A DNA stretch of 61,244 nucleotides from Porphyromonas uenonis 60-3 (lineage in GTDB: Bacteria; Bacteroidota; Bacteroidia; Bacteroidales; Porphyromonadaceae), in NCBI RefSeq assembly GCF_000174775.1, contig NZ_ACLR01000221.1:1-61244 (forward strand), in the 5' to 3' direction. The notes under the pieces are model-generated. The model ran no database searches and was not told the DNA's origin. It saw only the letters and a list, made by a program, of their open reading frames with translations. Both the position numbers and the translations under genes were made by a program. Positions 1-61,244 of this stretch are shown in pieces. How positions within the stretch are numbered: the first letter of the stretch is position 1; every line of letters begins with the position of its first letter.

Positions 1-2
1 CA

Positions 3-470
3 ACGGTTGGTACCGAGGCTAAGGCTATCCAGAGCAAGGATCAGGTAGAGCAGGGTGCTGTTATTACCTTTACCGCTACGCCTAAGGAGGGCTATGAGCT
101 AGACCACTGGATGGTCAATGGCAAGCCTGCCGTCGCTGGTGCCGATACGAAGATCGAGGGCAATAAGCTCATCGTCACTCTAGGCGACCAGGACCTCAAG
201 GTCGAGGCTACCTTCAAGAAGGTAAATGCTATCTCTCAGATCTCTGAGGCAGAGCTAGCTGTCTATCCTAACCCCTTTGCAGAGCGTATCGTCATCACGG
301 TACCAGCAGAGTGTATCGGTCAGACAGCCTACCTAACCTCTATGCAGGGAGAGGTCGTCTTGCAGATGACTCTAGAGCAGACTGAGACCGTCCTCTACAC
401 AGACGCGCTCAGCCAAGGCACCTACCTGCTACGAGTAGGTAGTCACTCACAGCTACTGATTAAAGAGTAA
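3..470 (+). CDS. C-terminal part of a T9SS-secreted surface protein (5' truncated by window)
   Basis: The reading frame is open from the window edge, so only the C-terminus is present. Two parts can be seen. First comes a repeat of the bacterial InlB B-repeat type (phrases such as EGYELDHWMVNG), a small beta-rich adhesive module. The last 75 or so residues form a type A T9SS sorting domain: a YPNPF motif, beta strands, a GTYLLRV strand and a terminal LLIKE. In this family the domain directs export through the SprA translocon, after which it is usually cleaved and the protein anchored to the surface. The sprA gene lies 1.2 kb downstream, but the two need not be functionally linked. The function of the missing N-terminal part cannot be told. 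Confidence 0.85.
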   Translation, partial: TVGTEAKAIQSKDQVEQGAVITFTATPKEGYELDHWMVNGKPAVAGADTKIEGNKLIVTLGDQDLKVEATFKKVNAISQISEAELAVYPNPFAERIVITVPAECIGQTAYLTSMQGEVVLQMTLEQTETVLYTDALSQGTYLLRVGSHSQLLIKE

Positions 471-538
471 TGATGCCAGACAGGCACCTTACCGTCTAAG
501 CCCCTGAGACTGCTCTCATAGTAGTCTCTACAATACGA

Positions 539-575
539 GGGAGGAGATACCGTATTTGGTGTATCTCCTCCCTTA
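539..575 (+). terminator. Intrinsic terminator after the T9SS cargo gene
   Basis: A perfect 12-bp stem GGGAGGAGATAC (539-550) pairs with 561-572 around a 10-nt loop and is followed by a short T-rich tail. It lies 69 nt after the stop codon of the cargo gene. Confidence 0.85.
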
Positions 576-634
576 TTCTATATGTTCGTCGGTACAGGCG
601 TAGCGCCCCTTCCCAGAGACTAGATGTTCCCAAC

Positions 635-890
635 GGTGGAAAGCAAACTTTCCAAGGCTGGAAAACGAACATTTCCCACGGAGACGGGATATAAAAGTTC
701 GGAAGAATGAAATGAAACTTCGGAAGAATGATTTCGAAGTTCCGAAGAATTTGTCCGTTCCTCGGTGGATATTTCCGATTTCCTACCGAGGAAATCGGAT
801 TTTCCTCCGCATGAAAATGGATTTTCATGGGCATGAAACTAGAGTTTCTCCCGCATGAAACTGGAGTTTCTCCCGATGAAACTCTGGGGG
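635..890. repeat. Dispersed intergenic repeat array, copy 1 (21/22-bp palindromic units)
   Basis: The gap before ruvA is built of short units. At 635-678 two 22-bp units each hold a small hairpin (GGAAAGCAAACTTTCC type). At about 692-750 three units with the core GTTCGGAAGAAT or CTTCGGAAGAAT repeat every 21 bp (ttc at 698, 719 and 740). At 789-887 five units repeat every 21-22 bp (starts 789, 811, 833, 855, 876), most with a palindromic core such as GAAACTGGAGTTTC or GAAAATGGATTTTC followed by TCCCG or TGGGC. Related arrays occur at about 10110, 42690-42950 and 52490-52765. No protein is supported here. The function is unknown. Confidence 0.85.
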
Positions 891-916
891 CTTCGTACCC
901 TTTGGTTAATTACCAC

Positions 917-924
917 TAACTTTG
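917..924 (+). promoter_or_regulatory. Bacteroidetes -7 promoter box upstream of ruvA
   Basis: TAACTTTG followed by C matches the Bacteroidetes -7 element TAnnTTTG and lies 29 nt before the ruvA ATG. A -33 TTTG at the usual spacing is not clear. Confidence 0.5.
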
Positions 925-952
925 CGGTGATTTACCTCTAGATACTACGATT

Positions 953-1561
953 ATGATTGCATACTTGCGTGGCACGATAGATACGCTTACACCGACCAAT
1001 GCCTATGTGGACTGTAGCGGGGTGGGCTACGATGTCAATATATCGCTCTCTACTTATGATACGCTGCATGGGCTGGAGCGTGATGCTCCTGTGCGGCTCT
1101 GGATCACGGAGGTGATGCGGCAGGGGGAGGTGTGTGACCTGTACGGCTTCTACACGAGGGAGGAGCAGGCGCTCTTTGCGAAGTTGATCACCGTGTCTGG
1201 CGTGGGACCCGCTACGGCTCGTGTGATCCTCTCTAGTCTGGCACCGCTGGAGCTGGCGGAGGTGATCGAAAGTGGCGATGACAAGCGCCTCAAGATGGTC
1301 AAGGGCATAGGACTCAAGACAGCACAGCGCATCATCGTAGATCTCAAGGGCAAGCTCCCCGAGACGCTGACGGATCGTGACGATGTGACGGCGGGTATCG
1401 GTTCGCGGGCAGCTCGTGAGGTGGCTGAGGAGGCGATCTCGGCACTTAAGATGCTGGGCTTTGCGGAGGCCAATGTGCGCAAGGTGGTGAAGCAGATTAT
1501 GACTGTCAAGCCCGACACACCTGTCGAGCAGGTGATCAAGCAGGCGCTGGCGCAGCTCTGA
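953..1561 (+). CDS. ruvA: Holliday junction branch migration protein RuvA
   Basis: RuvA binds four-way Holliday junctions as a tetramer and loads the RuvB helicase for branch migration during recombinational repair. The protein has 202 residues, a normal length. It starts with the typical OB-fold N-terminus MIAYLRGTI, has the helix-hairpin-helix region around VSGVGPATARVILSS and VKGIGLKTAQRIIVDLKGKL, and ends in the flexible domain III that contacts RuvB (EEAISALKMLGF, then VEQVIKQALAQL). It is followed by sprA, an arrangement recalled from other Bacteroidetes. The start is ATG with a -7 box 29 nt upstream. Confidence 0.97.
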   Translation: MIAYLRGTIDTLTPTNAYVDCSGVGYDVNISLSTYDTLHGLERDAPVRLWITEVMRQGEVCDLYGFYTREEQALFAKLITVSGVGPATARVILSSLAPLELAEVIESGDDKRLKMVKGIGLKTAQRIIVDLKGKLPETLTDRDDVTAGIGSRAAREVAEEAISALKMLGFAEANVRKVVKQIMTVKPDTPVEQVIKQALAQL

Positions 1562-1563
1562 TC

Positions 1564-1614
1564 TTAGAGGTTAGAAATTAGAGGTTAGACTTTAGATATT
1601 AGAGGGTTAGAGGC
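1564..1614. repeat. Short tandem repeat between ruvA and sprA
   Basis: About 3.5 copies of a 14-15-bp unit with core TTAGAGGTTAGA (unit starts 1564, 1578, 1592, 1607). It lies in the 119-nt gap between ruvA and sprA. It is a possible site of copy-number change; no known protein-binding motif was recognised. Confidence 0.7.
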
Positions 1615-1680
1615 TTTGGTACAACAAAACGAGCGCCCGAACGTTACATAACTGACTCTATAATTATAGACAGACACTAG

Positions 1681-4600
1681 ATGGTCCCTAGGCGCAGGAT
1701 ACTATGTGCATGGCTGGCTTTGCTCTGCGCATTGGTGGGTGTGGTGAGATTGCTCGCTATGCCAGCCCTCTCGGTATCTGCTACGGAGCATCCTGCGCAA
1801 CCGGATAGTCTGCGCTACCCTGTGCAGCCGACAGCTCCTGAGTCGTATGAGTGGCTCGAGCAGGAGTCGCCTCTGGATCTGCGCACACCGAGCGTGGTGA
1901 CGCACGAGTTCGTCTACAATCCCGCCACGGGGCTTTATCTGCTGGTCACCAAGATTGGAGGCAAGCAGGTGGGCACGCCGATCCCCTACACGCTGGAGCA
2001 GTACATTGCCTATGTGGAGCGCAATGGCGTGCAGAGCTACTTCCTGGAGCGTGCAGCGCAGGATGAGAAAGAGCAACAGGGCAAGGGATTCAACCCGTTT
2101 GACTTTGGCTTCGAGCTAGGCCCTGCGGAGAAGATCTTTGGCCCAGGTGGCGTACGGGTGCGGACACAAGGCTCTGCGGAGGTGTCGATGGGTGTCAAGA
2201 GCAATGCCACGGACAATCCCTCCATACCGATTCGCTCACGGAGACATACCTTCTTTGACTTCGATCAGAAGATCCAGGCTAATGTGCAGGCGTCGGTGGG
2301 TACGAAGCTCAACTTTAACCTAAACTACAATACGCAGGCTACCTTTGACTTTGACAGTAAGAAGCTCAAGCTAGCCTACGAGGGCGAGGAGGATGACATA
2401 ATCAAGGTGCTAGAGGCGGGCAATGTGTCGCTACAGTCGAAGAACTCGCTGATACAGGGCGGTGCGTCGCTCTTCGGTATCCACAGCAAACTGCAGTTTG
2501 GCAAGCTTGACGTGGACTTCGTCGTGAGCCAGCAGGAGGCGGAGACGAAGCGCGTCTCGACAGATCGTGGGGCACAGACGACACCCTTTGAGTTTTCGGC
2601 CAATAAGTATGACGAGAATAGGCACTTTTACCTAGGGCACTACTTCCGCGACCACTACAACAAGGCGATGTCTACGCTGCCTTTTATCTCTTCGGGTGTT
2701 AAGATCAACCGCATCGAGGTTTGGGTGACCAATAAGCGGGGCAACTTTGACGAGGCTCGCAACATTGTCGCTTTTACCGACCTGGGTGAGGCGGAGCGTG
2801 TGGCGGCTCGTGGCGTCACGACGAATGGATCGACGCAGGGACTGCCTGCCAATCAGGCGAACTCGCTCTACAGCTGGCTGCTCGGACAGCCGGCTCTGCG
2901 CCAAGTGGATCAGGTGAGCCAGTTGCTAGAGGGACAGCTGCGTGGCGGTGATGACTATGCGAAGATAGAGAGCGCTCGCCGTCTGAATGCCAATGAGTAC
3001 CGCATCAATGACCAGCTCGGTACGCTCTCGCTGCAGGTGCGTCTCCAGCCGGATGAGGTGGTGGGTGTAGCCTTTGAGTACACTTATCAGGGGAAGGTCT
3101 ATCAGGTGGGTGAGTTTAGCTCGGATCGCTCGGATCGTACGGCGGACAATCTTTTTGTCAAGCTACTCAAGGGCGCATCGATGACTCCGACGGCTCCTTA
3201 CTGGCAGTTTATGATGCGCAACGTCTACAGCCTTGGGAGTAGCGTTTACAATCTTAAGGCGGAGAACTTCAAGCTCGATGTCTTCTACCGCAACGATAGC
3301 ACTGGCACCGCTGTACCTTATATCAATGAGGGCAAGGTGGCGGGGCAACTCCTCACACGGGTCTTGGGGATGGATCGTCTAGATTCGCGCAATGAGCCAC
3401 ACCCTGATGGCGTCTTTGACTTTGTACCAGGCTATACGGTCGATGCGGAGCGTGGGCTCGTTATCTTTACCTCTACGGAGCCTTTTGGTAGTTACTTGGC
3501 GGAGCAGATAGGAGACCCCACCATTGCCGAGCGATACGTCTATCGTGAGATTTACGATACGACGATGGTCGCAGCGCAGCAAGTGGCCGAGCGCGATAAG
3601 TTTATCTTGCGAGGCGAGTACCAAGCGGCAAATAGCGGGCAGATCTCGCTCGGGGCGATGAATGTGACCCCGGGGTCGGTGCGTGTGACGGCTGGCGGAG
3701 CGACGCTCGTGGAGAATGTGGACTACACGGTCAACTACGCCATGGGTACCGTCACGATCCTCAACGAGGCAATCCTCAACAGTGGTACGCGTGTCGATGT
3801 CTCTCTGGAGAATAGGGGCTTCCTCAACTTGCAGCGCAAGACGGTGCTGGGACTGGACCTGAACTATCACTTTACGCCAAACTTAACGCTGGGCGGTACC
3901 TTCATGTATCTCAGCGAGATGCCACTGACTGCCAAGCCTGCCATGGGACGTGAGTCAATGCAAAACAGCCTTTGGGGACTTAATCTCTCGTGGCGCACCG
4001 AGTCTCAGTGGCTGACGCGTATCCTTGACTACATTCCGCTCCTAGACTTGACCAAGCCGTCGGAGATTGCGCTCAACATGGAGTTTGCCCACCTGATTCC
4101 AGGGCACTACGAGGGACGCTACACCAAGGGACATAGCTATATTGACGACTTTGAGACTTCGCAGAGCAGCATTGACTTGCTCAATCCCTACGCCTGGATG
4201 CTCAGCTCTACGCCGTGGCACGACCCAGCGGACGGGGTGGCGGACCTCTTCCCCGAGGCTCGCATGGTCAATGATCTGCGCTACGGCAATCGGCGAGCCT
4301 TGCTCAACTGGTTTTACATAGACCCGATGCTGAATCGTGCTGGCTCTTCGCTGACGCCTTCTTATTTGCGCAACAATCCCGACATGCTCTCGAACCATTA
4401 CTCGCGAGAGGTGCGCATGGCGGAGCTATTCCCCTATAGAGATGAGAACTTTGCCCAGCAGTCTTACCTTCAGACGCTCTGCCTTGCTTACTATCCCAAT
4501 GAGCGTGGCCCGTACAACCTCAACAGCGATCAGGTCGGTAGCGATGGTAAGCTCGCTAACCCAACGGAGAACTGGGGCGGTATGATGCGCAAGATAGACC

Positions 4601-7600
4601 AGAGCGACTTTGAGGCAGCCAATATCGAGTACATCGAGTTCTGGATGATGGATCCTTTCATCTATCCCGAGACGGCTCCGACGAGTGGCAAGCTCTTCTT
4701 CAACCTGGGCGAGGTGTCGGAGGAGGTGCTGAAGGATGAGAAGAAGTTCTTCGAGAATGGTATGCCGCTCAACGATGACCCCTCGGCAACCATCGAGACG
4801 GTCTGGGGACGCGTGCCTATTCGTCAGACGGCTGGCTACTCTTTTGACAATGCTGCTGGGGCGCGTAGCAAGCAAGATGTGGGCTTCAATGGACTAACCT
4901 CTGAGCAGGAGAAGGCTTTCCCCGCTTATGCCAACTATCTCTCCGCAATCCGTGGCAAGGTGTCGGGCGAAGTGCTCGAGCAGTGGCAGGGCGATCCGAT
5001 GAGTCCGCTGAATGACCCGGCGGGTGATAGCTTCCGCCACTACCGTGATGAGCGATATGACCAGCTACAGTCGCCGATCCTCGAGCGATACAAGTACTAC
5101 AACGGGGTCGAGGGCAATAGTGCTGAGGCAACCAATGAGACTGGCTCCTACAGCGTGGCGAGCCGTGTCGTACCGGATGTGGAGGATATCAACCAAGACA
5201 ACACGCTCAACGAGCAGGAGCGTTACTTCGAGTACGAGATAGCGCTCTCGCCTGCCGAGATGCAGGTGGGGCGCAACTACATCGTTGACGAGCGCTCGGT
5301 CAATGTGAAGCTAGCCAACGGCAAGCAAGAGACGGTCAAGTGGTATCAGTTCAAGATCCCCGTACGAGAGCCGACCCGCAGGGTAGGGGGCATAGCCGAC
5401 CTCAAGAGTATTCGCTTCATGCGCCTCTATCTGACGCAGTGGGACAAGCCTGTGGTCTTGCGCTTTGGTACCTTTAAGATGGTGCGTGGCGAGTGGCGAC
5501 AGTATGACCGCCCGCTACACGCTCCCTCTGTCACTCCTATATCTAATGGCACGATGGATGTCAATACGGTCAACATTGAGGAGAACGGTGACCGCAAGCC
5601 GATCAACTACATCCTTCCGCCAGGAGTCTCTCGTAGCGTCAGCCCTAGTCAGGCGCAAGCCATTCGTCAAAACGAGCAGTCGCTCAGCCTACGCATCAAG
5701 CGCCTAGCGCCAGGCGATGCACGAGCTGTCTACAAGAATACGGGACTAGACCTACGTCGCTACAAGCGTATCGAGCTATTTGTCCATGCCGAGGAGCTTC
5801 CCGAGGAGGGGACGCCCACGGGCAATGGCGAGATGACCGCTTTCCTCCGCTTAGGTTCTGACTATACGAACAACTATTACGAGTACAGCGTTCCCCTCGA
5901 GCTGACCCCCTTCGGCACTTACAGTGACAATGCTAAGGACCGAGAGATGGTTTGGCCAAAGGACAACAAGGTAGACTTCCGCTTTGACCTCCTCACGGGG
6001 CTCAAGATGCGACGCAACGCTGCGCAGGCTAATGGCGAGACGGATCTCTACACGCCTTACTCGGTGCCCGACGCTGAGCGTCCACGCAACACGGTCACCG
6101 TGATGGGTAATCCCTCGCTGAGCAATGTCAAGACCATCATGATCGGTGTGCGAAACAGCGCTGGTCAGATCAAGAGTGCCGAGATCTGGGTCAATGAGCT
6201 ACGCCTGAGCGAGTACCAAGAGCAGGGCGGCTGGGCGACCAATGCCGATCTGCAGGTACAGCTGAGCGATCTAGGTTCGTTTAGCGCCCGAGGCTCCTAC
6301 CGTACGGCGGGCTTTGGCGCACTCGATCAGTCACTCGCGCAGAGACAGCTAGAAGATACTGGCTTCCTCAACCTCTCGACGCAGGTAGAGCTGGGTAAGT
6401 TCTTCCCCGAGAAAGCGAAGGTGCGCATACCGCTCTACTATAGCTACCAAGACGAAGTGATTCGTCCGCAGTACAACCCGCTAGACCAAGACCTGCTCCT
6501 CACGGAGGCACTCGACAATGCTGCCAACGAGTCGGTACGTGACTCCATCAAGACGATGGCACTGACACGGACCCAGGCTCATGCGCTGTCGCTCTCCAAT
6601 GTGGGGGTCAACATACAGAGCAAGACCCCGATGCCGTACGACCCAGCCAACATTACGCTCGGCTACTCAATGTCTTGGGACGAGAAGAACAGCCCCGAGA
6701 TTGTCTACGACCGCAATCGTACGTGGCAAGCTACGGCGCAGTATCAGTATACGCCCGTGGTGGCTCCGTGGAAACCTTTTGACAAGCTCCAGCAAGGTAA
6801 GAACGCCTCCGAGGCTGTCCGCACGGTCACCTCGACGCTGAGAGGTTATCAGATCAACTACCTCCCCTCACGGCTTGCTTTCAACAGCTCCATCCTGCGC
6901 AACTACAGCGAGCATCAGGTGCGCAACCTCATGCCTGGCGGAGGAGCGGTGGCTGACTGGTCGCTACCAGCCACCTTCGTGCAGAACTTCGTCTGGCAGC
7001 GTGCCGCAAACGTTGTCTGGAACCCCACGACCAACCTCAAGCTCTCCTTTAACTCGGGCACCAACGCCCGCATCGTAGAGCCTCACGTACAGGTCAATCG
7101 TGAGCTAGCCCCCGACGACTACACGCTATGGCGCGACTCCGTCTGGCAGAGCATACGCAGTTGGGGACTCCCGATGCAGTACAACCAGACTGCCAATGCC
7201 ACCTACACGCTCCCGCTCGCCCTCATTCCCTTTATGGACTTCGTCTCAGCCACCGCCACCTATATGGCTTCGTACAATTGGGACCGTGGTGCCTTGACCC
7301 AGCAGGGCGCCTCCATGGGTAACGTGGTGCGCAACCAGATGAAGCTCGATGGACGGGTCAACATCCTCTTCCAGACGCTCTACCGCAAGTTCGACTGGTA
7401 CAAAGATTACGAGAAGCGACAGAACAAGAGCAGCACCCGAAACAACCGCTCCGTCGCTCGTCGAGATGCTCGTGCTAGTCGCTCCGATCAGGAGTCTACG
7501 GACAAAGCTTCCGCAGCCTCACAGCGTAAGAAGCCTGCGCCACTGCGCTTTACCAAAGAGGTGGTCCTGCGCCCCGATACGACGATTACCATCACCCACC

Positions 7601-9234
7601 AGTTGGGTAGTGCTAAGCCCGAGGTGACCGCCAAGGATTCGCTCGGACACAACTACCCCGTCAAGTATGCCGTGGTCAATCCCAACAGCATCACCGTCAC
7701 AGGCACCGACTCCGTCACGATCCGGGTCAACGTCTACGCTGCCGACAAAGCTCGTGAGATGCGCATGGAGCGTCTCTACCCATACATTGATGCGGGTATC
7801 TCCTTGCTGACCTTCCTGCGTGACATCTCGCTCACCTACACCCGTACCTCGTCGCTGCACTTGCCCGGCTTCCTCCCCGACATCAAGGCTGCCGGCGGGC
7901 AGGGCTACCCGATGCAGGGCATGATGGCTCCAGGCCTTGCCTTTGCCTTTGGCTTTACAGACAATGGCTATGTTCGCGAGGCGGCGCAGCGTGGCTGGCT
8001 CCTCAAGCAGGCGGAAAACATCAACCCCGCCATGTATTCCCTCGCCGAAGATGCCACGGCACGTCTCAACCTCGAGCCGCTCAAAGACCTCAAAGTGACG
8101 CTCACTTGGGATTATCACACCAATAGAGCGGTGCAGACGCAGTATATGTTTGAGGGCGCTCCCGAGACTTACAGTGGTAACTTTACCGCTGGAACCATCG
8201 GACTCAAGGGCTTCTTCGCTAGTGCCAATGCTAGCAATGGCTACAAGACGAGTACCTTTGATAATCTCCTAAGCTACCAGCAGGAGATGGTGCAGCGATT
8301 GACCAACCAGTATAGCGCTATCGCTGGAGCAGACGCTCCCGAGGTGCGACCCAACAGTCCTGACGTACTGATCCCCGCCTTCATCGCTGCCTATACGGCT
8401 CGTGGTCTAGACGGAGCGACGCCTTTCCACTCAATCTGGCGCACCCTCCCCAACTGGAGCATCTCCTACACGGGGCTAACTAAGATTCCCGCACTGGCAG
8501 ACCTCTTCCGCAACTTCTCCCTCTCCCACACCTATCGCAATAGTTATAGTGTGGCGAACTACAACTCCTTCATCTCCTGGCAACCGATCGAGCAGCAGTT
8601 ACGCATGGGCTACATAGAGATGCCCGCCGATGGGTCCACGGGCGGAGCAAATGGTATGCGTCGTGTCGCCTCCTCGCCTTACGACATCACGCAGGTATCC
8701 ATTCGTGAATCCTTCGCACCGCTCATTGGCGTAGAGATGACTTTGCAAAGTGGATTGGGACTCAACGCTCGCTGGAATAAGTCGCGAGACCTAATGCTCA
8801 ACCTCACCTCCTTCCAGGTCATTGAAAACAGCCGCAACGAGATCTCCGTCGGGCTCAACTACAAGATTGATGACTTCAGCAAGCTTATCGGCATCAAGCG
8901 TCGGGCACCTCAGCGCACGGGAGCACAGGCGCAGGGCGGCAAAAAGGAGAATCCGCTCTTTGCCTCGGGCGGTGCTATGACCCTGCGCTGCGAGTACTCG
9001 TACAATCACTCCTCGATGCTCATTCGCAAGATACAGGAGGCTTTCACACAGGCGACCAATGGCAATGTGGCGCACGTCATCAAGCTCAGTGCCGACTACG
9101 CTCTCAGCCGTATGCTCACCATACGAGGCTACTTCGACTGGAATCTGAATCACCCGCTCGTGAGCACCGCCTCCTTCCCCGTGAACAACACCTCCTTTGG
9201 CGTCGCCCTCCGCATCAGCCTCACGCAGCAGTAA
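1681..9234 (+). CDS. sprA: T9SS outer-membrane translocon protein SprA/Sov
   Basis: SprA (Sov in Porphyromonas gingivalis) is the very large outer-membrane barrel through which type IX cargo leaves the cell. The 2517-residue length fits the family (about 2400-2500). After an N-terminal hydrophobic signal (residues about 8-30) come SprA-type phrases such as FNPFDFGFELGPAEKIFGPGG, INRIEVWVTNKRGN, GHSYIDDFETSQSSIDL and, near the C-terminus, NARWNKSRDLMLNLTSFQVIE and ISVGLNYKIDDF. A basic, serine-rich and probably disordered stretch lies at about residues 1908-1950. The chosen ATG directly follows an in-frame TAG. The preceding gene is ruvA, the gene order recalled from other T9SS bacteria. This gene and the T9SS sorting domain at the window start imply a working T9SS. 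Confidence 0.96.
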   Translation: MVPRRRILCAWLALLCALVGVVRLLAMPALSVSATEHPAQPDSLRYPVQPTAPESYEWLEQESPLDLRTPSVVTHEFVYNPATGLYLLVTKIGGKQVGTPIPYTLEQYIAYVERNGVQSYFLERAAQDEKEQQGKGFNPFDFGFELGPAEKIFGPGGVRVRTQGSAEVSMGVKSNATDNPSIPIRSRRHTFFDFDQKIQANVQASVGTKLNFNLNYNTQATFDFDSKKLKLAYEGEEDDIIKVLEAGNVSLQSKNSLIQGGASLFGIHSKLQFGKLDVDFVVSQQEAETKRVSTDRGAQTTPFEFSANKYDENRHFYLGHYFRDHYNKAMSTLPFISSGVKINRIEVWVTNKRGNFDEARNIVAFTDLGEAERVAARGVTTNGSTQGLPANQANSLYSWLLGQPALRQVDQVSQLLEGQLRGGDDYAKIESARRLNANEYRINDQLGTLSLQVRLQPDEVVGVAFEYTYQGKVYQVGEFSSDRSDRTADNLFVKLLKGASMTPTAPYWQFMMRNVYSLGSSVYNLKAENFKLDVFYRNDSTGTAVPYINEGKVAGQLLTRVLGMDRLDSRNEPHPDGVFDFVPGYTVDAERGLVIFTSTEPFGSYLAEQIGDPTIAERYVYREIYDTTMVAAQQVAERDKFILRGEYQAANSGQISLGAMNVTPGSVRVTAGGATLVENVDYTVNYAMGTVTILNEAILNSGTRVDVSLENRGFLNLQRKTVLGLDLNYHFTPNLTLGGTFMYLSEMPLTAKPAMGRESMQNSLWGLNLSWRTESQWLTRILDYIPLLDLTKPSEIALNMEFAHLIPGHYEGRYTKGHSYIDDFETSQSSIDLLNPYAWMLSSTPWHDPADGVADLFPEARMVNDLRYGNRRALLNWFYIDPMLNRAGSSLTPSYLRNNPDMLSNHYSREVRMAELFPYRDENFAQQSYLQTLCLAYYPNERGPYNLNSDQVGSDGKLANPTENWGGMMRKIDQSDFEAANIEYIEFWMMDPFIYPETAPTSGKLFFNLGEVSEEVLKDEKKFFENGMPLNDDPSATIETVWGRVPIRQTAGYSFDNAAGARSKQDVGFNGLTSEQEKAFPAYANYLSAIRGKVSGEVLEQWQGDPMSPLNDPAGDSFRHYRDERYDQLQSPILERYKYYNGVEGNSAEATNETGSYSVASRVVPDVEDINQDNTLNEQERYFEYEIALSPAEMQVGRNYIVDERSVNVKLANGKQETVKWYQFKIPVREPTRRVGGIADLKSIRFMRLYLTQWDKPVVLRFGTFKMVRGEWRQYDRPLHAPSVTPISNGTMDVNTVNIEENGDRKPINYILPPGVSRSVSPSQAQAIRQNEQSLSLRIKRLAPGDARAVYKNTGLDLRRYKRIELFVHAEELPEEGTPTGNGEMTAFLRLGSDYTNNYYEYSVPLELTPFGTYSDNAKDREMVWPKDNKVDFRFDLLTGLKMRRNAAQANGETDLYTPYSVPDAERPRNTVTVMGNPSLSNVKTIMIGVRNSAGQIKSAEIWVNELRLSEYQEQGGWATNADLQVQLSDLGSFSARGSYRTAGFGALDQSLAQRQLEDTGFLNLSTQVELGKFFPEKAKVRIPLYYSYQDEVIRPQYNPLDQDLLLTEALDNAANESVRDSIKTMALTRTQAHALSLSNVGVNIQSKTPMPYDPANITLGYSMSWDEKNSPEIVYDRNRTWQATAQYQYTPVVAPWKPFDKLQQGKNASEAVRTVTSTLRGYQINYLPSRLAFNSSILRNYSEHQVRNLMPGGGAVADWSLPATFVQNFVWQRAANVVWNPTTNLKLSFNSGTNARIVEPHVQVNRELAPDDYTLWRDSVWQSIRSWGLPMQYNQTANATYTLPLALIPFMDFVSATATYMASYNWDRGALTQQGASMGNVVRNQMKLDGRVNILFQTLYRKFDWYKDYEKRQNKSSTRNNRSVARRDARASRSDQESTDKASAASQRKKPAPLRFTKEVVLRPDTTITITHQLGSAKPEVTAKDSLGHNYPVKYAVVNPNSITVTGTDSVTIRVNVYAADKAREMRMERLYPYIDAGISLLTFLRDISLTYTRTSSLHLPGFLPDIKAAGGQGYPMQGMMAPGLAFAFGFTDNGYVREAAQRGWLLKQAENINPAMYSLAEDATARLNLEPLKDLKVTLTWDYHTNRAVQTQYMFEGAPETYSGNFTAGTIGLKGFFASANASNGYKTSTFDNLLSYQQEMVQRLTNQYSAIAGADAPEVRPNSPDVLIPAFIAAYTARGLDGATPFHSIWRTLPNWSISYTGLTKIPALADLFRNFSLSHTYRNSYSVANYNSFISWQPIEQQLRMGYIEMPADGSTGGANGMRRVASSPYDITQVSIRESFAPLIGVEMTLQSGLGLNARWNKSRDLMLNLTSFQVIENSRNEISVGLNYKIDDFSKLIGIKRRAPQRTGAQAQGGKKENPLFASGGAMTLRCEYSYNHSSMLIRKIQEAFTQATNGNVAHVIKLSADYALSRMLTIRGYFDWNLNHPLVSTASFPVNNTSFGVALRISLTQQ

Positions 9235-9253
9235 CGCCACCGCATACTAATCT

Positions 9254-9299
9254 GTAGCCCGCTGTAGAAACGCTATCCGTGCGTCTCACAGCGGGCTAC
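9254..9299. terminator. Hairpin terminator after sprA
   Basis: A perfect 12-bp stem GTAGCCCGCTGT (9254-9265) pairs with 9288-9299 around a 22-nt loop, starting 20 nt after the sprA stop. The T-tract behind it is weak (TTACATTTG), so termination strength is uncertain. Confidence 0.65.
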
Positions 9300-9311
9300 T
9301 TACATTTGTCT

Positions 9312-9486
9312 GAGACTGTTGCAAAAGTCAACAGTCTCACAATCTTGCTTGCAAGATTGTCTAGACTTTGCAGAAAGGATGAATCGCAAGGCGCTGAGGG
9401 TGAGGTCTGAAGGGAGCATACCTCCGTATGTGACCGAAGCCGAATCCCGAAAGCAACACAGCGATTCGCCTTTATGCAACAGTCTC
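9312..9486. mobile_element. MITE-like palindromic element, 175 bp
   Basis: Perfect 12-bp terminal inverted repeats GAGACTGTTGCA (9312-9323) and TGCAACAGTCTC (9475-9486) bound a 175-bp segment without a credible gene. The left end also pairs locally: GAGACTGTTG (9312-9321) with CAACAGTCTC (9329-9338), followed at once by a second perfect 10-bp hairpin, ACAATCTTGC with GCAAGATTGT (9339-9360). GAATCGC near 9380 can pair with GCGATTC near 9461. Terminal repeats, small size and lack of coding capacity suit a miniature transposable element. A structured RNA is the alternative. No target-site duplication was identified. Confidence 0.55.
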
Positions 9487-9501
9487 GTCTACGTCCTAGG
9501 A

Positions 9502-9948
9502 TCAGTACCAGGTGTAGCGCATCTCGTAGCTGTCAAAAGGCTCCTCGCCCGTACAACCATAAGTACGCAGTAACGCCTGTAGCTTCGCCTGCTCCGCTGG
9601 TGAGAGCGGGATGTCGCCACGCTTGATACGGTAGAACTGTGTCTTCGCGTGCTTTGCGATCAGGTAGTCGGTAAATGCCACATAGTTATTGTGGCTCATC
9701 TCACCCATTGCCCTGGTTAGTCCTCTAGCATAGCGCTCGGGGCTGTCTGAGCGGTACAGTTCGCAAGCCTTCCCCTCCTGATATTGGGGGTGGTGGCTAT
9801 TGATCAGTGTGAAGGTACGCTCTCCACTTAGCACCTGAGATGCGAAGTGCGCATGCAAGCAATGCGTGCGCTCGCTACAGCTCTCGGAGGTGCAGATGGG
9901 ATAGCCGGAGGGAACCTGTTCGTTTACAACTTCTCTCTTCATAGTCAT
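9502..9948 (-). CDS. Small uncharacterised Bacteroidales protein (possibly DUF6078 family)
   Basis: This 148-residue soluble protein has no signal peptide. I do not recognise its function; it reminds me of DUF6078, which I could not verify. Near the N-terminus three cysteines sit in a C-x4-C-x5-C spacing (ICTSESCSERTHCLH) followed by histidines, which could bind a metal. The middle holds a YARGLTRAMGEMSHNNYVAFTDYL helix-rich region and the C-terminus FDSYEMRYTW. The start is taken as ATG 9948; ATG 9942 is also possible. A -7 box on the minus strand at 10061-10068 would give a leader of about 105 nt containing the hairpin at 9996-10045. The gene stands alone, with the MITE-like element 15 bp beyond its stop. 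Confidence 0.65.
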   Translation of the reverse strand: MTMKREVVNEQVPSGYPICTSESCSERTHCLHAHFASQVLSGERTFTLINSHHPQYQEGKACELYRSDSPERYARGLTRAMGEMSHNNYVAFTDYLIAKHAKTQFYRIKRGDIPLSPAEQAKLQALLRTYGCTGEEPFDSYEMRYTWY

Positions 9949-9995
9949 CTGTAATTTTAAGAGATTTATAATTTAGTTATTGAGGAGGTTACGAG

Positions 9996-10045
9996 CGTAA
10001 GTGTGGCAGGTCGAGCACTTCACTGGACGATTTTCCGCACTTACG
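9996..10045 (-). promoter_or_regulatory. Stem-loop in the presumed 5' leader of the gene at 9502-9948
   Basis: Positions 9996-10006 pair with 10035-10045 (CGTAAGTG with CACTTACG, then one G-T wobble and two G-C pairs), 11 bp around a 28-nt loop. It lies between a minus-strand -7 box (TACCTTTG at 10061-10068) and the start codon at 9948, so it would be in the transcript leader. No known riboswitch class was recognised. Confidence 0.45.
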
Positions 10046-10109
10046 TTGCTTTCCTCATGCCAAAGGTACAAAAGATCCAGCAAAGCGAGCTAACTATCGT
10101 GCCACTAGG

Positions 10110-10186
10110 ATGAAACTCCAGTTTCTCCCGCACGAAACTCCAGTTTCCTACCTATGAAACTCCAGTTTCTTCCGTACGAAACTAGG
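10110..10186. repeat. Dispersed intergenic repeat array, copy 2 (22-bp units)
   Basis: Four units repeat at exactly 22 bp (GAAACT at 10112, 10134, 10156 and 10178). The first three have the palindromic core GAAACTCCAGTTTC, joined by 8-bp linkers such as TCCCGCAC; the fourth is cut short after GAAACT. The core centre reads CC here and GG in copy 1, so this array is inverted relative to copy 1. It lies between divergent genes (9948 minus, 10472 plus). Confidence 0.85.
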
Positions 10187-10269
10187 GATAGGGTAGGCGA
10201 GTAGTTGTCTCAAAGCGATACGTCGTTCTGTTGCATTACCGCATCGTGGCTTTAACGAGTTTCCGTTGA

Positions 10270-10330
10270 AACCAACAGACGCTGTAACCTTTGACCGAAC
10301 GGACGCACGAGCCGTTCGTCCCTACAAGTC
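10270..10330. repeat. Second dispersed repeat type (ACGGACGCACGA palindrome)
   Basis: ACGGACGCACGA followed by the reverse-complementary-like GCCGTTCGTCCCTA lies at about 10298-10324, next to CTGTAACCTTTGAC (about 10280-10293). The gap before the insertion sequence at 60.6 kb carries both motifs again: ACGGACGCACGATCGTGCG at about 60645 and the inverse complement AAAGGTTACAG at about 60593. I read these as two copies of one degenerate intergenic element. Confidence 0.5.
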
Positions 10331-10471
10331 GCTATACATCAGTGAATTGATTCGTGTTTTATAAGATTTGCGAAATTGAACCACAGGGGTACGTTTTGTC
10401 AGTTCGTTTTTTATTTGTAATATTACGCCTAGAAAGAAAAGAACCAACCGGTACGTATTTATTCGATCGCT

Positions 10472-11089
10472 ATGGAAGGAAAAGAGACTAAAAAGAAAGC
10501 GGCAATAGTCCGGGAGAGCTTTAAGCTCTTCCTAGCACAGGGATACGATGCTGTCAGCTTTACAGATATTGAGCGCGCTGCTCAGGTCACTCGAGGTGCT
10601 ATATTTCATCATTTCAGAGGCAAAGAAGATCTGTTCAAGCATGTTGCTGACCAATTCATTGATGCATTCCTAGAGGATGTGGACTATGGTGCGGAGTACT
10701 TGACTAGTCCGACGCCTCTCAAGGATTTTATGGACAACTGCTTGGCTCTCATAGAGCGACGGATGACCTATTTCCTCAAGGATGTCGATGTGCGTGTTAC
10801 TTCTGCCAGCTTTATGAGCTTCATCTTGTACCTAAAAGATCATCACGAGACCTGGAGCGAGCAAGTCCAGGAGTACGAAGCGGAAAAGATAGAGGCTTGG
10901 AGCGATGCGATCAACCTCTCTAAGGAGCGTGGCGAGATACGTCCCGACACAGATACGACAATGCTCGCAGAGACCTTTCACCACCTCTACCTAGGACTCT
11001 CTTTCGAAGGAGCAATGATTGACACACTCTCTATCCCAGCACTGCGCAAGCAATGGAAGTACCTATACACGCTACACCATATAAACTGA
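10472..11089 (+). CDS. TetR/AcrR-family transcriptional regulator
   Basis: The 205-residue protein has a TetR-type N-terminal helix-turn-helix: about residues 10-55, with FKLFLAQGYDAVSFTDIERAAQVTRGAIFHHFRGKEDLF, the classic pattern in which GAIFHHF is the recognition helix. The rest is a helical ligand-binding and dimerisation domain with low conservation, so the ligand cannot be named. It lies 63 nt before two outer-membrane barrel genes on the same strand and probably controls them and itself. The gene starts at ATG 10472, after a long AT-rich upstream region. Confidence 0.92.
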   Translation: MEGKETKKKAAIVRESFKLFLAQGYDAVSFTDIERAAQVTRGAIFHHFRGKEDLFKHVADQFIDAFLEDVDYGAEYLTSPTPLKDFMDNCLALIERRMTYFLKDVDVRVTSASFMSFILYLKDHHETWSEQVQEYEAEKIEAWSDAINLSKERGEIRPDTDTTMLAETFHHLYLGLSFEGAMIDTLSIPALRKQWKYLYTLHHIN

Positions 11090-11152
11090 AAGACCAAGAA
11101 GCTACACCCGAAACCCTATCAGAGTAGAAATTAACAGAACAACAATCGTCAA

Positions 11153-13651
11153 ATGGAACGTCTACTATCAACCCTTATCCGCAAAGCCCTTCTCGTGATG
11201 GGGCTATTGCTTGTTGCACTATCCGTCTCGGCGCAGACATCTCCTTGTCAGATCAGTGGCGTCGTCGTGGACTCCGTTCGTCACGAGGCGATAGCCTACG
11301 CTACGATTGAGTACAAACTATTAGACGAACAGTTGACAGGTGGTTCGGTGAGCAATGCGCAGGGACACTTCCAGATGGCACTGCCCCGTATGGGTAGCTA
11401 CCAGTTGACGATTAGGTCGGTTGGCTTTCAGACTAAGCAAATGCGAGTCACGGCGCAGGCGGGACAGAACAATCTAGACACGATCTACCTAGCCCCCGAT
11501 GCTCAGACTCTAGACGAGGTGCAGGTGGTGGCGCGTCGCAAGCTCATCAAGCTTTCTCCCAAAGGCTTGACCTATGATATGAAAAACGACGTCTTGGCTC
11601 AGACCGACAATCTCCTCTTTGCCCTGCGCAAGGTGCCCCTCGTCACTGTAGATGGAGAGGGGAATATACGTGTCAAGGGGTCGTCAAACTTCTCCGTCTA
11701 CATCAACGGGTCGCCCTCTCGTGTTGCCTCGATGAACTCCACGGAGGTCTTGCGAGGCATTCCCGCCAGTAGCGTCAAGGGTATAGAGGTAATCACACAG
11801 GTAGATGCTCGCTACGACGCTTCTGCTGGAGATGCTATCATCAATATCATCACTGAGAGCAAGAGCCTAGATGGGTACAGCGGACTAGTCTCTCTGATGA
11901 GCTCTACAATCCCCAATATCAATGGTACCTCAAGTCTGACTCTCACCAAGGGTAAGCTCAGCGTAGCGCTCAACTACAACTATGACTATACGCGTCATAA
12001 GGATCAGCCTATGGATATGTCTAGACGCACATTCCAAGGGGATAAGACGACCAGCCTCTTCAAGTCCACCGCGGTGGCTGGCAGCAACGATGGTATCTTC
12101 CAAAACCATGTCGGTAGCTTGATGGGAGAGTACGCCATAGATAGCCTGAATAGTCTCTATGCTGATGGGCACCTCTTCGTCTCATCGGTCTACACCACAG
12201 GGCTGTCTCAGCAGACTTTCGATCGTCCTAATGAGCCTACACGATATGCCACATCGCTCAATCAGATGCGCTTGACCTCTGGCTCTGTAGAGGGTAACCT
12301 TATCTATCGTAATCTCTATGCAGCGGACAAGCAGCCTCGCTTCTCGATAGGTTATCGCTACGCTTACAACCCAGACCAGAGGTACAAGGAGTGGACTGAG
12401 CGTCAGTACCGAGATGGCTTCACCAGCTGGGAGAGCTCTCCCTATGATGAGACACGACGTATGGAGCGTTCACGCGGAGGTCTGAGCGAGCATGCCCTAC
12501 AGAGCGACTATCAGTTCATCTGGAGCGGAGGACACGCTCTGCAAGTAGGTGTCAAGGAAGTGCTACGACTGGGTAGCTCTCGCCCTGAGTACCATCTTTG
12601 GAACGAAGGCAAGGGCGACTGGCAAGAGGTGAAGGACCCACTCTACCGTCAGGGAGACATGAGTCAGCTGCAGAGCCTTATGTCAGCTTATGCCAACTAC
12701 GCTTGGCAGGGTGAACGCTTCGCTCTCTCCGCTGGGGCACGAGGCACGCTGGTCTATGACAAGATAACTTTCTCGCAAAACAGTGAGGGAGACTTTCACA
12801 AGACGGGCGTAGACCTGATCCCTACGGCTACGCTCTCCTATATGCTGACTGACCGCCAGCAGCTCTTCCTCTCTTATAAGATGAGCCCTATCCGTCCCTC
12901 CATCTGGCGTCTCAATCCTTATCGAAGTCAGATGACAACATACGACATCTCTTTTGGCAATCCTTACTTGCAGTCGGAGCTACATCACAATGTAGACCTC
13001 TCCTATACATTCTTTTCGAACCAACTCTACCTCAGTCTAACGACGGGCTATGAGCAAACCAACAATGCGATTATGCCCGTGAGGTATAGAGACCCCAAGA
13101 GTCCAGAGATACTGTATCATACCTTTGCTAATGCTGGCTTGCACCGTGTGCCGAATGCTTCGCTTTGGTTGAACTGGCGTCCTATCGTGTCGCTCTCGCT
13201 TACGTTCTTTGGTAGTTGTAGGTATCACCTCTTCGACTATCCTAGTGAAGGACTCACTCAGCGGAACTGGGAGCACATGCTCTCCGCCAATGTGGATGTC
13301 ACGCTCCCCAAGTCGTGGTATCTAGGAGCTGCGTGGTACTACTATGCCAATCCGCCGACACTCCGCACGACCTACTCATACAGCCACGGGTACAGCTTCT
13401 ACCTGAAGAAGAGCTTCTGGGACGACAAGTTGGATCTAACCTTGACGGCTCAGCACCCCTTCTCGCAATACATGCGCTTCGAGACAAGGCAGTGGGGCGA
13501 TGACTTCGAGTATAACCAAAGGAATATGATCCAAGCGCGTGCTATCGGTCTAAAGATCACGTACAACTTCAACTCGGGCAAGAGCCGCAAAGTGACGCGC
13601 AACGAGTCTCTCGCCACCTCCGACCTAGACCAGAGGACAGGTGTGCAGTAG
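11153..13651 (+). CDS. Outer-membrane beta-barrel protein with carboxypeptidase-like N-terminal domain
   Basis: An 832-residue outer-membrane protein. Residues 1-27 form a signal peptide (LLVALSVSAQ). Residues about 33-115 are a carboxypeptidase-regulatory-like Ig fold (ISGVVVDSVRHEAIAYATIEY, VGFQTKQ). LDEVQVVARR then leads into a plug-like region (FALRKVPLVTVDGEGNIRVKG, VYINGSP, IEVITQVDARYDASAGDAIINI) and a long barrel. This layout is typical of TonB-receptor-like barrels of the OMP_b-brl_3 type, which are recalled from Bacteroidetes and often lie next to regulators. The substrate is unknown. A homologous barrel gene follows 49 nt after the stop, and a TetR gene precedes it. Confidence 0.88.
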   Translation: MERLLSTLIRKALLVMGLLLVALSVSAQTSPCQISGVVVDSVRHEAIAYATIEYKLLDEQLTGGSVSNAQGHFQMALPRMGSYQLTIRSVGFQTKQMRVTAQAGQNNLDTIYLAPDAQTLDEVQVVARRKLIKLSPKGLTYDMKNDVLAQTDNLLFALRKVPLVTVDGEGNIRVKGSSNFSVYINGSPSRVASMNSTEVLRGIPASSVKGIEVITQVDARYDASAGDAIINIITESKSLDGYSGLVSLMSSTIPNINGTSSLTLTKGKLSVALNYNYDYTRHKDQPMDMSRRTFQGDKTTSLFKSTAVAGSNDGIFQNHVGSLMGEYAIDSLNSLYADGHLFVSSVYTTGLSQQTFDRPNEPTRYATSLNQMRLTSGSVEGNLIYRNLYAADKQPRFSIGYRYAYNPDQRYKEWTERQYRDGFTSWESSPYDETRRMERSRGGLSEHALQSDYQFIWSGGHALQVGVKEVLRLGSSRPEYHLWNEGKGDWQEVKDPLYRQGDMSQLQSLMSAYANYAWQGERFALSAGARGTLVYDKITFSQNSEGDFHKTGVDLIPTATLSYMLTDRQQLFLSYKMSPIRPSIWRLNPYRSQMTTYDISFGNPYLQSELHHNVDLSYTFFSNQLYLSLTTGYEQTNNAIMPVRYRDPKSPEILYHTFANAGLHRVPNASLWLNWRPIVSLSLTFFGSCRYHLFDYPSEGLTQRNWEHMLSANVDVTLPKSWYLGAAWYYYANPPTLRTTYSYSHGYSFYLKKSFWDDKLDLTLTAQHPFSQYMRFETRQWGDDFEYNQRNMIQARAIGLKITYNFNSGKSRKVTRNESLATSDLDQRTGVQ

Positions 13652-13700
13652 TATTTCAGCAAAGCATTTCGCAGATAATAATAACAAGTCAAGTTTTCGA

Positions 13701-16025
13701 ATGAAGAAGGTAGTTTTCGTCCTCCTGCTCGTTATCGCGGGACAATGGCTTAGCGCACAGGAAGGCGCTTATGAAGTTAAGGGGAGCGTCTCCGACAGTA
13801 GCGGAGAGTCGATCATCGGTGCTACGATCACGCTACAGAGCGACACGACAGCGACGACGCTGACGGGTGCGGTGAGCAATGAGCAGGGAGCTTATGCACT
13901 ACGGCTGCCCGCTTGTGGTGCCTATCTCATAGAGGTGCGCTGTATCGGCTACAAGACGCAGCAACAGAGGGTGACGATCACTCAGCCTACCACGCAGTTG
14001 GACTTCACACTAGAGGAAAACAGCGTTGAGCTCTCTGAGGTTGAGGTGGTCGCCAAGCACACGAAGCTGCAGTCGAATGGCAATATCCGTGTACAGTTTA
14101 AGGGCAATCCAGTGACCAAGGGAAAGTCTATGTCGGAAGCCCTGCGCTTCATTCCCTCCGTTGAGGTGACTGGTAACCAGCTCCTACTCAACGGCAAGGA
14201 GGACAACCTTATCTACATCGGAGACCAGCAGATTACGTTGCAACAGCTGAACTCGATACCGACCTCTATGATAGACCACATTGAGGTGGTGCCTAATCCA
14301 GGCGTTTCGCTAGGACAGCAGATCAAGGGCGGAATCATCTACATCACGCTAAGGACTGAGGCGGGACTTCTTGGATCGGTGAGCTTGCGGACGCAGTTTG
14401 ACCAGAGAGGCATTGTCGATGTGGGGCCCACGCTCTTCCTACAGTACACCAAGGCTGGTGTCTCGCTATACAACACGCTACGTGGTGGTGGGGGACGCTA
14501 CACTACGCTGTATGAGCGACAAAACAAGCGCCAGGGCGAAGCCTCTAGTCTCGTCACCACGATGAGCGACAGCAAGAAGAGGGACTATGCCGTGCTGGAC
14601 AACTTCGGCGTTAAGTATCAGATCAATAAGCAGCACACGCTGGGCGTCTTTGGCGGTGTGATGTACGACCGTCCCAAGGAGGAGACGCTTCTAAAGGATG
14701 GCGCAGGGCAAACGCTCCTGACACAAGGGTACGACCAGCGCATTCTGAATCTCAATGGCGGTGTGAGCTATGCCGCACGGCTGGCCATATGTGAGGGGCT
14801 GAGCATCGCCTCTACAGTGAGCTATAGCCACTCGCAGAGCGATGGCTCGGCTTACTACTCGACCAATGAGGGGGAGCTGGCAGAGAGCAAGAGCAGGACG
14901 CACTATCTGACCTTTCACCCAAGAGCCACACTGGTCTTTGCGGGAGGCAATCAGCTCACAGGTGGGGTCTCTTATAACTATGGGCTGGACGACAACGATG
15001 CGGGCGGGGTGAGTAGTGGCACGTTGCCTCAGATCATTCATCGGCAGTTTGCGATTTTAGGCTTTGACTTTTCGCCTTATCTAGAGTACAGCAAGATGTT
15101 GACCCAGCGGCTCTACCTACAGGCGGGCTTGCGCTACCAGACGACGGTGGTGCACTACCGAGACTTACTCAATGCGCAGAACGATTACACTGTGCCAAAT
15201 CGGGGGCTTTATCCTAACCTGCTCCTGCAGTATATGCTTAACCCCGCGAAGGCTTCGGGGATAGGCGTGGCATACCGCCATTTCTTCTCGCTACCCAACT
15301 ACGGTTACTATTCGCCCGTGGCGACTTACCTGACGAAGAATCTCTACAGCATCGGTAATCAGCGACTTAAGCAGGAAACATTTGACGAGGCGGAGGTCAA
15401 CTACTTCCTCAACCGTGACTGGCAGTTCACCTATCGGGTGCGCTACGGTCGCAACATCATTCAGATCATGACCTATAAGGACGAGAGTGCTCCCGACCTT
15501 TACTATACACAGCCGAGCAATGTGGGAAGTCGCTGGAGCCACTACGCATCGGGGACGTTCAATAAGAGTCTCTTCCCCTTCTGGCGAACGAATAATATCC
15601 TCTACCTACGCTATGATCAAGAGCAAATGCCTGGGCGGTCGGTACAAAGCTTCTCGGTGGGTGGCACCTCAACGCATCAGTTTACTATCACCAAGATGGT
15701 TGGTCTGAGCGTAGCCTTCAGTGGTGAGACAGCTCGCCAGCAGCTCGGCTACACGCTCGGCGGTCGCTACGGGCTGGACTTAGGTTGCTATGCCTCCCTA
15801 CTGCATGATCAGCTGCAGCTCAGTCTCTCGCTGAGCAATCTCCTCCACAGTCGGGATCGGATCACGATGAGGATGGGGGATACGACCGAGCAGCTTCGTC
15901 TCGATCTCTCGCCACGTCGGCGACTGGCGCTGACCATCTCGTATGCCTTCTCGGCTGGTGATCGGGTCAAGCCCGTACGCACCGAAAGCGCAGCGACGCT
16001 CTCACTCGAGCGACCTGTCTTGTAG
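13701..16025 (+). CDS. Second outer-membrane beta-barrel protein, paralogous architecture
   Basis: The protein has 774 residues from ATG 13701. An upstream in-frame ATG at 13641 exists, but the sequence from 13701 (MKKVVFVLLLVIAGQWLSAQ) is a clean signal peptide, and the 13641 start would overlap the previous gene. The layout matches that gene: Ig-like regulatory domain (YEVKGSVSDSSGESIIGATITL), the LSEVEVVAKH linker, plug-like region (LRFIPSVEVTGNQLLLNGKEDNLIYIGDQ, IDHIEVVPNPG) and barrel. It is probably co-transcribed with the previous gene. The two may form a pair with different substrates. The function of either is not known. Confidence 0.87.
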   Translation: MKKVVFVLLLVIAGQWLSAQEGAYEVKGSVSDSSGESIIGATITLQSDTTATTLTGAVSNEQGAYALRLPACGAYLIEVRCIGYKTQQQRVTITQPTTQLDFTLEENSVELSEVEVVAKHTKLQSNGNIRVQFKGNPVTKGKSMSEALRFIPSVEVTGNQLLLNGKEDNLIYIGDQQITLQQLNSIPTSMIDHIEVVPNPGVSLGQQIKGGIIYITLRTEAGLLGSVSLRTQFDQRGIVDVGPTLFLQYTKAGVSLYNTLRGGGGRYTTLYERQNKRQGEASSLVTTMSDSKKRDYAVLDNFGVKYQINKQHTLGVFGGVMYDRPKEETLLKDGAGQTLLTQGYDQRILNLNGGVSYAARLAICEGLSIASTVSYSHSQSDGSAYYSTNEGELAESKSRTHYLTFHPRATLVFAGGNQLTGGVSYNYGLDDNDAGGVSSGTLPQIIHRQFAILGFDFSPYLEYSKMLTQRLYLQAGLRYQTTVVHYRDLLNAQNDYTVPNRGLYPNLLLQYMLNPAKASGIGVAYRHFFSLPNYGYYSPVATYLTKNLYSIGNQRLKQETFDEAEVNYFLNRDWQFTYRVRYGRNIIQIMTYKDESAPDLYYTQPSNVGSRWSHYASGTFNKSLFPFWRTNNILYLRYDQEQMPGRSVQSFSVGGTSTHQFTITKMVGLSVAFSGETARQQLGYTLGGRYGLDLGCYASLLHDQLQLSLSLSNLLHSRDRITMRMGDTTEQLRLDLSPRRRLALTISYAFSAGDRVKPVRTESAATLSLERPVL

Positions 16026-16118
16026 CAGCGCAGTTTGTCGGTGCATTCCTGTAGCGGGCTACACGTTGGATCGTTACTCGTGAGATTTGTAGAGTTGAAT
16101 CTACGGCTTCTCAACCAG

Positions 16119-16150
16119 TTGCTCTTACAAGGAGGAAAATCGTACCTTTG
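16119..16150 (+). promoter_or_regulatory. Promoter of the methyltransferase/GHKL module
   Basis: A -7 box TACCTTTG (16143-16150) lies about 21 nt after TTG (16119-16121), close to Bacteroidetes spacing, and 44 nt before the likely methyltransferase ATG. Two small palindromes precede it: TGTAGC-GG-GCTACA at 16050-16063 and GTAGA/TCTAC at 16089-16104. Confidence 0.6.
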
Positions 16151-16194
16151 CGAAAAGGATCCTAATCCTGTTGATAAATGAGCTTGCAGTAGTA

Positions 16195-17250
16195 ATGCGA
16201 ATAGGTGTAGTAGACTTGTTTTGTGGCATAGGAGGACTGAGCTATGGTCTTAGAGAGGCAGGACTTCAAATCTTGGCTGGCTATGACCTTGATCAAACCT
16301 GTGCTTTCGCCTATGAAAGGAATAACAATGCTCAGTTTATCTACAAGGACATTCGGTTGGTTTCGGGCAAAGAAGTTTCAACGCTTCTAGCAGAAACGGA
16401 TGTTAAAGTCTTAGCAGGCTGTGCTCCTTGTCAGCCATTTTCTTCTTATGCATTCAAGAGCAAGAAGAAAGATCCTAACAAGTATGATTTGCTGTACGAA
16501 TTTGGACGTTTAGTAAAAGAAGTACAGCCTGATCTGGTGACGATGGAGAACGTCTCTCAGATTTTGACTTTTAAGGAAAAACCCGTTTTAGAAGACTTTG
16601 TCTCCTTGTTGAAAGACGAAGGCTATTTCGTCTATATGAATAAGATATTCTGTCCAGATTATGGAATCCCTCAAAATAGAAAACGTTTGGTCCTGTTAGC
16701 ATCTAAGTTTGGTGAGATAAGTCTGATTCCTCCGACTCATAAGCCATCGAATTACCTCACAGTAAAAGATGCTATTGGGGACTTACCCGCTCTTAGAGCT
16801 GGGGAGGTTGACAGGTACGATCCCCTTCATCGATCCAAGTCATTGTCTCCACTCAATCTAAAACGTATCCAACGCACCCCTTATGGAGGTGGTTGGCAAG
16901 ATTGGCCAGAAGACTTACGTCTAGAGTGTCATAAGAGAGAAAATGGCAAAAGCTTTGGTAGTGTATATGGGAGAATGGTATGGGAGAAGCCTGCACCCAC
17001 AATGACAACTCTCTGTACTGGGTATGGTAATGGTCGTTTTGGACACCCAACGCAAGATAGAGCTATCTCTATAAGAGAAGCCGCATTACTCCAGACTTTT
17101 CCCAAGTCCTATCAGTTCTTTTCTGACGAAAAAGACGTTTCTATAACTAAAGCCTCAAGATACATTGGTAATGCCGTTCCTCCGAAGTTAGGAGAGGTTA
17201 TTGGTAATAGCATTATCAAGCATCTATTTCACAGTAAAAACGCCGTATGA
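16195..17250 (+). CDS. DNA (cytosine-5-)-methyltransferase
   Basis: The enzyme transfers a methyl group from S-adenosylmethionine to C5 of cytosine in DNA. From ATG 16195 it has 351 residues; a TTG at 16171 would add eight, but MRIGVVDLFCGIGG is the natural family N-terminus. Motif I DLFCGIGG is at 7-14, the catalytic Cys79 lies in GCAPCQPFSS (75-84), motif VI ENV at 118-120, then PQNRKR, and near the C-terminus the motif IX/X region RFGHPTQDRAISIREAALLQTFP and IGNAVPPKLG. All key residues are present. The gene is clearly more AT-rich than its neighbours, a sign of transfer. Its stop overlaps the next start (ATGA), so the two genes are probably made together. The recognition site cannot be read from sequence. 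Confidence 0.95.
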   Translation: MRIGVVDLFCGIGGLSYGLREAGLQILAGYDLDQTCAFAYERNNNAQFIYKDIRLVSGKEVSTLLAETDVKVLAGCAPCQPFSSYAFKSKKKDPNKYDLLYEFGRLVKEVQPDLVTMENVSQILTFKEKPVLEDFVSLLKDEGYFVYMNKIFCPDYGIPQNRKRLVLLASKFGEISLIPPTHKPSNYLTVKDAIGDLPALRAGEVDRYDPLHRSKSLSPLNLKRIQRTPYGGGWQDWPEDLRLECHKRENGKSFGSVYGRMVWEKPAPTMTTLCTGYGNGRFGHPTQDRAISIREAALLQTFPKSYQFFSDEKDVSITKASRYIGNAVPPKLGEVIGNSIIKHLFHSKNAV

Positions 17251-18932
17251 ATACTTCCTATACATTCAACATTTCATTAAGTGTCCTCAATCACTTAGGA
17301 CGAAACCTTTACAGAAGCTTCATCACCATATTGGGCGAGGCTATATCTAATGCTTGGGATGCAGATGCCAAGCGTGTTTCTATTACGATAGATCGCGACA
17401 AGAGTTTATTGATTATCAGAGATGATGGCATTGGGATGACTTCTAAAGATTTCCAAGACAAATTTCTGAAAATAGGATATTCAAAGCGCCAATCAGGCGA
17501 TTCAAAAACGCCAGATGGTCGACCCTTTATCGGTCGCAAGGGCATTGGAAAGCTCGCCCTTTTGTCGTGTGCTAAAAAGATCTCCGTGATAACGAAGGCG
17601 TGTGGTTCAGATTGGGTTGGAGGTGTTATAGACAATTCGTCGCTGGATAAGGCTATTAGTGATGATATACCTTCTTCTGGTTATAAGCTAGGTGTACTCC
17701 CTCCTTCTATACTCACAAAGTATACATCTTCTTTTATAACGGAGGGCTCTGGCACAATCCTCATATTTGAAGACATTAATGAGGGTATTCGGAATAAAAT
17801 TGAATATATTCGCCAGCAGATCGCTTTGTCCTTCCGGTTTTCGTTGCTTGATCCAAGCTTTTGCATAACTCTAAACGAGGTAGATGTTACAATAAATGAC
17901 CTGCAAGAGCTGATAAACAACACTCAATTTCTCTGGAAAATAAACGAACAAACCAAAGACGAATATATTGTAAGGCTTGAAGAAAAGGCAACCCCTGAGT
18001 TTAGAACCAAAACTTTTGACGTAAATCAACTTCCCATCTCAGGCTTTATTGCTTCTATTCAAAAACCTTCAATGTTGACTATTCGAGGAGCTCAAGAAAA
18101 GGTTAGCTTGGATTTATATGTCAATGGACGACTGAGGGAAAAAGACATTTTGAGACATATCTCTTTCAGTCGAGTGGTGGAAAACTACCTATATGGGCAG
18201 ATACACTACAATGACTTAGATGATGAAAAAGATAGATTTACAAGCAGTCGTGAAGGAGTTATTCCCAATGATGACAAATACAAAGCCTTGCTAGAGTGCC
18301 TCAAAGAAGAGGTGATGCCAAGTATTATTAATGATTGGGATAAATGGCGTCTAGAATTAAAGCAGGACGGAGATCCCGATAATACAACATCCCTGACTAC
18401 TCGGGAGAGGAAATCCAAGGCTTTATTTGACGAGCTTTCAAGGGGATTTGTTAACGGAGTCCAGCCTACAACTCAACGCAAAATAGATGCCTGGATTCAG
18501 GATTTAGAGCCAGATGCAAAATTCAACTTGCCTGCGTATGGAGAATGCTTTTTAGCAGAAAATCTTCTCAGAAGGTATATTGAGGAACAACAGATTCCTC
18601 TCTCTTCCAAGCAGAACAACATTGAGAAATGGAGAAAAAATGCAATTGAGGCTCAAAATAAGGCTGGAATTAGCATTCGAATAAGAGAAATTGACACTGA
18701 TATATATTATTACGACATGCAACTACTGTCCGAGTTATCTGATCCCGAAAGAGATAGAGGATCAAAAGCTTGTTTGTCTAGGGATGCTTTGACGTACAAG
18801 CCTATGCGAGATGCTATGGCTCATACCTCTCGACTAACAAAAGACGCACAAAATCTTCTTACAACAACTTTCGCAAACATCAAAGCTCGCCTTATCAAAT
18901 TGCTTGGCAGCTCTTCTCAAAACGAGAGCTAG
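17247..18932 (+). CDS. GHKL (MORC/MutL-like) ATPase with C-terminal HEPN-like domain
   Basis: A 561-residue protein coupled to the methyltransferase by an ATGA overlap. The N-terminal domain is a GHKL ATPase: N-box ILGEAISNAWDADA (E31, N35), RDDGIGM (58-64) and the lid GRKGIGKLAL (96-105). A middle region with YVNGRLREKDILRHISFSR and DRFTSSREGVI resembles the S5-like transducer of MORC/MutL proteins. The C-terminal 130 or so residues are helical, start with YGECFLAENLLRRYIEE and carry RDAMAH (521-526), which fits the R-x4-H signature of HEPN RNases. Such ATPases paired with methylases are known from restriction-like systems. The nuclease role is inferred and untested. Codon use is AT-rich like its partner. 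Confidence 0.85.
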   Translation: MNTSYTFNISLSVLNHLGRNLYRSFITILGEAISNAWDADAKRVSITIDRDKSLLIIRDDGIGMTSKDFQDKFLKIGYSKRQSGDSKTPDGRPFIGRKGIGKLALLSCAKKISVITKACGSDWVGGVIDNSSLDKAISDDIPSSGYKLGVLPPSILTKYTSSFITEGSGTILIFEDINEGIRNKIEYIRQQIALSFRFSLLDPSFCITLNEVDVTINDLQELINNTQFLWKINEQTKDEYIVRLEEKATPEFRTKTFDVNQLPISGFIASIQKPSMLTIRGAQEKVSLDLYVNGRLREKDILRHISFSRVVENYLYGQIHYNDLDDEKDRFTSSREGVIPNDDKYKALLECLKEEVMPSIINDWDKWRLELKQDGDPDNTTSLTTRERKSKALFDELSRGFVNGVQPTTQRKIDAWIQDLEPDAKFNLPAYGECFLAENLLRRYIEEQQIPLSSKQNNIEKWRKNAIEAQNKAGISIRIREIDTDIYYYDMQLLSELSDPERDRGSKACLSRDALTYKPMRDAMAHTSRLTKDAQNLLTTTFANIKARLIKLLGSSSQNES

Positions 18933-18940
18933 CCAAAAGT

Positions 18941-18971
18941 TTTGTCACGCCAAAAGCTTTGATTACCTTTG
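18941..18971 (+). promoter_or_regulatory. Strong Bacteroidetes promoter just after the GHKL gene
   Basis: TTTG (18941-18944), exactly 19 nt, then TACCTTTG (18964-18971) match the consensus in both boxes and spacing. It lies only about 10 nt before a hairpin with a T-rich tail (18983-19030), so it would drive a very short transcript. Confidence 0.7.
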
Positions 18972-18977
18972 CACTGT

Positions 18978-19032
18978 GTAGAACCTGCCAAGCCTCTCAA
19001 CGATGCTCAAATTGGCAGGTCGTTTTATTTTA
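18978..19032 (+). ncRNA. Candidate small RNA or attenuated leader, about 50 nt
   Basis: The preceding promoter should start transcription near 18978. A perfect 9-bp stem ACCTGCCAA (18983-18991) with TTGGCAGGT (19012-19020), loop 20 nt, is followed by CGTTTTATTTT. Promoter, hairpin and T-tract together define a transcript of roughly 50 nt. The same hairpin could simply end the methyltransferase/GHKL operon, or attenuate transcription into psd 180 nt downstream. Confidence 0.45.
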
Positions 19033-19147
19033 CACCTCTCATGAAAAGGTCATTTCACAAAGCCTGCTTTATCTATTGAAGAGCATACAGGCTAATTCCT
19101 ATTTTGAGGTGCTGGGGGAGTGGGGTAGAGCTTTGGGGGCTATTTTG

Positions 19148-19155
19148 TATCTTTG
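19148..19155 (+). promoter_or_regulatory. -7 promoter box upstream of psd
   Basis: TATCTTTG followed by C, 42 nt before the psd ATG. No -33 box at normal spacing could be identified. Confidence 0.45.
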
Positions 19156-19197
19156 CCTATCATAATTACTGCCGATTCCTATTCTACTTAATCCATA

Positions 19198-19872
19198 ATG
19201 AAAAAGGTACGACTACATCGCGAGGGGGTGGGACTCCTCGTCTCTTTCTTCCTCATATTGACGTTGGCTTGCTGGGCAACCTTTGTCTTTGTGCCCTTTA
19301 AGGGGGTATTTATCTTGACCCTACTGGTGTCGCTCACGGTGATGGGGCTAGCGCTAAACTTCTTTCGCTTCCCCAGACGTAGCAATAGCGAGGCGGCCAA
19401 TAGACGCCTCATCGTAGCGCCAGCCGATGGCAAGGTGGTGGTCATGGAGGAGGTCGAGGAGCCTGAACTGCTGGGACGTCGCTGTCTCAAGCTCTCAATC
19501 TTTATGTCGCTCTACAATGTACATGCTAACTGGGTCGCCTGCAATGGTACGATCACTCATGTGGAGCATCAGAGCGGTGCTTACTACAAGGCGTTTCTCC
19601 CTAAGAGTAGCGTGCTCAATGAGCGCTCGGCGGTGATCATTCGTACGGATGGTGGCCATGAGGTGCTAGAGCGTCAGATCGCTGGAGCTGTGGCACGACG
19701 TATTGTCACTTACCCGAAGGTGGGCGACGAGGTGACGGTCGAGGACTTCCTCGGCTTCATCAAGTTTGGCTCACGCATCGACCTTTACCTGCCTCTGGGT
19801 ACGGAGATAGCGATCAAGATAGGCGACGAAGTGGTGGGCGGTGAGACAACGCTGGGCTATCTGCCCCAGTAG
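19198..19872 (+). CDS. psd: Phosphatidylserine decarboxylase (short, archaeal-type form)
   Basis: This membrane-associated enzyme decarboxylates phosphatidylserine to phosphatidylethanolamine. It has 224 residues, the length of the short family. Two hydrophobic segments lie at about 11-57 (LLVSFFLILTLACWATFVFV and FILTLLVSLTVMGLAL). The conserved core has IVAPADGKV, KLSIFMSLYNVHANW and the C-terminal GS pair (191-192, in IKFGSRIDLYLP). There self-cleavage yields the alpha chain with its pyruvoyl group. The next gene, 39 nt downstream, makes the substrate. Confidence 0.95.
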   Translation: MKKVRLHREGVGLLVSFFLILTLACWATFVFVPFKGVFILTLLVSLTVMGLALNFFRFPRRSNSEAANRRLIVAPADGKVVVMEEVEEPELLGRRCLKLSIFMSLYNVHANWVACNGTITHVEHQSGAYYKAFLPKSSVLNERSAVIIRTDGGHEVLERQIAGAVARRIVTYPKVGDEVTVEDFLGFIKFGSRIDLYLPLGTEIAIKIGDEVVGGETTLGYLPQ

Positions 19873-19911
19873 GCACGCTTCTTGCTGTATGAAGATCAAA
19901 ACCTCGTTGTC

Positions 19912-20673
19912 ATGATAAAACGACTAATCCCCAATCTCCTAACGCTGTGCAATATCCTCTCGGGTGCGGCAGCGATCATTTCGATCCTATATTATAAGGA
20001 GTACCAGATGGGTGCCATCTGGATTGCTGTGGGTGCTTTCTTTGACCTGCTCGATGGTATGGTAGCGCGGCTCTTGCATGCGACCTCTCCGATAGGCGCT
20101 GATCTAGACTCGCTCTCAGATGTGGTCACCTTTGGCCTAGCGCCTGCACTACTAGCTCTCTGCACGATGGAGGGGAGGCTCTTGGCAAGTGGCTACGTAG
20201 CGTCTACGGCTCTGATGATGTCGCTACCTTTTCTCTTGATCCTGCCGTTTGCAGCCTACCGCTTGGCACTCTTTAATAATGATACGGGGACGAGCAACTA
20301 CTTCCGTGGGCTACCGGTGCCCGCCTCTGCGCTTTTGTGGATTGGCATCTCGCTCTCCTCTTGCGCCTGTGCGGTGGATACGCTTTCGCTAGTGACTAGC
20401 TATGGGCTACTCCTCCTCTCCTGTATCCTGATGGTGAGCCGTGTGCCGATGCTCTCGCTGAAGCATCTAGGTGCACAGATGAAAGCATCTCACGGTACGG
20501 TCATCCTCATCGCATGGGGCGCTATCCTAGTCCCGGCGGGCTGTATCTATATGTGGCTGGGCTCCGTGGCGAGTACGCTACGCCTAGCGATGCTACTCTA
20601 TATCATCGTCTCGCTTGCTATCGGTCGGCAGATCAAGAGCAATTCGGACGCGATTGATGCCACTCAACAATAA
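19912..20673 (+). CDS. pssA: CDP-diacylglycerol--serine O-phosphatidyltransferase
   Basis: The enzyme makes phosphatidylserine from CDP-diacylglycerol and serine. From ATG 19912 the protein has 253 residues; the in-frame TTG at 19882 is less likely, as MIKRLIPNLLTLCNILSG is the usual family start. The CDP-alcohol phosphatidyltransferase motif D-G-x2-A-R-x8-G-x3-D-x3-D is complete at residues 48-70 (D48, G49, A52, R53, G62, D66, D70). Several membrane segments follow. It lies between psd and the DUF4834 gene, all likely in one operon, and acts just before Psd. Confidence 0.95.
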   Translation: MIKRLIPNLLTLCNILSGAAAIISILYYKEYQMGAIWIAVGAFFDLLDGMVARLLHATSPIGADLDSLSDVVTFGLAPALLALCTMEGRLLASGYVASTALMMSLPFLLILPFAAYRLALFNNDTGTSNYFRGLPVPASALLWIGISLSSCACAVDTLSLVTSYGLLLLSCILMVSRVPMLSLKHLGAQMKASHGTVILIAWGAILVPAGCIYMWLGSVASTLRLAMLLYIIVSLAIGRQIKSNSDAIDATQQ

Positions 20674-20695
20674 CACCTTAATCTACACCTGATAC

Positions 20696-20977
20696 ATGGA
20701 ATTCATACTTGGTCTGATCATCGTTATAGGGCTTGCGTACCTGCTCATTAGACGCTTTGCTTCTCGTATATTGTACTGGATGGTGAGACGCTACATACAG
20801 CAGGCTGACCCGCACACTAAGTCACGAAAAGCGCCACGCAAGGGGTGGCACTCGGCCGCTTCACAGCAAAGCTCCGCAGATGCACAGTCACAGCAGGGTA
20901 AGCTGGACATGAAGGATATAGCGAAGAAGAAGTTTGAGAAAGACCAAGGCGAGTACGTAGACTTTGAGGAGGAGTAA
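20696..20977 (+). CDS. DUF4834 family small membrane protein
   Basis: This 93-residue protein has one N-terminal membrane segment (FILGLIIVIGLAYLLI), then a basic region (RRFASRILYWMVRRYIQQ), a low-complexity serine/glutamine stretch and a charged end MKDIAKKKFEKDQGEYVDFEEE. This matches the DUF4834 family as I recall it, which often follows pssA in Bacteroidetes. Function unknown. It begins 22 nt after pssA stops and is followed by a terminator. Confidence 0.85.
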   Translation: MEFILGLIIVIGLAYLLIRRFASRILYWMVRRYIQQADPHTKSRKAPRKGWHSAASQQSSADAQSQQGKLDMKDIAKKKFEKDQGEYVDFEEE

Positions 20978-21001
20978 GCACTCTATTCAGTTATTACAAG
21001 G

Positions 21002-21045
21002 AAGTCTTGATTAGAACTTTGGGCTCTAGTCAAGACTTTTGATTT
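21002..21045 (+). terminator. Terminator of the psd-pssA-DUF4834 operon
   Basis: AAGTCTTGA (21002-21010) pairs with TCAAGACTT (21030-21038); four further pairs (TAGA/TCTA) extend the stem after one mismatch. TTTTGATTTTG follows. It lies between the convergent DUF4834 gene and dprA. Confidence 0.8.
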
Positions 21046-21068
21046 TGTTTATGGGCGGGGACGTGTGG

Positions 21069-22223
21069 CTAGATCTGTAGCTTGTAGCGCCCATCGGGCT
21101 GGAGCGAGACGGCGCCGTCGCTCTCGAGGAGGAAGAGTCGGAAGCTTACCTCGTCGACGCCCATGAGCGTCTGGTCACAGATAGCATCTATAGAGAGGCC
21201 ATCACCGCTCTCTATGAGTAGGTCGAGGAGGGGACGTGTCTTAGGCTCTAGGCGAGCACGCAGAGCGTTGAGCTTGCTCTCGTGAGACATGGAGCCGACG
21301 GCACTGCGCGCCTCATGGTCGGGCTTCTTCCACTCGAGGTCTTCGCAGAGGTGAGTGGCTGAGGTGATGAGCTTGGCGATATTGTTGTAGATAAGGTTGT
21401 TGCACCCTTCGTTTTCACGATCTGAGGGGCGTCCTGGGAGTGCGTAGACGGCACGGTCGTAGTCGAAGGCTTGGTGTGCCGTGATGAGCGAACCGCCACG
21501 CTCGGCAGACTGTCCGACGAGGGTCGCCTGCGTAAGCCCCGCCACGATACGATTGCGCAAGACGAACTGATGTCGCTGAGGCTTGACACCAGCAGGGTAC
21601 TCGGAGAGTAAAGCTCCACCGTGAGATACGATGCTGCGAGCGAGGTTGCGGTGATTGCTCGGATAGATCATGTGAAGTCCGTGCGCCAGCACAGCAACGG
21701 TGGGCAAGCCCGCCTGCAGCGCCGCCTTGTGTGAGACAGCGTCTAGCCCAAGAGCCAGTCCGCTGACGATGGTCACGCTGTCGGTCACGCTGGGCAGATG
21801 GCTGATGATCGTCTGCAGATCCTCGACACCATGCTGCGAAGGTTTGCGCGTACCAACGACGCTGAGCGTCTGCTCCGCATGGAGTGGCGCTAGGTCGCCT
21901 AGATAAAAGAGTATCAGTGGCGCATCGGCACACTGTAGGAGTAGAGGTGGGTAGTCGGCATCGTAGATGCTGACCATTAGAATGCCTAGGTCGGCGGTGC
22001 GCTGTAGTAGCGCTTGCGTTTCCTCAAGCTTAGCCCGATCCCGTAGGAGCGGGTAGAGATGCGTGTAGACGTGGCTGTTGAGCCTTGCCAGAGCTTGTGG
22101 ATCAGCCCATAGTGCTGTGGCTGATCCAGCAAACTCTATCAGATGGCGAGCGAGCTGTAGCGATACGCCCTTGAGCTGTGTCAAGGCATAGATACAGAGG
22201 TGCTCGCGACTTATCTCAGGCAT
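21069..22223 (-). CDS. dprA: DNA-processing protein DprA
   Basis: DprA binds incoming single-stranded DNA and loads RecA during natural transformation. The protein has 384 residues. The Rossmann-like core carries the conserved phrases LSVVGTRKPSQHG, IVSGLALGLDAVSHKAAL, VAVLAHGLHMIYPSNHRNLA, RNRIVAGLT, ERGGSLITAHQAFDYDRAVYALPG and the NLIYNNIAKLIT end. A helix-hairpin-helix-like N-terminus (LTQLKGVSLQLARHLIEFAG) and a C-terminal winged-helix-like domain (GDGLSIDAICDQTLMGVDEVSFRLFLLE) frame it. purL lies 17 nt upstream in the same direction, so they may be co-transcribed. Confidence 0.95.
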   Translation of the reverse strand: MPEISREHLCIYALTQLKGVSLQLARHLIEFAGSATALWADPQALARLNSHVYTHLYPLLRDRAKLEETQALLQRTADLGILMVSIYDADYPPLLLQCADAPLILFYLGDLAPLHAEQTLSVVGTRKPSQHGVEDLQTIISHLPSVTDSVTIVSGLALGLDAVSHKAALQAGLPTVAVLAHGLHMIYPSNHRNLARSIVSHGGALLSEYPAGVKPQRHQFVLRNRIVAGLTQATLVGQSAERGGSLITAHQAFDYDRAVYALPGRPSDRENEGCNNLIYNNIAKLITSATHLCEDLEWKKPDHEARSAVGSMSHESKLNALRARLEPKTRPLLDLLIESGDGLSIDAICDQTLMGVDEVSFRLFLLESDGAVSLQPDGRYKLQI

Positions 22224-22240
22224 AGGCTAGGTGGCGGGGA

Positions 22241-25200
22241 CTACTGCTGGGCGAGCCACTCGTAACCGTTGCGGAAGAACTGTATCCACGGTGAGACCTG
22301 ATCCTCCTGGCGACGCTCCTCGGGGTAGAAGCTACACTGCCAGGTGAGCGTAGCACGCTCAGGGTGAGGCATCATAGCTAGGTGACGGCCATCGCTACTG
22401 CAAAGTGCTGCGATGCCACGCTCAGAACCATTAGGATTGCCGGGATAGGTGTCGTAATGGTAGCGCGCTGCGATCTGCTCATCAGGTATCGTGGGGCAGA
22501 CGAAGCGACCCTCGCCGTGAGCCACCCAGACACCGAGCTGACAGCCCTCGAGACCTTGTGTCAAGATAGCACCCGTGTCGGCTATGTCTACGGTTAGGAA
22601 GTTGGACTCAAACTTGTGCGAGGCGTTGTGCTCCAGCTTGAAGAGGCTTTCGCCCTGAGCATCCTTGCCGAGTAGCCCAAGCTGAGCCATGAGCTGACAG
22701 CCGTTGCAGATGCCGAGTGAGAGGGTGTCGGGACGAGCGTAGAAAGCTTCGATAGCCTTGCGAGCCCGCTCATTGTAAAGGATGCCCGCAGCCCAGCCCT
22801 TGGCAGAGCCTAAGACATCGGAGTGCGAGAAGCCTCCACAGTAAACGAGCATGCGAACGTCGGCTAGGTCGGTGCGTCCCTCGATGAGATCGGTCAGATG
22901 GACGTCCACCACGTCAAAGCCTGCGAGGTGCAGTGCGTAAGCCATTTCACGCTCACCGTTGGTGCCGTTGTCACGTAGGATAGCCGCCTTGATGCCAGAT
23001 GCCTTCGTGCGATGAGGCTCTAGACCGAGACCCGCATAAGTGCCAGCGAAAGCGTGCGGGAAGCGCCACTGTACGGGCTGCTTGCCAAGGTTCTCGTAGC
23101 GACTCGTTGCTGGAGCTTCGCCACTCTGGAAGCAGTCTAGCAGGTAAGATTTGTTTGCCCAGCACTTGCGCGCGGCATCAATGTCGATCTCGTACGTTTT
23201 GCCCTCCTGATGGATCATCAGCAGGCGAGACTCGGTGGGTGCGCCTAGGTCGGCATAAGCGATCTCGTACTCCTCGAGGATACGCTTCGCCTGCTCTGCC
23301 TTAGAAACCTGTAGGATGACGCCCGGGTTCTCGCTATAAAGTGCCGTGACGAGGTCCACATTGGCGAGTGCGTCTAGGCTGATCTCAGCGCCACCCTGCG
23401 TATTGGCAAAGCACATCTCCAAGAGCGTCGTGACCATACCGCCTGCCGAGATGTCGTGACCAGCTAGGACTAACCCCTTATGGATCAACTCCTGAACGGC
23501 CTCAAAGGCGGTGGCGAAGTAGTCGGTGTCGCCGACTGTGGGGAAGCTGTCCCCCAGCTGTCCCAATGCTTGTGCCAAAGCTGAGCCACCGAGAGCCATC
23601 GGAGCAAAGCTAAAGTCTATGTAGAGCAGACGGCTCTGCTTAGCCGCCTTGAGCTCAGGCGTCACGATGCCCCTGACGTTACTCACGGGAGCTGCTGCGG
23701 TGATGATCAGTGTGCCTGGGCTCATCACCTGCTTTCCGTCGGGATACTTCTGCGTCATGGAGAGCGAGTCCTTGCCCGTCGGAATGTTGATCCCTAGATC
23801 TATGGCAAACTCGCTACAAGCCTGCACCGCCTGATAGAGACGTGCGTCCTCGCCCTTGTTGCGACAAGGCCACATCCAGTTAGCGCTGAGCGAGATGCCA
23901 CGTATGCCACCCTCGATGGGCGCAAAGACAATGTTCGTCAGAGCCTCTGCGATAGCCATCCGAGAGCCAGCCCCAGCATCGATGAGTGCCACCTGAGGAG
24001 CATGTCCTACAGCAGTAGCCATACCGCTCTTGCCGTCATAGTCTAGTGCCATAGCACCGAGGTCGGAGAGCGGTAGCTGAAGTGCACCGACGCACTGTTG
24101 CTGTGCTACACGACCCGTCACGGAGCGGTCCACTTTGTTGGTCAACCAATCCTTAGAGGCGACCGCTTCGAGGGTCAATACTTTGTCTAGATACTGGCGC
24201 CAGAGCTCTTTGTCATAGCTTACTGGTGCAAATTGGTGAGCGACCGTCTCGTCTTCCATAACGGTCTTGGGCGACTGCCCCAGCAGGTCGGACACGGCTA
24301 AGTCAATGGCAGCGCGTCCCTCCCGCTCTGTGCTAAAGAGGAGGCGCTCATCGTCGGTCGTCTCGCCTACCTTATATATAGGGCTGCCCTCACGACGTGC
24401 TATCTGCTCCATCTGCGCGTATTCACGCTCCTGGATGAGCAGACCGACACGCTCTTGGCTCTCATTGCCGATGATCTCTCTAGCGGAGAGTGTCGGGTCA
24501 CCTACGGGTAGTGCGTCAATGTCAATGCGTCCTCCCGTCTCCTCGATCAGCTCGGTGAGACAGTTCAAGTGTCCGCCAGCGCCGTGATCGTGGATGCTCA
24601 CGATCGGGTTGTCGCCCTGCTCGCTGATGGAGCGGACCACGTTGAGGACACGCTTCTGCATCTCAGGGTTGGCACGCTGTACCGCATTAAGCTCTATACC
24701 GCTACTGTACTCGCCCGTAGCGACAGAGCTGACGGCACCGCCACCCATACCGATGCGGTAGTTGTCGCCACCGAGTAGTACGACCGTCTCGCCAGGTTGT
24801 GGCGTCTCCTTCTTAGCATCCTCTTGGGGAGCGTAGCCCATACCGCCAGCCAGCATGATCACCTTATCGTAGCCGTAGAGCGTACTGTCGGAGCTCTCCT
24901 GATGCTCGAAGGTCAGTAGCGAACCGTTGATCAGTGGCTGACCAAACTTATTGCCAAAGTCACTAGCGCCGTCGCTCGCTTTCGTCAGGATCTCTTGCGG
25001 AGACTGGTAAAGCCACGGACGTGGGGCTAGCTTGGCGGGGCTAAGCTTCTGATCCTTCTCTAGACGTGGGTAGGAGGTGATGTAGACGGCACTACCAGAG
25101 AGTGGTAGCGATCCCTTGCCACCACACATGCGGTCGCGGATCTCACCGCCCGAGCCAGTAGCCGCTCCGTTGAAGGGTTCGACCGTTGTGGGGAAGTTGT

Positions 25201-25942
25201 GTGTCTCAGCCTTTAGCGCTAAAACTGTATTGCGCTCCCGTAGTGTAAAGAGCGAGGGCTCCGTCGCGCTCGTTGGCGCAAACTGCCAGACGCGGGGACC
25301 CTTGACAAAAGCCACATTATCCTTGTAAGCCGATACGATGCCGTTGGGGTTCTCCTTGGAGGTTTGCTTGATCATCGCAAAGAGCGAATCGTTTTGTCGC
25401 AAACCATCGATGACGAATGTGCCGTTGAATATCTTATGACGGCAGTGCTCTGAGTTGACCTGTGAGAAGCCAAAGACCTCAGAGTCAGTCAGCGGGCGAC
25501 CAATGCGTGCCGAGACGCCCTGTAGGTAAGCTATCTCTTCCTCGCTTAGGGCTAGTCCCTCCTCCTCGTTGTACACCTCCAGGTCCGTGATCTCACGGAT
25601 CGGCTGTGGCTCAGCGGTCATGGCGAAGCTCTCCTGACCTAGCCCCTTGTAGATCGCTTGGAGCATCGGGTCGTAGTGTGGCTTCGCCTCGTGAGTACGT
25701 GTGAGCTGCTCAATACGATCGATGCCAGCGATGCGCATGTTTTGCGTTATCTCCACAGCGTTGGTGCTCCATGGGGTCACCTGCGTAGGACGGGGGCCCA
25801 CAAAGGTTCCCTCGAGATGAGACTCGGGAGCCAGCTGCGCTCCGCCAAAGAGCCACGAGAGACGCTCGCAGGTCTCCTCGCTGAGAGCTGAGGTGTGTGA
25901 GACGGCATAAATCGTATCACCAAGGACAAAATAACTAATCAT
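22241..25942 (-). CDS. purL: Phosphoribosylformylglycinamidine synthase (large single-chain PurL)
   Basis: This enzyme performs the fourth step of purine synthesis, turning FGAR, glutamine and ATP into FGAM. At 1233 residues it is the single-chain form. In order: an N-terminal PurS-like domain; the linker with GRPLTDSEVFGFSQVNSEHCRHKIFNG; two AIRS-type synthase halves (KAETHNFPTTVEPFNGAATGSGGEIRD; VSIHDHGAGGHLNCLTELIEETGG; PTGKDSLSM); and a C-terminal glutaminase with the nucleophile Cys in LGICNGCQLMAQLG and the His-Glu pair in MMPHPERATL. A -7 box on the minus strand lies at 25984-25991. Confidence 0.97.
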   Translation of the reverse strand: MISYFVLGDTIYAVSHTSALSEETCERLSWLFGGAQLAPESHLEGTFVGPRPTQVTPWSTNAVEITQNMRIAGIDRIEQLTRTHEAKPHYDPMLQAIYKGLGQESFAMTAEPQPIREITDLEVYNEEEGLALSEEEIAYLQGVSARIGRPLTDSEVFGFSQVNSEHCRHKIFNGTFVIDGLRQNDSLFAMIKQTSKENPNGIVSAYKDNVAFVKGPRVWQFAPTSATEPSLFTLRERNTVLALKAETHNFPTTVEPFNGAATGSGGEIRDRMCGGKGSLPLSGSAVYITSYPRLEKDQKLSPAKLAPRPWLYQSPQEILTKASDGASDFGNKFGQPLINGSLLTFEHQESSDSTLYGYDKVIMLAGGMGYAPQEDAKKETPQPGETVVLLGGDNYRIGMGGGAVSSVATGEYSSGIELNAVQRANPEMQKRVLNVVRSISEQGDNPIVSIHDHGAGGHLNCLTELIEETGGRIDIDALPVGDPTLSAREIIGNESQERVGLLIQEREYAQMEQIARREGSPIYKVGETTDDERLLFSTEREGRAAIDLAVSDLLGQSPKTVMEDETVAHQFAPVSYDKELWRQYLDKVLTLEAVASKDWLTNKVDRSVTGRVAQQQCVGALQLPLSDLGAMALDYDGKSGMATAVGHAPQVALIDAGAGSRMAIAEALTNIVFAPIEGGIRGISLSANWMWPCRNKGEDARLYQAVQACSEFAIDLGINIPTGKDSLSMTQKYPDGKQVMSPGTLIITAAAPVSNVRGIVTPELKAAKQSRLLYIDFSFAPMALGGSALAQALGQLGDSFPTVGDTDYFATAFEAVQELIHKGLVLAGHDISAGGMVTTLLEMCFANTQGGAEISLDALANVDLVTALYSENPGVILQVSKAEQAKRILEEYEIAYADLGAPTESRLLMIHQEGKTYEIDIDAARKCWANKSYLLDCFQSGEAPATSRYENLGKQPVQWRFPHAFAGTYAGLGLEPHRTKASGIKAAILRDNGTNGEREMAYALHLAGFDVVDVHLTDLIEGRTDLADVRMLVYCGGFSHSDVLGSAKGWAAGILYNERARKAIEAFYARPDTLSLGICNGCQLMAQLGLLGKDAQGESLFKLEHNASHKFESNFLTVDIADTGAILTQGLEGCQLGVWVAHGEGRFVCPTIPDEQIAARYHYDTYPGNPNGSERGIAALCSSDGRHLAMMPHPERATLTWQCSFYPEERRQEDQVSPWIQFFRNGYEWLAQQ

Positions 25943-25983
25943 AGCGGGTGTTGTGTATAATGGGTCTGAAACTACTTACGTTG

Positions 25984-25991
25984 CAAATGTA
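25984..25991 (-). promoter_or_regulatory. -7 promoter box upstream of purL
   Basis: On the minus strand TACATTTG followed by C matches TAnnTTTG, 41 nt before the purL start. No clear -33 box. Confidence 0.45.
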
Positions 25992-26017
25992 CGGAAATTA
26001 GCGCTGAGGGCAGTGGT

Positions 26018-26740
26018 TTAGACATAGAGTTGCCCAGCTTCGTTGAGCGTGGGAATGTGTATCGAGCAGTCTTGCTCGAGGCAAAGACGTAAGCTCTCGG
26101 GATAGCCACGCTGTATCAGACGCTGGTTGTGATCGCAATTGTAGAGGTAGTCGTAGAGATGGGCACGGTGCTGGCGGTACAGCTCTAGCGCTGTGCGGCT
26201 ACTGTCGGTGAGTCGGTAGGTTGTGCCCAGCTCCTCTAGTTTGTCTAGGAGCGCTGCGCCGTAGAGCGTGTCCTCGATGCAGAAGCTGTTTTGCCAACCA
26301 GAAGCGAGTACCGTCACGGCACGCCCCGAAGCTTGGCAATGACGCGCCACGGCGGTGAGATTGCTAAAAGCGCCTACGATGATCTCCGCTGCGCCAGCCT
26401 CCCGAGCTGCGTGAATGGCTTGGGTACCGTTGGTCGTCGTGAAGACGATGCTACGTCCGCCGATCCGCTCAGCGGTAAACTCGGAGGGGTCGTTGCCCAG
26501 GTCAGCCCACGGGCAACGCATCGCATTACGCTCGGCAGCTACCACGTAGCCCTTGCCGAGGAAGCTCTCCGCCTCCTCGGTCGTCGCCACGGGAATGATC
26601 TCCTTAGCGCCATGGTCAAAGGCTGCCACCATCGAGGTGCCAGCACGCAGTATGTCCACCACGACCACCTCGCTGTCCTCCTGATGGTAGTAAGGGTAGA
26701 GCGCAGGGCAAGGACAAATGTCAAAAGTTACTTCTCTCAT
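26018..26740 (-). CDS. comB: 2-phosphosulfolactate phosphatase family protein (ComB-like)
   Basis: ComB enzymes are Mg2+-dependent phosphatases that remove phosphate from 2-phosphosulfolactate, a coenzyme M pathway reaction. In bacteria the family is also found without that pathway, so the substrate here is uncertain. The 240 residues carry the family phrases VVVDILRAGTSMVAAF, VAAERNAMRCPWADLGNDPSEF, IVFTTTNGTQAI, IVGAFSNLTAVARH, VTVLASGWQNSFCIEDTLYGAALLDKL. No neighbouring coenzyme M or sulfolactate genes are seen. The frameshifted DUF262 gene lies 16 nt upstream. Confidence 0.85.
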   Translation of the reverse strand: MREVTFDICPCPALYPYYHQEDSEVVVVDILRAGTSMVAAFDHGAKEIIPVATTEEAESFLGKGYVVAAERNAMRCPWADLGNDPSEFTAERIGGRSIVFTTTNGTQAIHAAREAGAAEIIVGAFSNLTAVARHCQASGRAVTVLASGWQNSFCIEDTLYGAALLDKLEELGTTYRLTDSSRTALELYRQHRAHLYDYLYNCDHNQRLIQRGYPESLRLCLEQDCSIHIPTLNEAGQLYV

Positions 26741-26756
26741 AAGTGTGTCTGCTCAT

Positions 26757-28953
26757 TTATAGTTTAATGATGACCTCCTCGGAGTCCAAGTCTAGCAGTC
26801 GCATCACTCTAGCAATGCGGTCGATGAGGGCTTGCGTATTCAACGTCGCATTGATACAAATGCAGTCATCAGCAATGTCGCTCGTTTCCTTATAGCAGTC
26901 CTTATTATCTATTGTCTTGTAGAGGTGCTTATAGCTTACCTGCTTTGACTTCAAATCCTTCCAAAGGATTAGAGCATCGGCTCTCCCAAGAACCTCTTTT
27001 TGATTGTCAAACAAGATACTCTTGGCCTGAGGGTGTTGATCGAAGAGATTTTTGAAAAAGAGAAGTAAGAGCGTCCTCCAAGACTTGACTTCAATTTTAC
27101 TGCCAAAGAGCACGACGGCTTTGGGCTTGCACCCCGTGAGGATTGTCGGATCAGACTCCAGTGGGTAGAAGAGCATCTCCGTCATTTGCTTGTCGGCGTC
27201 CCTCCAATTGTTAGCCAGCTTGTATTCATCGGGCAGTGCGAAGGTGTCTAGGAAGAGACTAACCATACGATTCTGATGGTCAAGGATGCTCTCCTCACAC
27301 CACTGCTCATACTGACAGATATCATGGCTGTATCGTATGGTCGAGGTGGAGAGTTGTGCCTTCTTGTCGGCAAAAGACTTATTGCCCATCTCACTATTGA
27401 ACTCCGTGAGTATGAGGTTGCCGATATTGTGCAGATAGTGCTGGTGCACCTCCTCAGCCTTCTCCTCGCCCAGCTCGGAGCACCACACCTCGTTGAGCGT
27501 CTGTGGCATAATATGCTCAATGGTGATTGCCTTATCCCTAAAAGGAACCGCCACCTTTGTCTGTCGCTCCTCCATCTTGCCTAAGATAAACTTGCTGTAG
27601 CTCCGCAGATCCTTGTAAAAAGCGATGCGCTCCAACGTATCTCGCACCTCCTTGTCATTGGGAAGACGTAGCTGGTAGAATTGTTTGGTTAAAACGTCCA
27701 TGAGCGAAGTTTGCTGATTCGCTATGGCTGGAAGGTAAGAGGTCAGTAGGGGAATGTTCATATTCTCTCCGATAGTCAAGCTTAGAACACGTCGACGAAT
27801 CAGATAGGTACGTATGCTCTTTAGGGTCTCTATCAGCAGGGCACCACTGATGGTGGTCGCTGGAGCCTTGGCTTGATACATGTGCAGTAGCTCTAGAACA
27901 ACAGGCTTAAAGGCTTCGCTCGTGATATCTTCGAAGATGTTGCGCAGGAGCTCTCGGATGGTCTCGCTGTCCGGCGTTGCGTCCTCGTAGTGCGATGGGT
28001 CTATGATGCTTAGGTAGCACGGCACATAGGACTGTATGTCCTTTATAAAGGAGTCTCGGCTGGTGAAGGTCTGCTCGACAAACTCTTTGAACTGGTAGTA
28101 TAGCTCTTTGGTATTGTTGTCGCTGACCACCTTGTAGGGCTTCTTGTCTCGGCACTGGAGGTAGTCGCGAAAAAACTTAGAGAGATAAGCTTCGCCGAGT
28201 GGCTTCTCTATCTTAGGCTGCCACACCTCATCATAAGCCTTAGTCTGCTCCTTGCTAGGCATCCCGAGTAAGATGTAGTTGCGGATCAGGTCCGACAGGG
28301 TGAGTGGCTTGCCGAGCGAATTGAGCGTCTCAAAGATAACCTGAGGATCCTCCCCCTTGTAGGGCCTCTCATCGAGCAGGATGGTGACCACGTTGATCCG
28401 CTGCAGAGCTGTGATGAAGTGCCGTATGGTCAGTCCCTCGTTCTGGAGCTTAGGGGTCAAGAGCCTGATGAAGAGCTTGTATGCGTTGGTTACTTTACCA
28501 GGGATTGTCTCCTCATCGCCTCTCACCAGTGCTCGATAAGCTTCGAAGTCTGCCGTGACCTGCTTGAGCTTGACACGATCTTCAAATGAGGAGTTGCTAC
28601 TGGTTAGCAATGTATTGGTTATGCTCGCCTTCTCTTGTGGATCAGTAGCGAGGTCGCGCAGAGCGATGCAGAAGAGGAGCGAGGTGGTGAGTCGCTGCTG
28701 TCCGTCGATGATGACATTGAGATTGATAAAGGAGCCCGTCGGCTCTGACTTGTAGACGAGAGTCCCGAAGAAGTGTTCTTGCTTATCTTTCTGCCTTGGG
28801 GTCTAGCTCGGAGCGAACTAGTCTCATGACATCATCGAAGAAACGATATATCTGCTCCTTCTCCCAGGAGTAAGCTCTCTGGTAAGGAGGTATAAAGAAT
28901 AGAGAGGTGTCAGGACTAAGAGCGTTAAAAATGGAAGTATCTGATGCCTTCAT
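26757..28953 (-). pseudogene. GmrSD-type restriction gene (DUF262-DUF1524), broken by a 1-nt frameshift
   Basis: GmrSD-like proteins are type IV restriction enzymes that cut modified phage DNA, using NTP. The N-terminal DUF262 half starts at ATG 28953 (FFIPPYQRAYSWEKEQIYRFFDDV), then loses frame and stops at 28783-28785. The other frame continues with EHFFGTLVYKSEP, the signature IDGQQRLTT (about 28687-28713) and, further on, the DUF1524 HNH-like nuclease TIEHIMPQTLNEVW with HNIGNLILTEFNSEMGNKSF. A single extra base in the G4 run at 28798-28801 explains the break: without it the gene would encode 731 residues. It may be a sequencing error, a true mutation or reversible. An extra C-terminal domain (DADKQMTEMLFYPLE onward) is unassigned. 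Confidence 0.85.
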
Positions 28954-28994
28954 CGGATGGATTAGCGAATTGGTAGGAGAGTAGGTTGTATTGT

Positions 28995-29040
28995 CAAAGC
29001 CCTCCACGAGTGAGGGTGAGTTGCTCAGTGGAGGGCTTTG
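28995..29040 (-). terminator. Terminator after gcvT
   Basis: Perfect 13-bp stem CAAAGCCCTCCAC (28995-29007) with 29028-29040, loop 20 nt, starting 36 nt after the gcvT stop on the minus strand. A GTG at 29007 in the DUF262 frame falls inside it, which argues against that start and for ATG 28953. Confidence 0.75.
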
Positions 29041-29076
29041 TTTAGCGTGCTGCTTGTAGCTTAGCGCAGCATGTGA

Positions 29077-30168
29077 TTACTTGCGGAAAGGGGGCTTGAC
29101 CACCTTAGCCTCGAGGTTACGCTTGCGGACGGCGATGTAGATCTTGCTGTCTATCTTGCTGTACTCCGTAGAGACGTAGCCCATACCGATGCCAACCTTG
29201 AGTGCGGGAGACATAGTACCAGAGGTGACGACGCCGATCTTCTCACCAGCCTCGTTGACTATGTCGTAGTGCTGACGGGGGATGCCCTTGTCGACCATCT
29301 CAAAGGCAACGAGCTTGCGTGTTACGCCCTCAGCCTTCTGCTTGAGTAGCGCCTCACGACCCACGAGAGCGGGCTTATTGTCCGTAAGCTTGGTGATCCA
29401 GCCTAGGCCACTCTCTAGTGCTGTGTGCTGATCGTCGATATCATTGCCGTAGAGGCAGAAACCAGCCTCCAGACGGAGCGTATCGCGTGCACCCAGACCA
29501 GCTGGCATGATGCCCTCGGGCTTGCCAGCCTCAAAGATAGCGTCCCATATCTTGTCGGCATACTGAGGAAAGAAGTAAAGCTCGAAGCCTCCGCAACCCG
29601 TGTAGCCCGTATTAGAGATGATCACGTTAGGGCAGTCTGCGAAGGTGCCTACCTTAAAGTGGTAGTAAGGGATGTCGAGTAGATTGATGTCCGTCAGACG
29701 CTGTAGGACTTGTGTTGCCTTGGGTCCCTGTACGGCTAGCTGTCCGACCTTGGCAGAGCCATCCTCTAGGTCAGCGCCCATATCGTTTTGCTTGAGGCAC
29801 CACGCCCAGTCCTTGACCACGTTGGCAGCGTTGGGTACGAGCATGTACTTGTCCTCCTCGTAGCGATATACGAGGAAGTCGTCTAGCAGTGTGCCCTGCT
29901 CCGTCGTGAAGCAGCTGTACTGTATCTGACCCACCTCCAGCTTGGAGGCATCGTTGCTTGATACTTTCTGTAGGAATTCGAGAGCCTTCGGTCCCTTGAC
30001 CCAAAACTCTCCCATGTGTGACACGTCAAAGACGCCGACGCCGTTGATCACATTCATATGCTCCTCAAGGATCCCCGTAGGGTACTCGATAGGCATATTG
30101 TAGCCTGCGAAGTCGTGCATCTTAGCACCCAGTGCTATGTGTCGCTCTGTAAATGGAGTAGTCTTCAT
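29077..30168 (-). CDS. gcvT: Aminomethyltransferase (glycine cleavage T-protein)
   Basis: GcvT moves the methylene group from lipoyl-bound aminomethyl (on GcvH) to tetrahydrofolate, releasing ammonia, in the glycine cleavage system. The 363 residues cover the full protein: [51 protein letters not shown] at the start, the folate-binding middle ([51 protein letters not shown]) and the C-terminal barrel ([21 protein letters not shown]). No other gcv genes are in the window. A -7 box lies at 30227-30234 on the minus strand. Confidence 0.97.
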
Positions 30169-30226
30169 AATGGTATGATGTTATTGATTGATCTGTATTA
30201 AAAGTGAGCTAAGCTCGTTCGTTCCC

Positions 30227-30234
30227 CAAAGATA
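30227..30234 (-). promoter_or_regulatory. -7 promoter box upstream of gcvT
   Basis: TATCTTTG on the minus strand, 58 nt before the gcvT start. The -33 box is weak. Confidence 0.4.
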
Positions 30235-30399
30235 GTGAAAATGGAGATACTAACCTTTTAGAAGTAAAAAACAACCTGGCAGAAAGCACTCAAAATGTGT
30301 GGTGCTCTACACTTATACCCTTCCGAGGTTGTGGCTTATACGACAGAGGAATAGAGACTTCTGAGGTGTATGTGTCACACGTTGTTAACATCTTTGGAG

Positions 30400-30407
30400 T
30401 ACTTTTG
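30400..30407 (+). promoter_or_regulatory. -7 promoter box upstream of the TonB-dependent receptor
   Basis: TACTTTTG followed by CG, 28 nt before the start codon of the receptor gene. GTTG at 30381-30384 is a possible but closely spaced -33 element. Confidence 0.45.
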
Positions 30408-30435
30408 CGAGTGAAACCAATCTTCTCAAACTCGT

Positions 30436-32856
30436 ATGAGACATCTTACTAAGCTCGTCTTACTTATCATTACCCTTGCATTTACCGCTTATCTAAATGC
30501 TCGGTTGAATGCTCAGGAGCCCTTTACACAAGAGGTGCGCGGAGAGGTCATCTCCGCAGTTCCTGACGACACGATCGTTGGAGCTTCGATCATATTAGTC
30601 GGTAGTGATCCACTCGTAGGGACAACGACGGGCTCGGATCAGAAGTTCTCTCTACGGCTACCTGTAGGGCGTAGCTCTCTGCAGATTAGTTGTGTAGGTT
30701 ATGAGTCTCAGGAGGTAGATCTCCTCGTTGTCGCAGGCAAGCAGAGCGTGCTGCATATAACCTTGACTCCGTCAGATACCAAGCTCGATGCTGTGGTTGT
30801 GACAGCTCCGTATGACAAGAGTACTCCTACGAATAGGCTTAGCCTAGCTGGAGCGCGTAGCTTTAGCGTCGATGAGGCGTATCGCTTTGCTGCTTCTCTA
30901 GGAGATCCAGCTCGTATGGTGCGTAGCTTCGCTGGTATCATGCCGGTCAACGACTCTCGCAACGATATCATCATACGAGGTAATTCGCCCTCTGGGGTGC
31001 AGTGGATCCTAGATGGTATCGAGATTAGCAATCCCAATCACTTCAATACAGGTGTCGGTATGACTGGAGGTCAGGTGAGCTATCTCAACACTAATCTGCT
31101 GACGAACTCGGACTTTCACCTGAGTGCTTGGCCAGCTCCTTATGGCAATGCGCTCTCGGGTATCTTTGACTTGCGTCTACGTCGTGGCAATCTCGAGCGA
31201 CATGAGTTCTGGCTACAGTCAGGCTTCGGGGGGCTAGAGTTAGGGGCTGAGGGCTACCTGCGCAAGGGGAGTCAATCGTCTTACCTTGCTTCTTATCGCT
31301 ACTCCGTTCCTGACATCATGCATGCTCTAGGCTTTAAGATGCCAGTGGTGCCACGCTATCAAGACTTCACGACGAAGCTTCACTTTGACCTAGGACAGGG
31401 GCATACGCTCTCTTTCGTCGGACTATTTAGCAAGAGTCACATACACTTTGCCACAAACGAGCTGGGAGACAGTTTTGAATATGCCGACTATGACTTTAGT
31501 AAGCTATCCTACGCACAGCGCATAGCGGTCAATGCGACAGCCTACATAGCAGGGCTGACACACAGTGTCCAGTTTTCTTCCCATACGTCACTCCGTACGC
31601 AGCTCTCCTTCGTTCGCTCTGATACGAGCGTGCCTGTTGATACGATGGACCTGAGAGGATACAAGCAGTCTCCACAGTGGCATCTCTTGTGGTCGGAGAT
31701 GGCACAGGAGAATAGGTGGACCCTACACTCTGATCTTACATGGCATCCTACTCGGGAGGGCTTGCTCGTGGCGGGAGTCCGAGGCGATCTTTTTGATGCG
31801 CACTACTTGGAGCAGGCGGCTGATGGTACGTTTGCTCAAGGTGTGCGGACAATTGCTGAGGAGAGCCCACTCTATGGCTTGATCCGAGCCTATGGACAGT
31901 ACCGTCAGCGCCTAGGAGACTACTGGACAGCTACAGCGGGACTACATAGTATGTGCCTTACGATCAATGATCACTATGCTATCGAGCCCCGTATGGGTGT
32001 GCAGTATCAGCCAGCTCGCTCTCACACGATCGGTCTTGCTGCGGGACTGTATAGTCAGATGCTCCCTCGCTCCTTCTACTTCATCCGTTACTATGGACCG
32101 CAGGGTATCGAATATCGTAATAAGCGGGTTGACTTCACACGTAGTGCGCAGGTGGATCTTTACTATGACTGGGCTTTTGCGCCCAACTGGCATGCTAAGA
32201 TAGAGGGATACTATCAGGAGCTATACAAAGTGCCTGTGGTCAATGATCCAAACTCTATATGGACGCTCCTAGAGATAGGGGGCGCTGGACAAAACTACAT
32301 AGAGCGTCAGAGTGATCTAGTCAATAAAGGACGTGGTAGAAACTACGGCGTAGAGCTTACGGTGGAGAAGTTTTATAGCAATAACTACTACCTTCTCTTC
32401 AACGCTTCGCTCTACAGTTCGACCTATACGACAGGATTTCAGAAAGAGTGGTGGAGTACGGTCTTCGATGGTCGATACCTTGTCAATCTAACGGGTGGAT
32501 ATGAGTGGAAGTTGCCGAAGCACTGGGCGCTCTTTACCGATCTCAAGGCCTCCTATGCGGGGGGCATCCGCTACACCCCGATACGAGAAGATCTGTATAA
32601 GCAGAGCGGTCGCATAGAGCTTGACAAAACACAGGTCAATGCTCGTCAAGCCAAGGATTACCTCCGAGCAGACTTAAAGATAGGCGCTCGTCAGATAGGT
32701 CAGCGCATCACCCAGGAGTGGGCTGTGGATCTGCAGAATGTGACAAACCGTAAGAATGTCATGTCTCTCCTCTTCGATAAGGGTGAGTACTCGACGATGT
32801 ACACGCAGGGCTTTATGCCGATGGTCACTTACAAGCTCTTTTTTTCTGTGAGATAA
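30436..32856 (+). CDS. TonB-dependent receptor with carboxypeptidase-like N-terminal domain
   Basis: An 806-residue outer-membrane importer. A signal peptide (about 1-26, LVLLIITLAFTAYLNARLNAQ) is followed by a carboxypeptidase-regulatory-like Ig domain (VRGEVISAVPDDTIVGASIIL, SCVGYESQ), the TonB-box-like LDAVVVTAPY at about 115-125, a plug domain (GDPARMVRSFAGIMPVNDSRNDIIIRGNSPSGVQWILDGIEISNPNHF) and a barrel ending in F-x-V-R at the C-terminus. The RGNSPxGVQWxxDGIEIxNPNHF plug fits receptors of the FecA/CirA-like group; the substrate is not known. It stands alone between gcvT (divergent) and the tRNA. The B12 riboswitch at 34.3 kb is not upstream of it, so it is not assigned to B12 uptake. 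Confidence 0.9.
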   Translation: MRHLTKLVLLIITLAFTAYLNARLNAQEPFTQEVRGEVISAVPDDTIVGASIILVGSDPLVGTTTGSDQKFSLRLPVGRSSLQISCVGYESQEVDLLVVAGKQSVLHITLTPSDTKLDAVVVTAPYDKSTPTNRLSLAGARSFSVDEAYRFAASLGDPARMVRSFAGIMPVNDSRNDIIIRGNSPSGVQWILDGIEISNPNHFNTGVGMTGGQVSYLNTNLLTNSDFHLSAWPAPYGNALSGIFDLRLRRGNLERHEFWLQSGFGGLELGAEGYLRKGSQSSYLASYRYSVPDIMHALGFKMPVVPRYQDFTTKLHFDLGQGHTLSFVGLFSKSHIHFATNELGDSFEYADYDFSKLSYAQRIAVNATAYIAGLTHSVQFSSHTSLRTQLSFVRSDTSVPVDTMDLRGYKQSPQWHLLWSEMAQENRWTLHSDLTWHPTREGLLVAGVRGDLFDAHYLEQAADGTFAQGVRTIAEESPLYGLIRAYGQYRQRLGDYWTATAGLHSMCLTINDHYAIEPRMGVQYQPARSHTIGLAAGLYSQMLPRSFYFIRYYGPQGIEYRNKRVDFTRSAQVDLYYDWAFAPNWHAKIEGYYQELYKVPVVNDPNSIWTLLEIGGAGQNYIERQSDLVNKGRGRNYGVELTVEKFYSNNYYLLFNASLYSSTYTTGFQKEWWSTVFDGRYLVNLTGGYEWKLPKHWALFTDLKASYAGGIRYTPIREDLYKQSGRIELDKTQVNARQAKDYLRADLKIGARQIGQRITQEWAVDLQNVTNRKNVMSLLFDKGEYSTMYTQGFMPMVTYKLFFSVR

Positions 32857-32917
32857 CGAGGGGAGGCGGTCAGCTGCTTTGTGAAATCTCGTGGTCGGCT
32901 AAGTGGAAAGTTTTCAT

Positions 32918-32925
32918 TACCTTTG
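32918..32925 (+). promoter_or_regulatory. -7 promoter box of tRNA-Ala
   Basis: TACCTTTG followed by C, 53 nt before the mature tRNA. The expected -33 TTTG is not clear at 19 nt. Confidence 0.5.
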
Positions 32926-32978
32926 CAGTAGTTCGTGAGACACCCTGATAGGGGGAGAGGTCTTGCTTTCGGACTCTT

Positions 32979-33052
32979 GGGGCATTAGCTCATCTGGCTA
33001 GAGCGCGACACTGGCAGTGTCGAGGTGATCGGTTCAAGTCCGATATGCTCCA
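32979..33052 (+). tRNA. tRNA-Ala (anticodon GGC)
   Basis: All four arms fold: acceptor GGGGCAT with ATGCTCC, D-arm GCTC/GAGC, anticodon stem CGACA/TGTCG with loop CTGGCAG (anticodon GGC, reading GCC), variable AGGTG, T-arm ATCGG/CCGAT with loop TTCAAGT. The acceptor contains the G3-U70 wobble, the alanine identity element. Length 74 nt with discriminator A; CCA is not encoded. Confidence 0.97.
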
Positions 33053-33059
33053 CTACGGG

Positions 33060-33092
33060 AGGATGGTACTGGGTTACGGTATCATCCTTTTT
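33060..33092 (+). terminator. Terminator after tRNA-Ala
   Basis: AGGATGGTAC (33060-33069) pairs with GTATCATCCT (33079-33088), one G-T wobble, then TTTTT. Confidence 0.85.
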
Positions 33093-33174
33093 GTTTATGG
33101 TGATAGAGCGCTGTGAAAGTGCGGTTCGTTGCCTTTGTCAATGGAGACTTGCAGATTGAAAGCCATACTTACAT

Positions 33175-33225
33175 AAAAAAGAGAAGTCCACACGACACGT
33201 ACTCAGCGTACTGCGTGTGGACTTC
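33175..33225 (-). terminator. Intrinsic terminator of the riboswitch-led minus-strand unit
   Basis: Perfect 12-bp stem GAAGTCCACACG (33183-33194) with 33214-33225. On the minus strand it is followed by TCTTTTTTATG, a proper U-tract (A-run at 33175-33180 on plus). On the plus strand no T-run follows, so it serves minus-strand transcription. No minus-strand protein gene precedes it within 1.2 kb. Confidence 0.85.
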
Positions 33226-34221
33226 AACTATTCGAAAGCTCTTGGCTTGCTATACTGTCACGTGGTGTGAGGTATAGCTTCTAGCGGGGTAGTACGCTTT
33301 GTGGCGACTTCCCTAGAGTCCATTGAACTGGTCAACGGAACTCTCCTAGAGCGGAACAGTGACCACGATGCTCATCTGAAGAGAGATGTGGGCTACGTGA
33401 GACGCTCCTATAAGGAGAGTAGGGTGGTAGTGGCTGGCCTTTTTCAACACACACTTAACCTATGACCAGTGGTACGCACCATACCTGTCTCTTCGTAGCG
33501 GATCCTCTTAGCTTTACGGTGTGAGGTTGTGGCCTCACCGTAGGACTCGCATCATGATTTGCTCGGGGTGGCAAGAGGATCTATTTGTCTATCTCCTAGT
33601 CTTGGGTAGACTGACTAGAACCTACAGCTGCTCCTCAAGTGATAAGTATGTACAGTGGTCGCTCTGCGCAGAGTCTGCGGTGACACAGACTGATCTAGTT
33701 CGCACGCACTAGTGTAGTGTGATATTAGGGACAGTGGCATAGACGAGAGCCTGCTGTATGCTTCCCCTTGTAGTGACGATCAGACGCCTAATAGATCTCG
33801 TATGGCACGGGTGCTATAGTAGCACGCATACCTTTATGGTACTCATAGAGATCGTAGTAGCAAGACATTGCTCAATCACTTTATCGAAAACGTTCCCCTA
33901 TTTTAAAGTAAATGTCCTCCTATCTAGTCTCGTATGGGCATCCAAAGAGTCTCCTAGGTGCATTGCTGTGACCAAAGCTTTTTGACTCGGAAGATTGTGT
34001 CACAGCTACTTCTCGTCGAGAAAGCTGGTAGGCACTCAAGATGTCCCACATACTACGCATCGTGGTGTGATGCCTAGATGCATCGCTCGCATTGTAACAT
34101 ACATCTCCCGTCGCGCTCGACTAGGAGTAGCGAGGAGCGTACAGCTGGGGGAATAGGAGTCTCAGACTAGGATCTGAAAGTCGACGATTATTTCCTTATG
34201 CTATACCTCGTAGCGCTTCAA
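33226..34221 (-). ncRNA. Candidate ~1 kb structured non-coding RNA downstream of a cobalamin riboswitch
   Basis: This stretch has no convincing ORF on either strand; all minus-strand ORFs are under 60 codons. It sits between the riboswitch and the terminator of a minus-strand transcription unit. It is dense in local hairpins: 33249-33278 (7 bp plus 4), 33315-33344 (12 bp with one bulge), 33373-33388, 33516-33541 (9 bp with bulge), 33662-33690 (two), 33811-33825, 33966-34005 (7 bp, CTGTGAC/GTCACAG), 34004-34026, 34057-34073 and 34162-34177. In the 33315-33344 stem one pair is G-U on the minus strand but A-C on the plus, which favours a minus-strand RNA. A decayed gene is the alternative. Several tiny ORFs exist, e.g. 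46 codons starting near 34059, without a clear ribosome site. Confidence 0.5.
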
Positions 34222-34362
34222 GCCTTGCAGGTCTTCTGACTTACCTCATACAGACATCCCTTCCCACACCAATTATACAAGGTGCAGTGGTTATGATGCC
34301 TGCTTTGCGAGGATTACAGCAGCGGGACTGTTCAGGAATTTCACCTGATTCCCTTTTAAGCC
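34222..34362 (-). promoter_or_regulatory. Cobalamin (B12) riboswitch
   Basis: Read on the minus strand, the sequence carries the conserved blocks in order: AAAAGGGAATCAGGTGAAAT, CAGTCCCGCTGCTGTAATCC, ACCACTGC, GTGGGAAGGGATG and AAGTCAGAAGACCTGC. These are the signature elements of the adenosylcobalamin-type riboswitch, including the CAGTCCCGC and CCACTG junction and the B12-box region near the 3' end. It is preceded by a consensus promoter (34422-34452) and followed by about 1 kb without a protein gene, then a terminator. In known cases B12 binding usually lowers expression of downstream genes. Confidence 0.93.
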
Positions 34363-34421
34363 TTGAGGACTCCGAGACCCTACTCGAGGGTGAAGAAAGT
34401 GCTCTCAGCACAAAGCCACCA

Positions 34422-34452
34422 CAAAGGTACGACAACTTTCCAAAATATCAAA
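34422..34452 (-). promoter_or_regulatory. Promoter of the riboswitch-led transcription unit
   Basis: On the minus strand TTTG (34452-34449), exactly 19 nt, then TACCTTTG (34429-34422), a perfect Bacteroidetes promoter. Transcription should begin near 34415, about 50 nt before the riboswitch core. Confidence 0.8.
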
Positions 34453-34522
34453 GCGTCGACTTGCCTTTTTTGCGAAAAATGAAACTCTATCCTCGAGGGG
34501 ATGTGTGGTGCGGGGAAAACTT

Positions 34523-34553
34523 TTTGCCGATTGCGGTAGATTGGGTACTTTTG
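34523..34553 (+). promoter_or_regulatory. Promoter of asd
   Basis: TTTG (34523-34526), 19 nt, then TACTTTTG (34546-34553) match the Bacteroidetes promoter. It is back-to-back with the riboswitch promoter, about 70 bp away. Confidence 0.75.
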
Positions 34554-34628
34554 CATTGGAGCTGGAGACAACTCTCTGAGCTTACGGTCGTATAGACCTC
34601 AATTCTAACTCTACAGAACGATAATAAT

Positions 34629-35645
34629 ATGAAGATAGCTATAGTAGGTGCCAGTGGGGCCGTGGGGCGTGAGTTCCTCCGTCTTTTGGAGCACCGTGAC
34701 TTCCCAATTGATGAGCTGAGACTCTTTGGCTCGTCTCGCAGTGCGGGCAGTGAGATCACTTTCCGAGGTAAGGAGTACAAGATAAAGCTCCTAGCTCAAA
34801 ACGATGACTTCAAGGATATTGACATCGCCTTCGTCTCTGCTGGTGGACAGACGGCACTAGACTTCGCCAGCACGATCACGAAGCATGGCGCTCTGATGAT
34901 CGACAATTCGAGTGCCTTCCGTATGGATCCCGATGTGCCTCTGGTTGTGCCCGAGGTCAACGGCGCTGATGCGCTACACCCAGCTAAGAGAATCATTGCT
35001 AACCCGAACTGCAGCACGATCCAGATGATCGTGGCGCTGGCTCCAATTCATGCGCTGAGTCCGATAGAGCGTGTGCATGTGGCTACCTACCAAGCTGCGA
35101 GCGGTGCGGGTCATGATGCGATGCTTGAGCTGGAGGGGCAGGTGCGTGACCAAGCGATGGGCAAGCCACTGCAGACGAAGGCTTTCGGCAATCAACTCCT
35201 ATATAATCTCATTCCGCAGATTGACATCTTTACGGACAATGACTATACGAAGGAGGAGATGAAGATGTACAATGAGACCTGCAAGATCCTGCACAACGAT
35301 GAGATACGTGTCAGTGCCACCTGCGTGCGTGTCCCAGTCCTGCGTGCCCACAGCGAGGCTATCTGGGTGAAGTGTGCTGAGCCGCTCACGGTGGAGGCGG
35401 TGCGCGAGGCGATGTCGCAGCAGAAGGGGCTACTCCTGATGGACGATCCCGCCAAGCGTAGCTACCCGATGCCCCTACATTGCTCTATGCAAGAGCCAGT
35501 CTATGTGGGACGTCTGAGGGCTGACCTTGCCGAGCCAGGCTGTGTCACTTTCTGGTGCGTGGCTGACCAGATTATGAAGGGGGCTGCGCTTAATGCTATT
35601 CAGATTGCTGAGTACCTGATTCAGGAAGGTGCTTTTGCTAAGTAA
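34629..35645 (+). CDS. asd: Aspartate-semialdehyde dehydrogenase
   Basis: Asd reduces aspartyl phosphate to aspartate semialdehyde with NADPH, the branch point to lysine/diaminopimelate, threonine and methionine. The 338 residues show the nucleotide-binding start [27 protein letters not shown], the active-site Cys in NPNCSTIQM, the QAASGAG segment and the [13 protein letters not shown] segment with the catalytic His. Full length, with its own promoter and a divergently placed B12 riboswitch upstream. The following four or five plus-strand genes are closely spaced and may be read from the same promoter. Confidence 0.97.
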
Positions 35646-35668
35646 AGTCTTAATCCATTAGAGTGCAT

Positions 35669-36217
35669 ATGGAGCAAACGAGCGAGAGCAATCCGCAGGA
35701 GCTAGTCGCCTTTCTCACGCTGTGCAAGGACTACTGCGCGCTCATAGAGCATGCGTCTGAGTATAGTCGTGCGGACTTTGTAAGGCGTACCTACGGCTAT
35801 TTGCCAGAGATCTTTAGCTACTTATCGCAGATGCCAGCTACCTCTACGGAGGAGCTGGAGGAGTGGCTCACGGGCTACACGCAGATGATCTCGGATGAGA
35901 CGGTGAGCTACTACGAGGAGCAGGTGCGTGCGCTACTGGGGGAGGAACTGGATCTCTTCCTCCACTACCCAGTGGGTGTGACGCAGGATGGCGAGCTACA
36001 GCCTGAGCGTCTCTCACGGCTCTTGGTACTGATCTACCGTGAGCTGGGTACGCCATTGCTGGTGCTTAGAGAGGATGCTGGCGAGCTACTCATTGCGACG
36101 CTCGCGATACTGCAATACGCTTTTGACACATACCTAGGCGATGCGCTCCTCTCTGCCCTGCGCGTGCTACACTATCACAAGAATAGCGAAGCTCTAGAGG
36201 AAGATACTGACTGCTGA
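35669..36217 (+). CDS. DUF5063 family protein
   Basis: A helical, acidic cytoplasmic protein of about 182 residues (184 if the GTG at 35663 is used). Phrases such as VAFLTLCKDYCALIEH, YLPEIFSYLSQMP, EETVSYYEEQ-like SDETVSYYEEQVRALLG and the C-terminal LRVLHYHKN fit DUF5063 as I remember it. In Bacteroidales this family usually sits before a 3'-5' exonuclease gene, as here (38 nt gap). The function is unknown; the constant pairing suggests a partner role for the nuclease. Confidence 0.8.
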   Translation: MEQTSESNPQELVAFLTLCKDYCALIEHASEYSRADFVRRTYGYLPEIFSYLSQMPATSTEELEEWLTGYTQMISDETVSYYEEQVRALLGEELDLFLHYPVGVTQDGELQPERLSRLLVLIYRELGTPLLVLREDAGELLIATLAILQYAFDTYLGDALLSALRVLHYHKNSEALEEDTDC

Positions 36218-36255
36218 ACCACAGGAAGCATACATTATATAAAGAGTAAACAATC

Positions 36256-36876
36256 GTGCTGTCATCAATTACTAAAGAGGAGATAGGCAAACTAGCCAAA
36301 GCGACCTTCACAGGTGAAATCGTTGTCGTGGACTCGCTCCCGCAAGTGGAGTCTGCCGTAGCAGCTCTAGAGCAGTGTGCTATAATCGGTATGGACACAG
36401 AGTCTAAGCCTGTCTTTAAGAAGTATGAGCGTCAGTCGGTAGCACTTATTCAGCTGTCGAGCGAGAGTTGCTGCTACCTCTTTAGGATTAACAAGATAGG
36501 CATCCCGCCACGCCTACAGGGACTACTGGAGCGTGAGGACATACTCAAGGTGGGGCTAGACCTTTGCGGGGATCGGAGACAGTTGAGGAGGTTTTCGCCA
36601 GAGCTACATCCACAGGGCTTTGTAGACCTGCAGCGTCTCACACCTGCCTACGGTATCCACGACTTGGGTCTGCAAAAGATCTATGCGATACTCTTCGCTG
36701 AGAAGATTAGTAAGCGTGCTCAGCTAAGCAACTGGGAGGCGGCTACGCTAACGCCTGCGCAGCAAAGCTACGCTGCACTAGACGCATACGCTTGTCTCCG
36801 CATCTATCATCGTCTTGAGTCGGAGCCGATGCCACTACTGCACCACTTCGGACTCTGCCCCGAGCAACCATCCTAG
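36256..36876 (+). CDS. RNase D-like 3'-5' exonuclease (DEDDy family)
   Basis: A 206-residue single-domain exonuclease. The DEDDy residues are visible: D and E in GMDTESKP, D in VGLDLCGDRRQL, and the final Y-x3-D (YAALD) in LTPAQQSYAALDAYACLRIYHRL. It lacks the HRDC domains of full RNase D. The start is GTG 36256; no better ATG is in frame. Substrates of this class may be RNA or DNA ends. Its C-terminal codons overlap the ORF upstream of the next gene's real start (36914). Confidence 0.9.
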   Translation: MLSSITKEEIGKLAKATFTGEIVVVDSLPQVESAVAALEQCAIIGMDTESKPVFKKYERQSVALIQLSSESCCYLFRINKIGIPPRLQGLLEREDILKVGLDLCGDRRQLRRFSPELHPQGFVDLQRLTPAYGIHDLGLQKIYAILFAEKISKRAQLSNWEAATLTPAQQSYAALDAYACLRIYHRLESEPMPLLHHFGLCPEQPS

Positions 36877-36913
36877 GACTTTACCACAAGAGCTACAACC
36901 TACCACCACTCCT

Positions 36914-38134
36914 ATGTATCAGTTATACCTCAAGCCTCATCGTGAGGAGCCTCTCCTCAGACACCATCCATGGGTCTTCTCAGGCGCACTGCAGCGCAGC
37001 AAGGAGAGCATACCGCTAGGCGCGACAGTGACTATCCTTAATCATGATGGCTCTCAGCGACTAGGTCAAGGCGTTTACGAGGGCGGTACGATAGCCGTCC
37101 GCATGCTGACCTTTGGCGAGGAGGAGATAGGGGAGTGGCGTGCCTTTTTTACCACACGTCTGAGCCAAGCGCTGCAGCTTCGCAAGACGCTCATCCAGAG
37201 CCAAGACGGGCGAACGACAAACTGCTGGCGTCTATGCTATGGCGAGAGCGACTTCATACCAGGGCTGGTCATCGACATCTATCGAGAGGTGGCTGTGATA
37301 CAGATACATGCGCTGAGTCTCTACCCGCTACGTCAGTTGATCGCTGAGGTGCTGTGCGAGCTCCCAGAGCTAGGCGTGCACTACGTCTACGACAAGTCTG
37401 TTGAGACGCTCCCAGCGCAGACACCTAGCGACTGGATTATGCCGAATGGCTACCTAGGCAAGGCGCCCTCGGCGGAGTATGATCGGACGGTGCAGGAGTA
37501 CGGTTACAGTTTCCTGCCAGACTGGGAGCGAGGACAGAAGACTGGCTTCTTCGTAGACCAGCGTGACAACAGACGTCTTGTCGAGTCGTACGCTCGGGGG
37601 CGCAATGTCCTCAACATCTGCTGCTACTCGGGGGGCTTCTCCGTCTATGCTCTCGGAGGGGGTGCTCAGCGCGTCGTCTCGATAGACAGCTCTGCACGAG
37701 CTATCTCACTTTGCGAGGAGAGTGTGGCGATCAACTTCTCTTCAGATCCAGAGACGCTGCAGAGGCACGAGGCAGTCGTGGCTGATGCTTTCGACTATCT
37801 CTCTGCGATTGAGCCAGGAGCCTACGACCTGATCGTCTTAGATCCACCAGCTTTTGTCAAGCAACGCAACCATAAGCAGCAAGGTCTGGGAGGGTACCGC
37901 CGATTGAACGAATCAGCCCTCAGAGCGATCGCCCATGGTGGACTGCTCTTCACCTTTAGCTGCTCGCAGGCCGTCACGATGGAGGAGTTTACCCTAGCGG
38001 TGATGACGGCTGCCACGCTGGCGGGGCGAGAGGTGCGTATCCTCAAGCGTTTGGGGCAAAGTCCCTGTCATCCGATCAACATCTTTTACCCAGAGGGGGA
38101 GTATCTCAAGGGATTGCTCCTCTACGTCTCTTGA
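36914..38134 (+). CDS. rlmI: Class I rRNA methyltransferase, RlmI/RlmK-L-like
   Basis: A SAM-dependent methyltransferase that in Escherichia coli makes m5C1962 in 23S rRNA. The true start is ATG 36914 (MYQLYLKPHREEPLLRHHPWVFSGAL), giving 406 residues. An earlier ATG at 36815 overlaps the exonuclease and adds unrelated sequence. Domains: N-terminal PUA domain (about 1-75), a linking domain with YGESDFIPGLVIDIY, and the Rossmann catalytic domain with DQRDNRR, NICCYSGGFSVYALGGGAQRV and the DPPAF motif (LIVLDPPAFVK). The Cys in TFSCSQAV is consistent with C5 methylation. Exact target is inferred from the family. Confidence 0.9.
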   Translation: MYQLYLKPHREEPLLRHHPWVFSGALQRSKESIPLGATVTILNHDGSQRLGQGVYEGGTIAVRMLTFGEEEIGEWRAFFTTRLSQALQLRKTLIQSQDGRTTNCWRLCYGESDFIPGLVIDIYREVAVIQIHALSLYPLRQLIAEVLCELPELGVHYVYDKSVETLPAQTPSDWIMPNGYLGKAPSAEYDRTVQEYGYSFLPDWERGQKTGFFVDQRDNRRLVESYARGRNVLNICCYSGGFSVYALGGGAQRVVSIDSSARAISLCEESVAINFSSDPETLQRHEAVVADAFDYLSAIEPGAYDLIVLDPPAFVKQRNHKQQGLGGYRRLNESALRAIAHGGLLFTFSCSQAVTMEEFTLAVMTAATLAGREVRILKRLGQSPCHPINIFYPEGEYLKGLLLYVS

Positions 38135-38137
38135 TCC

Positions 38138-39148
38138 ATGCCCTCTAAGTCCAAAGAGTCTAGCTCAGACCTACTCTCGCCACAGACGACCAGTGCCGTG
38201 GCTGGCGGTATTGACTGCGAGCAACTCTTTGCCTTGATGACGCAACAGCTCACCCTTGTCGTTGATACGAGACGATCGGGCAAGCTTTACAGTCTTCTGC
38301 AGAAAGAGCTAGAGGCTCCGACCGATCATCTCAAGTATCTGCAGACAGAGGGGCTACACTGGCTACATCGTGCGGCTCGTCACGACTCGCTCCCTGCGAT
38401 AGACTACTTAGTTAAGCTCTATCAGCCACACTCCGACAGGACTGCGCAAAACTGTCTGAGGCGCTACCTGCGCCAGAGGGTAGCCCTGCGGGGAAATGTG
38501 GAGGATCTGTACGCTCTGGCACTACACTTGACGAGCCCGCAGACGGGACTAAGGAAGAACTACCGAGAGGCGAGCGACTACTTGCGTATGGCGATTCAGC
38601 TAGGCCATCCGAAGTCTCATCTCCTCTTAGCGCAAATGTATCAGAGAGGCTTGGGCGTAGTGCGTAGTCACGAGCAATATCTCTATCACTTAGAGACGGC
38701 TGCCGAGGCGGGGCTCGTGGAGGCTCAGATAGCACTCGCAAGAGCTTACGCACAGGATGGACTCTTCGCTCAGATGGAGCGGGTGGAGTACTGGCTCACG
38801 GTAGCCTTGAGGCAAGATGCGCCCGAAGCGTGCTACCTGCTCGGCAAGCTGTGGTATCACCAAGATGGGGACTGCTACAGCTCTCGTGTCGTCTCCTTGT
38901 GGAAGCGAGCTGCTGAGGCCGGCATCCCCGAGGCGTGCTATGAGGTAGGGCGGATGCTCCTGACAGATCCGCTGCAACCCGCTCGTCGTACCGAGGCTAT
39001 CCGCTACTTGTGCCAGGCAGCGCAGAGCGGGGTCTTTCTAGCCACCCAGCTACTCTATCGACATCATTATGACGCTAGTGGACGATACATCGGGATGCTT
39101 CGCGAGTCCCTCTCGGAGTATGTCGCTGAGGAGCAGATGCTCTTTTAA
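38138..39148 (+). CDS. Sel1-like repeat (TPR-type) protein
   Basis: This 336-residue protein starts 3 nt after the methyltransferase stop, implying co-transcription. From about residue 70 on it is a chain of Sel1-like alpha-helical repeats, e.g. REASDYLRMAIQLGHPKSHLLLAQMYQRGLGV, HLETAAEAGLVEAQIALARAYAQDG, VEYWLTVALRQDAPEACYLLGKLWY and LWKRAAEAGIPEACYEVGRML. Such repeats bind proteins. No signal peptide or enzymatic domain is visible. The partner is unknown. Confidence 0.85.
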   Translation: MPSKSKESSSDLLSPQTTSAVAGGIDCEQLFALMTQQLTLVVDTRRSGKLYSLLQKELEAPTDHLKYLQTEGLHWLHRAARHDSLPAIDYLVKLYQPHSDRTAQNCLRRYLRQRVALRGNVEDLYALALHLTSPQTGLRKNYREASDYLRMAIQLGHPKSHLLLAQMYQRGLGVVRSHEQYLYHLETAAEAGLVEAQIALARAYAQDGLFAQMERVEYWLTVALRQDAPEACYLLGKLWYHQDGDCYSSRVVSLWKRAAEAGIPEACYEVGRMLLTDPLQPARRTEAIRYLCQAAQSGVFLATQLLYRHHYDASGRYIGMLRESLSEYVAEEQMLF

Positions 39149-39187
39149 GTCCTAAGGAAGTCTCACTTTAATAAACGAACAAACAAT

Positions 39188-39586
39188 ATGAAAACACATC
39201 TAATCAAGCAGGGAGCTTATCTCTCGCAAATTGATAATCAACGAGGAAACAGCGTAACCGTTGACCTCCCCGTCGCTTCTGGCGGTACGGCCCAGGGACC
39301 TACCGCCTTCGAGCTCCTCGCCATGTCGCTCAATGGGTGCATCGCGACGATCTTCACCACGATGGCCGAGAAGAAGCGCCTCACCATCGAGCATCTAGAG
39401 ATAGATCTTGAGGCAAAAACGACGGAGGGCGAGATGGAAGCGATCGACTACACGCTACGGGTCAAGACGACCGCCACGGATCAGGAGTTGGAGAAGTGCC
39501 TTGAGCTGACCGAAAAGGTCTGCCCCGTGGGACGACTCTTCCACCGTGCTGGAGTCCCCTTCACCCATCGCATCGAGCGAATGTAA
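39188..39586 (+). CDS. OsmC family protein
   Basis: OsmC/Ohr proteins are thiol peroxidases that reduce organic hydroperoxides with two cysteines. The 132 residues include GPTAFELLAMSLNGCIATIF with the first Cys and EKVCPVGRLFHRAGVPFTHRIER with the second, both in the normal places. The protein is probably cytoplasmic. Whether it is a peroxidase or one of the less-studied OsmC members cannot be told. It ends the plus-strand cluster, before a strong bidirectional terminator. Confidence 0.92.
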   Translation: MKTHLIKQGAYLSQIDNQRGNSVTVDLPVASGGTAQGPTAFELLAMSLNGCIATIFTTMAEKKRLTIEHLEIDLEAKTTEGEMEAIDYTLRVKTTATDQELEKCLELTEKVCPVGRLFHRAGVPFTHRIERM

Positions 39587-39619
39587 GGAGCGCACGTTTT
39601 ACCCCCTGCTAGCAAAAGA

Positions 39620-39657
39620 AAAACCCCACCATTGTATCCGTACAATGGTGGGGTTTT
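39620..39657. terminator. Bidirectional terminator between osmC and nrdJ
   Basis: A perfect 17-bp stem runs from 39620-39636 to 39641-39657 with loop TCCG; A-run and T-run on either side give a U-tract for both strands. It serves the convergent OsmC and nrdJ genes. Confidence 0.95.
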
Positions 39658-39681
39658 CCGTTGTTTAGCGCTTATCTGTGA

Positions 39682-42255
39682 CTAGCCACACTTTGAGGAG
39701 CCGCAGTTGGTGCAGATGAGGCAACCCTCCTGATAGACCAGCGTGTGCTGTCCGCAGTTAGAGCAGGCGGCAGTTACGGCTGTACCGCTAGGGAGGTAGC
39801 TCTTGAGAGCACGAGCCACACCGTTCTTCCAGGTGTTGATACTTTCATCGTTGAGCTCCATGCCTTGGACCAAGTTGATGACCTGATCTATCGGCATCTG
39901 GTAGCGTAGGACGCCTGAGATGAGCTTCGCATAGTTCCAGTACTCAGGGTTGAACTTCGTGTCTAGCCCCTCTACCGTAGTCTTGAAGCCACGCTTGTTG
40001 TGGAACTGGAAGTCATAGTGCTTCGTGCCGTCCTCGTCGTAGCTACGGATGATCTTACCCTTCGTCACGCTCTTGGGAAGCATGATACCCTCGTCATCGT
40101 CAGCGATACCTGTGAAGACCTCGTAAGGCTTACCGTCGAGCAAGCCGACGAAGGCGATCCACTTCTCCTTATTGTTCTGAAAGCGTACGATGTCAGCATC
40201 TAGTACCTTGGGACGCTTGTGTACAGCCTGAGGCATAGTCGTAGGCTCTACGGGAATTTCCGCAGCTGCCTCTTGCTCAGCCTTCGCTTGCTTCTCTTTC
40301 TTCTGCTGCTCCTCCGAGATGAGCACGCCTGAGCGAGAGCCCTCACGGTATACGGTACAGCCCTTGCATCCAGCCTTCCACGCCTCAATGTAAAGCGTAG
40401 CCACCATCTCCTGAGAGATGTCCGAGGGGAGGTTGATCGTCACGCTAATGCTGTGATCCACCCATTGCTGTATGCGTCCCTGCATCTTGACCTTAGCGAC
40501 CCAGTCCACATCGTTGGCAGTAGCCTTGTGGTAGGGCGACTTAGCGACCAGCTCCTGTAGCTCTTCGTGCGAGTAGTTCTTCTCGGGGTCGTAGCCGTTG
40601 ATCTTCATCCAGGTGAGGAAGTTGTGGTGGTAGACCGTGTACTCCTCAAAGGTGTCGCCCGTCTCGTCCGTGTAGTCCACCTTGACGTTCTTGTCGTTAG
40701 GATTGACCTTGCGTCTGCGTTTGTAGACTGGCATGAAGACTGGCTCGATACCTGACGAAGTCTGCGTCATCAGGCTCGTAGACCCTGTAGGAGCGATGGT
40801 CAGCATCGCTATATTACGACGGCCGAACTTCTTCATCTCCTCATAGAGCTTCGGATCAGCCTTGGCAATGCGCTGGATAAAAGGATTGTCCTTCTCACGC
40901 TCTGTGTCATAGAGGTCAAAGGCTCCGCGCTCCTTAGCCAACTCTACTGAGCTAGCGTAAGCTGATAGGCAAAGGGTCTTCTGCACCTCCTCTGCAAAGC
41001 TGATAGCCTCGTCTGAGCCGTAGCGCATACCCATAGCAGCGAGCATATCACCCTCGGCTGTGATGCCGACACCTGTACGACGTCCGAGGAGGGTCTTGCG
41101 CTTGATCTTGCGCCACAGCTCACGCTCAGCTGCTTTGACCTCTTCGGTCTCCGTATCTGAGGCGATCTTCATGAGGATTGCATCGATCTTCTCCGCCTCT
41201 AGGTCAATGATGTCGTCCATGATGCGGAGCGCCTTGGCAACATGCTCACGGAAGAGATCAAAGTCAAACGAAGCCTCTGCCGTAAAGGGGTTGCGCACGT
41301 AGCTATACAGGTTGATCGCCAGCAGACGGCAACTATCGTACGGACAGAGAGGTATCTCTCCGCAAGGATTGGTCGAGATAGTCTTGAAGCCTAGATCAGC
41401 GTAGCAGTCGGGCACAGACTCACGGATGATCGTGTCCCAAAAGAGCACCCCTGGCTCAGCACTCCGCCAAGCATTGTAGATGATCTTGTCCCATAGCTGG
41501 CGCGCCTGAATGGTGCGGGTAAACTTAGGCTCTGCAGAGTGGACGGGGTAGGTCTGCAGATACTCTTTGTCCTCTACGACCGCCTGCATGAAGGCATCGT
41601 CGATGCGTACTGACACATTGGCACCCGTCACCTTACCCTCGGTCATCTTAGCATCGATAAAGGACTCGCTGTCAGGGTGATTGATCGAGACCGTGAGCAT
41701 GAGTGCACCACGACGACCATCTTGCGCCACCTCACGCGTGGAGTTGGAGTAGCGCTCCATAAAGGGTACTAAGCCCGTAGAGGTGAGGGCTGAGTTCTTG
41801 ACGGGCGAACCCTTAGGACGTATGTGTGAGAGATCGTGTCCCACGCCACCACGGCGCTTCATCAGCTGTACCTGCTCCTCATCAATGCGGATGATGCCAC
41901 CGTACGAGTCGGGCTCACCGTCTAGGCCGATGACGAAGCAGTTTGAGAGCGATGCGATCTGGTAGTTATTGCCGATGCCAGTCATCGGGCTACCCTGAGG
42001 CACGATGTAGCGGAAGTGATCCATCAGATCCATCAGCTCACTCTCAGAGAGCGGGTTGGGGTAGTTGTGCTCTATGCGGACCAGCTCCCGAGCTATGCGC
42101 TGGTGCATGTCGCGAGGGGTCTGCTCATAGATATTGCCGTAGCTGTCCTTGAGGGCGTACTTGGTCACCCATACCTTGGCGGCTAGTTCATCACCGCCGA
42201 AGTAGTCCAATGTGGCTTGATAAGCCTCATCAAAGGAATATGTCTTTTGCTTCAC
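39682..42255 (-). CDS. nrdJ: Adenosylcobalamin-dependent class II ribonucleotide reductase
   Basis: NrdJ reduces ribonucleotides to deoxyribonucleotides with a B12-derived radical and needs no oxygen. The protein has 857 residues. Seen motifs: SLSNCFVIGLD with the first active-site Cys, RRGGVGHDLSHIRPKGSPV, TNPCGEIPLCPYDSC with the catalytic Asn, Cys and Glu, IAPTGSTS, and a C-terminal zinc ribbon with CSNCGQ and CTNCGSSKCG supplying the redox cysteines. It makes this organism partly B12-dependent. The B12 riboswitch 5 kb away does not control it: it lies on the other side of plus-strand genes, and the 350 nt upstream show no riboswitch. Confidence 0.95.
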   Translation of the reverse strand: MKQKTYSFDEAYQATLDYFGGDELAAKVWVTKYALKDSYGNIYEQTPRDMHQRIARELVRIEHNYPNPLSESELMDLMDHFRYIVPQGSPMTGIGNNYQIASLSNCFVIGLDGEPDSYGGIIRIDEEQVQLMKRRGGVGHDLSHIRPKGSPVKNSALTSTGLVPFMERYSNSTREVAQDGRRGALMLTVSINHPDSESFIDAKMTEGKVTGANVSVRIDDAFMQAVVEDKEYLQTYPVHSAEPKFTRTIQARQLWDKIIYNAWRSAEPGVLFWDTIIRESVPDCYADLGFKTISTNPCGEIPLCPYDSCRLLAINLYSYVRNPFTAEASFDFDLFREHVAKALRIMDDIIDLEAEKIDAILMKIASDTETEEVKAAERELWRKIKRKTLLGRRTGVGITAEGDMLAAMGMRYGSDEAISFAEEVQKTLCLSAYASSVELAKERGAFDLYDTEREKDNPFIQRIAKADPKLYEEMKKFGRRNIAMLTIAPTGSTSLMTQTSSGIEPVFMPVYKRRRKVNPNDKNVKVDYTDETGDTFEEYTVYHHNFLTWMKINGYDPEKNYSHEELQELVAKSPYHKATANDVDWVAKVKMQGRIQQWVDHSISVTINLPSDISQEMVATLYIEAWKAGCKGCTVYREGSRSGVLISEEQQKKEKQAKAEQEAAAEIPVEPTTMPQAVHKRPKVLDADIVRFQNNKEKWIAFVGLLDGKPYEVFTGIADDDEGIMLPKSVTKGKIIRSYDEDGTKHYDFQFHNKRGFKTTVEGLDTKFNPEYWNYAKLISGVLRYQMPIDQVINLVQGMELNDESINTWKNGVARALKSYLPSGTAVTAACSNCGQHTLVYQEGCLICTNCGSSKCG

Positions 42256-42348
42256 TTGAATAGATATATGAAGGGTTACAAGATTAAGTCTAGTTGAGAT
42301 GCTCTGTCATGATGTCATTATAATCCTGAGCTTCTCGTAATTCGTTTG

Positions 42349-42380
42349 CAATATTACAACCAATAATTGACGTGGGCAAA
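42349..42380 (-). promoter_or_regulatory. Probable nrdJ promoter
   Basis: On the minus strand TTTG (42380-42377), 20 nt, then TAATATTG (42356-42349). The -7 box deviates from TAnnTTTG at one base. It would give a leader of about 85 nt. Confidence 0.5.
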
Positions 42381-42659
42381 TAAATCAACTAGAAAACATT
42401 CAATTGTTGATAAGTTGTCCGAGAAAAAATCGTAACTCACTTATAGTTAGTGTTCTCTGTTTTTGCTGTATGATCGAAAGTTTACCGTTTTGAAAACTGA
42501 GTCTAGTGTCAGACAGTCCGATGCTTGTCTATTTGGTTGACTAGATGGGCGGAAGGCGCTTATTCGTTGCGATTCTTTTGAGCTCTTCTTCTAGATCTTC
42601 CTCGCTCCGATTCGGACATGAAAACGTTTTCTCCCTAAGAATTTCCCAATAGCTCGGTG

Positions 42660-42955
42660 GAAAACGAATATTCTCCACGGAGACGGGAAATAAAAGTTCG
42701 GAAGAATGAAATGAAAGTTCGGAAGAATGAAATCAAAGTTCCGAAGAATTTTTTCGTCCCTCGCTGGAGAATCAAAAAGCTCCACCGAGGAATTGTCTGA
42801 TTTCCTTCGACGTGCTCCGACGAACACGTTTATATCATTGCGTCGTCTTGCGGGTGAAATATTTTTCCTCCTGATGAAAATGGATTTTCATGGGCATGAA
42901 ACTGGATTTTCTCCCGTATGAAACTGGATTTTCACCTGTATGAAACTGGAGCAAC
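42660..42955. repeat. Dispersed intergenic repeat array, copy 3 (21/22-bp units)
   Basis: Same module order as copy 1. Three units with GTTCGGAAGAAT or GTTCCGAAGAAT at an exact 21-bp period (ttc at 42697-42699, 42718-42720, 42739-42741), then a spacer, then four units at exactly 22 bp (ATGAAA at 42874, 42896, 42918, 42940) with cores GAAAATGGATTTTC or GAAACTGGATTTTC. It lies between the nrdJ start and the end of the DUF5686 gene. The rest of the 800-nt gap (42256-42660) holds only the nrdJ promoter and AT-rich sequence. Confidence 0.85.
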
Positions 42956-43008
42956 GCTAGGGAAAGCGACACGAGTGAGGGGGGACTGCTGAACTATTCA
43001 ACAACCAT

Positions 43009-43066
43009 TTAGTGGTTGCTTAAGGGGAACTTAGCGGTCGTTTAAGAGGCGCTGAGTGGAGGGTCA
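43009..43066. repeat. 22-bp tandem repeat ending at the DUF5686 stop codon
   Basis: Two and a half 22-bp units (starts 43009, 43031, 43053) with the pattern TTAGYGGTYGYTTAAGRGG. A small hairpin CAACCA/TGGTTG (43002-43018) overlaps the first unit and would lie just beyond the stop of the minus-strand gene. Its period matches the nearby array, but the unit sequence differs. Confidence 0.6.
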
Positions 43067-45700
43067 GAAGGAGACGGAGATGCCTAGGCGGACGGAGTGG
43101 CGCTGGAGCGGGGGGATGCCTTGGCCAGTGATGCGGTAGAAGTATTGGACGGAGAGTACCTTGAAGATGTTGCTCAGTCCTGCCGAGAACTCGAGGTGTA
43201 GGTCATTGCGCATTGGCTCGGCGTAGGTGGGGAGGAGGATCTGCCCAGGTCGCGGGGTGATGTGCCGTGGCGACGTGTCGCCCCAGTAGCCGTGGATGCC
43301 GACGAGCTCTCGCAGTCCGAGTCGCTTGACGAGCGGGATCCGGTTGAAGAGCAAGCCCTCCATACGATAGAGGAACTTGAAGTCGAGGTATTTGTCGGCG
43401 ATGAACTCTAGTGGCTGGATGGTCTGGAAGGCATCGGGGACGAGTAGCCAGGCGCGATTGCCATAGGGCGTGAAGAGCTGTGACTGTGGGGTATTGCCTA
43501 GAGCGATGCCACTCTGGAGGGTTATGTCGAGTGCGCCAAATATGCTGAGATACAGTCTCTGGCTGTAGGCGAGATGGAGCGCACCGTGGGTCTGGTCGTT
43601 GCCCCATAGGCCTCGTGGGTAGACCGATCCAGTGATTGTGAAGGATGGCTTGTAGATGTCTGCCGAGACGATGCTACCAGGCTTGCGCCCTGAGTAGGGC
43701 GTGCGTCCAGGCGTCCAACTGAGTGAGGCTCCGATCTCGGTCTGTCGTAGTTCGTGGACTTCGTATTGCTTGCCCTCGTCATCGATCGTATAGTAGTGGA
43801 GCGTGCCTGTGGGGCGCTGGCGTTGGTAGTCGACCCATATATGGGAGTAGAGGCTAGGCAACCAGTCGATCTCGTGCGAGGCCTCTATATCTAGTCCGTA
43901 GTAGCGACGTGTGATGGTGTAGGTGCCAAAGATAGAGGCGATGCCATCTTTGTAAAGTCCGTAGCTTTCCTCCCCAGGGAAGAAGAGGTCGTTGCGTATG
44001 GAGAGCGCAAAGTTGTTTCGTGGGTAGCTGTGGGGGTGTAGCTCTTTTGGCTTAGTGGCGTAGGTGAGACGAGCGTAGTACTTCCACTTTTTGTCCTTAA
44101 AGCCATAGGTGACATATCCCTCGGCAAAGAGCTGGTTGTGCAGTTTGGCCGTGGTCATACCACCAAGTCGCAGCCGTACGCCCTCGATTAGGTTGGCACT
44201 GATGAGGGTCTCTAGGGGACCAATGTCTAGATAGACACGCTCACGGTGTAGTGGCTCGGCAGGTATCGGGATAAAGCCTACGGAAGCTATCCTGGCGCAT
44301 AGCGAAAAGAACTTGTACCCAGGGTCGTGGAGGATATAGTCGACGAGCTGTGTGGCGCGCTGCTCGGTGGAGTCTATTGGCTCGGGGCGAACGACCAGAC
44401 CGTAGTCGTCGATAACGCGTGTCATGAGTTGCTGGAGCGTATCAGCGGGGAGGAGGAGACGCGGGTCGAGCACCTCTGGTCGTAGCGCTGTGGCGCCTGT
44501 CGCATAGTGGCTGTAGATGGAGGTGACGCGAGCTAAGGCGGAGATGTTTAGTCGCTTGGATACGCGAAAGAGTGCATCGAGGCGCTGTCGCTCGGGGAGC
44601 CATAGGGTGTCGGACCGACCGTCTGGTCGTGTGATGCTCTGCGGGGTGTAGTCTATAGTAATCTCTAGGCGGTCTACCCAGTTGACATTGGCGGTGGTGG
44701 GGAGGCGCATCTCTACTCGGTGGATGCTGTAGTCCACGGTGTCTACTAGTAGCGTACCCGAAAAGCCTGCGTCACGCAACTCAATCGGTACGAACTGTAT
44801 CTGATAGCAGGGATTGCCCGAAGCGTCTGGAATGGTGTCTCGTAGATAGTACTTGTAGAAGGTGATGCCGAGCTGGGAGTGTAGGGGGCCTATGATCTCT
44901 TTGGAGAGGAGTGGCAGATCGTTGTCGTAGATGTCTACGGGAGCGAGGAGGGCATCTATATTGCTCGATAGCAGTCCCTCGTCAACGACCTGCTCGACCC
45001 CACAGTGTCGTGTGCCGAGAAGTAGCGGGTTCTCTGGGTGCCCACCTTGCTGTGCGTAGACGATGTGTCGCTCACGTAGAGAGAAGGGGAGGATGGGTGT
45101 CCTGGCGAGTGCAGAGCTGTCTGCGAAGCTCTTCATGCGCCACTTGGGGATGCCCCAGTAGCCTTTGCCTCGTGTGATGTCGCCCTGAGCGAGGAGGGTC
45201 TTTTGGTAGAGCTGGTAGGAGTAGTCGGGCAGGGCGGATAGATGGTTGCGCTCTTTGTGCTGCATCACCTGGCGCATGATGGTTACGGCAGGATTGCCCT
45301 TGCGTCGGTAGCGCTCTTTCTTGGGCTTGACGATGATCGTCTCCATGACCGTTTCTTTTCGGAAGAGGGGGATGCGACCTAATTCGTGATTCTGGTATTT
45401 GTCCAAGAGCAGTGTGCGACCTTCGTAGCCCAGACAATTGATCTGTAGTGCGATGGAGTCTGTGGCGATGAGCTCTTGCTGTAGCTTGATGGTGAAGGCT
45501 CCTTTGTCATTACTGGCGGTACCCGTGACGCTCTGGAGGGTTTCGGTGGAGATGGTGGCGTAGGGGATCGGCTCTCCGGTCTCTCGGTCGTATAGGAGGC
45601 CCGTGATGGTGGTGCTCCTGATGATCTGTGCGGGGAGCAAGGTGGGGAGGAGGCACAGGAAGCTCCAGAGCAGGAGACGGTAGCTACGCTTGACAGGCAT
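43064..45700 (-). CDS. DUF5686 outer-membrane protein with carboxypeptidase-like domain
   Basis: An 878-residue envelope protein. Signal peptide about 1-25 (LLLWSFLCLLPTLLPAQ), then a carboxypeptidase-regulatory-like Ig domain (ITGLLYDRETGEPIPYATISTE, NDKGAFTIKL, NCLGYEGRTL) and the long DUF5686 region (VIVKPKKERYRRKGNPAVTIMRQVM-like, YYLRDTIPDASGNPCYQIQFVP, FSGTLLVDTVDYSIHRVEMRLP), ending in beta strands likely to form a barrel (HLEFSAGLSNIFKVLSVQYFYRITG, RLGISVSF). Function unknown; the family is widespread in Bacteroidetes. rpoN lies 7 nt upstream and both are probably in one operon. Confidence 0.88.
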   Translation of the reverse strand: MPVKRSYRLLLWSFLCLLPTLLPAQIIRSTTITGLLYDRETGEPIPYATISTETLQSVTGTASNDKGAFTIKLQQELIATDSIALQINCLGYEGRTLLLDKYQNHELGRIPLFRKETVMETIIVKPKKERYRRKGNPAVTIMRQVMQHKERNHLSALPDYSYQLYQKTLLAQGDITRGKGYWGIPKWRMKSFADSSALARTPILPFSLRERHIVYAQQGGHPENPLLLGTRHCGVEQVVDEGLLSSNIDALLAPVDIYDNDLPLLSKEIIGPLHSQLGITFYKYYLRDTIPDASGNPCYQIQFVPIELRDAGFSGTLLVDTVDYSIHRVEMRLPTTANVNWVDRLEITIDYTPQSITRPDGRSDTLWLPERQRLDALFRVSKRLNISALARVTSIYSHYATGATALRPEVLDPRLLLPADTLQQLMTRVIDDYGLVVRPEPIDSTEQRATQLVDYILHDPGYKFFSLCARIASVGFIPIPAEPLHRERVYLDIGPLETLISANLIEGVRLRLGGMTTAKLHNQLFAEGYVTYGFKDKKWKYYARLTYATKPKELHPHSYPRNNFALSIRNDLFFPGEESYGLYKDGIASIFGTYTITRRYYGLDIEASHEIDWLPSLYSHIWVDYQRQRPTGTLHYYTIDDEGKQYEVHELRQTEIGASLSWTPGRTPYSGRKPGSIVSADIYKPSFTITGSVYPRGLWGNDQTHGALHLAYSQRLYLSIFGALDITLQSGIALGNTPQSQLFTPYGNRAWLLVPDAFQTIQPLEFIADKYLDFKFLYRMEGLLFNRIPLVKRLGLRELVGIHGYWGDTSPRHITPRPGQILLPTYAEPMRNDLHLEFSAGLSNIFKVLSVQYFYRITGQGIPPLQRHSVRLGISVSF

Positions 45701-45707
45701 GAGCGGG

Positions 45708-47186
45708 TTACTTAGTCAGCTTGCGACGCAGGCGAGCCGTGGGGAGCCCGAGCTGCTGTCGATACTTGGCGGTGGTGCGGCGCGCTATGTCGTAGCCTTG
45801 GCGTGAGAGCTCCTCCGTGAGTTGGTCGTCTGTGAGCGGCTGGCGTGGATCTTCCCCATCAATGATTTGCTTGAGGCAATCTTTGATCACTTTGGTGGAG
45901 ACATCGCTACCGTCCTTTGCCTGCATGCTTTCGCTAAAGAAGAACTTGACGGGGTAGATGCCCCACTGGCACTGTACGTACTTGCTATTGCTGACGCGTG
46001 AGATGGTGCTGATATCTAGTCGGGCTAGCTCGGCAACGTCCTTGAGGATCATGGGGCGCAGGTCTATGATGTCGCCCGAGAGGAAGAAGTCTCGCTGCAG
46101 CGTCATGATGATGGTCATGGTCGTGCGGAGGGTGTCGTAACGCTGCTGCAGAGCGGAGATGAACCACTCGGCGTCCTTGACTCGGTCGCGGGTGTACTGA
46201 ATCGTCTCCTTGAGCTTGGCTCGCTCGCTGGTTGAGGCATCTCGGTAGTCGGCGATCATCTGCTTGTAGCTTGGCGACACGGTGAGGGCGGGTATCTCGC
46301 GCTGATCGGTGAGGGTCAGGGTGAGCTCGCCTTCATGCTCGGTGATGATGAAGTCGGGTGTGACTTTCGAGAGGAGGGTCTCTGCAGAGGAGTCAAAGCC
46401 GTTGCCTGGCTTGGGCGAGAGCTGGTGAATGAGCGACGACACGGCCTCAAGTTGCTTTTGATCAAAGCCTCGCTTGGTGAGTCGCTCGAACCGTTTGTAA
46501 GCAAAGTCATCAAAGTAGCTAGAGACGATCTTCTCCGCATTGACCACAGTCTCGCTCTGCTCCATGCGGTGTAGCTGTAGTAGTAAGCACTCTTGTAGCG
46601 TCCTAGCTCCTACGCCTGGCGGATCTAAGCTCTGAATGATCTGAAGTAGCTCGGCGAGCTCCTGCTCGGAGGCGTCGATGCCCTCTTTGAGGAGCAGATC
46701 CTGAGCGATGAGCGGGAGCGAGCGGTCTAGGTAACCGTCCTCACGGAGGTTCCCTACTATATAAGGTACGAGCAATTGTTGCCGCTCGGTGAGCTCTAGG
46801 GTGGAGAGTTGGTTGTCAAGGTAGTCCGTGAGGGAGAGTCCGTGAGCGGCAAAGGGTATCTCCTCGCGCTGCTGCTCTCTTTCGGCGATCATCCTCAGCC
46901 GATAAGCTGGTATCTCGTCGTCATTGCCGAACTCGTTGCGTGCTTCGAGCCGATCTTGGTCGGACTGGCTTAGGGAAGAGTCGACTTGCTCGTTGGTTGC
47001 GTTGCTTTCATTGGAATCGTCACGAGCAGTGTAAGCCTCTTCGAGGGCGGGGTTGCGCTCGATCTCAGCACTGATGCGCTGCTCCAGCTCGGTGACAGGT
47101 AGCTCCAGCAGTTGTATCTGCTGTATCTGCCGGGCGGTGAGGGTCTGGCGCTGCTCTAGCTGCTGTTGCTGGCGATTCTTTAGCAT
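45708..47186 (-). CDS. rpoN: RNA polymerase sigma-54 factor
   Basis: Sigma-54 directs RNA polymerase to -24/-12 promoters that need an ATP-driven activator. The 492 residues have the glutamine-rich region I (LTARQIQQIQLLELPVTELEQRI), an acidic region II, the core-binding domain, the HTH, and the C-terminal RpoN box ARRTTAKYRQ at about 468-477, which contacts the -24 element. No enhancer-binding activator gene is in the window. Its start overlaps the murF stop by 7 nt (translational coupling). Confidence 0.96.
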   Translation of the reverse strand: MLKNRQQQQLEQRQTLTARQIQQIQLLELPVTELEQRISAEIERNPALEEAYTARDDSNESNATNEQVDSSLSQSDQDRLEARNEFGNDDEIPAYRLRMIAEREQQREEIPFAAHGLSLTDYLDNQLSTLELTERQQLLVPYIVGNLREDGYLDRSLPLIAQDLLLKEGIDASEQELAELLQIIQSLDPPGVGARTLQECLLLQLHRMEQSETVVNAEKIVSSYFDDFAYKRFERLTKRGFDQKQLEAVSSLIHQLSPKPGNGFDSSAETLLSKVTPDFIITEHEGELTLTLTDQREIPALTVSPSYKQMIADYRDASTSERAKLKETIQYTRDRVKDAEWFISALQQRYDTLRTTMTIIMTLQRDFFLSGDIIDLRPMILKDVAELARLDISTISRVSNSKYVQCQWGIYPVKFFFSESMQAKDGSDVSTKVIKDCLKQIIDGEDPRQPLTDDQLTEELSRQGYDIARRTTAKYRQQLGLPTARLRRKLTK

Positions 47187-48550
47187 AGCTCCGCAATGGA
47201 CGAGAGGTGGTGCGAGTTAGAGCCTTTGATCAGGATAAAGCTGTGCTGCGGTTGGTGTCTGGTGAAGTATTGCTTGAGAGCGGTCGCTGAGGGGAAGAAG
47301 ATGAAGTGTTCGTTCCCATAGTGTCCCTGCAGAGCAAAGAAGTTGGGCCCGCAGAAGTAAGTGACCATCTTAGGGTAGCGCAGGAGGTAGCTCCTTATCT
47401 GTCTGATGACGGTGATATGCTCGCTCTCGGCAGCATCGCCGAGCTCGTTCATGTCACCGAGGATGAGCATGCGGTTGAGCCCCTGCGAGTCCATCGTGAA
47501 GTAGCTATTGAGCGCCACCTCCATGCTAGAGGGGTTGGCGTTGTAGCAGTCGAGGATGACGCGGTTGCCTTGCGCTGTCGGGGGAAGGACTTGCGACCGC
47601 TCATTGTGTGGCTGGTAATTGGTCACGGCCTCATTGATCGTCTTCGGATCTAAGCCGAAGTGTAGTCCCACGGTGATGGCTGCGAGTATGTTGTTGAGGT
47701 TGTAGTCGCCGACTAGCTTTGTCGCTAGCTGGTAGCTTTCGCCAGTCTCCTGGTCACGCCACTCTATCTTTAGCAGACCAGTCTCATCGGTGGGGAGTAC
47801 GGAGCCTGTGATGCGTGGCGAAGAGGTGCCGTTGTAGTAGACCGTGGGCAGTCCATTGAGGTTGCTGATGAGCGTCTTGTCCTCGCCATTGCAGAAGGCT
47901 TGTCCGTCATGCTCTCGCAGATAAGCGTACAGCTCGCTCTTAGCCTTGACCACTCCCTCGGGCGTGCCAAAGCCTGAGAGATGAGCCCGCCCAACATTCG
48001 TAATGATGCCGTACTGTGGCTGAGCCAGCTTGCAGAGCGAAGCGATGTCTCCGATGTGTGAAGCACCGAGCTCGACGATGACAAACTGATGCTCGGGGCG
48101 AACTTGTAGCAGGGTAAGCGGGACGCCTATTTCGTTGTTGTAGTTCCCCTGCGTAGCATGCACCCGATACTTGGCGGACAAGACCGCAGCGACCAGCTCC
48201 TTGGTAGTCGTCTTACCATTGGTCCCCGTGATCGCTATGAAGGTTGCCTCGGACTTTGCCCTATGTAGGAGCGCCAGCTCGTGGAGCGCCTCAAAGCCTC
48301 CGTCCTTGTAGTAGATGAGTCTCTCCCGAAGGTCGGCTTCCTCGACCGCATCTATATAGCTAAGGTCGTCAACGAGAGCGTACTTGCAGCCCTGCTTGAG
48401 CGCATCCGCAGCGAAGCGATTGCCATCGAAGTGGGCTCCTCGTAGCGATACGAAGAGCGAGTCAGGACGCAGATGTCTCGTGTCGGTGCAGATACCGTCG
48501 CTCTGGAGGAGTAGGTCGTAGATATGATTGATGTCAGCTGATTGTCGCAT
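47180..48550 (-). CDS. murF: UDP-N-acetylmuramoyl-tripeptide--D-alanyl-D-alanine ligase
   Basis: MurF adds D-Ala-D-Ala to the UDP-MurNAc tripeptide, the last cytoplasmic step of peptidoglycan precursor synthesis. The 456 residues have the Mur ligase ATP loop GTNGKTT at 109-115, THATQGNYNNEIGVPLTLL-like region (HATQGNYNNEIGVPLTLLQ), ELGASHIGDIASL, FGTPEGVVKAKSEL and the C-terminal domain with DCYNANPSSMEVALNSY and LGDMNELG. It lies at the start of a minus-strand run coaD-murF-rpoN-DUF5686 rather than in a mur cluster. Gap to coaD is 24 nt. Confidence 0.96.
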   Translation of the reverse strand: MRQSADINHIYDLLLQSDGICTDTRHLRPDSLFVSLRGAHFDGNRFAADALKQGCKYALVDDLSYIDAVEEADLRERLIYYKDGGFEALHELALLHRAKSEATFIAITGTNGKTTTKELVAAVLSAKYRVHATQGNYNNEIGVPLTLLQVRPEHQFVIVELGASHIGDIASLCKLAQPQYGIITNVGRAHLSGFGTPEGVVKAKSELYAYLREHDGQAFCNGEDKTLISNLNGLPTVYYNGTSSPRITGSVLPTDETGLLKIEWRDQETGESYQLATKLVGDYNLNNILAAITVGLHFGLDPKTINEAVTNYQPHNERSQVLPPTAQGNRVILDCYNANPSSMEVALNSYFTMDSQGLNRMLILGDMNELGDAAESEHITVIRQIRSYLLRYPKMVTYFCGPNFFALQGHYGNEHFIFFPSATALKQYFTRHQPQHSFILIKGSNSHHLSSIAELC

Positions 48551-48574
48551 AGTAAGAGGATAGGAGATAGCTAA

Positions 48575-49039
48575 TTAGTCAAAAGTCAAAGGCATGCCAC
48601 TGGGTACGTAGTCAGATACATCTAGCCCCCAGCTCAGGAGCTCCCGTACCATAGAGCTAGAGATGTGGAGCAGTCCTTGCGCTCCAAAGAGGAGTACGGT
48701 CATAGGCCCGTTTAGATGGTCATTGATCTGGGAGATACTCTGCTCGTACTCGAAGTCGCTCGTGGAGCGTACGCCACGTATGAGAAACTGTGCGCCACAC
48801 TGCTTCGCCGCTTCGATGGTCATGCCGCTATAGCTGACTACTCGGATACGAGGCTCCTGCGCATAGACGGTCTCTATCTGTAGAGTTCGTTGCTCGGCGG
48901 TGAAGCATGGCTTTTTCGTCGGGTGCGTGCCGATACCTATGACCACCTCGTCGAAAATCTTGAGAGCACGTGCCACAATGTCCGCATGCCCTAGTGTGAA
49001 GGGGTCAAAGGAACCCGCAAAGAATCCGATACGCTTCAT
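48575..49039 (-). CDS. coaD: Phosphopantetheine adenylyltransferase
   Basis: CoaD joins 4'-phosphopantetheine and ATP into dephospho-CoA, the next-to-last step of coenzyme A synthesis. The 154 residues hold the nucleotidyltransferase signature FAGSFDPFTLGHADIVARA (with TLGH), KKPCFTAEQR, RGVRSTSDFEYEQSISQIN and the second motif HISSSMVREL. Full length. It lies 28 nt after parE on the minus strand, an arrangement recalled from other Bacteroidales. Confidence 0.96.
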   Translation of the reverse strand: MKRIGFFAGSFDPFTLGHADIVARALKIFDEVVIGIGTHPTKKPCFTAEQRTLQIETVYAQEPRIRVVSYSGMTIEAAKQCGAQFLIRGVRSTSDFEYEQSISQINDHLNGPMTVLLFGAQGLLHISSSMVRELLSWGLDVSDYVPSGMPLTFD

Positions 49040-49067
49040 ATCTGTCTGCTAAGCTAGCTGGGGAGAC

Positions 49068-51089
49068 TTAGACGATCTCCTCGTCGATGACTAGGTTGTC
49101 TATGATAAAGTCTTGACGGTCGGGCGTGTTCTTGCCCATGTAGAAGTGGAGCATTCGCTTGAGATTGTCCTCCTTGCGGAGCGACACCTGACGGAGCTTG
49201 ATGTTTTCCTCCGTGATCAGCTCCTTAAACTCATTGGCGCTAATCTCGCCCAGACCCTTGAAGCGGGTGATCTGAGCCGAAGCTCCCATTCGCTCGACAG
49301 CTGCATTGAGCTCCTGGTCACTGTAGCAGTAGGCTGAGGTCTCCGTCTCAGACGCTGGCTCGATGGTCACCTTCTTGCCGCCCTTCTTCTTGCCCGCAGA
49401 GGCAACACGTGCCGTGATACTCTTCTTGCGCTTGGCTGGGAGCGAGACACGATAGAGCGGTGTCTCCAATATATATACGTGTCCACGCCGCACCAACTCG
49501 GGGAAGAACTGCAAGAAGAAGGTTAGCGTCAGGAGTCGTATGTGCATACCGTCGTCATCGGCATCGGTAGCGATGATCACACGGTTGTAGCGCAAGCCGT
49601 CGAGGCCGTCCTCGATGTTGAGCGCAGCCTGGAGGAGGTTAAACTCTTCGTTCTCATAGACCACCTTCTTGCTCAGCCCGTAGCTGTTGAGCGGTTTGCC
49701 TCGCAAGCTAAAGACCGCTTGGTAGCGCGCATCTCGGCTCTGCGTGATCGATCCACTAGCCGAGTTACCCTCCGTGATAAAGATACTGGTCAGCTCTGGG
49801 TTCTTAGCCTTCGGATCGTTGTAGTGCTCGGTGCAGTCACGCAGCTTCTTATTGTGCAGGCTCGCCTTCTTAGCACGCTCACGCGCCAGCTTGGTCACGC
49901 CACTCATCGCTTTGCGCTCTCGCTCGTTGGCTTGGATCGTCTGGAGCATCACCTCGGAGATCTCGGGGTGCATGTGGAGGTAGTTGTCGAGCTTCTCCTT
50001 GAGGAAGTCACCGACAAACTTCTGTACCGTCACACCCCGCAGTGGTTCATGCTCAAACATCGGGTCTTGCGGCACCATCTCTTTGGAGCCTAGCTTGATC
50101 TTCGTCTGACTCTCGAACTCAGGCTCGATGATGCGAATGCTGATCGCTGCTGCCATGCCAGAGCGAATGTCCCCATACTCAAAGCCCTTGCCCGAAAACT
50201 CCTTGATCACACGAGCCACCTGCTCGCGAAAGGCTGTCAAGTGGGTACCTCCCTGTGTGGTGTACTGACCATTGACAAAGCTGTAAAACTCCTCTCCGTA
50301 CTGCTCAATGTGTGTGATAGCGACCTCTATGTCGGGTCCCGTGAGACGTATGATCGGGTAGAGCGGATCGCCCGTGATGGTGTCTGAGAGGAAGTCCTGT
50401 AGCCCGTGACGGCTTACATATTTCTTATCGTTGAGGTAGAGTGTCAGCCCCGTGTTGAGGTAGCAGTAGTTGCGCACGAGCGCCTCCACATGGCGCAGGT
50501 CGTAGTGCGAGTTGCGAAAGACCTCAGCGTCTGGCGTGAAGACGACCAAGGTGCCGTGCTCCTCCTTGTCCTCCCACGGCTCCGCTGGTGTATGAGCGAT
50601 CATCTCAGCCCGCTCGTAGGTGACGGAAGAGGTCTCTCCCTCGCGCCAGCTCTGGACGGTAAAGGTCGAGGAGAGCGCATTGACCGCCTTGAGACCGACA
50701 CCGTTCAGACCGACCGACTTCTTGAAGGCTTGCGAGTCGATCTTAGCACCCGTATTCATCTTAGAGGTCGCATCAACGAGCTTGCCGAGTGGTATGCCAC
50801 GACCGTAGTCTCGTATCTGCACCTCGTTTGTCTCGCCGTCTATCGTGATGCGTATCTCACTACCCACACCCATGACAAACTCATCGATCGAGTTGTCTAT
50901 CACCTCCTTGATAAGGATGTAGATACCGTCGTCCGCCTGCGTACCATCTCCGAGCTTACCTATATACATACCAGGACGCTTGCGGATATGCTCGCTCCAG
51001 GAGAGCGTCCGAAAGTCATCCTCGGTGTACCCCGCTACGGCGCTGGGGGATAGCTGGTCTGGGTTATTTAGTGGTTCTTGTATCGGCAT
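49068..51089 (-). CDS. parE: Topoisomerase IV subunit B (GyrB/ParE family)
   Basis: The ATPase/TOPRIM subunit of a type IIA topoisomerase that separates daughter chromosomes. 673 residues. GHKL ATPase: [52 protein letters not shown]. Transducer middle ([28 protein letters not shown]). TOPRIM domain: [14 protein letters not shown] (family EGDSA is EGNSA here), then [13 protein letters not shown]-terminus with [19 protein letters not shown]. It is shorter than typical GyrB and lacks a long insert, which supports ParE. The ParC partner is not in this window. Confidence 0.92.
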
Positions 51090-51116
51090 GGAGGTGAGGG
51101 TAAATAAAGGAAGAGA

Positions 51117-52244
51117 TTAGAGCTCCTTGATGAAGACACGGCGCGTCTTGTGGTGCTTACGCTCGAAGTAGCTCCACTGTAGCTGTACTGCCACATTAGT
51201 CTCCAGCTCAGGATTACTCTCAGCGGTCTCGACACCTAACTTGTTGTAGATCGGTATCAAGTCGGCGAAGATCAGTGCATTGATCCCCTTGTTTTGATAC
51301 TCAGGCAGGACACCGATGAGGTAGAGGTCGACCACCTTGGGCGGGGTCTTGAGCGCATTCAGTAGAGGTATGAAGCCAAAGGGGTAGAGCCGTCCCTTGG
51401 CAGCCCGCATCGCCTTGCTCAAGTTGGGCATCGTGATGGCGAAAGCAATCATCTGCTCGTCACGCTCTCGGACGATAGCGGTAAAGAAGTCTAGACGCAG
51501 TAGAGGCAGGTAGGCTTTGGCATAGTACTCCATCTGTGCGGGCGATAACTCGCTAAAGCCATAGAGCGGTGCGTAAGCCTTATTGAGCGTGTTAAAGATT
51601 TCTTCAGCGTGAGACATAATCTCCTTGCGGCTCTTGTACTTAACCACTTTGAGACCATACTTCTCCTTCACTAGATTGGCGATGCGCTGATGCTTCTCTG
51701 GGATCTCCTTAGGGATCTTGATCAGGTACTCCTTCCAGTCGGTACTCTTGGCGTAGCCTAGACGCTCCAGTTGTTTGGGGTAGTAAGCGTAGTTGTAGAG
51801 GCCTACGGTCGTACCCATCTGGTCAAAACCCTCCACGAGCATCGCCTCCTGATCCATATCGGTGAAGGACATCGGCCCGTGTATGTAGTCCATTCCCTTG
51901 TTGCGACCCCACTGCTCTACAGTCTCAAAGAGCTTGTCGACCACCTCGTCATCATTGATGAAGTCAGCGAAACCAAAGCGAGCGTAGTTTTGATTCCACG
52001 TCTCGTTTGCCTTATGGTTGATGATACCTGCGATGCGCCCTACGATCTTACCATCCTTGTAGGCTAGGAAGTAGGCCGCCTCACATACATCGAAGGAGGG
52101 ATTCTTGTCCTTATCCAGTAGGTCTATCTCATCCTTGATGATGCCAGGGACGTGGTAGGGATTGTTTTTGTACAGCTCAAGGTTGAACTCAACAAACTTC
52201 TTCAGTTCCTTGCGCCCATCTATTTGTCTGATTTCTACTGCCAT
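51117..52244 (-). CDS. GNAT-like N-acetyltransferase family protein
   Basis: A 375-residue cytoplasmic protein with an acyltransferase fold: VCEAAYFLAYKDGKIVGRIAGIINHKAN resembles the acetyl-CoA-binding strand-loop of GNAT proteins, and VVDLYLIGVLPEYQNKGINALIFADL resembles the R/Q-x-x-G-x-G/A motif. Bacteroidetes proteins of this length are generally annotated as GNAT acetyltransferases. The substrate is unknown. Minus-strand -7 box at 52290-52297. Confidence 0.75.
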   Translation of the reverse strand: MAVEIRQIDGRKELKKFVEFNLELYKNNPYHVPGIIKDEIDLLDKDKNPSFDVCEAAYFLAYKDGKIVGRIAGIINHKANETWNQNYARFGFADFINDDEVVDKLFETVEQWGRNKGMDYIHGPMSFTDMDQEAMLVEGFDQMGTTVGLYNYAYYPKQLERLGYAKSTDWKEYLIKIPKEIPEKHQRIANLVKEKYGLKVVKYKSRKEIMSHAEEIFNTLNKAYAPLYGFSELSPAQMEYYAKAYLPLLRLDFFTAIVRERDEQMIAFAITMPNLSKAMRAAKGRLYPFGFIPLLNALKTPPKVVDLYLIGVLPEYQNKGINALIFADLIPIYNKLGVETAESNPELETNVAVQLQWSYFERKHHKTRRVFIKEL

Positions 52245-52289
52245 GGTTTGAGATTCTGGTTTTGATTGCTACAGTTACTGCTCTGGCGA

Positions 52290-52297
52290 CAAAGTTA
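52290..52297 (-). promoter_or_regulatory. -7 promoter box upstream of the GNAT-like gene
   Basis: TAACTTTG on the minus strand, 45 nt before the start codon; a TTTG at 52316-52313 lies only 15 nt upstream, closer than usual. Confidence 0.4.
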
Positions 52298-52484
52298 GCA
52301 AAATAAGCGATACAAATAGGCTCCCCGACTAAGTAAGCCCGCTATCCGATGCTGGTAAACTGACCTTGTAAAGCTTCGAAAGTGTGTGCGATGAGATGTG
52401 ACGCTTTACTCCCGCTAAAAGTCAATCTCCACGGAGAAACTTCCAAATAGCTCCATGGAGAATGCTTATTTCCTCCGAAGTTTG

Positions 52485-52770
52485 AAATAAAAGTTCGGAA
52501 GAATGAAATGAAACTTCGGAAGAAAGATTTCGAAGTTCGGAAGAATTTGCCGTTTGCTCCCTGGAGCATCTCAATTTCCTCGGTAGAAAGTCCGTTTCTT
52601 CGTCAAGTCTCCGAAGTAGGTCCAGGATAGCTCGCCGCCATAAACACGAGGAAATGTAATTCCCATCGGATGAAAATCCATTTTCATACAGGAGAAAATC
52701 CATTTTCATACGGGAGAAAATCCATTTTCATGGGTAAGAAAATCCATTTTCATGGGCATGAAAATAGTTG
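52485..52770. repeat. Dispersed intergenic repeat array, copy 4 (21/22-bp units)
   Basis: Three units at 21 bp (ttc at 52494, 52515, 52536) with cores GTTCGGAAGAAT or CTTCGGAAGAAA, then a spacer, then five units at exactly 22 bp (GAAAAT at 52672, 52694, 52716, 52738, 52760), four with the palindromic core GAAAATCCATTTTC. It fills the gap between the divergent GNAT-like gene and the small barrel gene. The core centre reads CC here, as in copy 2. Confidence 0.85.
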
Positions 52771-52879
52771 ATCACCCCGAGGAAGCGATCGATAAGGTGG
52801 GTGTTACCGTTATATTGGTATTGCTTTTCTCCTAAAAGATTCCGACCTTTGTCGCCAATAATCACATATACCTCTAAAC

Positions 52880-53461
52880 ATGAAGAGACTATTCACACTT
52901 TTCGCAGGGCTACTAGCCCTCCTCTGGAGCTGCAGCTCTCTGCAGGCGCAGACCACAACGGACGAGCACGAAGACCACGCATCGTGGTTCGTGGGCGGTG
53001 TCGCTAGCTTTTGGGTTAATAGCGATGCCAAGACGACGTCGCTAGAGTTTCACCCAGAGCTAGGTTACTTCTTCAACGACACCTGGGCCGTGGGACTGAT
53101 GGCTGGATATGGACTGAAGTCGTATGAGATGACTAGCCAGAAGGCGCTACAGCACGAGTTCTCGCTCTCACCTTTCGTCCGCTACTACTTCCTACACAGA
53201 GGCCCCTTCAACCTCTATCTAGACGGCAATGTCGGCTACAGCTATGAGAGACAGGGCGAACATAGTCACCAGGGCTTTGAGGTGGGCTTGCGTCCAGGCG
53301 CTTGTCTAGACCTTGCGGATGGCTTGTGCCTCTGTATGCGTCTGGGATTCCTAGGCTATCGCAAGAGCTTCCATGGTGATGAGCCTGGCGTGCCTTCAAA
53401 TGGATTCGGACTATCCTTCACGCCAGAGCATCTGATGGTCGGACTGGAGCTAGAGTTTTAG
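52880..53461 (+). CDS. Small outer-membrane beta-barrel (porin-like) protein
   Basis: A 193-residue protein with an N-terminal signal ([24 protein letters not shown]; the Cys near the cleavage site could make it a lipoprotein, less likely). The rest is eight or so amphipathic strands ([73 protein letters not shown]) as in small OmpA/OmpX-like barrels. Function unknown. Its stop codon overlaps that of engB on the other strand by 3 nt. Confidence 0.85.
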
Positions 53462-54069
53462 CTCTCCTGCTCAGCTATCATACGGTTGAGCTGATCAATA
53501 TAATCGAGGAGTTCGTCACGCCCCATGCCAGTCGACGCACTGGTCACGAAGAGGGGCGGTAGCTCCTCCCAATCTTCTAGTAGACGAGATCGGTAAGCCT
53601 CTACAGCCTCCTGCTGTACCTGCTTGCCGATCTTGTCCGCTTTGGTGAAAACGATACTGAAGGGGATGCCTTTTTCGCCCATCTCGTTGATAAACTCTAG
53701 GTCGATGCGCTGCGGCTCATGGCGTATGTCCACGAGGACAAAGAGATTGACCAAAGCCTCGCGCTTAGAGACATACTGGGTGATCAGCTTGCGAAACTGC
53801 TCTCGCTGCTCGAGGCTTCGGCGTGCGTAGCCGTAGCCAGGCAGGTCGACGAGATGCCACGATTGATTGATCAGAAAGTGGTTGATGAGTTGCGTCTTAC
53901 CAGGCTTTTGCGAGGTCATCGCTAGCCCTTTGTGACCGGTGAGCATATTGATGAGCGAGGACTTGCCCACGTTGGAGCGCCCGATGAAGGCGTACTCAGG
54001 GAGGGTGCTCTGGGGACAGGACTTGACTGAAGGACTGCTCTGTACGAAGGTGGCGGAGTGTATTAACAT
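53458..54069 (-). CDS. engB: Ribosome biogenesis GTPase EngB (YihA/YsxC)
   Basis: A small essential GTPase for 50S subunit assembly. The 203 residues carry the G1 loop GRSNVGKSS at 30-38, the G2 region [11 protein letters not shown]3 DLPGYGYA, G4 TKAD and [12 protein letters not shown] near the end. Full length. Its C-terminal codons overlap those of the convergent barrel gene. Confidence 0.96.
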
Positions 54070-54106
54070 TGTTGTTTGGGTCTTGGTAGATGAATGAATA
54101 GGTGCT

Positions 54107-54667
54107 TTAGACTAATGTATTGGGCACCTGAAACTGCTCGTGCATTTGGTCGAAGCGGGCTAAGGAGTCAGCGCCAAACTTGGCGAGCGAGGTGCGCACC
54201 TTCTCCAGGGGCTTCTGGTGCTCTAGCTGGGTCTTGGAGTAAAATTTGTCGGCATAGCAGATGATGCGCTCCTCGATGCTCTGGGGCATATAGAGGCGGT
54301 CGGTCGGGAGATCTAGTCCACGAGCGTGGATGGTCTCACTGTCTAGTCCTGTGCCAGTGTGGCGCTCGGCAACTTGTGCGTGACGCTCCAGACCTAGCTC
54401 ACGTAGTAGCTGGCCACCAAGGTAGCCGTGCCGTAGGTAAGGCTCGGTGCCGTAGCACCCGATCGTGGGGGCGTCGGTGAGATAGATGCCGATGTCGTGG
54501 AGCATGGCGCCCTCGTAGACAAATCGCTCGTCGCACGCTAGCTCGGGATGCTGATGTACAACTTCAAGCGCCAGCTCGGCAACCTGCTGGCTGTGGGTCA
54601 GCAGGATGCGGTAGCCGAGCGTGTCGGTAGGGTAGTAACGCTCGATGATCTGTATGGGGTCAATCAT
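54107..54667 (-). CDS. HD-domain phosphohydrolase family protein
   Basis: A 186-residue protein of the metal-dependent HD superfamily. [16 protein letters not shown] supplies the first His, [16 protein letters not shown] the HD pair, and [10 protein letters not shown] and ERHTGTG later histidines; [17 protein letters not shown] has the final Asp. Substrate unknown; other HD proteins act on nucleotides or RNA. Its start overlaps the alpha-2-macroglobulin stop by 8 nt, so the two are translationally linked. Confidence 0.85.
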
Positions 54668-57600
54668 TTGCTATTACGATGTAAGGGGTTGGCATAGCGG
54701 TCTGGGCGGAGTACTCGGTGGCATAAGCGCACTGAGCCTGCGTGATACCACGCTGGTAGGTGCCTGGACGTACCACGCTCTGCTCGTAGCTAATCTCGTA
54801 GGAGCCACGGAGTAGACTATTGATATGGTATATCTGCGCATAGTTCCGCGCCTCGACATAGTAGCCTAGACCACGCTGCCACTCGTAGTGACTGAGCTGC
54901 TCTAGCGGTTCGCAGCATGCGGAACGCATGTCTCGTATGGTGACGAAGTCTAGGTCACGACGGGTTGTGATGCGAAGCTTCGTGATGAGGACAGTCCCGA
55001 CGGTGAGCTTTTCGCCAGACTGGATGGGACGCTCTTGCAGTTGTCCGTTGATCTCCTCACGAACGTAAGTTTTGCTCTCGATCATCAGTTCGCCTTGTCG
55101 CTCGGACACTTCGCTAAGTGGTTTCTCGCCAACGCTTAGGATGCCACCCCAGAGGATAGCTTGCGGGTCGCTGTGCGTGATGACGATGCTACCCGTGCGG
55201 TCTAGTTGGCTAGGCTTGTATTGTAGTCCGCAGTAAGAGTCGGTCTCGATGCGCTTGGTCGTACCATCGGCAAGAGGTATGGAGATGGTCACCTGGTCGT
55301 GCGTAGCCGTTTCCCCAGCGCCGTCCTCTAGGAGCGTGAGCAGGAGCTCTAGCTGCGTGAGGTTGGAGGCGCGCAGATTGGTGCGTAGGTACTCCATTGC
55401 CCAGCGACGCATCTGCTGTACCGTGTCGGGGTAGATACCCAACAGCTCGAAGAGCTCGATAGTCTCACGCTGTAGCGACATAGAGCGGTCTCGCCAGAAG
55501 TAACCGCCAACGAGGGTGTTGGCAAAGAAAGCTCCCTGAGCCGCTTCGTAGGATAGATGGTCGTGCAGGATCTCGGCGAGCTGTCGTGCTTGCGCTAAGT
55601 TGCCCAGCTTGTAGAGCGTGTAGGCTGCTTGCGGTAGGGCGTAGAGGGGGAGTTGCTGCGCCTCCTTGACGAGGAGTGGCGTGAGGTAGTCGACGAGTGC
55701 CTTTGTGGTCTGGTCCTTTTGCAGAGCCTTAGCGTCACGCCAGCGGTAGGAGAGGTAGAGCCACTCGGCACCCCATGCGGGGAGGGTAGGTTTCCGCTTG
55801 CTCTTGGCTAGCTCTTTCTTCATCTCTTGCATCTGCTTGGTCGTGGTGCGGTCGTAAGCCTGCCAACCACGAGTGAGCATGGCGGTTATCTCTTCGTTTT
55901 GCTCTAGCTCACTGACAGCTGCGAGGTAGTCGAGGATGAGCGGCGTGAGGTAAGAGGAGCCTGGCATGTCGGGGTACCACGACCAGTCTCCTGAACTGGT
56001 CTGTAGGTTGCTCAGCTGCGCTATGTCCTTGGTGGCGGAGCGCTTATTGGGCGCCTTGAAGAGTGTCCAGAGCTGTTCCTGCGCACCGTCGAGCCATCGC
56101 TCGGTAGCACGCCAAGGAGTCTCGTCTAGCGGGAGGAGTGTGGTCTTACGGTTGCTGGTCAACTTGTTGGCGCCCTCGGTTGCTTTCGCCTGAGCTTGTG
56201 CCTGAACCCACTGAGCTATCTCTGGCTGGCGTAGCAGTTGCTGCGTGCGGGTCAAAGTGTAGATGCGGAGAACCGTATTGATCGCGTCTCGCTCCTCATT
56301 GTTAAAGAGGATCGGCAGTTGCTGCAAGGCGAAGTAATGGGGATTGCTCCAGAGCTGTAAGTGTAGCGAAGCTGACGGATCGCTTGCCTGCCCGAGCAAC
56401 GCGCTGAGCGGGTAGGAGTAGCTCGCCTGCTTGTCCCAAGCGAAGGGGATACTCTCGACGGTGCGTACCGTCGCTGGCTGTACGGGGATGAGGTACTCCT
56501 CGCCATCGCTGAGTGAGCCGCTGACGAAGTAGACCTGCACCCGCAGTGCCGAGAGATCTGGCAGAGCGGGTAGGGCGATGGCGTAGGGCGTCACGCCACT
56601 GGCGGGAACGGTGAGAGCGAGCTCCAGCGTGCCGTCGGCAAGCGGTGTCGCCGTGCTGTCCGCCGCCAGAGCATCGTAGAGGACTAGTCGAAGGGTGCCA
56701 CGGAGCGGCTCCTCGGTGAGGTTACGAATCGACCCTGTCAAGTAAGCTTGGTCTCCCTGCATGAGGAAGCGTGGCTGCAGCGTCTCGACCATCAGCTGGC
56801 GGTAGCTCTTGATGTCGGCCGTTGCGGCGCAGTCCGTCAGTCGGCTGTCGTAGCCAAAGAGCGCTAGGCGATAGCTGGAGAGTGCCTCGGGCATCTTGCC
56901 CGTAAAGGTGACAACGCCCTCGTCGTCGGTGTAGAGGTCCGCTAGGAAGAAAGCGGTCTGAGAGAAGTCTTTTCGCAAAATAGGCGCGGCGAAGCCAGTG
57001 ACCACCACCTCGTCTAGTCTGTTGCTGCTCTCTTTTTTTGCTCCGGCTTCGTCATAGGCGAGGTCTAGATCATCTTCTACTAAGGATTCGTTCTTAGCAA
57101 GAGCCATCATCGGTGGAACGCTTGCTCTAGCACCATAAACCGCACCAGAAATCGCACCATAATCCATTGGCGTGAGCTTCTCTAGACCGAATCGGAAGCA
57201 AGGGTTAGGACTGACATTCTGAAGGTAGAGCGGTATGTATTGAGCCAAGCGATAGATGCTGTGCGAGCGCAGGCTCTCCAAGGCAGCGTCATACATCCAC
57301 GCCATGACGGGGATGCGACGAGCAGGCGTGCCATCGCTGTAGGTGAGGCGAGCTTGCCACGTGTGTGTCTCGCCAGCGAGGAGCTTGTCGGGCATCTCGA
57401 TCCACGAGAGTTGCAGGGTCGGCTGGTCAGCCGTATAGTGATACTCGAAGCTCTGAGAGCTGTAGCGTCCGTTGCGTACGCAGTAGAGCTCTATGCGGAT
57501 CTGCCCCTTCGGGTCAATACTCTTGGGGAGCGTCGGCTGCCAGCGACCCACCTGCTGGGCGGGGAGCGCAGGGAGCTGTCCGTAGATAGCGGGCTGGTCT

Positions 57601-60446
57601 ACCGTATTGATGACGTAGTAGATAGACTGCAGGCTCTCGTTGCTGGCATAGTATATCGTAGGTGCGCCACCTCGTGGGTATTCCTCCGAAGGCGAAGCTG
57701 CCCACAGCACCCTCTGTATCGGTAGATGCTTGTCACGCTCTGCAAAGAGGACTACCTCTTGCTCTTTCTCTAGCGTCTCACCCGTCTTATCGTGGTAAAT
57801 GTAAGTCAAGCGGTAGGAGCCCGAAGGTAGGCGAAGCCACTCTGCGGGCAGGTGTAGCTTCTCGTTGGCGGGCACCTCTACCGACCAAGAGCTTGTCGTA
57901 TCAGCGAGCGAAGTGAGTCGTAGCTCTAGCGTCGTGGCTATGGGCGTATTGTCCTCGTTGGTCACACGGATGGTAAAAGTCTGAGTCTCCTCTGGCCTAT
58001 CCTTGAAGAAGGTCTTTGCCCCCTTGTACTCCATAGATACAGGTGTCGAGCCAATCCAGATATATCGTCTTAGCTGCTGCGTCTCGCCACTGGGCGCCGT
58101 GATGGTTACCTCTATGCGGTAGGTGTGAACTGACAAAGGCTGCGGGTTCTGACGCATAGCCTCGGTGCGTAAGTCTGAGAGGGTGATCGGGAACTCAAAG
58201 CTCCCCTCCTGCTCATTGACCTGGAGGGTGCCAGAGGTGAGTAACTGATCGGGAACATCCTCATCAAACCACCAGTTCCTATAGCTCCCCGTCACGCTAT
58301 AGTTTACAGATGCTTCTGCGAGCGGATAGCCACTGTAAGTCATTGCAGAGCCACGAACGGTAATCGTGTCTCCCAGCGTCATTGCCTCCTCGGGCAGGGT
58401 CAAGGAGCCCTCAAAGCTCGGACGCTTATACTCCGCTACGTGAATGGTCGTACTATTGTCAGCAAACTCCTCCACATCGTTGGAGCAAGAGATCTCAATG
58501 GTGTAGTAGCCCGTCATCGCCTCTTTAGGAAGCTGGAGGGTCGCATGGAGACGACCCCACTGATCTGTCTGGACTGTGATCGAGTCGATCATATCGTCCT
58601 GTGGCGTGTGTAGCTCGATGGTCAGGTCTAGCTTGGGCAGCACCATCGCTTGCTTCGGGTCGTAGCCCCTTCGGTAAGCGACAGCGTAAAGCTCTATCGC
58701 ATCACCCAGCTGGTAGATACTTCTATCGGTCTGTAGGAACGCCGTGCTGACTGGCTTGAGTAGCTGAAACGAACCGCCCTCGCCACGATAGCCATACCAA
58801 TGGTTACATAAGGGTAAGAGCAACCGATGGTCTGTACTCTCCACGAGTAAATCCACAGCACGATCTTGCTTCGCCGGCCGAGGTGTTGCAAAGATACCGA
58901 GCTTGTCAGGTGTTCGCTCTCCAATCTTGTCTAGTGTAGGCTTATAGTTCGAGTGCCACCCTGAGCGCTTGTCTCCATAGCTCCACAGCTGTATGGGCGC
59001 CGTCTGTGCCTGCCCCGTTAGGGCATTCAGCAGTTGAGTTGTTCCGTTGCCTAGATCCAGCGTCCATAGGTCGCTTACGGTGCAGTCGTAAGTCATTGTG
59101 TCTGTCTGCTCCACGTCCTCTAGTTGTTGCGCTTCAGCTGTGCGATGAGAGACTACTTGCAGGCGATAGTGCCCCGTGGGCAAGGAGGGAAGCTCTATCG
59201 AGTCGCTCTGGTGCACCATCGCATCCAGACCTTGCTTCCCCTGATATGTGTGACTCCAGACGAGCTTGGCTTGCTCGGGAATCGTGTTTCCTTCAGCCTT
59301 GATGGCATCTTGTGGCGTAAGCGCAAAGAGCTTGAGCTCCAGTCGCTCTACATTGGCCAGCTTCATCTTTACCATTCCCCGATGGTCGGCTAGGATAAAG
59401 CTAGTCAGGGAGATGTTTTCCTTTGGCGAAAACAGTCGACCGCGGATATCCTGACAGAACTCAGAGTACTTGCCCTGCTTGTCAAGCCACTCTAGGTAAG
59501 GCATGATGAAGTGGTAGGCACGCAGAGGGTCAGAGCCGTTGGCATAGTAGTAGTATGGGAAGAGCCGCTTGTATATCTCCATCGTCTCAAGGTGCATCTG
59601 CTGACTCTGCTTGAGCAAGCCCTCTAGCCGCTTCGCTACGGTACTGAAAGCTGTGCCACGGGTTGTCTCCTCGAGCGTCACCGCTTGATAAAGGGCATAG
59701 AGCCTAGCCCCCTCGTCCGCTTGCTGGAGTTGATCTTCCGTCAGGAGCGCACCAATCCGAGCCGACCAAGAGGGTGTGCGTCCGACTTGCTGCTCTAGCT
59801 GATGCAACTGGGAGAGGGGTAGAGCCTTCAGCAGGTGGCTTATAAGTGTATAGTTACCCTCTTTGGGAAATTGATCAGCGTAAAGCGCATCGGGTAGCTG
59901 CTTCGCCTCTTGTCGTGGCATCACCTTATAGAGCGTAGCGCTGGGTGCGAAAGCTGTCTCCATCAATGGATCAATAGCTTTCATATAGTCCGCATCGCTC
60001 CAGTGGCGAGGCGTGACGCTGTCTTGCTCTTGGGTCGTGAGGCTTAGTCCCTCTGACCTCAGGCGCTGACTGTAGCTCCGACTGATATACTGATTCGCTA
60101 TGTATAGAGCGAGGAAGCGCTGATCTCGCACCGACAACTTATCTCGTCCTTGCCACGTGGTGTGGAGTAGGGGGAACTGCTCCAGCAGACGGTTGTAGTC
60201 TAATCTGCGAAGAGCCGTCTTGTGCGCCTCTAGAGCCTCGATTGTGTAGTTGAGATTGCCCTCACGGAGAGCCTGAGTGGCGAGTCGCTCAGCGCAGGAG
60301 AGCGTCTGTGTCGGCAGACGCTTCTTCTGTAATTCCTGTAGCTCCTTGTAGAGAGCTTGGCTAGATTTGGCTGGTTGCTGTGCCATAGTCATAGTGACAG
60401 ACAGTAAGGTGGCGAACAATATATATAGTGTGGTGCGAAGTCTCAT
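54660..60446 (-). CDS. Very large bacterial alpha-2-macroglobulin family protein
   Basis: A 1928-residue envelope protein. Signal peptide MRLRTTLYILFATLLSVTMTM ends before AQQ. The N-terminal part is helical; MG2-like domains with FLQTDRSIYQLGDAIELYAVAYRRG and HVAEYKRPSFEGSLTLP follow, then an MG7/A2M-like stretch (FFLADLYTDDEGVVTFTGKMPEALSSYRLALFGYD) and a helical toroid-like domain. The usual thioester CxEQ is missing: the matching site reads ILFNNEERDAIN. A LDEVVVTG motif typical of TonB-linked plug linkers sits at about residue 1143. A2M proteins trap proteases or guard the envelope; without thioester the trap must be conformational. It is followed by an HD protein. Confidence 0.88.
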   Translation of the reverse strand: MRLRTTLYILFATLLSVTMTMAQQPAKSSQALYKELQELQKKRLPTQTLSCAERLATQALREGNLNYTIEALEAHKTALRRLDYNRLLEQFPLLHTTWQGRDKLSVRDQRFLALYIANQYISRSYSQRLRSEGLSLTTQEQDSVTPRHWSDADYMKAIDPLMETAFAPSATLYKVMPRQEAKQLPDALYADQFPKEGNYTLISHLLKALPLSQLHQLEQQVGRTPSWSARIGALLTEDQLQQADEGARLYALYQAVTLEETTRGTAFSTVAKRLEGLLKQSQQMHLETMEIYKRLFPYYYYANGSDPLRAYHFIMPYLEWLDKQGKYSEFCQDIRGRLFSPKENISLTSFILADHRGMVKMKLANVERLELKLFALTPQDAIKAEGNTIPEQAKLVWSHTYQGKQGLDAMVHQSDSIELPSLPTGHYRLQVVSHRTAEAQQLEDVEQTDTMTYDCTVSDLWTLDLGNGTTQLLNALTGQAQTAPIQLWSYGDKRSGWHSNYKPTLDKIGERTPDKLGIFATPRPAKQDRAVDLLVESTDHRLLLPLCNHWYGYRGEGGSFQLLKPVSTAFLQTDRSIYQLGDAIELYAVAYRRGYDPKQAMVLPKLDLTIELHTPQDDMIDSITVQTDQWGRLHATLQLPKEAMTGYYTIEISCSNDVEEFADNSTTIHVAEYKRPSFEGSLTLPEEAMTLGDTITVRGSAMTYSGYPLAEASVNYSVTGSYRNWWFDEDVPDQLLTSGTLQVNEQEGSFEFPITLSDLRTEAMRQNPQPLSVHTYRIEVTITAPSGETQQLRRYIWIGSTPVSMEYKGAKTFFKDRPEETQTFTIRVTNEDNTPIATTLELRLTSLADTTSSWSVEVPANEKLHLPAEWLRLPSGSYRLTYIYHDKTGETLEKEQEVVLFAERDKHLPIQRVLWAASPSEEYPRGGAPTIYYASNESLQSIYYVINTVDQPAIYGQLPALPAQQVGRWQPTLPKSIDPKGQIRIELYCVRNGRYSSQSFEYHYTADQPTLQLSWIEMPDKLLAGETHTWQARLTYSDGTPARRIPVMAWMYDAALESLRSHSIYRLAQYIPLYLQNVSPNPCFRFGLEKLTPMDYGAISGAVYGARASVPPMMALAKNESLVEDDLDLAYDEAGAKKESSNRLDEVVVTGFAAPILRKDFSQTAFFLADLYTDDEGVVTFTGKMPEALSSYRLALFGYDSRLTDCAATADIKSYRQLMVETLQPRFLMQGDQAYLTGSIRNLTEEPLRGTLRLVLYDALAADSTATPLADGTLELALTVPASGVTPYAIALPALPDLSALRVQVYFVSGSLSDGEEYLIPVQPATVRTVESIPFAWDKQASYSYPLSALLGQASDPSASLHLQLWSNPHYFALQQLPILFNNEERDAINTVLRIYTLTRTQQLLRQPEIAQWVQAQAQAKATEGANKLTSNRKTTLLPLDETPWRATERWLDGAQEQLWTLFKAPNKRSATKDIAQLSNLQTSSGDWSWYPDMPGSSYLTPLILDYLAAVSELEQNEEITAMLTRGWQAYDRTTTKQMQEMKKELAKSKRKPTLPAWGAEWLYLSYRWRDAKALQKDQTTKALVDYLTPLLVKEAQQLPLYALPQAAYTLYKLGNLAQARQLAEILHDHLSYEAAQGAFFANTLVGGYFWRDRSMSLQRETIELFELLGIYPDTVQQMRRWAMEYLRTNLRASNLTQLELLLTLLEDGAGETATHDQVTISIPLADGTTKRIETDSYCGLQYKPSQLDRTGSIVITHSDPQAILWGGILSVGEKPLSEVSERQGELMIESKTYVREEINGQLQERPIQSGEKLTVGTVLITKLRITTRRDLDFVTIRDMRSACCEPLEQLSHYEWQRGLGYYVEARNYAQIYHINSLLRGSYEISYEQSVVRPGTYQRGITQAQCAYATEYSAQTAMPTPYIVIAND

Positions 60447-60579
60447 AATACAGTCCCGTTTGATACCCCTAAGTTACTTGAAAAGATACAAACAAGCAAG
60501 GAGCAACGACTGACTTAAATTTTGTAAATCTCACAAGGCTCCCCACGGCGGTGACGCACGGCGTGGCTAGCGGGAGCGC

Positions 60580-60670
60580 CTTCGTCTCCGTTAAAGGTTA
60601 CAGTGTCAACGCTTTGACGTCAAAAATCGTCTCGCTTTGACTCAACGGACGCACGATCGTGCGCCCCTAA
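60580..60670. repeat. Second dispersed repeat type, copy 2
   Basis: AAAGGTTACAG (about 60593) and the palindrome ACGGACGCACGATCGTGCG followed by CCCCTAA (about 60643-60668) also occur, in part inverted, near 10280-10325. The palindrome is nearly perfect here. The other 60447-60743 sequence includes an imperfect CCACG/CGTGG hairpin near 60545 and nothing else I can name. Confidence 0.5.
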
Positions 60671-60792
60671 AAAGGGCTACTCTTGAGGAAATAGCGAAAT
60701 ACCTCGGTGGGGATTGGTGATTCTTCACCGAGGTACGAACCAATGTCCTCTCCTGAAATAGTACACAGTTGGGGAAGCCAACCCCAACAACA

Positions 60793-61158
60793 ATGAAACA
60801 AGAAAAAAGTAACCGAGGACGAAAGGGATATCCCCTAGATTTCAAGTGGAGAGTCATCGATGACCTCCTAGCCACAGGCGAGAGCATCGCCACCACCAGC
60901 CAGCGCTACGGCATCACCGCACGCACCATTCGAAATTGGTTGCGTACCTTTGGTGTAGAGTTACCCAACCAAAGCACTATGAGCAAGACAAACAAGAACA
61001 AAGCCGTAGATCCAGATTACGCAGAACTCAAGCGCGAAAACGCTCGCCTCAAAGCAGCCCTCTTCCAAGCTGAGAGCAAGGCCTTGGTCAACAAAACACT
61101 ACTCGAAGTGGTCTTGAATCGCTACCACATTGATCTAAAAAAAAAGACCGATTTGTAG
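60793..61158 (+). CDS. IS3/IS150-like transposase OrfA
   Basis: 121 residues from ATG 60793 (the TTG at 60769 lies within the hairpin and is less likely). GRKGYPLDFKWRVIDDLLATGESIATTSQRYGITARTIRNWLRTFG is the DNA-binding helix-turn-helix of IS3 OrfA. The C-terminal part is a leucine-zipper-like coiled coil (YAELKRENARLKAALFQAESKALVNKTLLEVV). It ends at TAG 61158 unless ribosomes slip back by one base at 61140-61146 and continue into orfB. Confidence 0.9.
   Translation: MKQEKSNRGRKGYPLDFKWRVIDDLLATGESIATTSQRYGITARTIRNWLRTFGVELPNQSTMSKTNKNKAVDPDYAELKRENARLKAALFQAESKALVNKTLLEVVLNRYHIDLKKKTDL
61140..61146 (+). promoter_or_regulatory. Programmed -1 frameshift site of the IS3-like transposase
   Basis: The heptamer A AAA AAG is in the orfA reading frame within an A9 run (61137-61145) followed by G. 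This is the known IS3/IS150 slippery motif. Slipping back one base leads into the open orfB frame (61146 to the window end). Confidence 0.8.
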
Positions 61159-61244
61159 CCGTGAAACAGCTTGAATCCGCCCAAGTGAGAGATCAAAAGC
61201 TCTCCATAACCTACCTTTGTCAGCAGCTAGAAGTCAGCCGCAAA
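61146..61244 (+). CDS. Start of transposase OrfB (partial, in the -1 frame)
   Basis: The -1 frame stays open to the window end and encodes DRFVAVKQLESAQVRDQ then KLSITYLCQQLEVSRK, which fits the N-terminal region of IS150-type OrfB before the rve integrase core. No independent start codon is needed, since the OrfAB fusion arises by frameshifting. The DDE catalytic domain lies beyond the window. Confidence 0.7.

Follow-up and report, generated by a model that had tools for sequence, protein, structure and literature searches.

A conserved, cobalamin riboswitch-headed RNA unit in Porphyromonas is predicted to act in trans as an antisense RNA on B12-dependent pathways

Riboswitches are taught as switches for the adjoining gene, and a cobalamin riboswitch that leads into about 1 kb of apparently non-coding DNA raises the question of what it controls. 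Such a locus lies on the minus strand of the contig from Porphyromonas uenonis 60-3 that was analysed here over its whole length of 61,244 nucleotides (the window). The initial annotation had described a promoter, a riboswitch, an ORF-poor stretch of about 1 kb and a 12-bp terminator, and had read them as a B12-gated regulatory RNA. This layout was confirmed, and the features are collected in Table 1.

Table 1. Features of the riboswitch-headed unit in the window
Feature	Position	Strand	Basis or remark
Promoter of the Bacteroidetes type: TTTG (34449-34452), 19 nt, TACCTTTG (34422-34429)	34422..34452	minus	sequence read
Cobalamin riboswitch aptamer, RF00174	34209..34397	minus	88.7 bits, model positions 1-189 of 189
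Post-aptamer hairpin GCUACGAGGUAUAGC, counterpart of CUUCGAGG in 18 orthologous RNAs	34190..34216	minus	sequence comparison
Non-coding RNA body	33226..34208	minus	kept in 5 genomes, ORF-poor, without Rfam match
Seed 1, within the invariant 45-nt block 33859-33903	33866..33903	minus	complementary to glmS, glmE, kal, kdd and kamA starts
Seed 2 (GTGTGTGTTG), within an invariant 23-nt block	33445..33454	minus	leaders of mutA and mutB are complementary to it; less well supported
Intrinsic terminator, perfect 12-bp stem and U-tract	33175..33225	minus	sequence read; 33176-33225 92-100% identical between genomes

The aptamer belongs to RF00174, as the match to the covariance model is full-length and its score compares with a gathering score of 31.5. 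The promoter agrees with the Bacteroidetes consensus of the TTTG/TACCTTTG type, and TACCTTTG lies inside a 31-nt block that is without any change across the five genomes that carry the unit. We take the post-aptamer hairpin to be P13/L13, and on inspection no obvious attenuator was seen just 3' of the aptamer. At the other end GAAGTCCACACG (33214-33225) is fully paired with CGTGTGGACTTC (33183-33194) and is followed by TCTTTTTT; this terminator is missing from our hairpin scan because the scan accepts loops of 3-8 nt only. The predicted transcript is about 1.24 kb long. Among ORFs of at least 40 aa the longest on the minus strand of the body has 46 aa, the plus strand of the same region has ORFs of 75 and 63 aa, and the tRNA-Ala and the TonB-linked receptor that come next after the terminator are both on the opposite strand. 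When 33150-34220 was searched against Rfam at E<=5, as the initial annotation had proposed for the body, there was no match to any family, including OLE, ROOL and GOLLD. Elsewhere in the window (18984-19020, plus strand) RF03085 matches at 59.2 bits; this is abiF RNA, an already known small RNA whose name ties it to an abortive-infection system.

When 26 genomes of the genus and 38 of the family were searched with the body (query 33180-34200), it was present in 5 of the 26 and in the same 5 among the 38. These are the window's own genome (G000), G001, which we take to be P. asaccharolytica DSM 20707, G024 (Porphyromonas uenonis DSM 23387), G025, and G022, a metagenome-assembled genome of an uncultured Porphyromonas. 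The neighbours asd and the TonB-linked receptor are common to G000, G001 and G024; in G025 and G022 the unit lies in other surroundings and the main alignment comprises the unit alone, from the upstream side of the promoter to the terminator, with two extra short matches at the tRNA side in G025. In the syntenic genomes the identity of the body, counted by substitutions, is 0.895 (G001) and 0.939 (G024), compared with 0.688-0.765 and 0.790-0.848, respectively, at the 4-fold sites of four neighbour genes, which means that substitution in the body is two to three times below that at these sites. Blocks of 49, 45 and 38 nt are unchanged across all five genomes, those of 49 and 38 nt being 34060-34108 and 33548-33585. 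Because identity is above that at the 4-fold sites of neighbour genes, the body is under selection and is not a decayed gene, and on this comparison we regard the unit as a selected non-coding RNA, conserved outside the riboswitch as the initial annotation would have it.

A small protein was considered and rejected, since none of the G000 ORFs of at least 20 aa in the unit is intact in all five genomes when downstream starts of the same frames are left out (four, with lengths of 20-39 aa, remain intact in four of them), and for the same reason the unit was not classed as a protein-coding gene or pseudogene. Phage or plasmid origin was likewise rejected, as only short pieces of the aptamer were matched in five records of the plasmid collection and one phage record; a 28-nt pattern from the body had no match in viral contigs. 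The G024 copy carries an insertion and a deletion of about 29 nt in its 3' half, and both seeds are intact. The insertion (L015, about 5981-6162) is some 165-180 nt long and has inverted ends, GGAGACTGTTGC and GCAACAGTCTC, which by eye look MITE-like; similar ends also occur beyond the unit in G016.

Is the riboswitch itself confined to these five genomes? RF00174 has 85 matches in 23 of the 26 genus genomes, one of them below cut-off, and the ORFs downstream of all 85 were listed. Most lead nearby protein genes, which by eye are NrdD/NrdG-like, AbfD-like, lipoprotein or TonB-receptor genes. All 85 aptamers were placed in one tree (MAFFT, FastTree, midpoint root), in which the five focal riboswitches and 18 others form one clade with support of 0.958 and with exactly one member in each of 23 genomes. 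The genes downstream of these 23 differ in kind and strand and no protein gene is common to them. The two genomes G003 and G007 have neither a mutA-like match nor any RF00174 match; mutA-like matches are present in 24 of 26 genomes, and G021, which is 54% complete, has these and no riboswitch match.

The 18 orthologues carry the post-aptamer loop CUUCGAGG and the focal group carries CUACGAGG; the loop pattern matched 16 of 18 and all five focal members, those of G004 and G016 were recognised by eye, and the pattern is also present in four riboswitches outside the clade. By eye, 15 of the 18 orthologous RNAs are about 0.4-0.5 kb long, and those of G005, G018 and G016 are longer. Their 3' part has a UUGCC-type loop and, in 9 of 18, a linker with UUUAGUG; the terminator stem covaries, with 6 of 10 pairs changing on both sides in 10 sequences, and GGGATGAGCTCC stands at the terminator tip in 9 of 18. 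A model of this 3' part (R1) did not match the focal unit, which says little because R1 recovered only 2 of the 8 orthologues outside its training set at E<0.05; its yield over 247 genomes of the order was a match in G011 of the genus and a weak additional one (E 0.007). The focal body differs from those of the orthologues, and we therefore read it as a distinct and longer form behind an orthologous riboswitch, the orthology being established for the riboswitch. In the sister genus there were 46 riboswitch matches in 11 of 12 genomes, and among the 30 loci read the sole locus with the type-A loop pattern, which missed 2 of 18 members in Porphyromonas, leads an ORF.

With the riboswitch thus traced through the genus, the function of the body was sought in its complementarity to other messages. 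The leaders of ten B12-linked and control genes were compared first and then sixteen, of which one was not found; the first set was compared by exact-run tests. Adenosylcobalamin is used by glutamate mutase, lysine 5,6-aminomutase and methylmalonyl-CoA mutase; lysine 2,3-aminomutase and other kam genes belong to the same pathway and do not use it. The glmS leader matches seed 1 in four of four genomes with GCTCAATCA, an AAAACGT block and TCCCCTATT, the last of which abuts the ATG. The glmE leader does so with CTCAATCACT and TTCCCCTAT (2 of 2 genomes read), that of kamA with TCCCCTAT near -22 and a TCGAAA block (4 of 4), and that of kdd with CCCCTATTT (4 of 4). In G001 the kal leader is complementary over 12 nt at -26, and this site is kept in G000 and G025 and is altered or weaker in G024. 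Pairing to kamB is strong in G001 and G025 and less so in G000, and its start was not found in G024. No conserved complementarity was found in the leaders of nrdJ, nrdD, kce and kamD; among the controls asd, gcvT and the TonB gene, the last alone gave a match, one shared 8-mer. Candidates that were given up include nrdD, nrdJ and abfD, the last having a 9-mer conserved in four genomes, but its duplexes of -15 to -17 kcal/mol barely use it or do not use it at all. NrdJ is indeed encoded in the window (39682-42255; TIGR02504, 587.9 bits), but the hint in the initial annotation that pointed to it did not lead to a direct target. The identities of methylaspartate mutase S and E, lysine 2,3-aminomutase, KDD, KamB, lysine 5,6-aminomutase alpha and the small subunit of methylmalonyl-CoA mutase are given by NCBIfam equivalogs above cut-off; that of kal comes from a 30-aa fragment only, at 36.6 bits against a cut-off of 160.

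From 800 kb of G001, 631 genes were called; when their start regions were ranked by the energy of the duplex with seed 1, glmS came first, kamB second, glmE fifth and kamA eighth, ranks 3, 4, 6 and 7 being held by unrelated genes. When a 38-nt window was slid along the RNA in 53 windows, the seed-1 window alone brought 6 of a set of 13 glm/kam genes (kal is outside this set) into the top 30, compared with 2 for the next best and a mean of 0.32. The six are glmE, glmS, kamB, kamA and two late genes of the kam operon; kdd ranks 197. The hypergeometric probability of 6 of 13 is 9e-6, or 5e-4 after multiplication by 53; the gene set and the seed segments were chosen after the first matches, and therefore the scan measures the specificity of the window more than a blind discovery. 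At least two separate 8-nt runs to seed 1 occur in 5 of the 631 genes, including glmE, glmS and kamA, and with shuffled seeds a mean of 0.03 glm/kam genes (at most 1) had two runs. At least one run of 8 nt occurs in 5 of the 13 glm/kam genes compared with 0.92 in shuffles, with up to 7 in one shuffle. A fold that displays seed 1 is predicted in 3 of 4 genomes and is absent in G001, and every fold is at most 1.6 sd better than shuffles. Two further G001 starts match both seeds, namely that of G001:C1:571851-573531 (minus strand; 9 nt to seed 1, 10 nt to seed 2) and that of the gene starting at 739551 on the plus strand of the same contig (10 nt and 8 nt).

In the focal group the leaders of mutA and mutB carry CAACACACAC and AACACACAC, which are complementary to seed 2. 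This seed is of low complexity; in G001 mutA ranks 10 of 631 by energy, tied, the longest run of 10 nt is shared by mutA and three other genes, and rank 1 is held by a gene that by eye is peptidase T-like. When the mutA leaders of 23 genomes were set against the RNAs of their own genomes, CACTAAA, the complement of UUUAGUG, was present in 11 of 23, and 20 of 23 mutA genes start with ATGGCAA, which is able to pair with UUGCCAU. Changes in the RNA are matched by changes in the leader: TTCTAATCAC goes with GTGATTAGAA in G010 and G023, TCACAATA with TATTGTGA in G006, G008 and G009, ACACTAAATT with AATTTAGTGT in G014, and GGCAACAAAACAAA with TTTGTTTTGTTGCC over 14 nt in G005. Cognate duplexes of RNA and mutA leader in the 23 genomes had a mean of -26.5 kcal/mol compared with -20.7 (sd 0.8) when permuted, and none of 20,000 permutations was as good, the 55-nt RNA segments having been chosen where matches had already been seen. 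With 11 lineage representatives, which control only partly for kinship, the values were -27.7 and -21.6 (sd 1.4), again with 0 of 20,000. Reversed and shuffled leaders gave -17.6 and -16.1. The cognate leader ranked first for 4 of the 23 RNAs and tenth at worst. The RNA and the mutA leader thus differ between species in step.

A second genome, G006, which is presumably P. gingivalis ATCC 33277, was examined against 341 gene starts from 400 kb. By contiguous complementarity mutA is rank 1 of 341, with 11 nt over the start codon and 9 nt at -27; kal holds a joint second place, and kamA is next with 10 nt, tied with one unrelated gene. The motif TCACAATA, which was picked after the first matches were seen, occurs in 4 of the 341 start windows, those of mutA, kal, kamA and one other, with a probability of 1.3e-4; the two strands of the 400 kb together contain it 13 times. 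Judged by these matches, the targets mutA, kal and kamA recur in G006 through a different seed sequence. Taken over all genomes, the complementarity to start sites is conserved, stands out from the background and co-varies, as expected of a base-pairing RNA that acts in trans; the exception is the ranking by 36-nt duplex energy in G006, in which the targets were not singled out (mutA was 18 of 341 at the seed window).

What, then, does the riboswitch control? We consider it probable that it heads a trans-acting antisense RNA of about 1.24 kb which is gated by B12 and represses B12-dependent pathways when B12 is low. From the computed results, that is the unit, its selection, the orthology of the riboswitch and the conserved, co-varying complementarity to start sites, we infer that the unit is transcribed, that B12 switches it off, that the aptamer gates the body and that the targets are repressed. 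Cobalamin riboswitches usually turn expression off with ligand, and for this reason the RNA would be made, or made active, when cobalamin is scarce. Its invariant blocks would then base-pair with messages of B12-dependent catabolism around their translation starts; these messages are glmS and glmE for glutamate (methylaspartate) mutase, mutA and mutB for methylmalonyl-CoA mutase, and kal, kdd and kamA of the lysine 5,6-aminomutase pathway. As conserved blocks can pair with the start sites of B12-enzyme messages, these enzymes are probably shut down when B12 is scarce; the pairing would block initiation, and the little B12 that there is would be spared for other uses. The focal RNA would be the enlarged P. 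uenonis / P. asaccharolytica version of a genus-wide RNA, of which other versions would pair with mutA, and in one genome also with kal and kamA, through different seeds. The reading of the initial annotation as a B12-gated regulatory RNA is thereby strengthened from three sides, the non-coding conservation, the genus-wide orthology of the riboswitch and the conserved complementarity to mRNAs. With less assurance, we lean towards a wider proposal, that antisense RNAs headed by a riboswitch form a class of their own throughout the genus, each a single vitamin-sensing transcript that silences unlinked operons of the consumer enzymes. Seeds and target sites would differ together between species, so that unrelated seeds hold the same regulon, and the enlargement to about 1.24 kb in one lineage would have brought in glutamate mutase.

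Other readings of the locus were weighed. The unit could be a large structured RNA under B12 control whose main effect comes from its fold or from a protein bound to it, in the manner of Rli55 and EutX, the complementarity to mRNAs being secondary. Its length, the many predicted helices and the invariant blocks that have no assigned target, such as 34060-34108 and 33548-33585, speak for this reading, but target sites account for one of the longest invariant blocks, the shorter orthologues retain their complementarity to mutA, and in the 3' part only 3 of 134 predicted pairs change on both sides in four sequences, which gives little scope for judging structural covariation; we think this reading unlikely. 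A pairing RNA of the opposite sign, which activates or stabilises its targets or is produced under ample B12, is improbable: both the direction of the switch and the outcome of pairing are deduced, but the paired sites cover start regions, that of glmS abutting the ATG, and the usual behaviour of cobalamin riboswitches is to be off with ligand. It is very improbable that the unit is merely an exceptionally long 5' leader for a gene further on; an ORF on the same strand does follow within about 200-1100 nt in many of the 23 genomes, but in the window the unit is closed by a perfect terminator and the tRNA-Ala and the TonB-linked receptor are on the other strand, and between genomes the downstream genes vary or sit on the opposite strand (G012, G016, G017). 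Hardly credible, finally, is the alternative put forward by the initial annotation, a decayed B12-regulated protein gene of which promoter, riboswitch and terminator are left over, since the missing long ORF and the insertion and deletion in G024 are outweighed by substitution far below that at 4-fold sites, by the invariant blocks of 45 and 49 nt and by 22 orthologous riboswitches that have no protein gene in common.

The trans-acting antisense RNA that we favour has partial counterparts elsewhere. RyhB and PrrF are iron-sparing small RNAs, and the likeness is that scarcity of a cofactor induces an RNA which pairs, here by prediction, with the starts of mRNAs for proteins that use the cofactor; RyhB, however, is short, Fur-controlled and Hfq-dependent, whereas the Porphyromonas RNA would be about 1.24 kb long with a riboswitch as the sensor in its own transcript and B12 as the cofactor. 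Rli55 of Listeria and EutX of Enterococcus are RNAs headed by a B12 riboswitch, and in them, too, a cobalamin riboswitch governs a non-coding RNA and not a neighbouring coding region, but their role is to sequester the antiterminator EutV on behalf of a single eut locus, whereas several unlinked mRNAs are the predicted partners of the Porphyromonas RNA. AspocR of Listeria is likewise an antisense RNA controlled by a B12 riboswitch; it is cis-antisense to pocR, whereas the targets predicted here are in trans. To our knowledge, few antisense RNAs with known targets have been described in the phylum. For E. coli btuB, the excerpt of PMC11162775 places a cobalamin riboswitch and the small RNAs OmrA/OmrB in one B12 circuit, which is a further likeness; there the small RNAs act on the riboswitch mRNA, whereas in Porphyromonas the riboswitch heads the regulatory RNA. 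Among the matches listed in a literature search, as judged from titles and abstract openings, there was no Porphyromonas B12-riboswitch RNA with targets and no report of a riboswitch-headed, trans-pairing, vitamin-sparing RNA. According to the part of PMC5771137 that was consulted, P. gingivalis has five annotated cobalamin riboswitches that were described earlier by Hovik et al., and a transcript at the orthologous riboswitch of P. gingivalis may already be published there.

If the proposal is true, a riboswitch runs a trans-acting sparing response that is the B12 counterpart of the role of RyhB for iron. The presence in 23 Porphyromonas genomes of one B12 riboswitch of this clade each, with no consistent gene behind it, would then be explained, targets are predicted in a P. 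gingivalis laboratory strain, and the 23 genomes would be a natural record of coevolution between an RNA and its target.

Several other riboswitches were noted along the way. A cobalamin riboswitch (L096, G000:C131:80116-80344, plus strand) stands before what by eye is nrdD-nrdG, for the B12-independent ribonucleotide reductase, and the B12-dependent nrdJ of the window is behind none of the five RF00174 matches of G000. In G012 a riboswitch (L066, G012:C1:409109-409323, minus strand) is followed by about 1.6 kb without long ORFs and then by a second riboswitch that leads an AbfD-like gene. In the sister genus two cobalamin riboswitches, L234 (G030:C8) and L247 (G029:C51), have no ORF of at least 90 aa in the 1.5 kb downstream. 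Family B, present in eight genomes (L105, L107, L099, L106, L080, L092, L073 and L090), is another ORF-poor stretch led by a riboswitch and measures about 0.7-1.3 kb; it has a conserved CTCGGGAATAAGATTG after the aptamer and in several members also TCCAACCTATCC further on, and matches to CTCGGGAATAAGATTG with one mismatch occur in three genomes of the sister genus.
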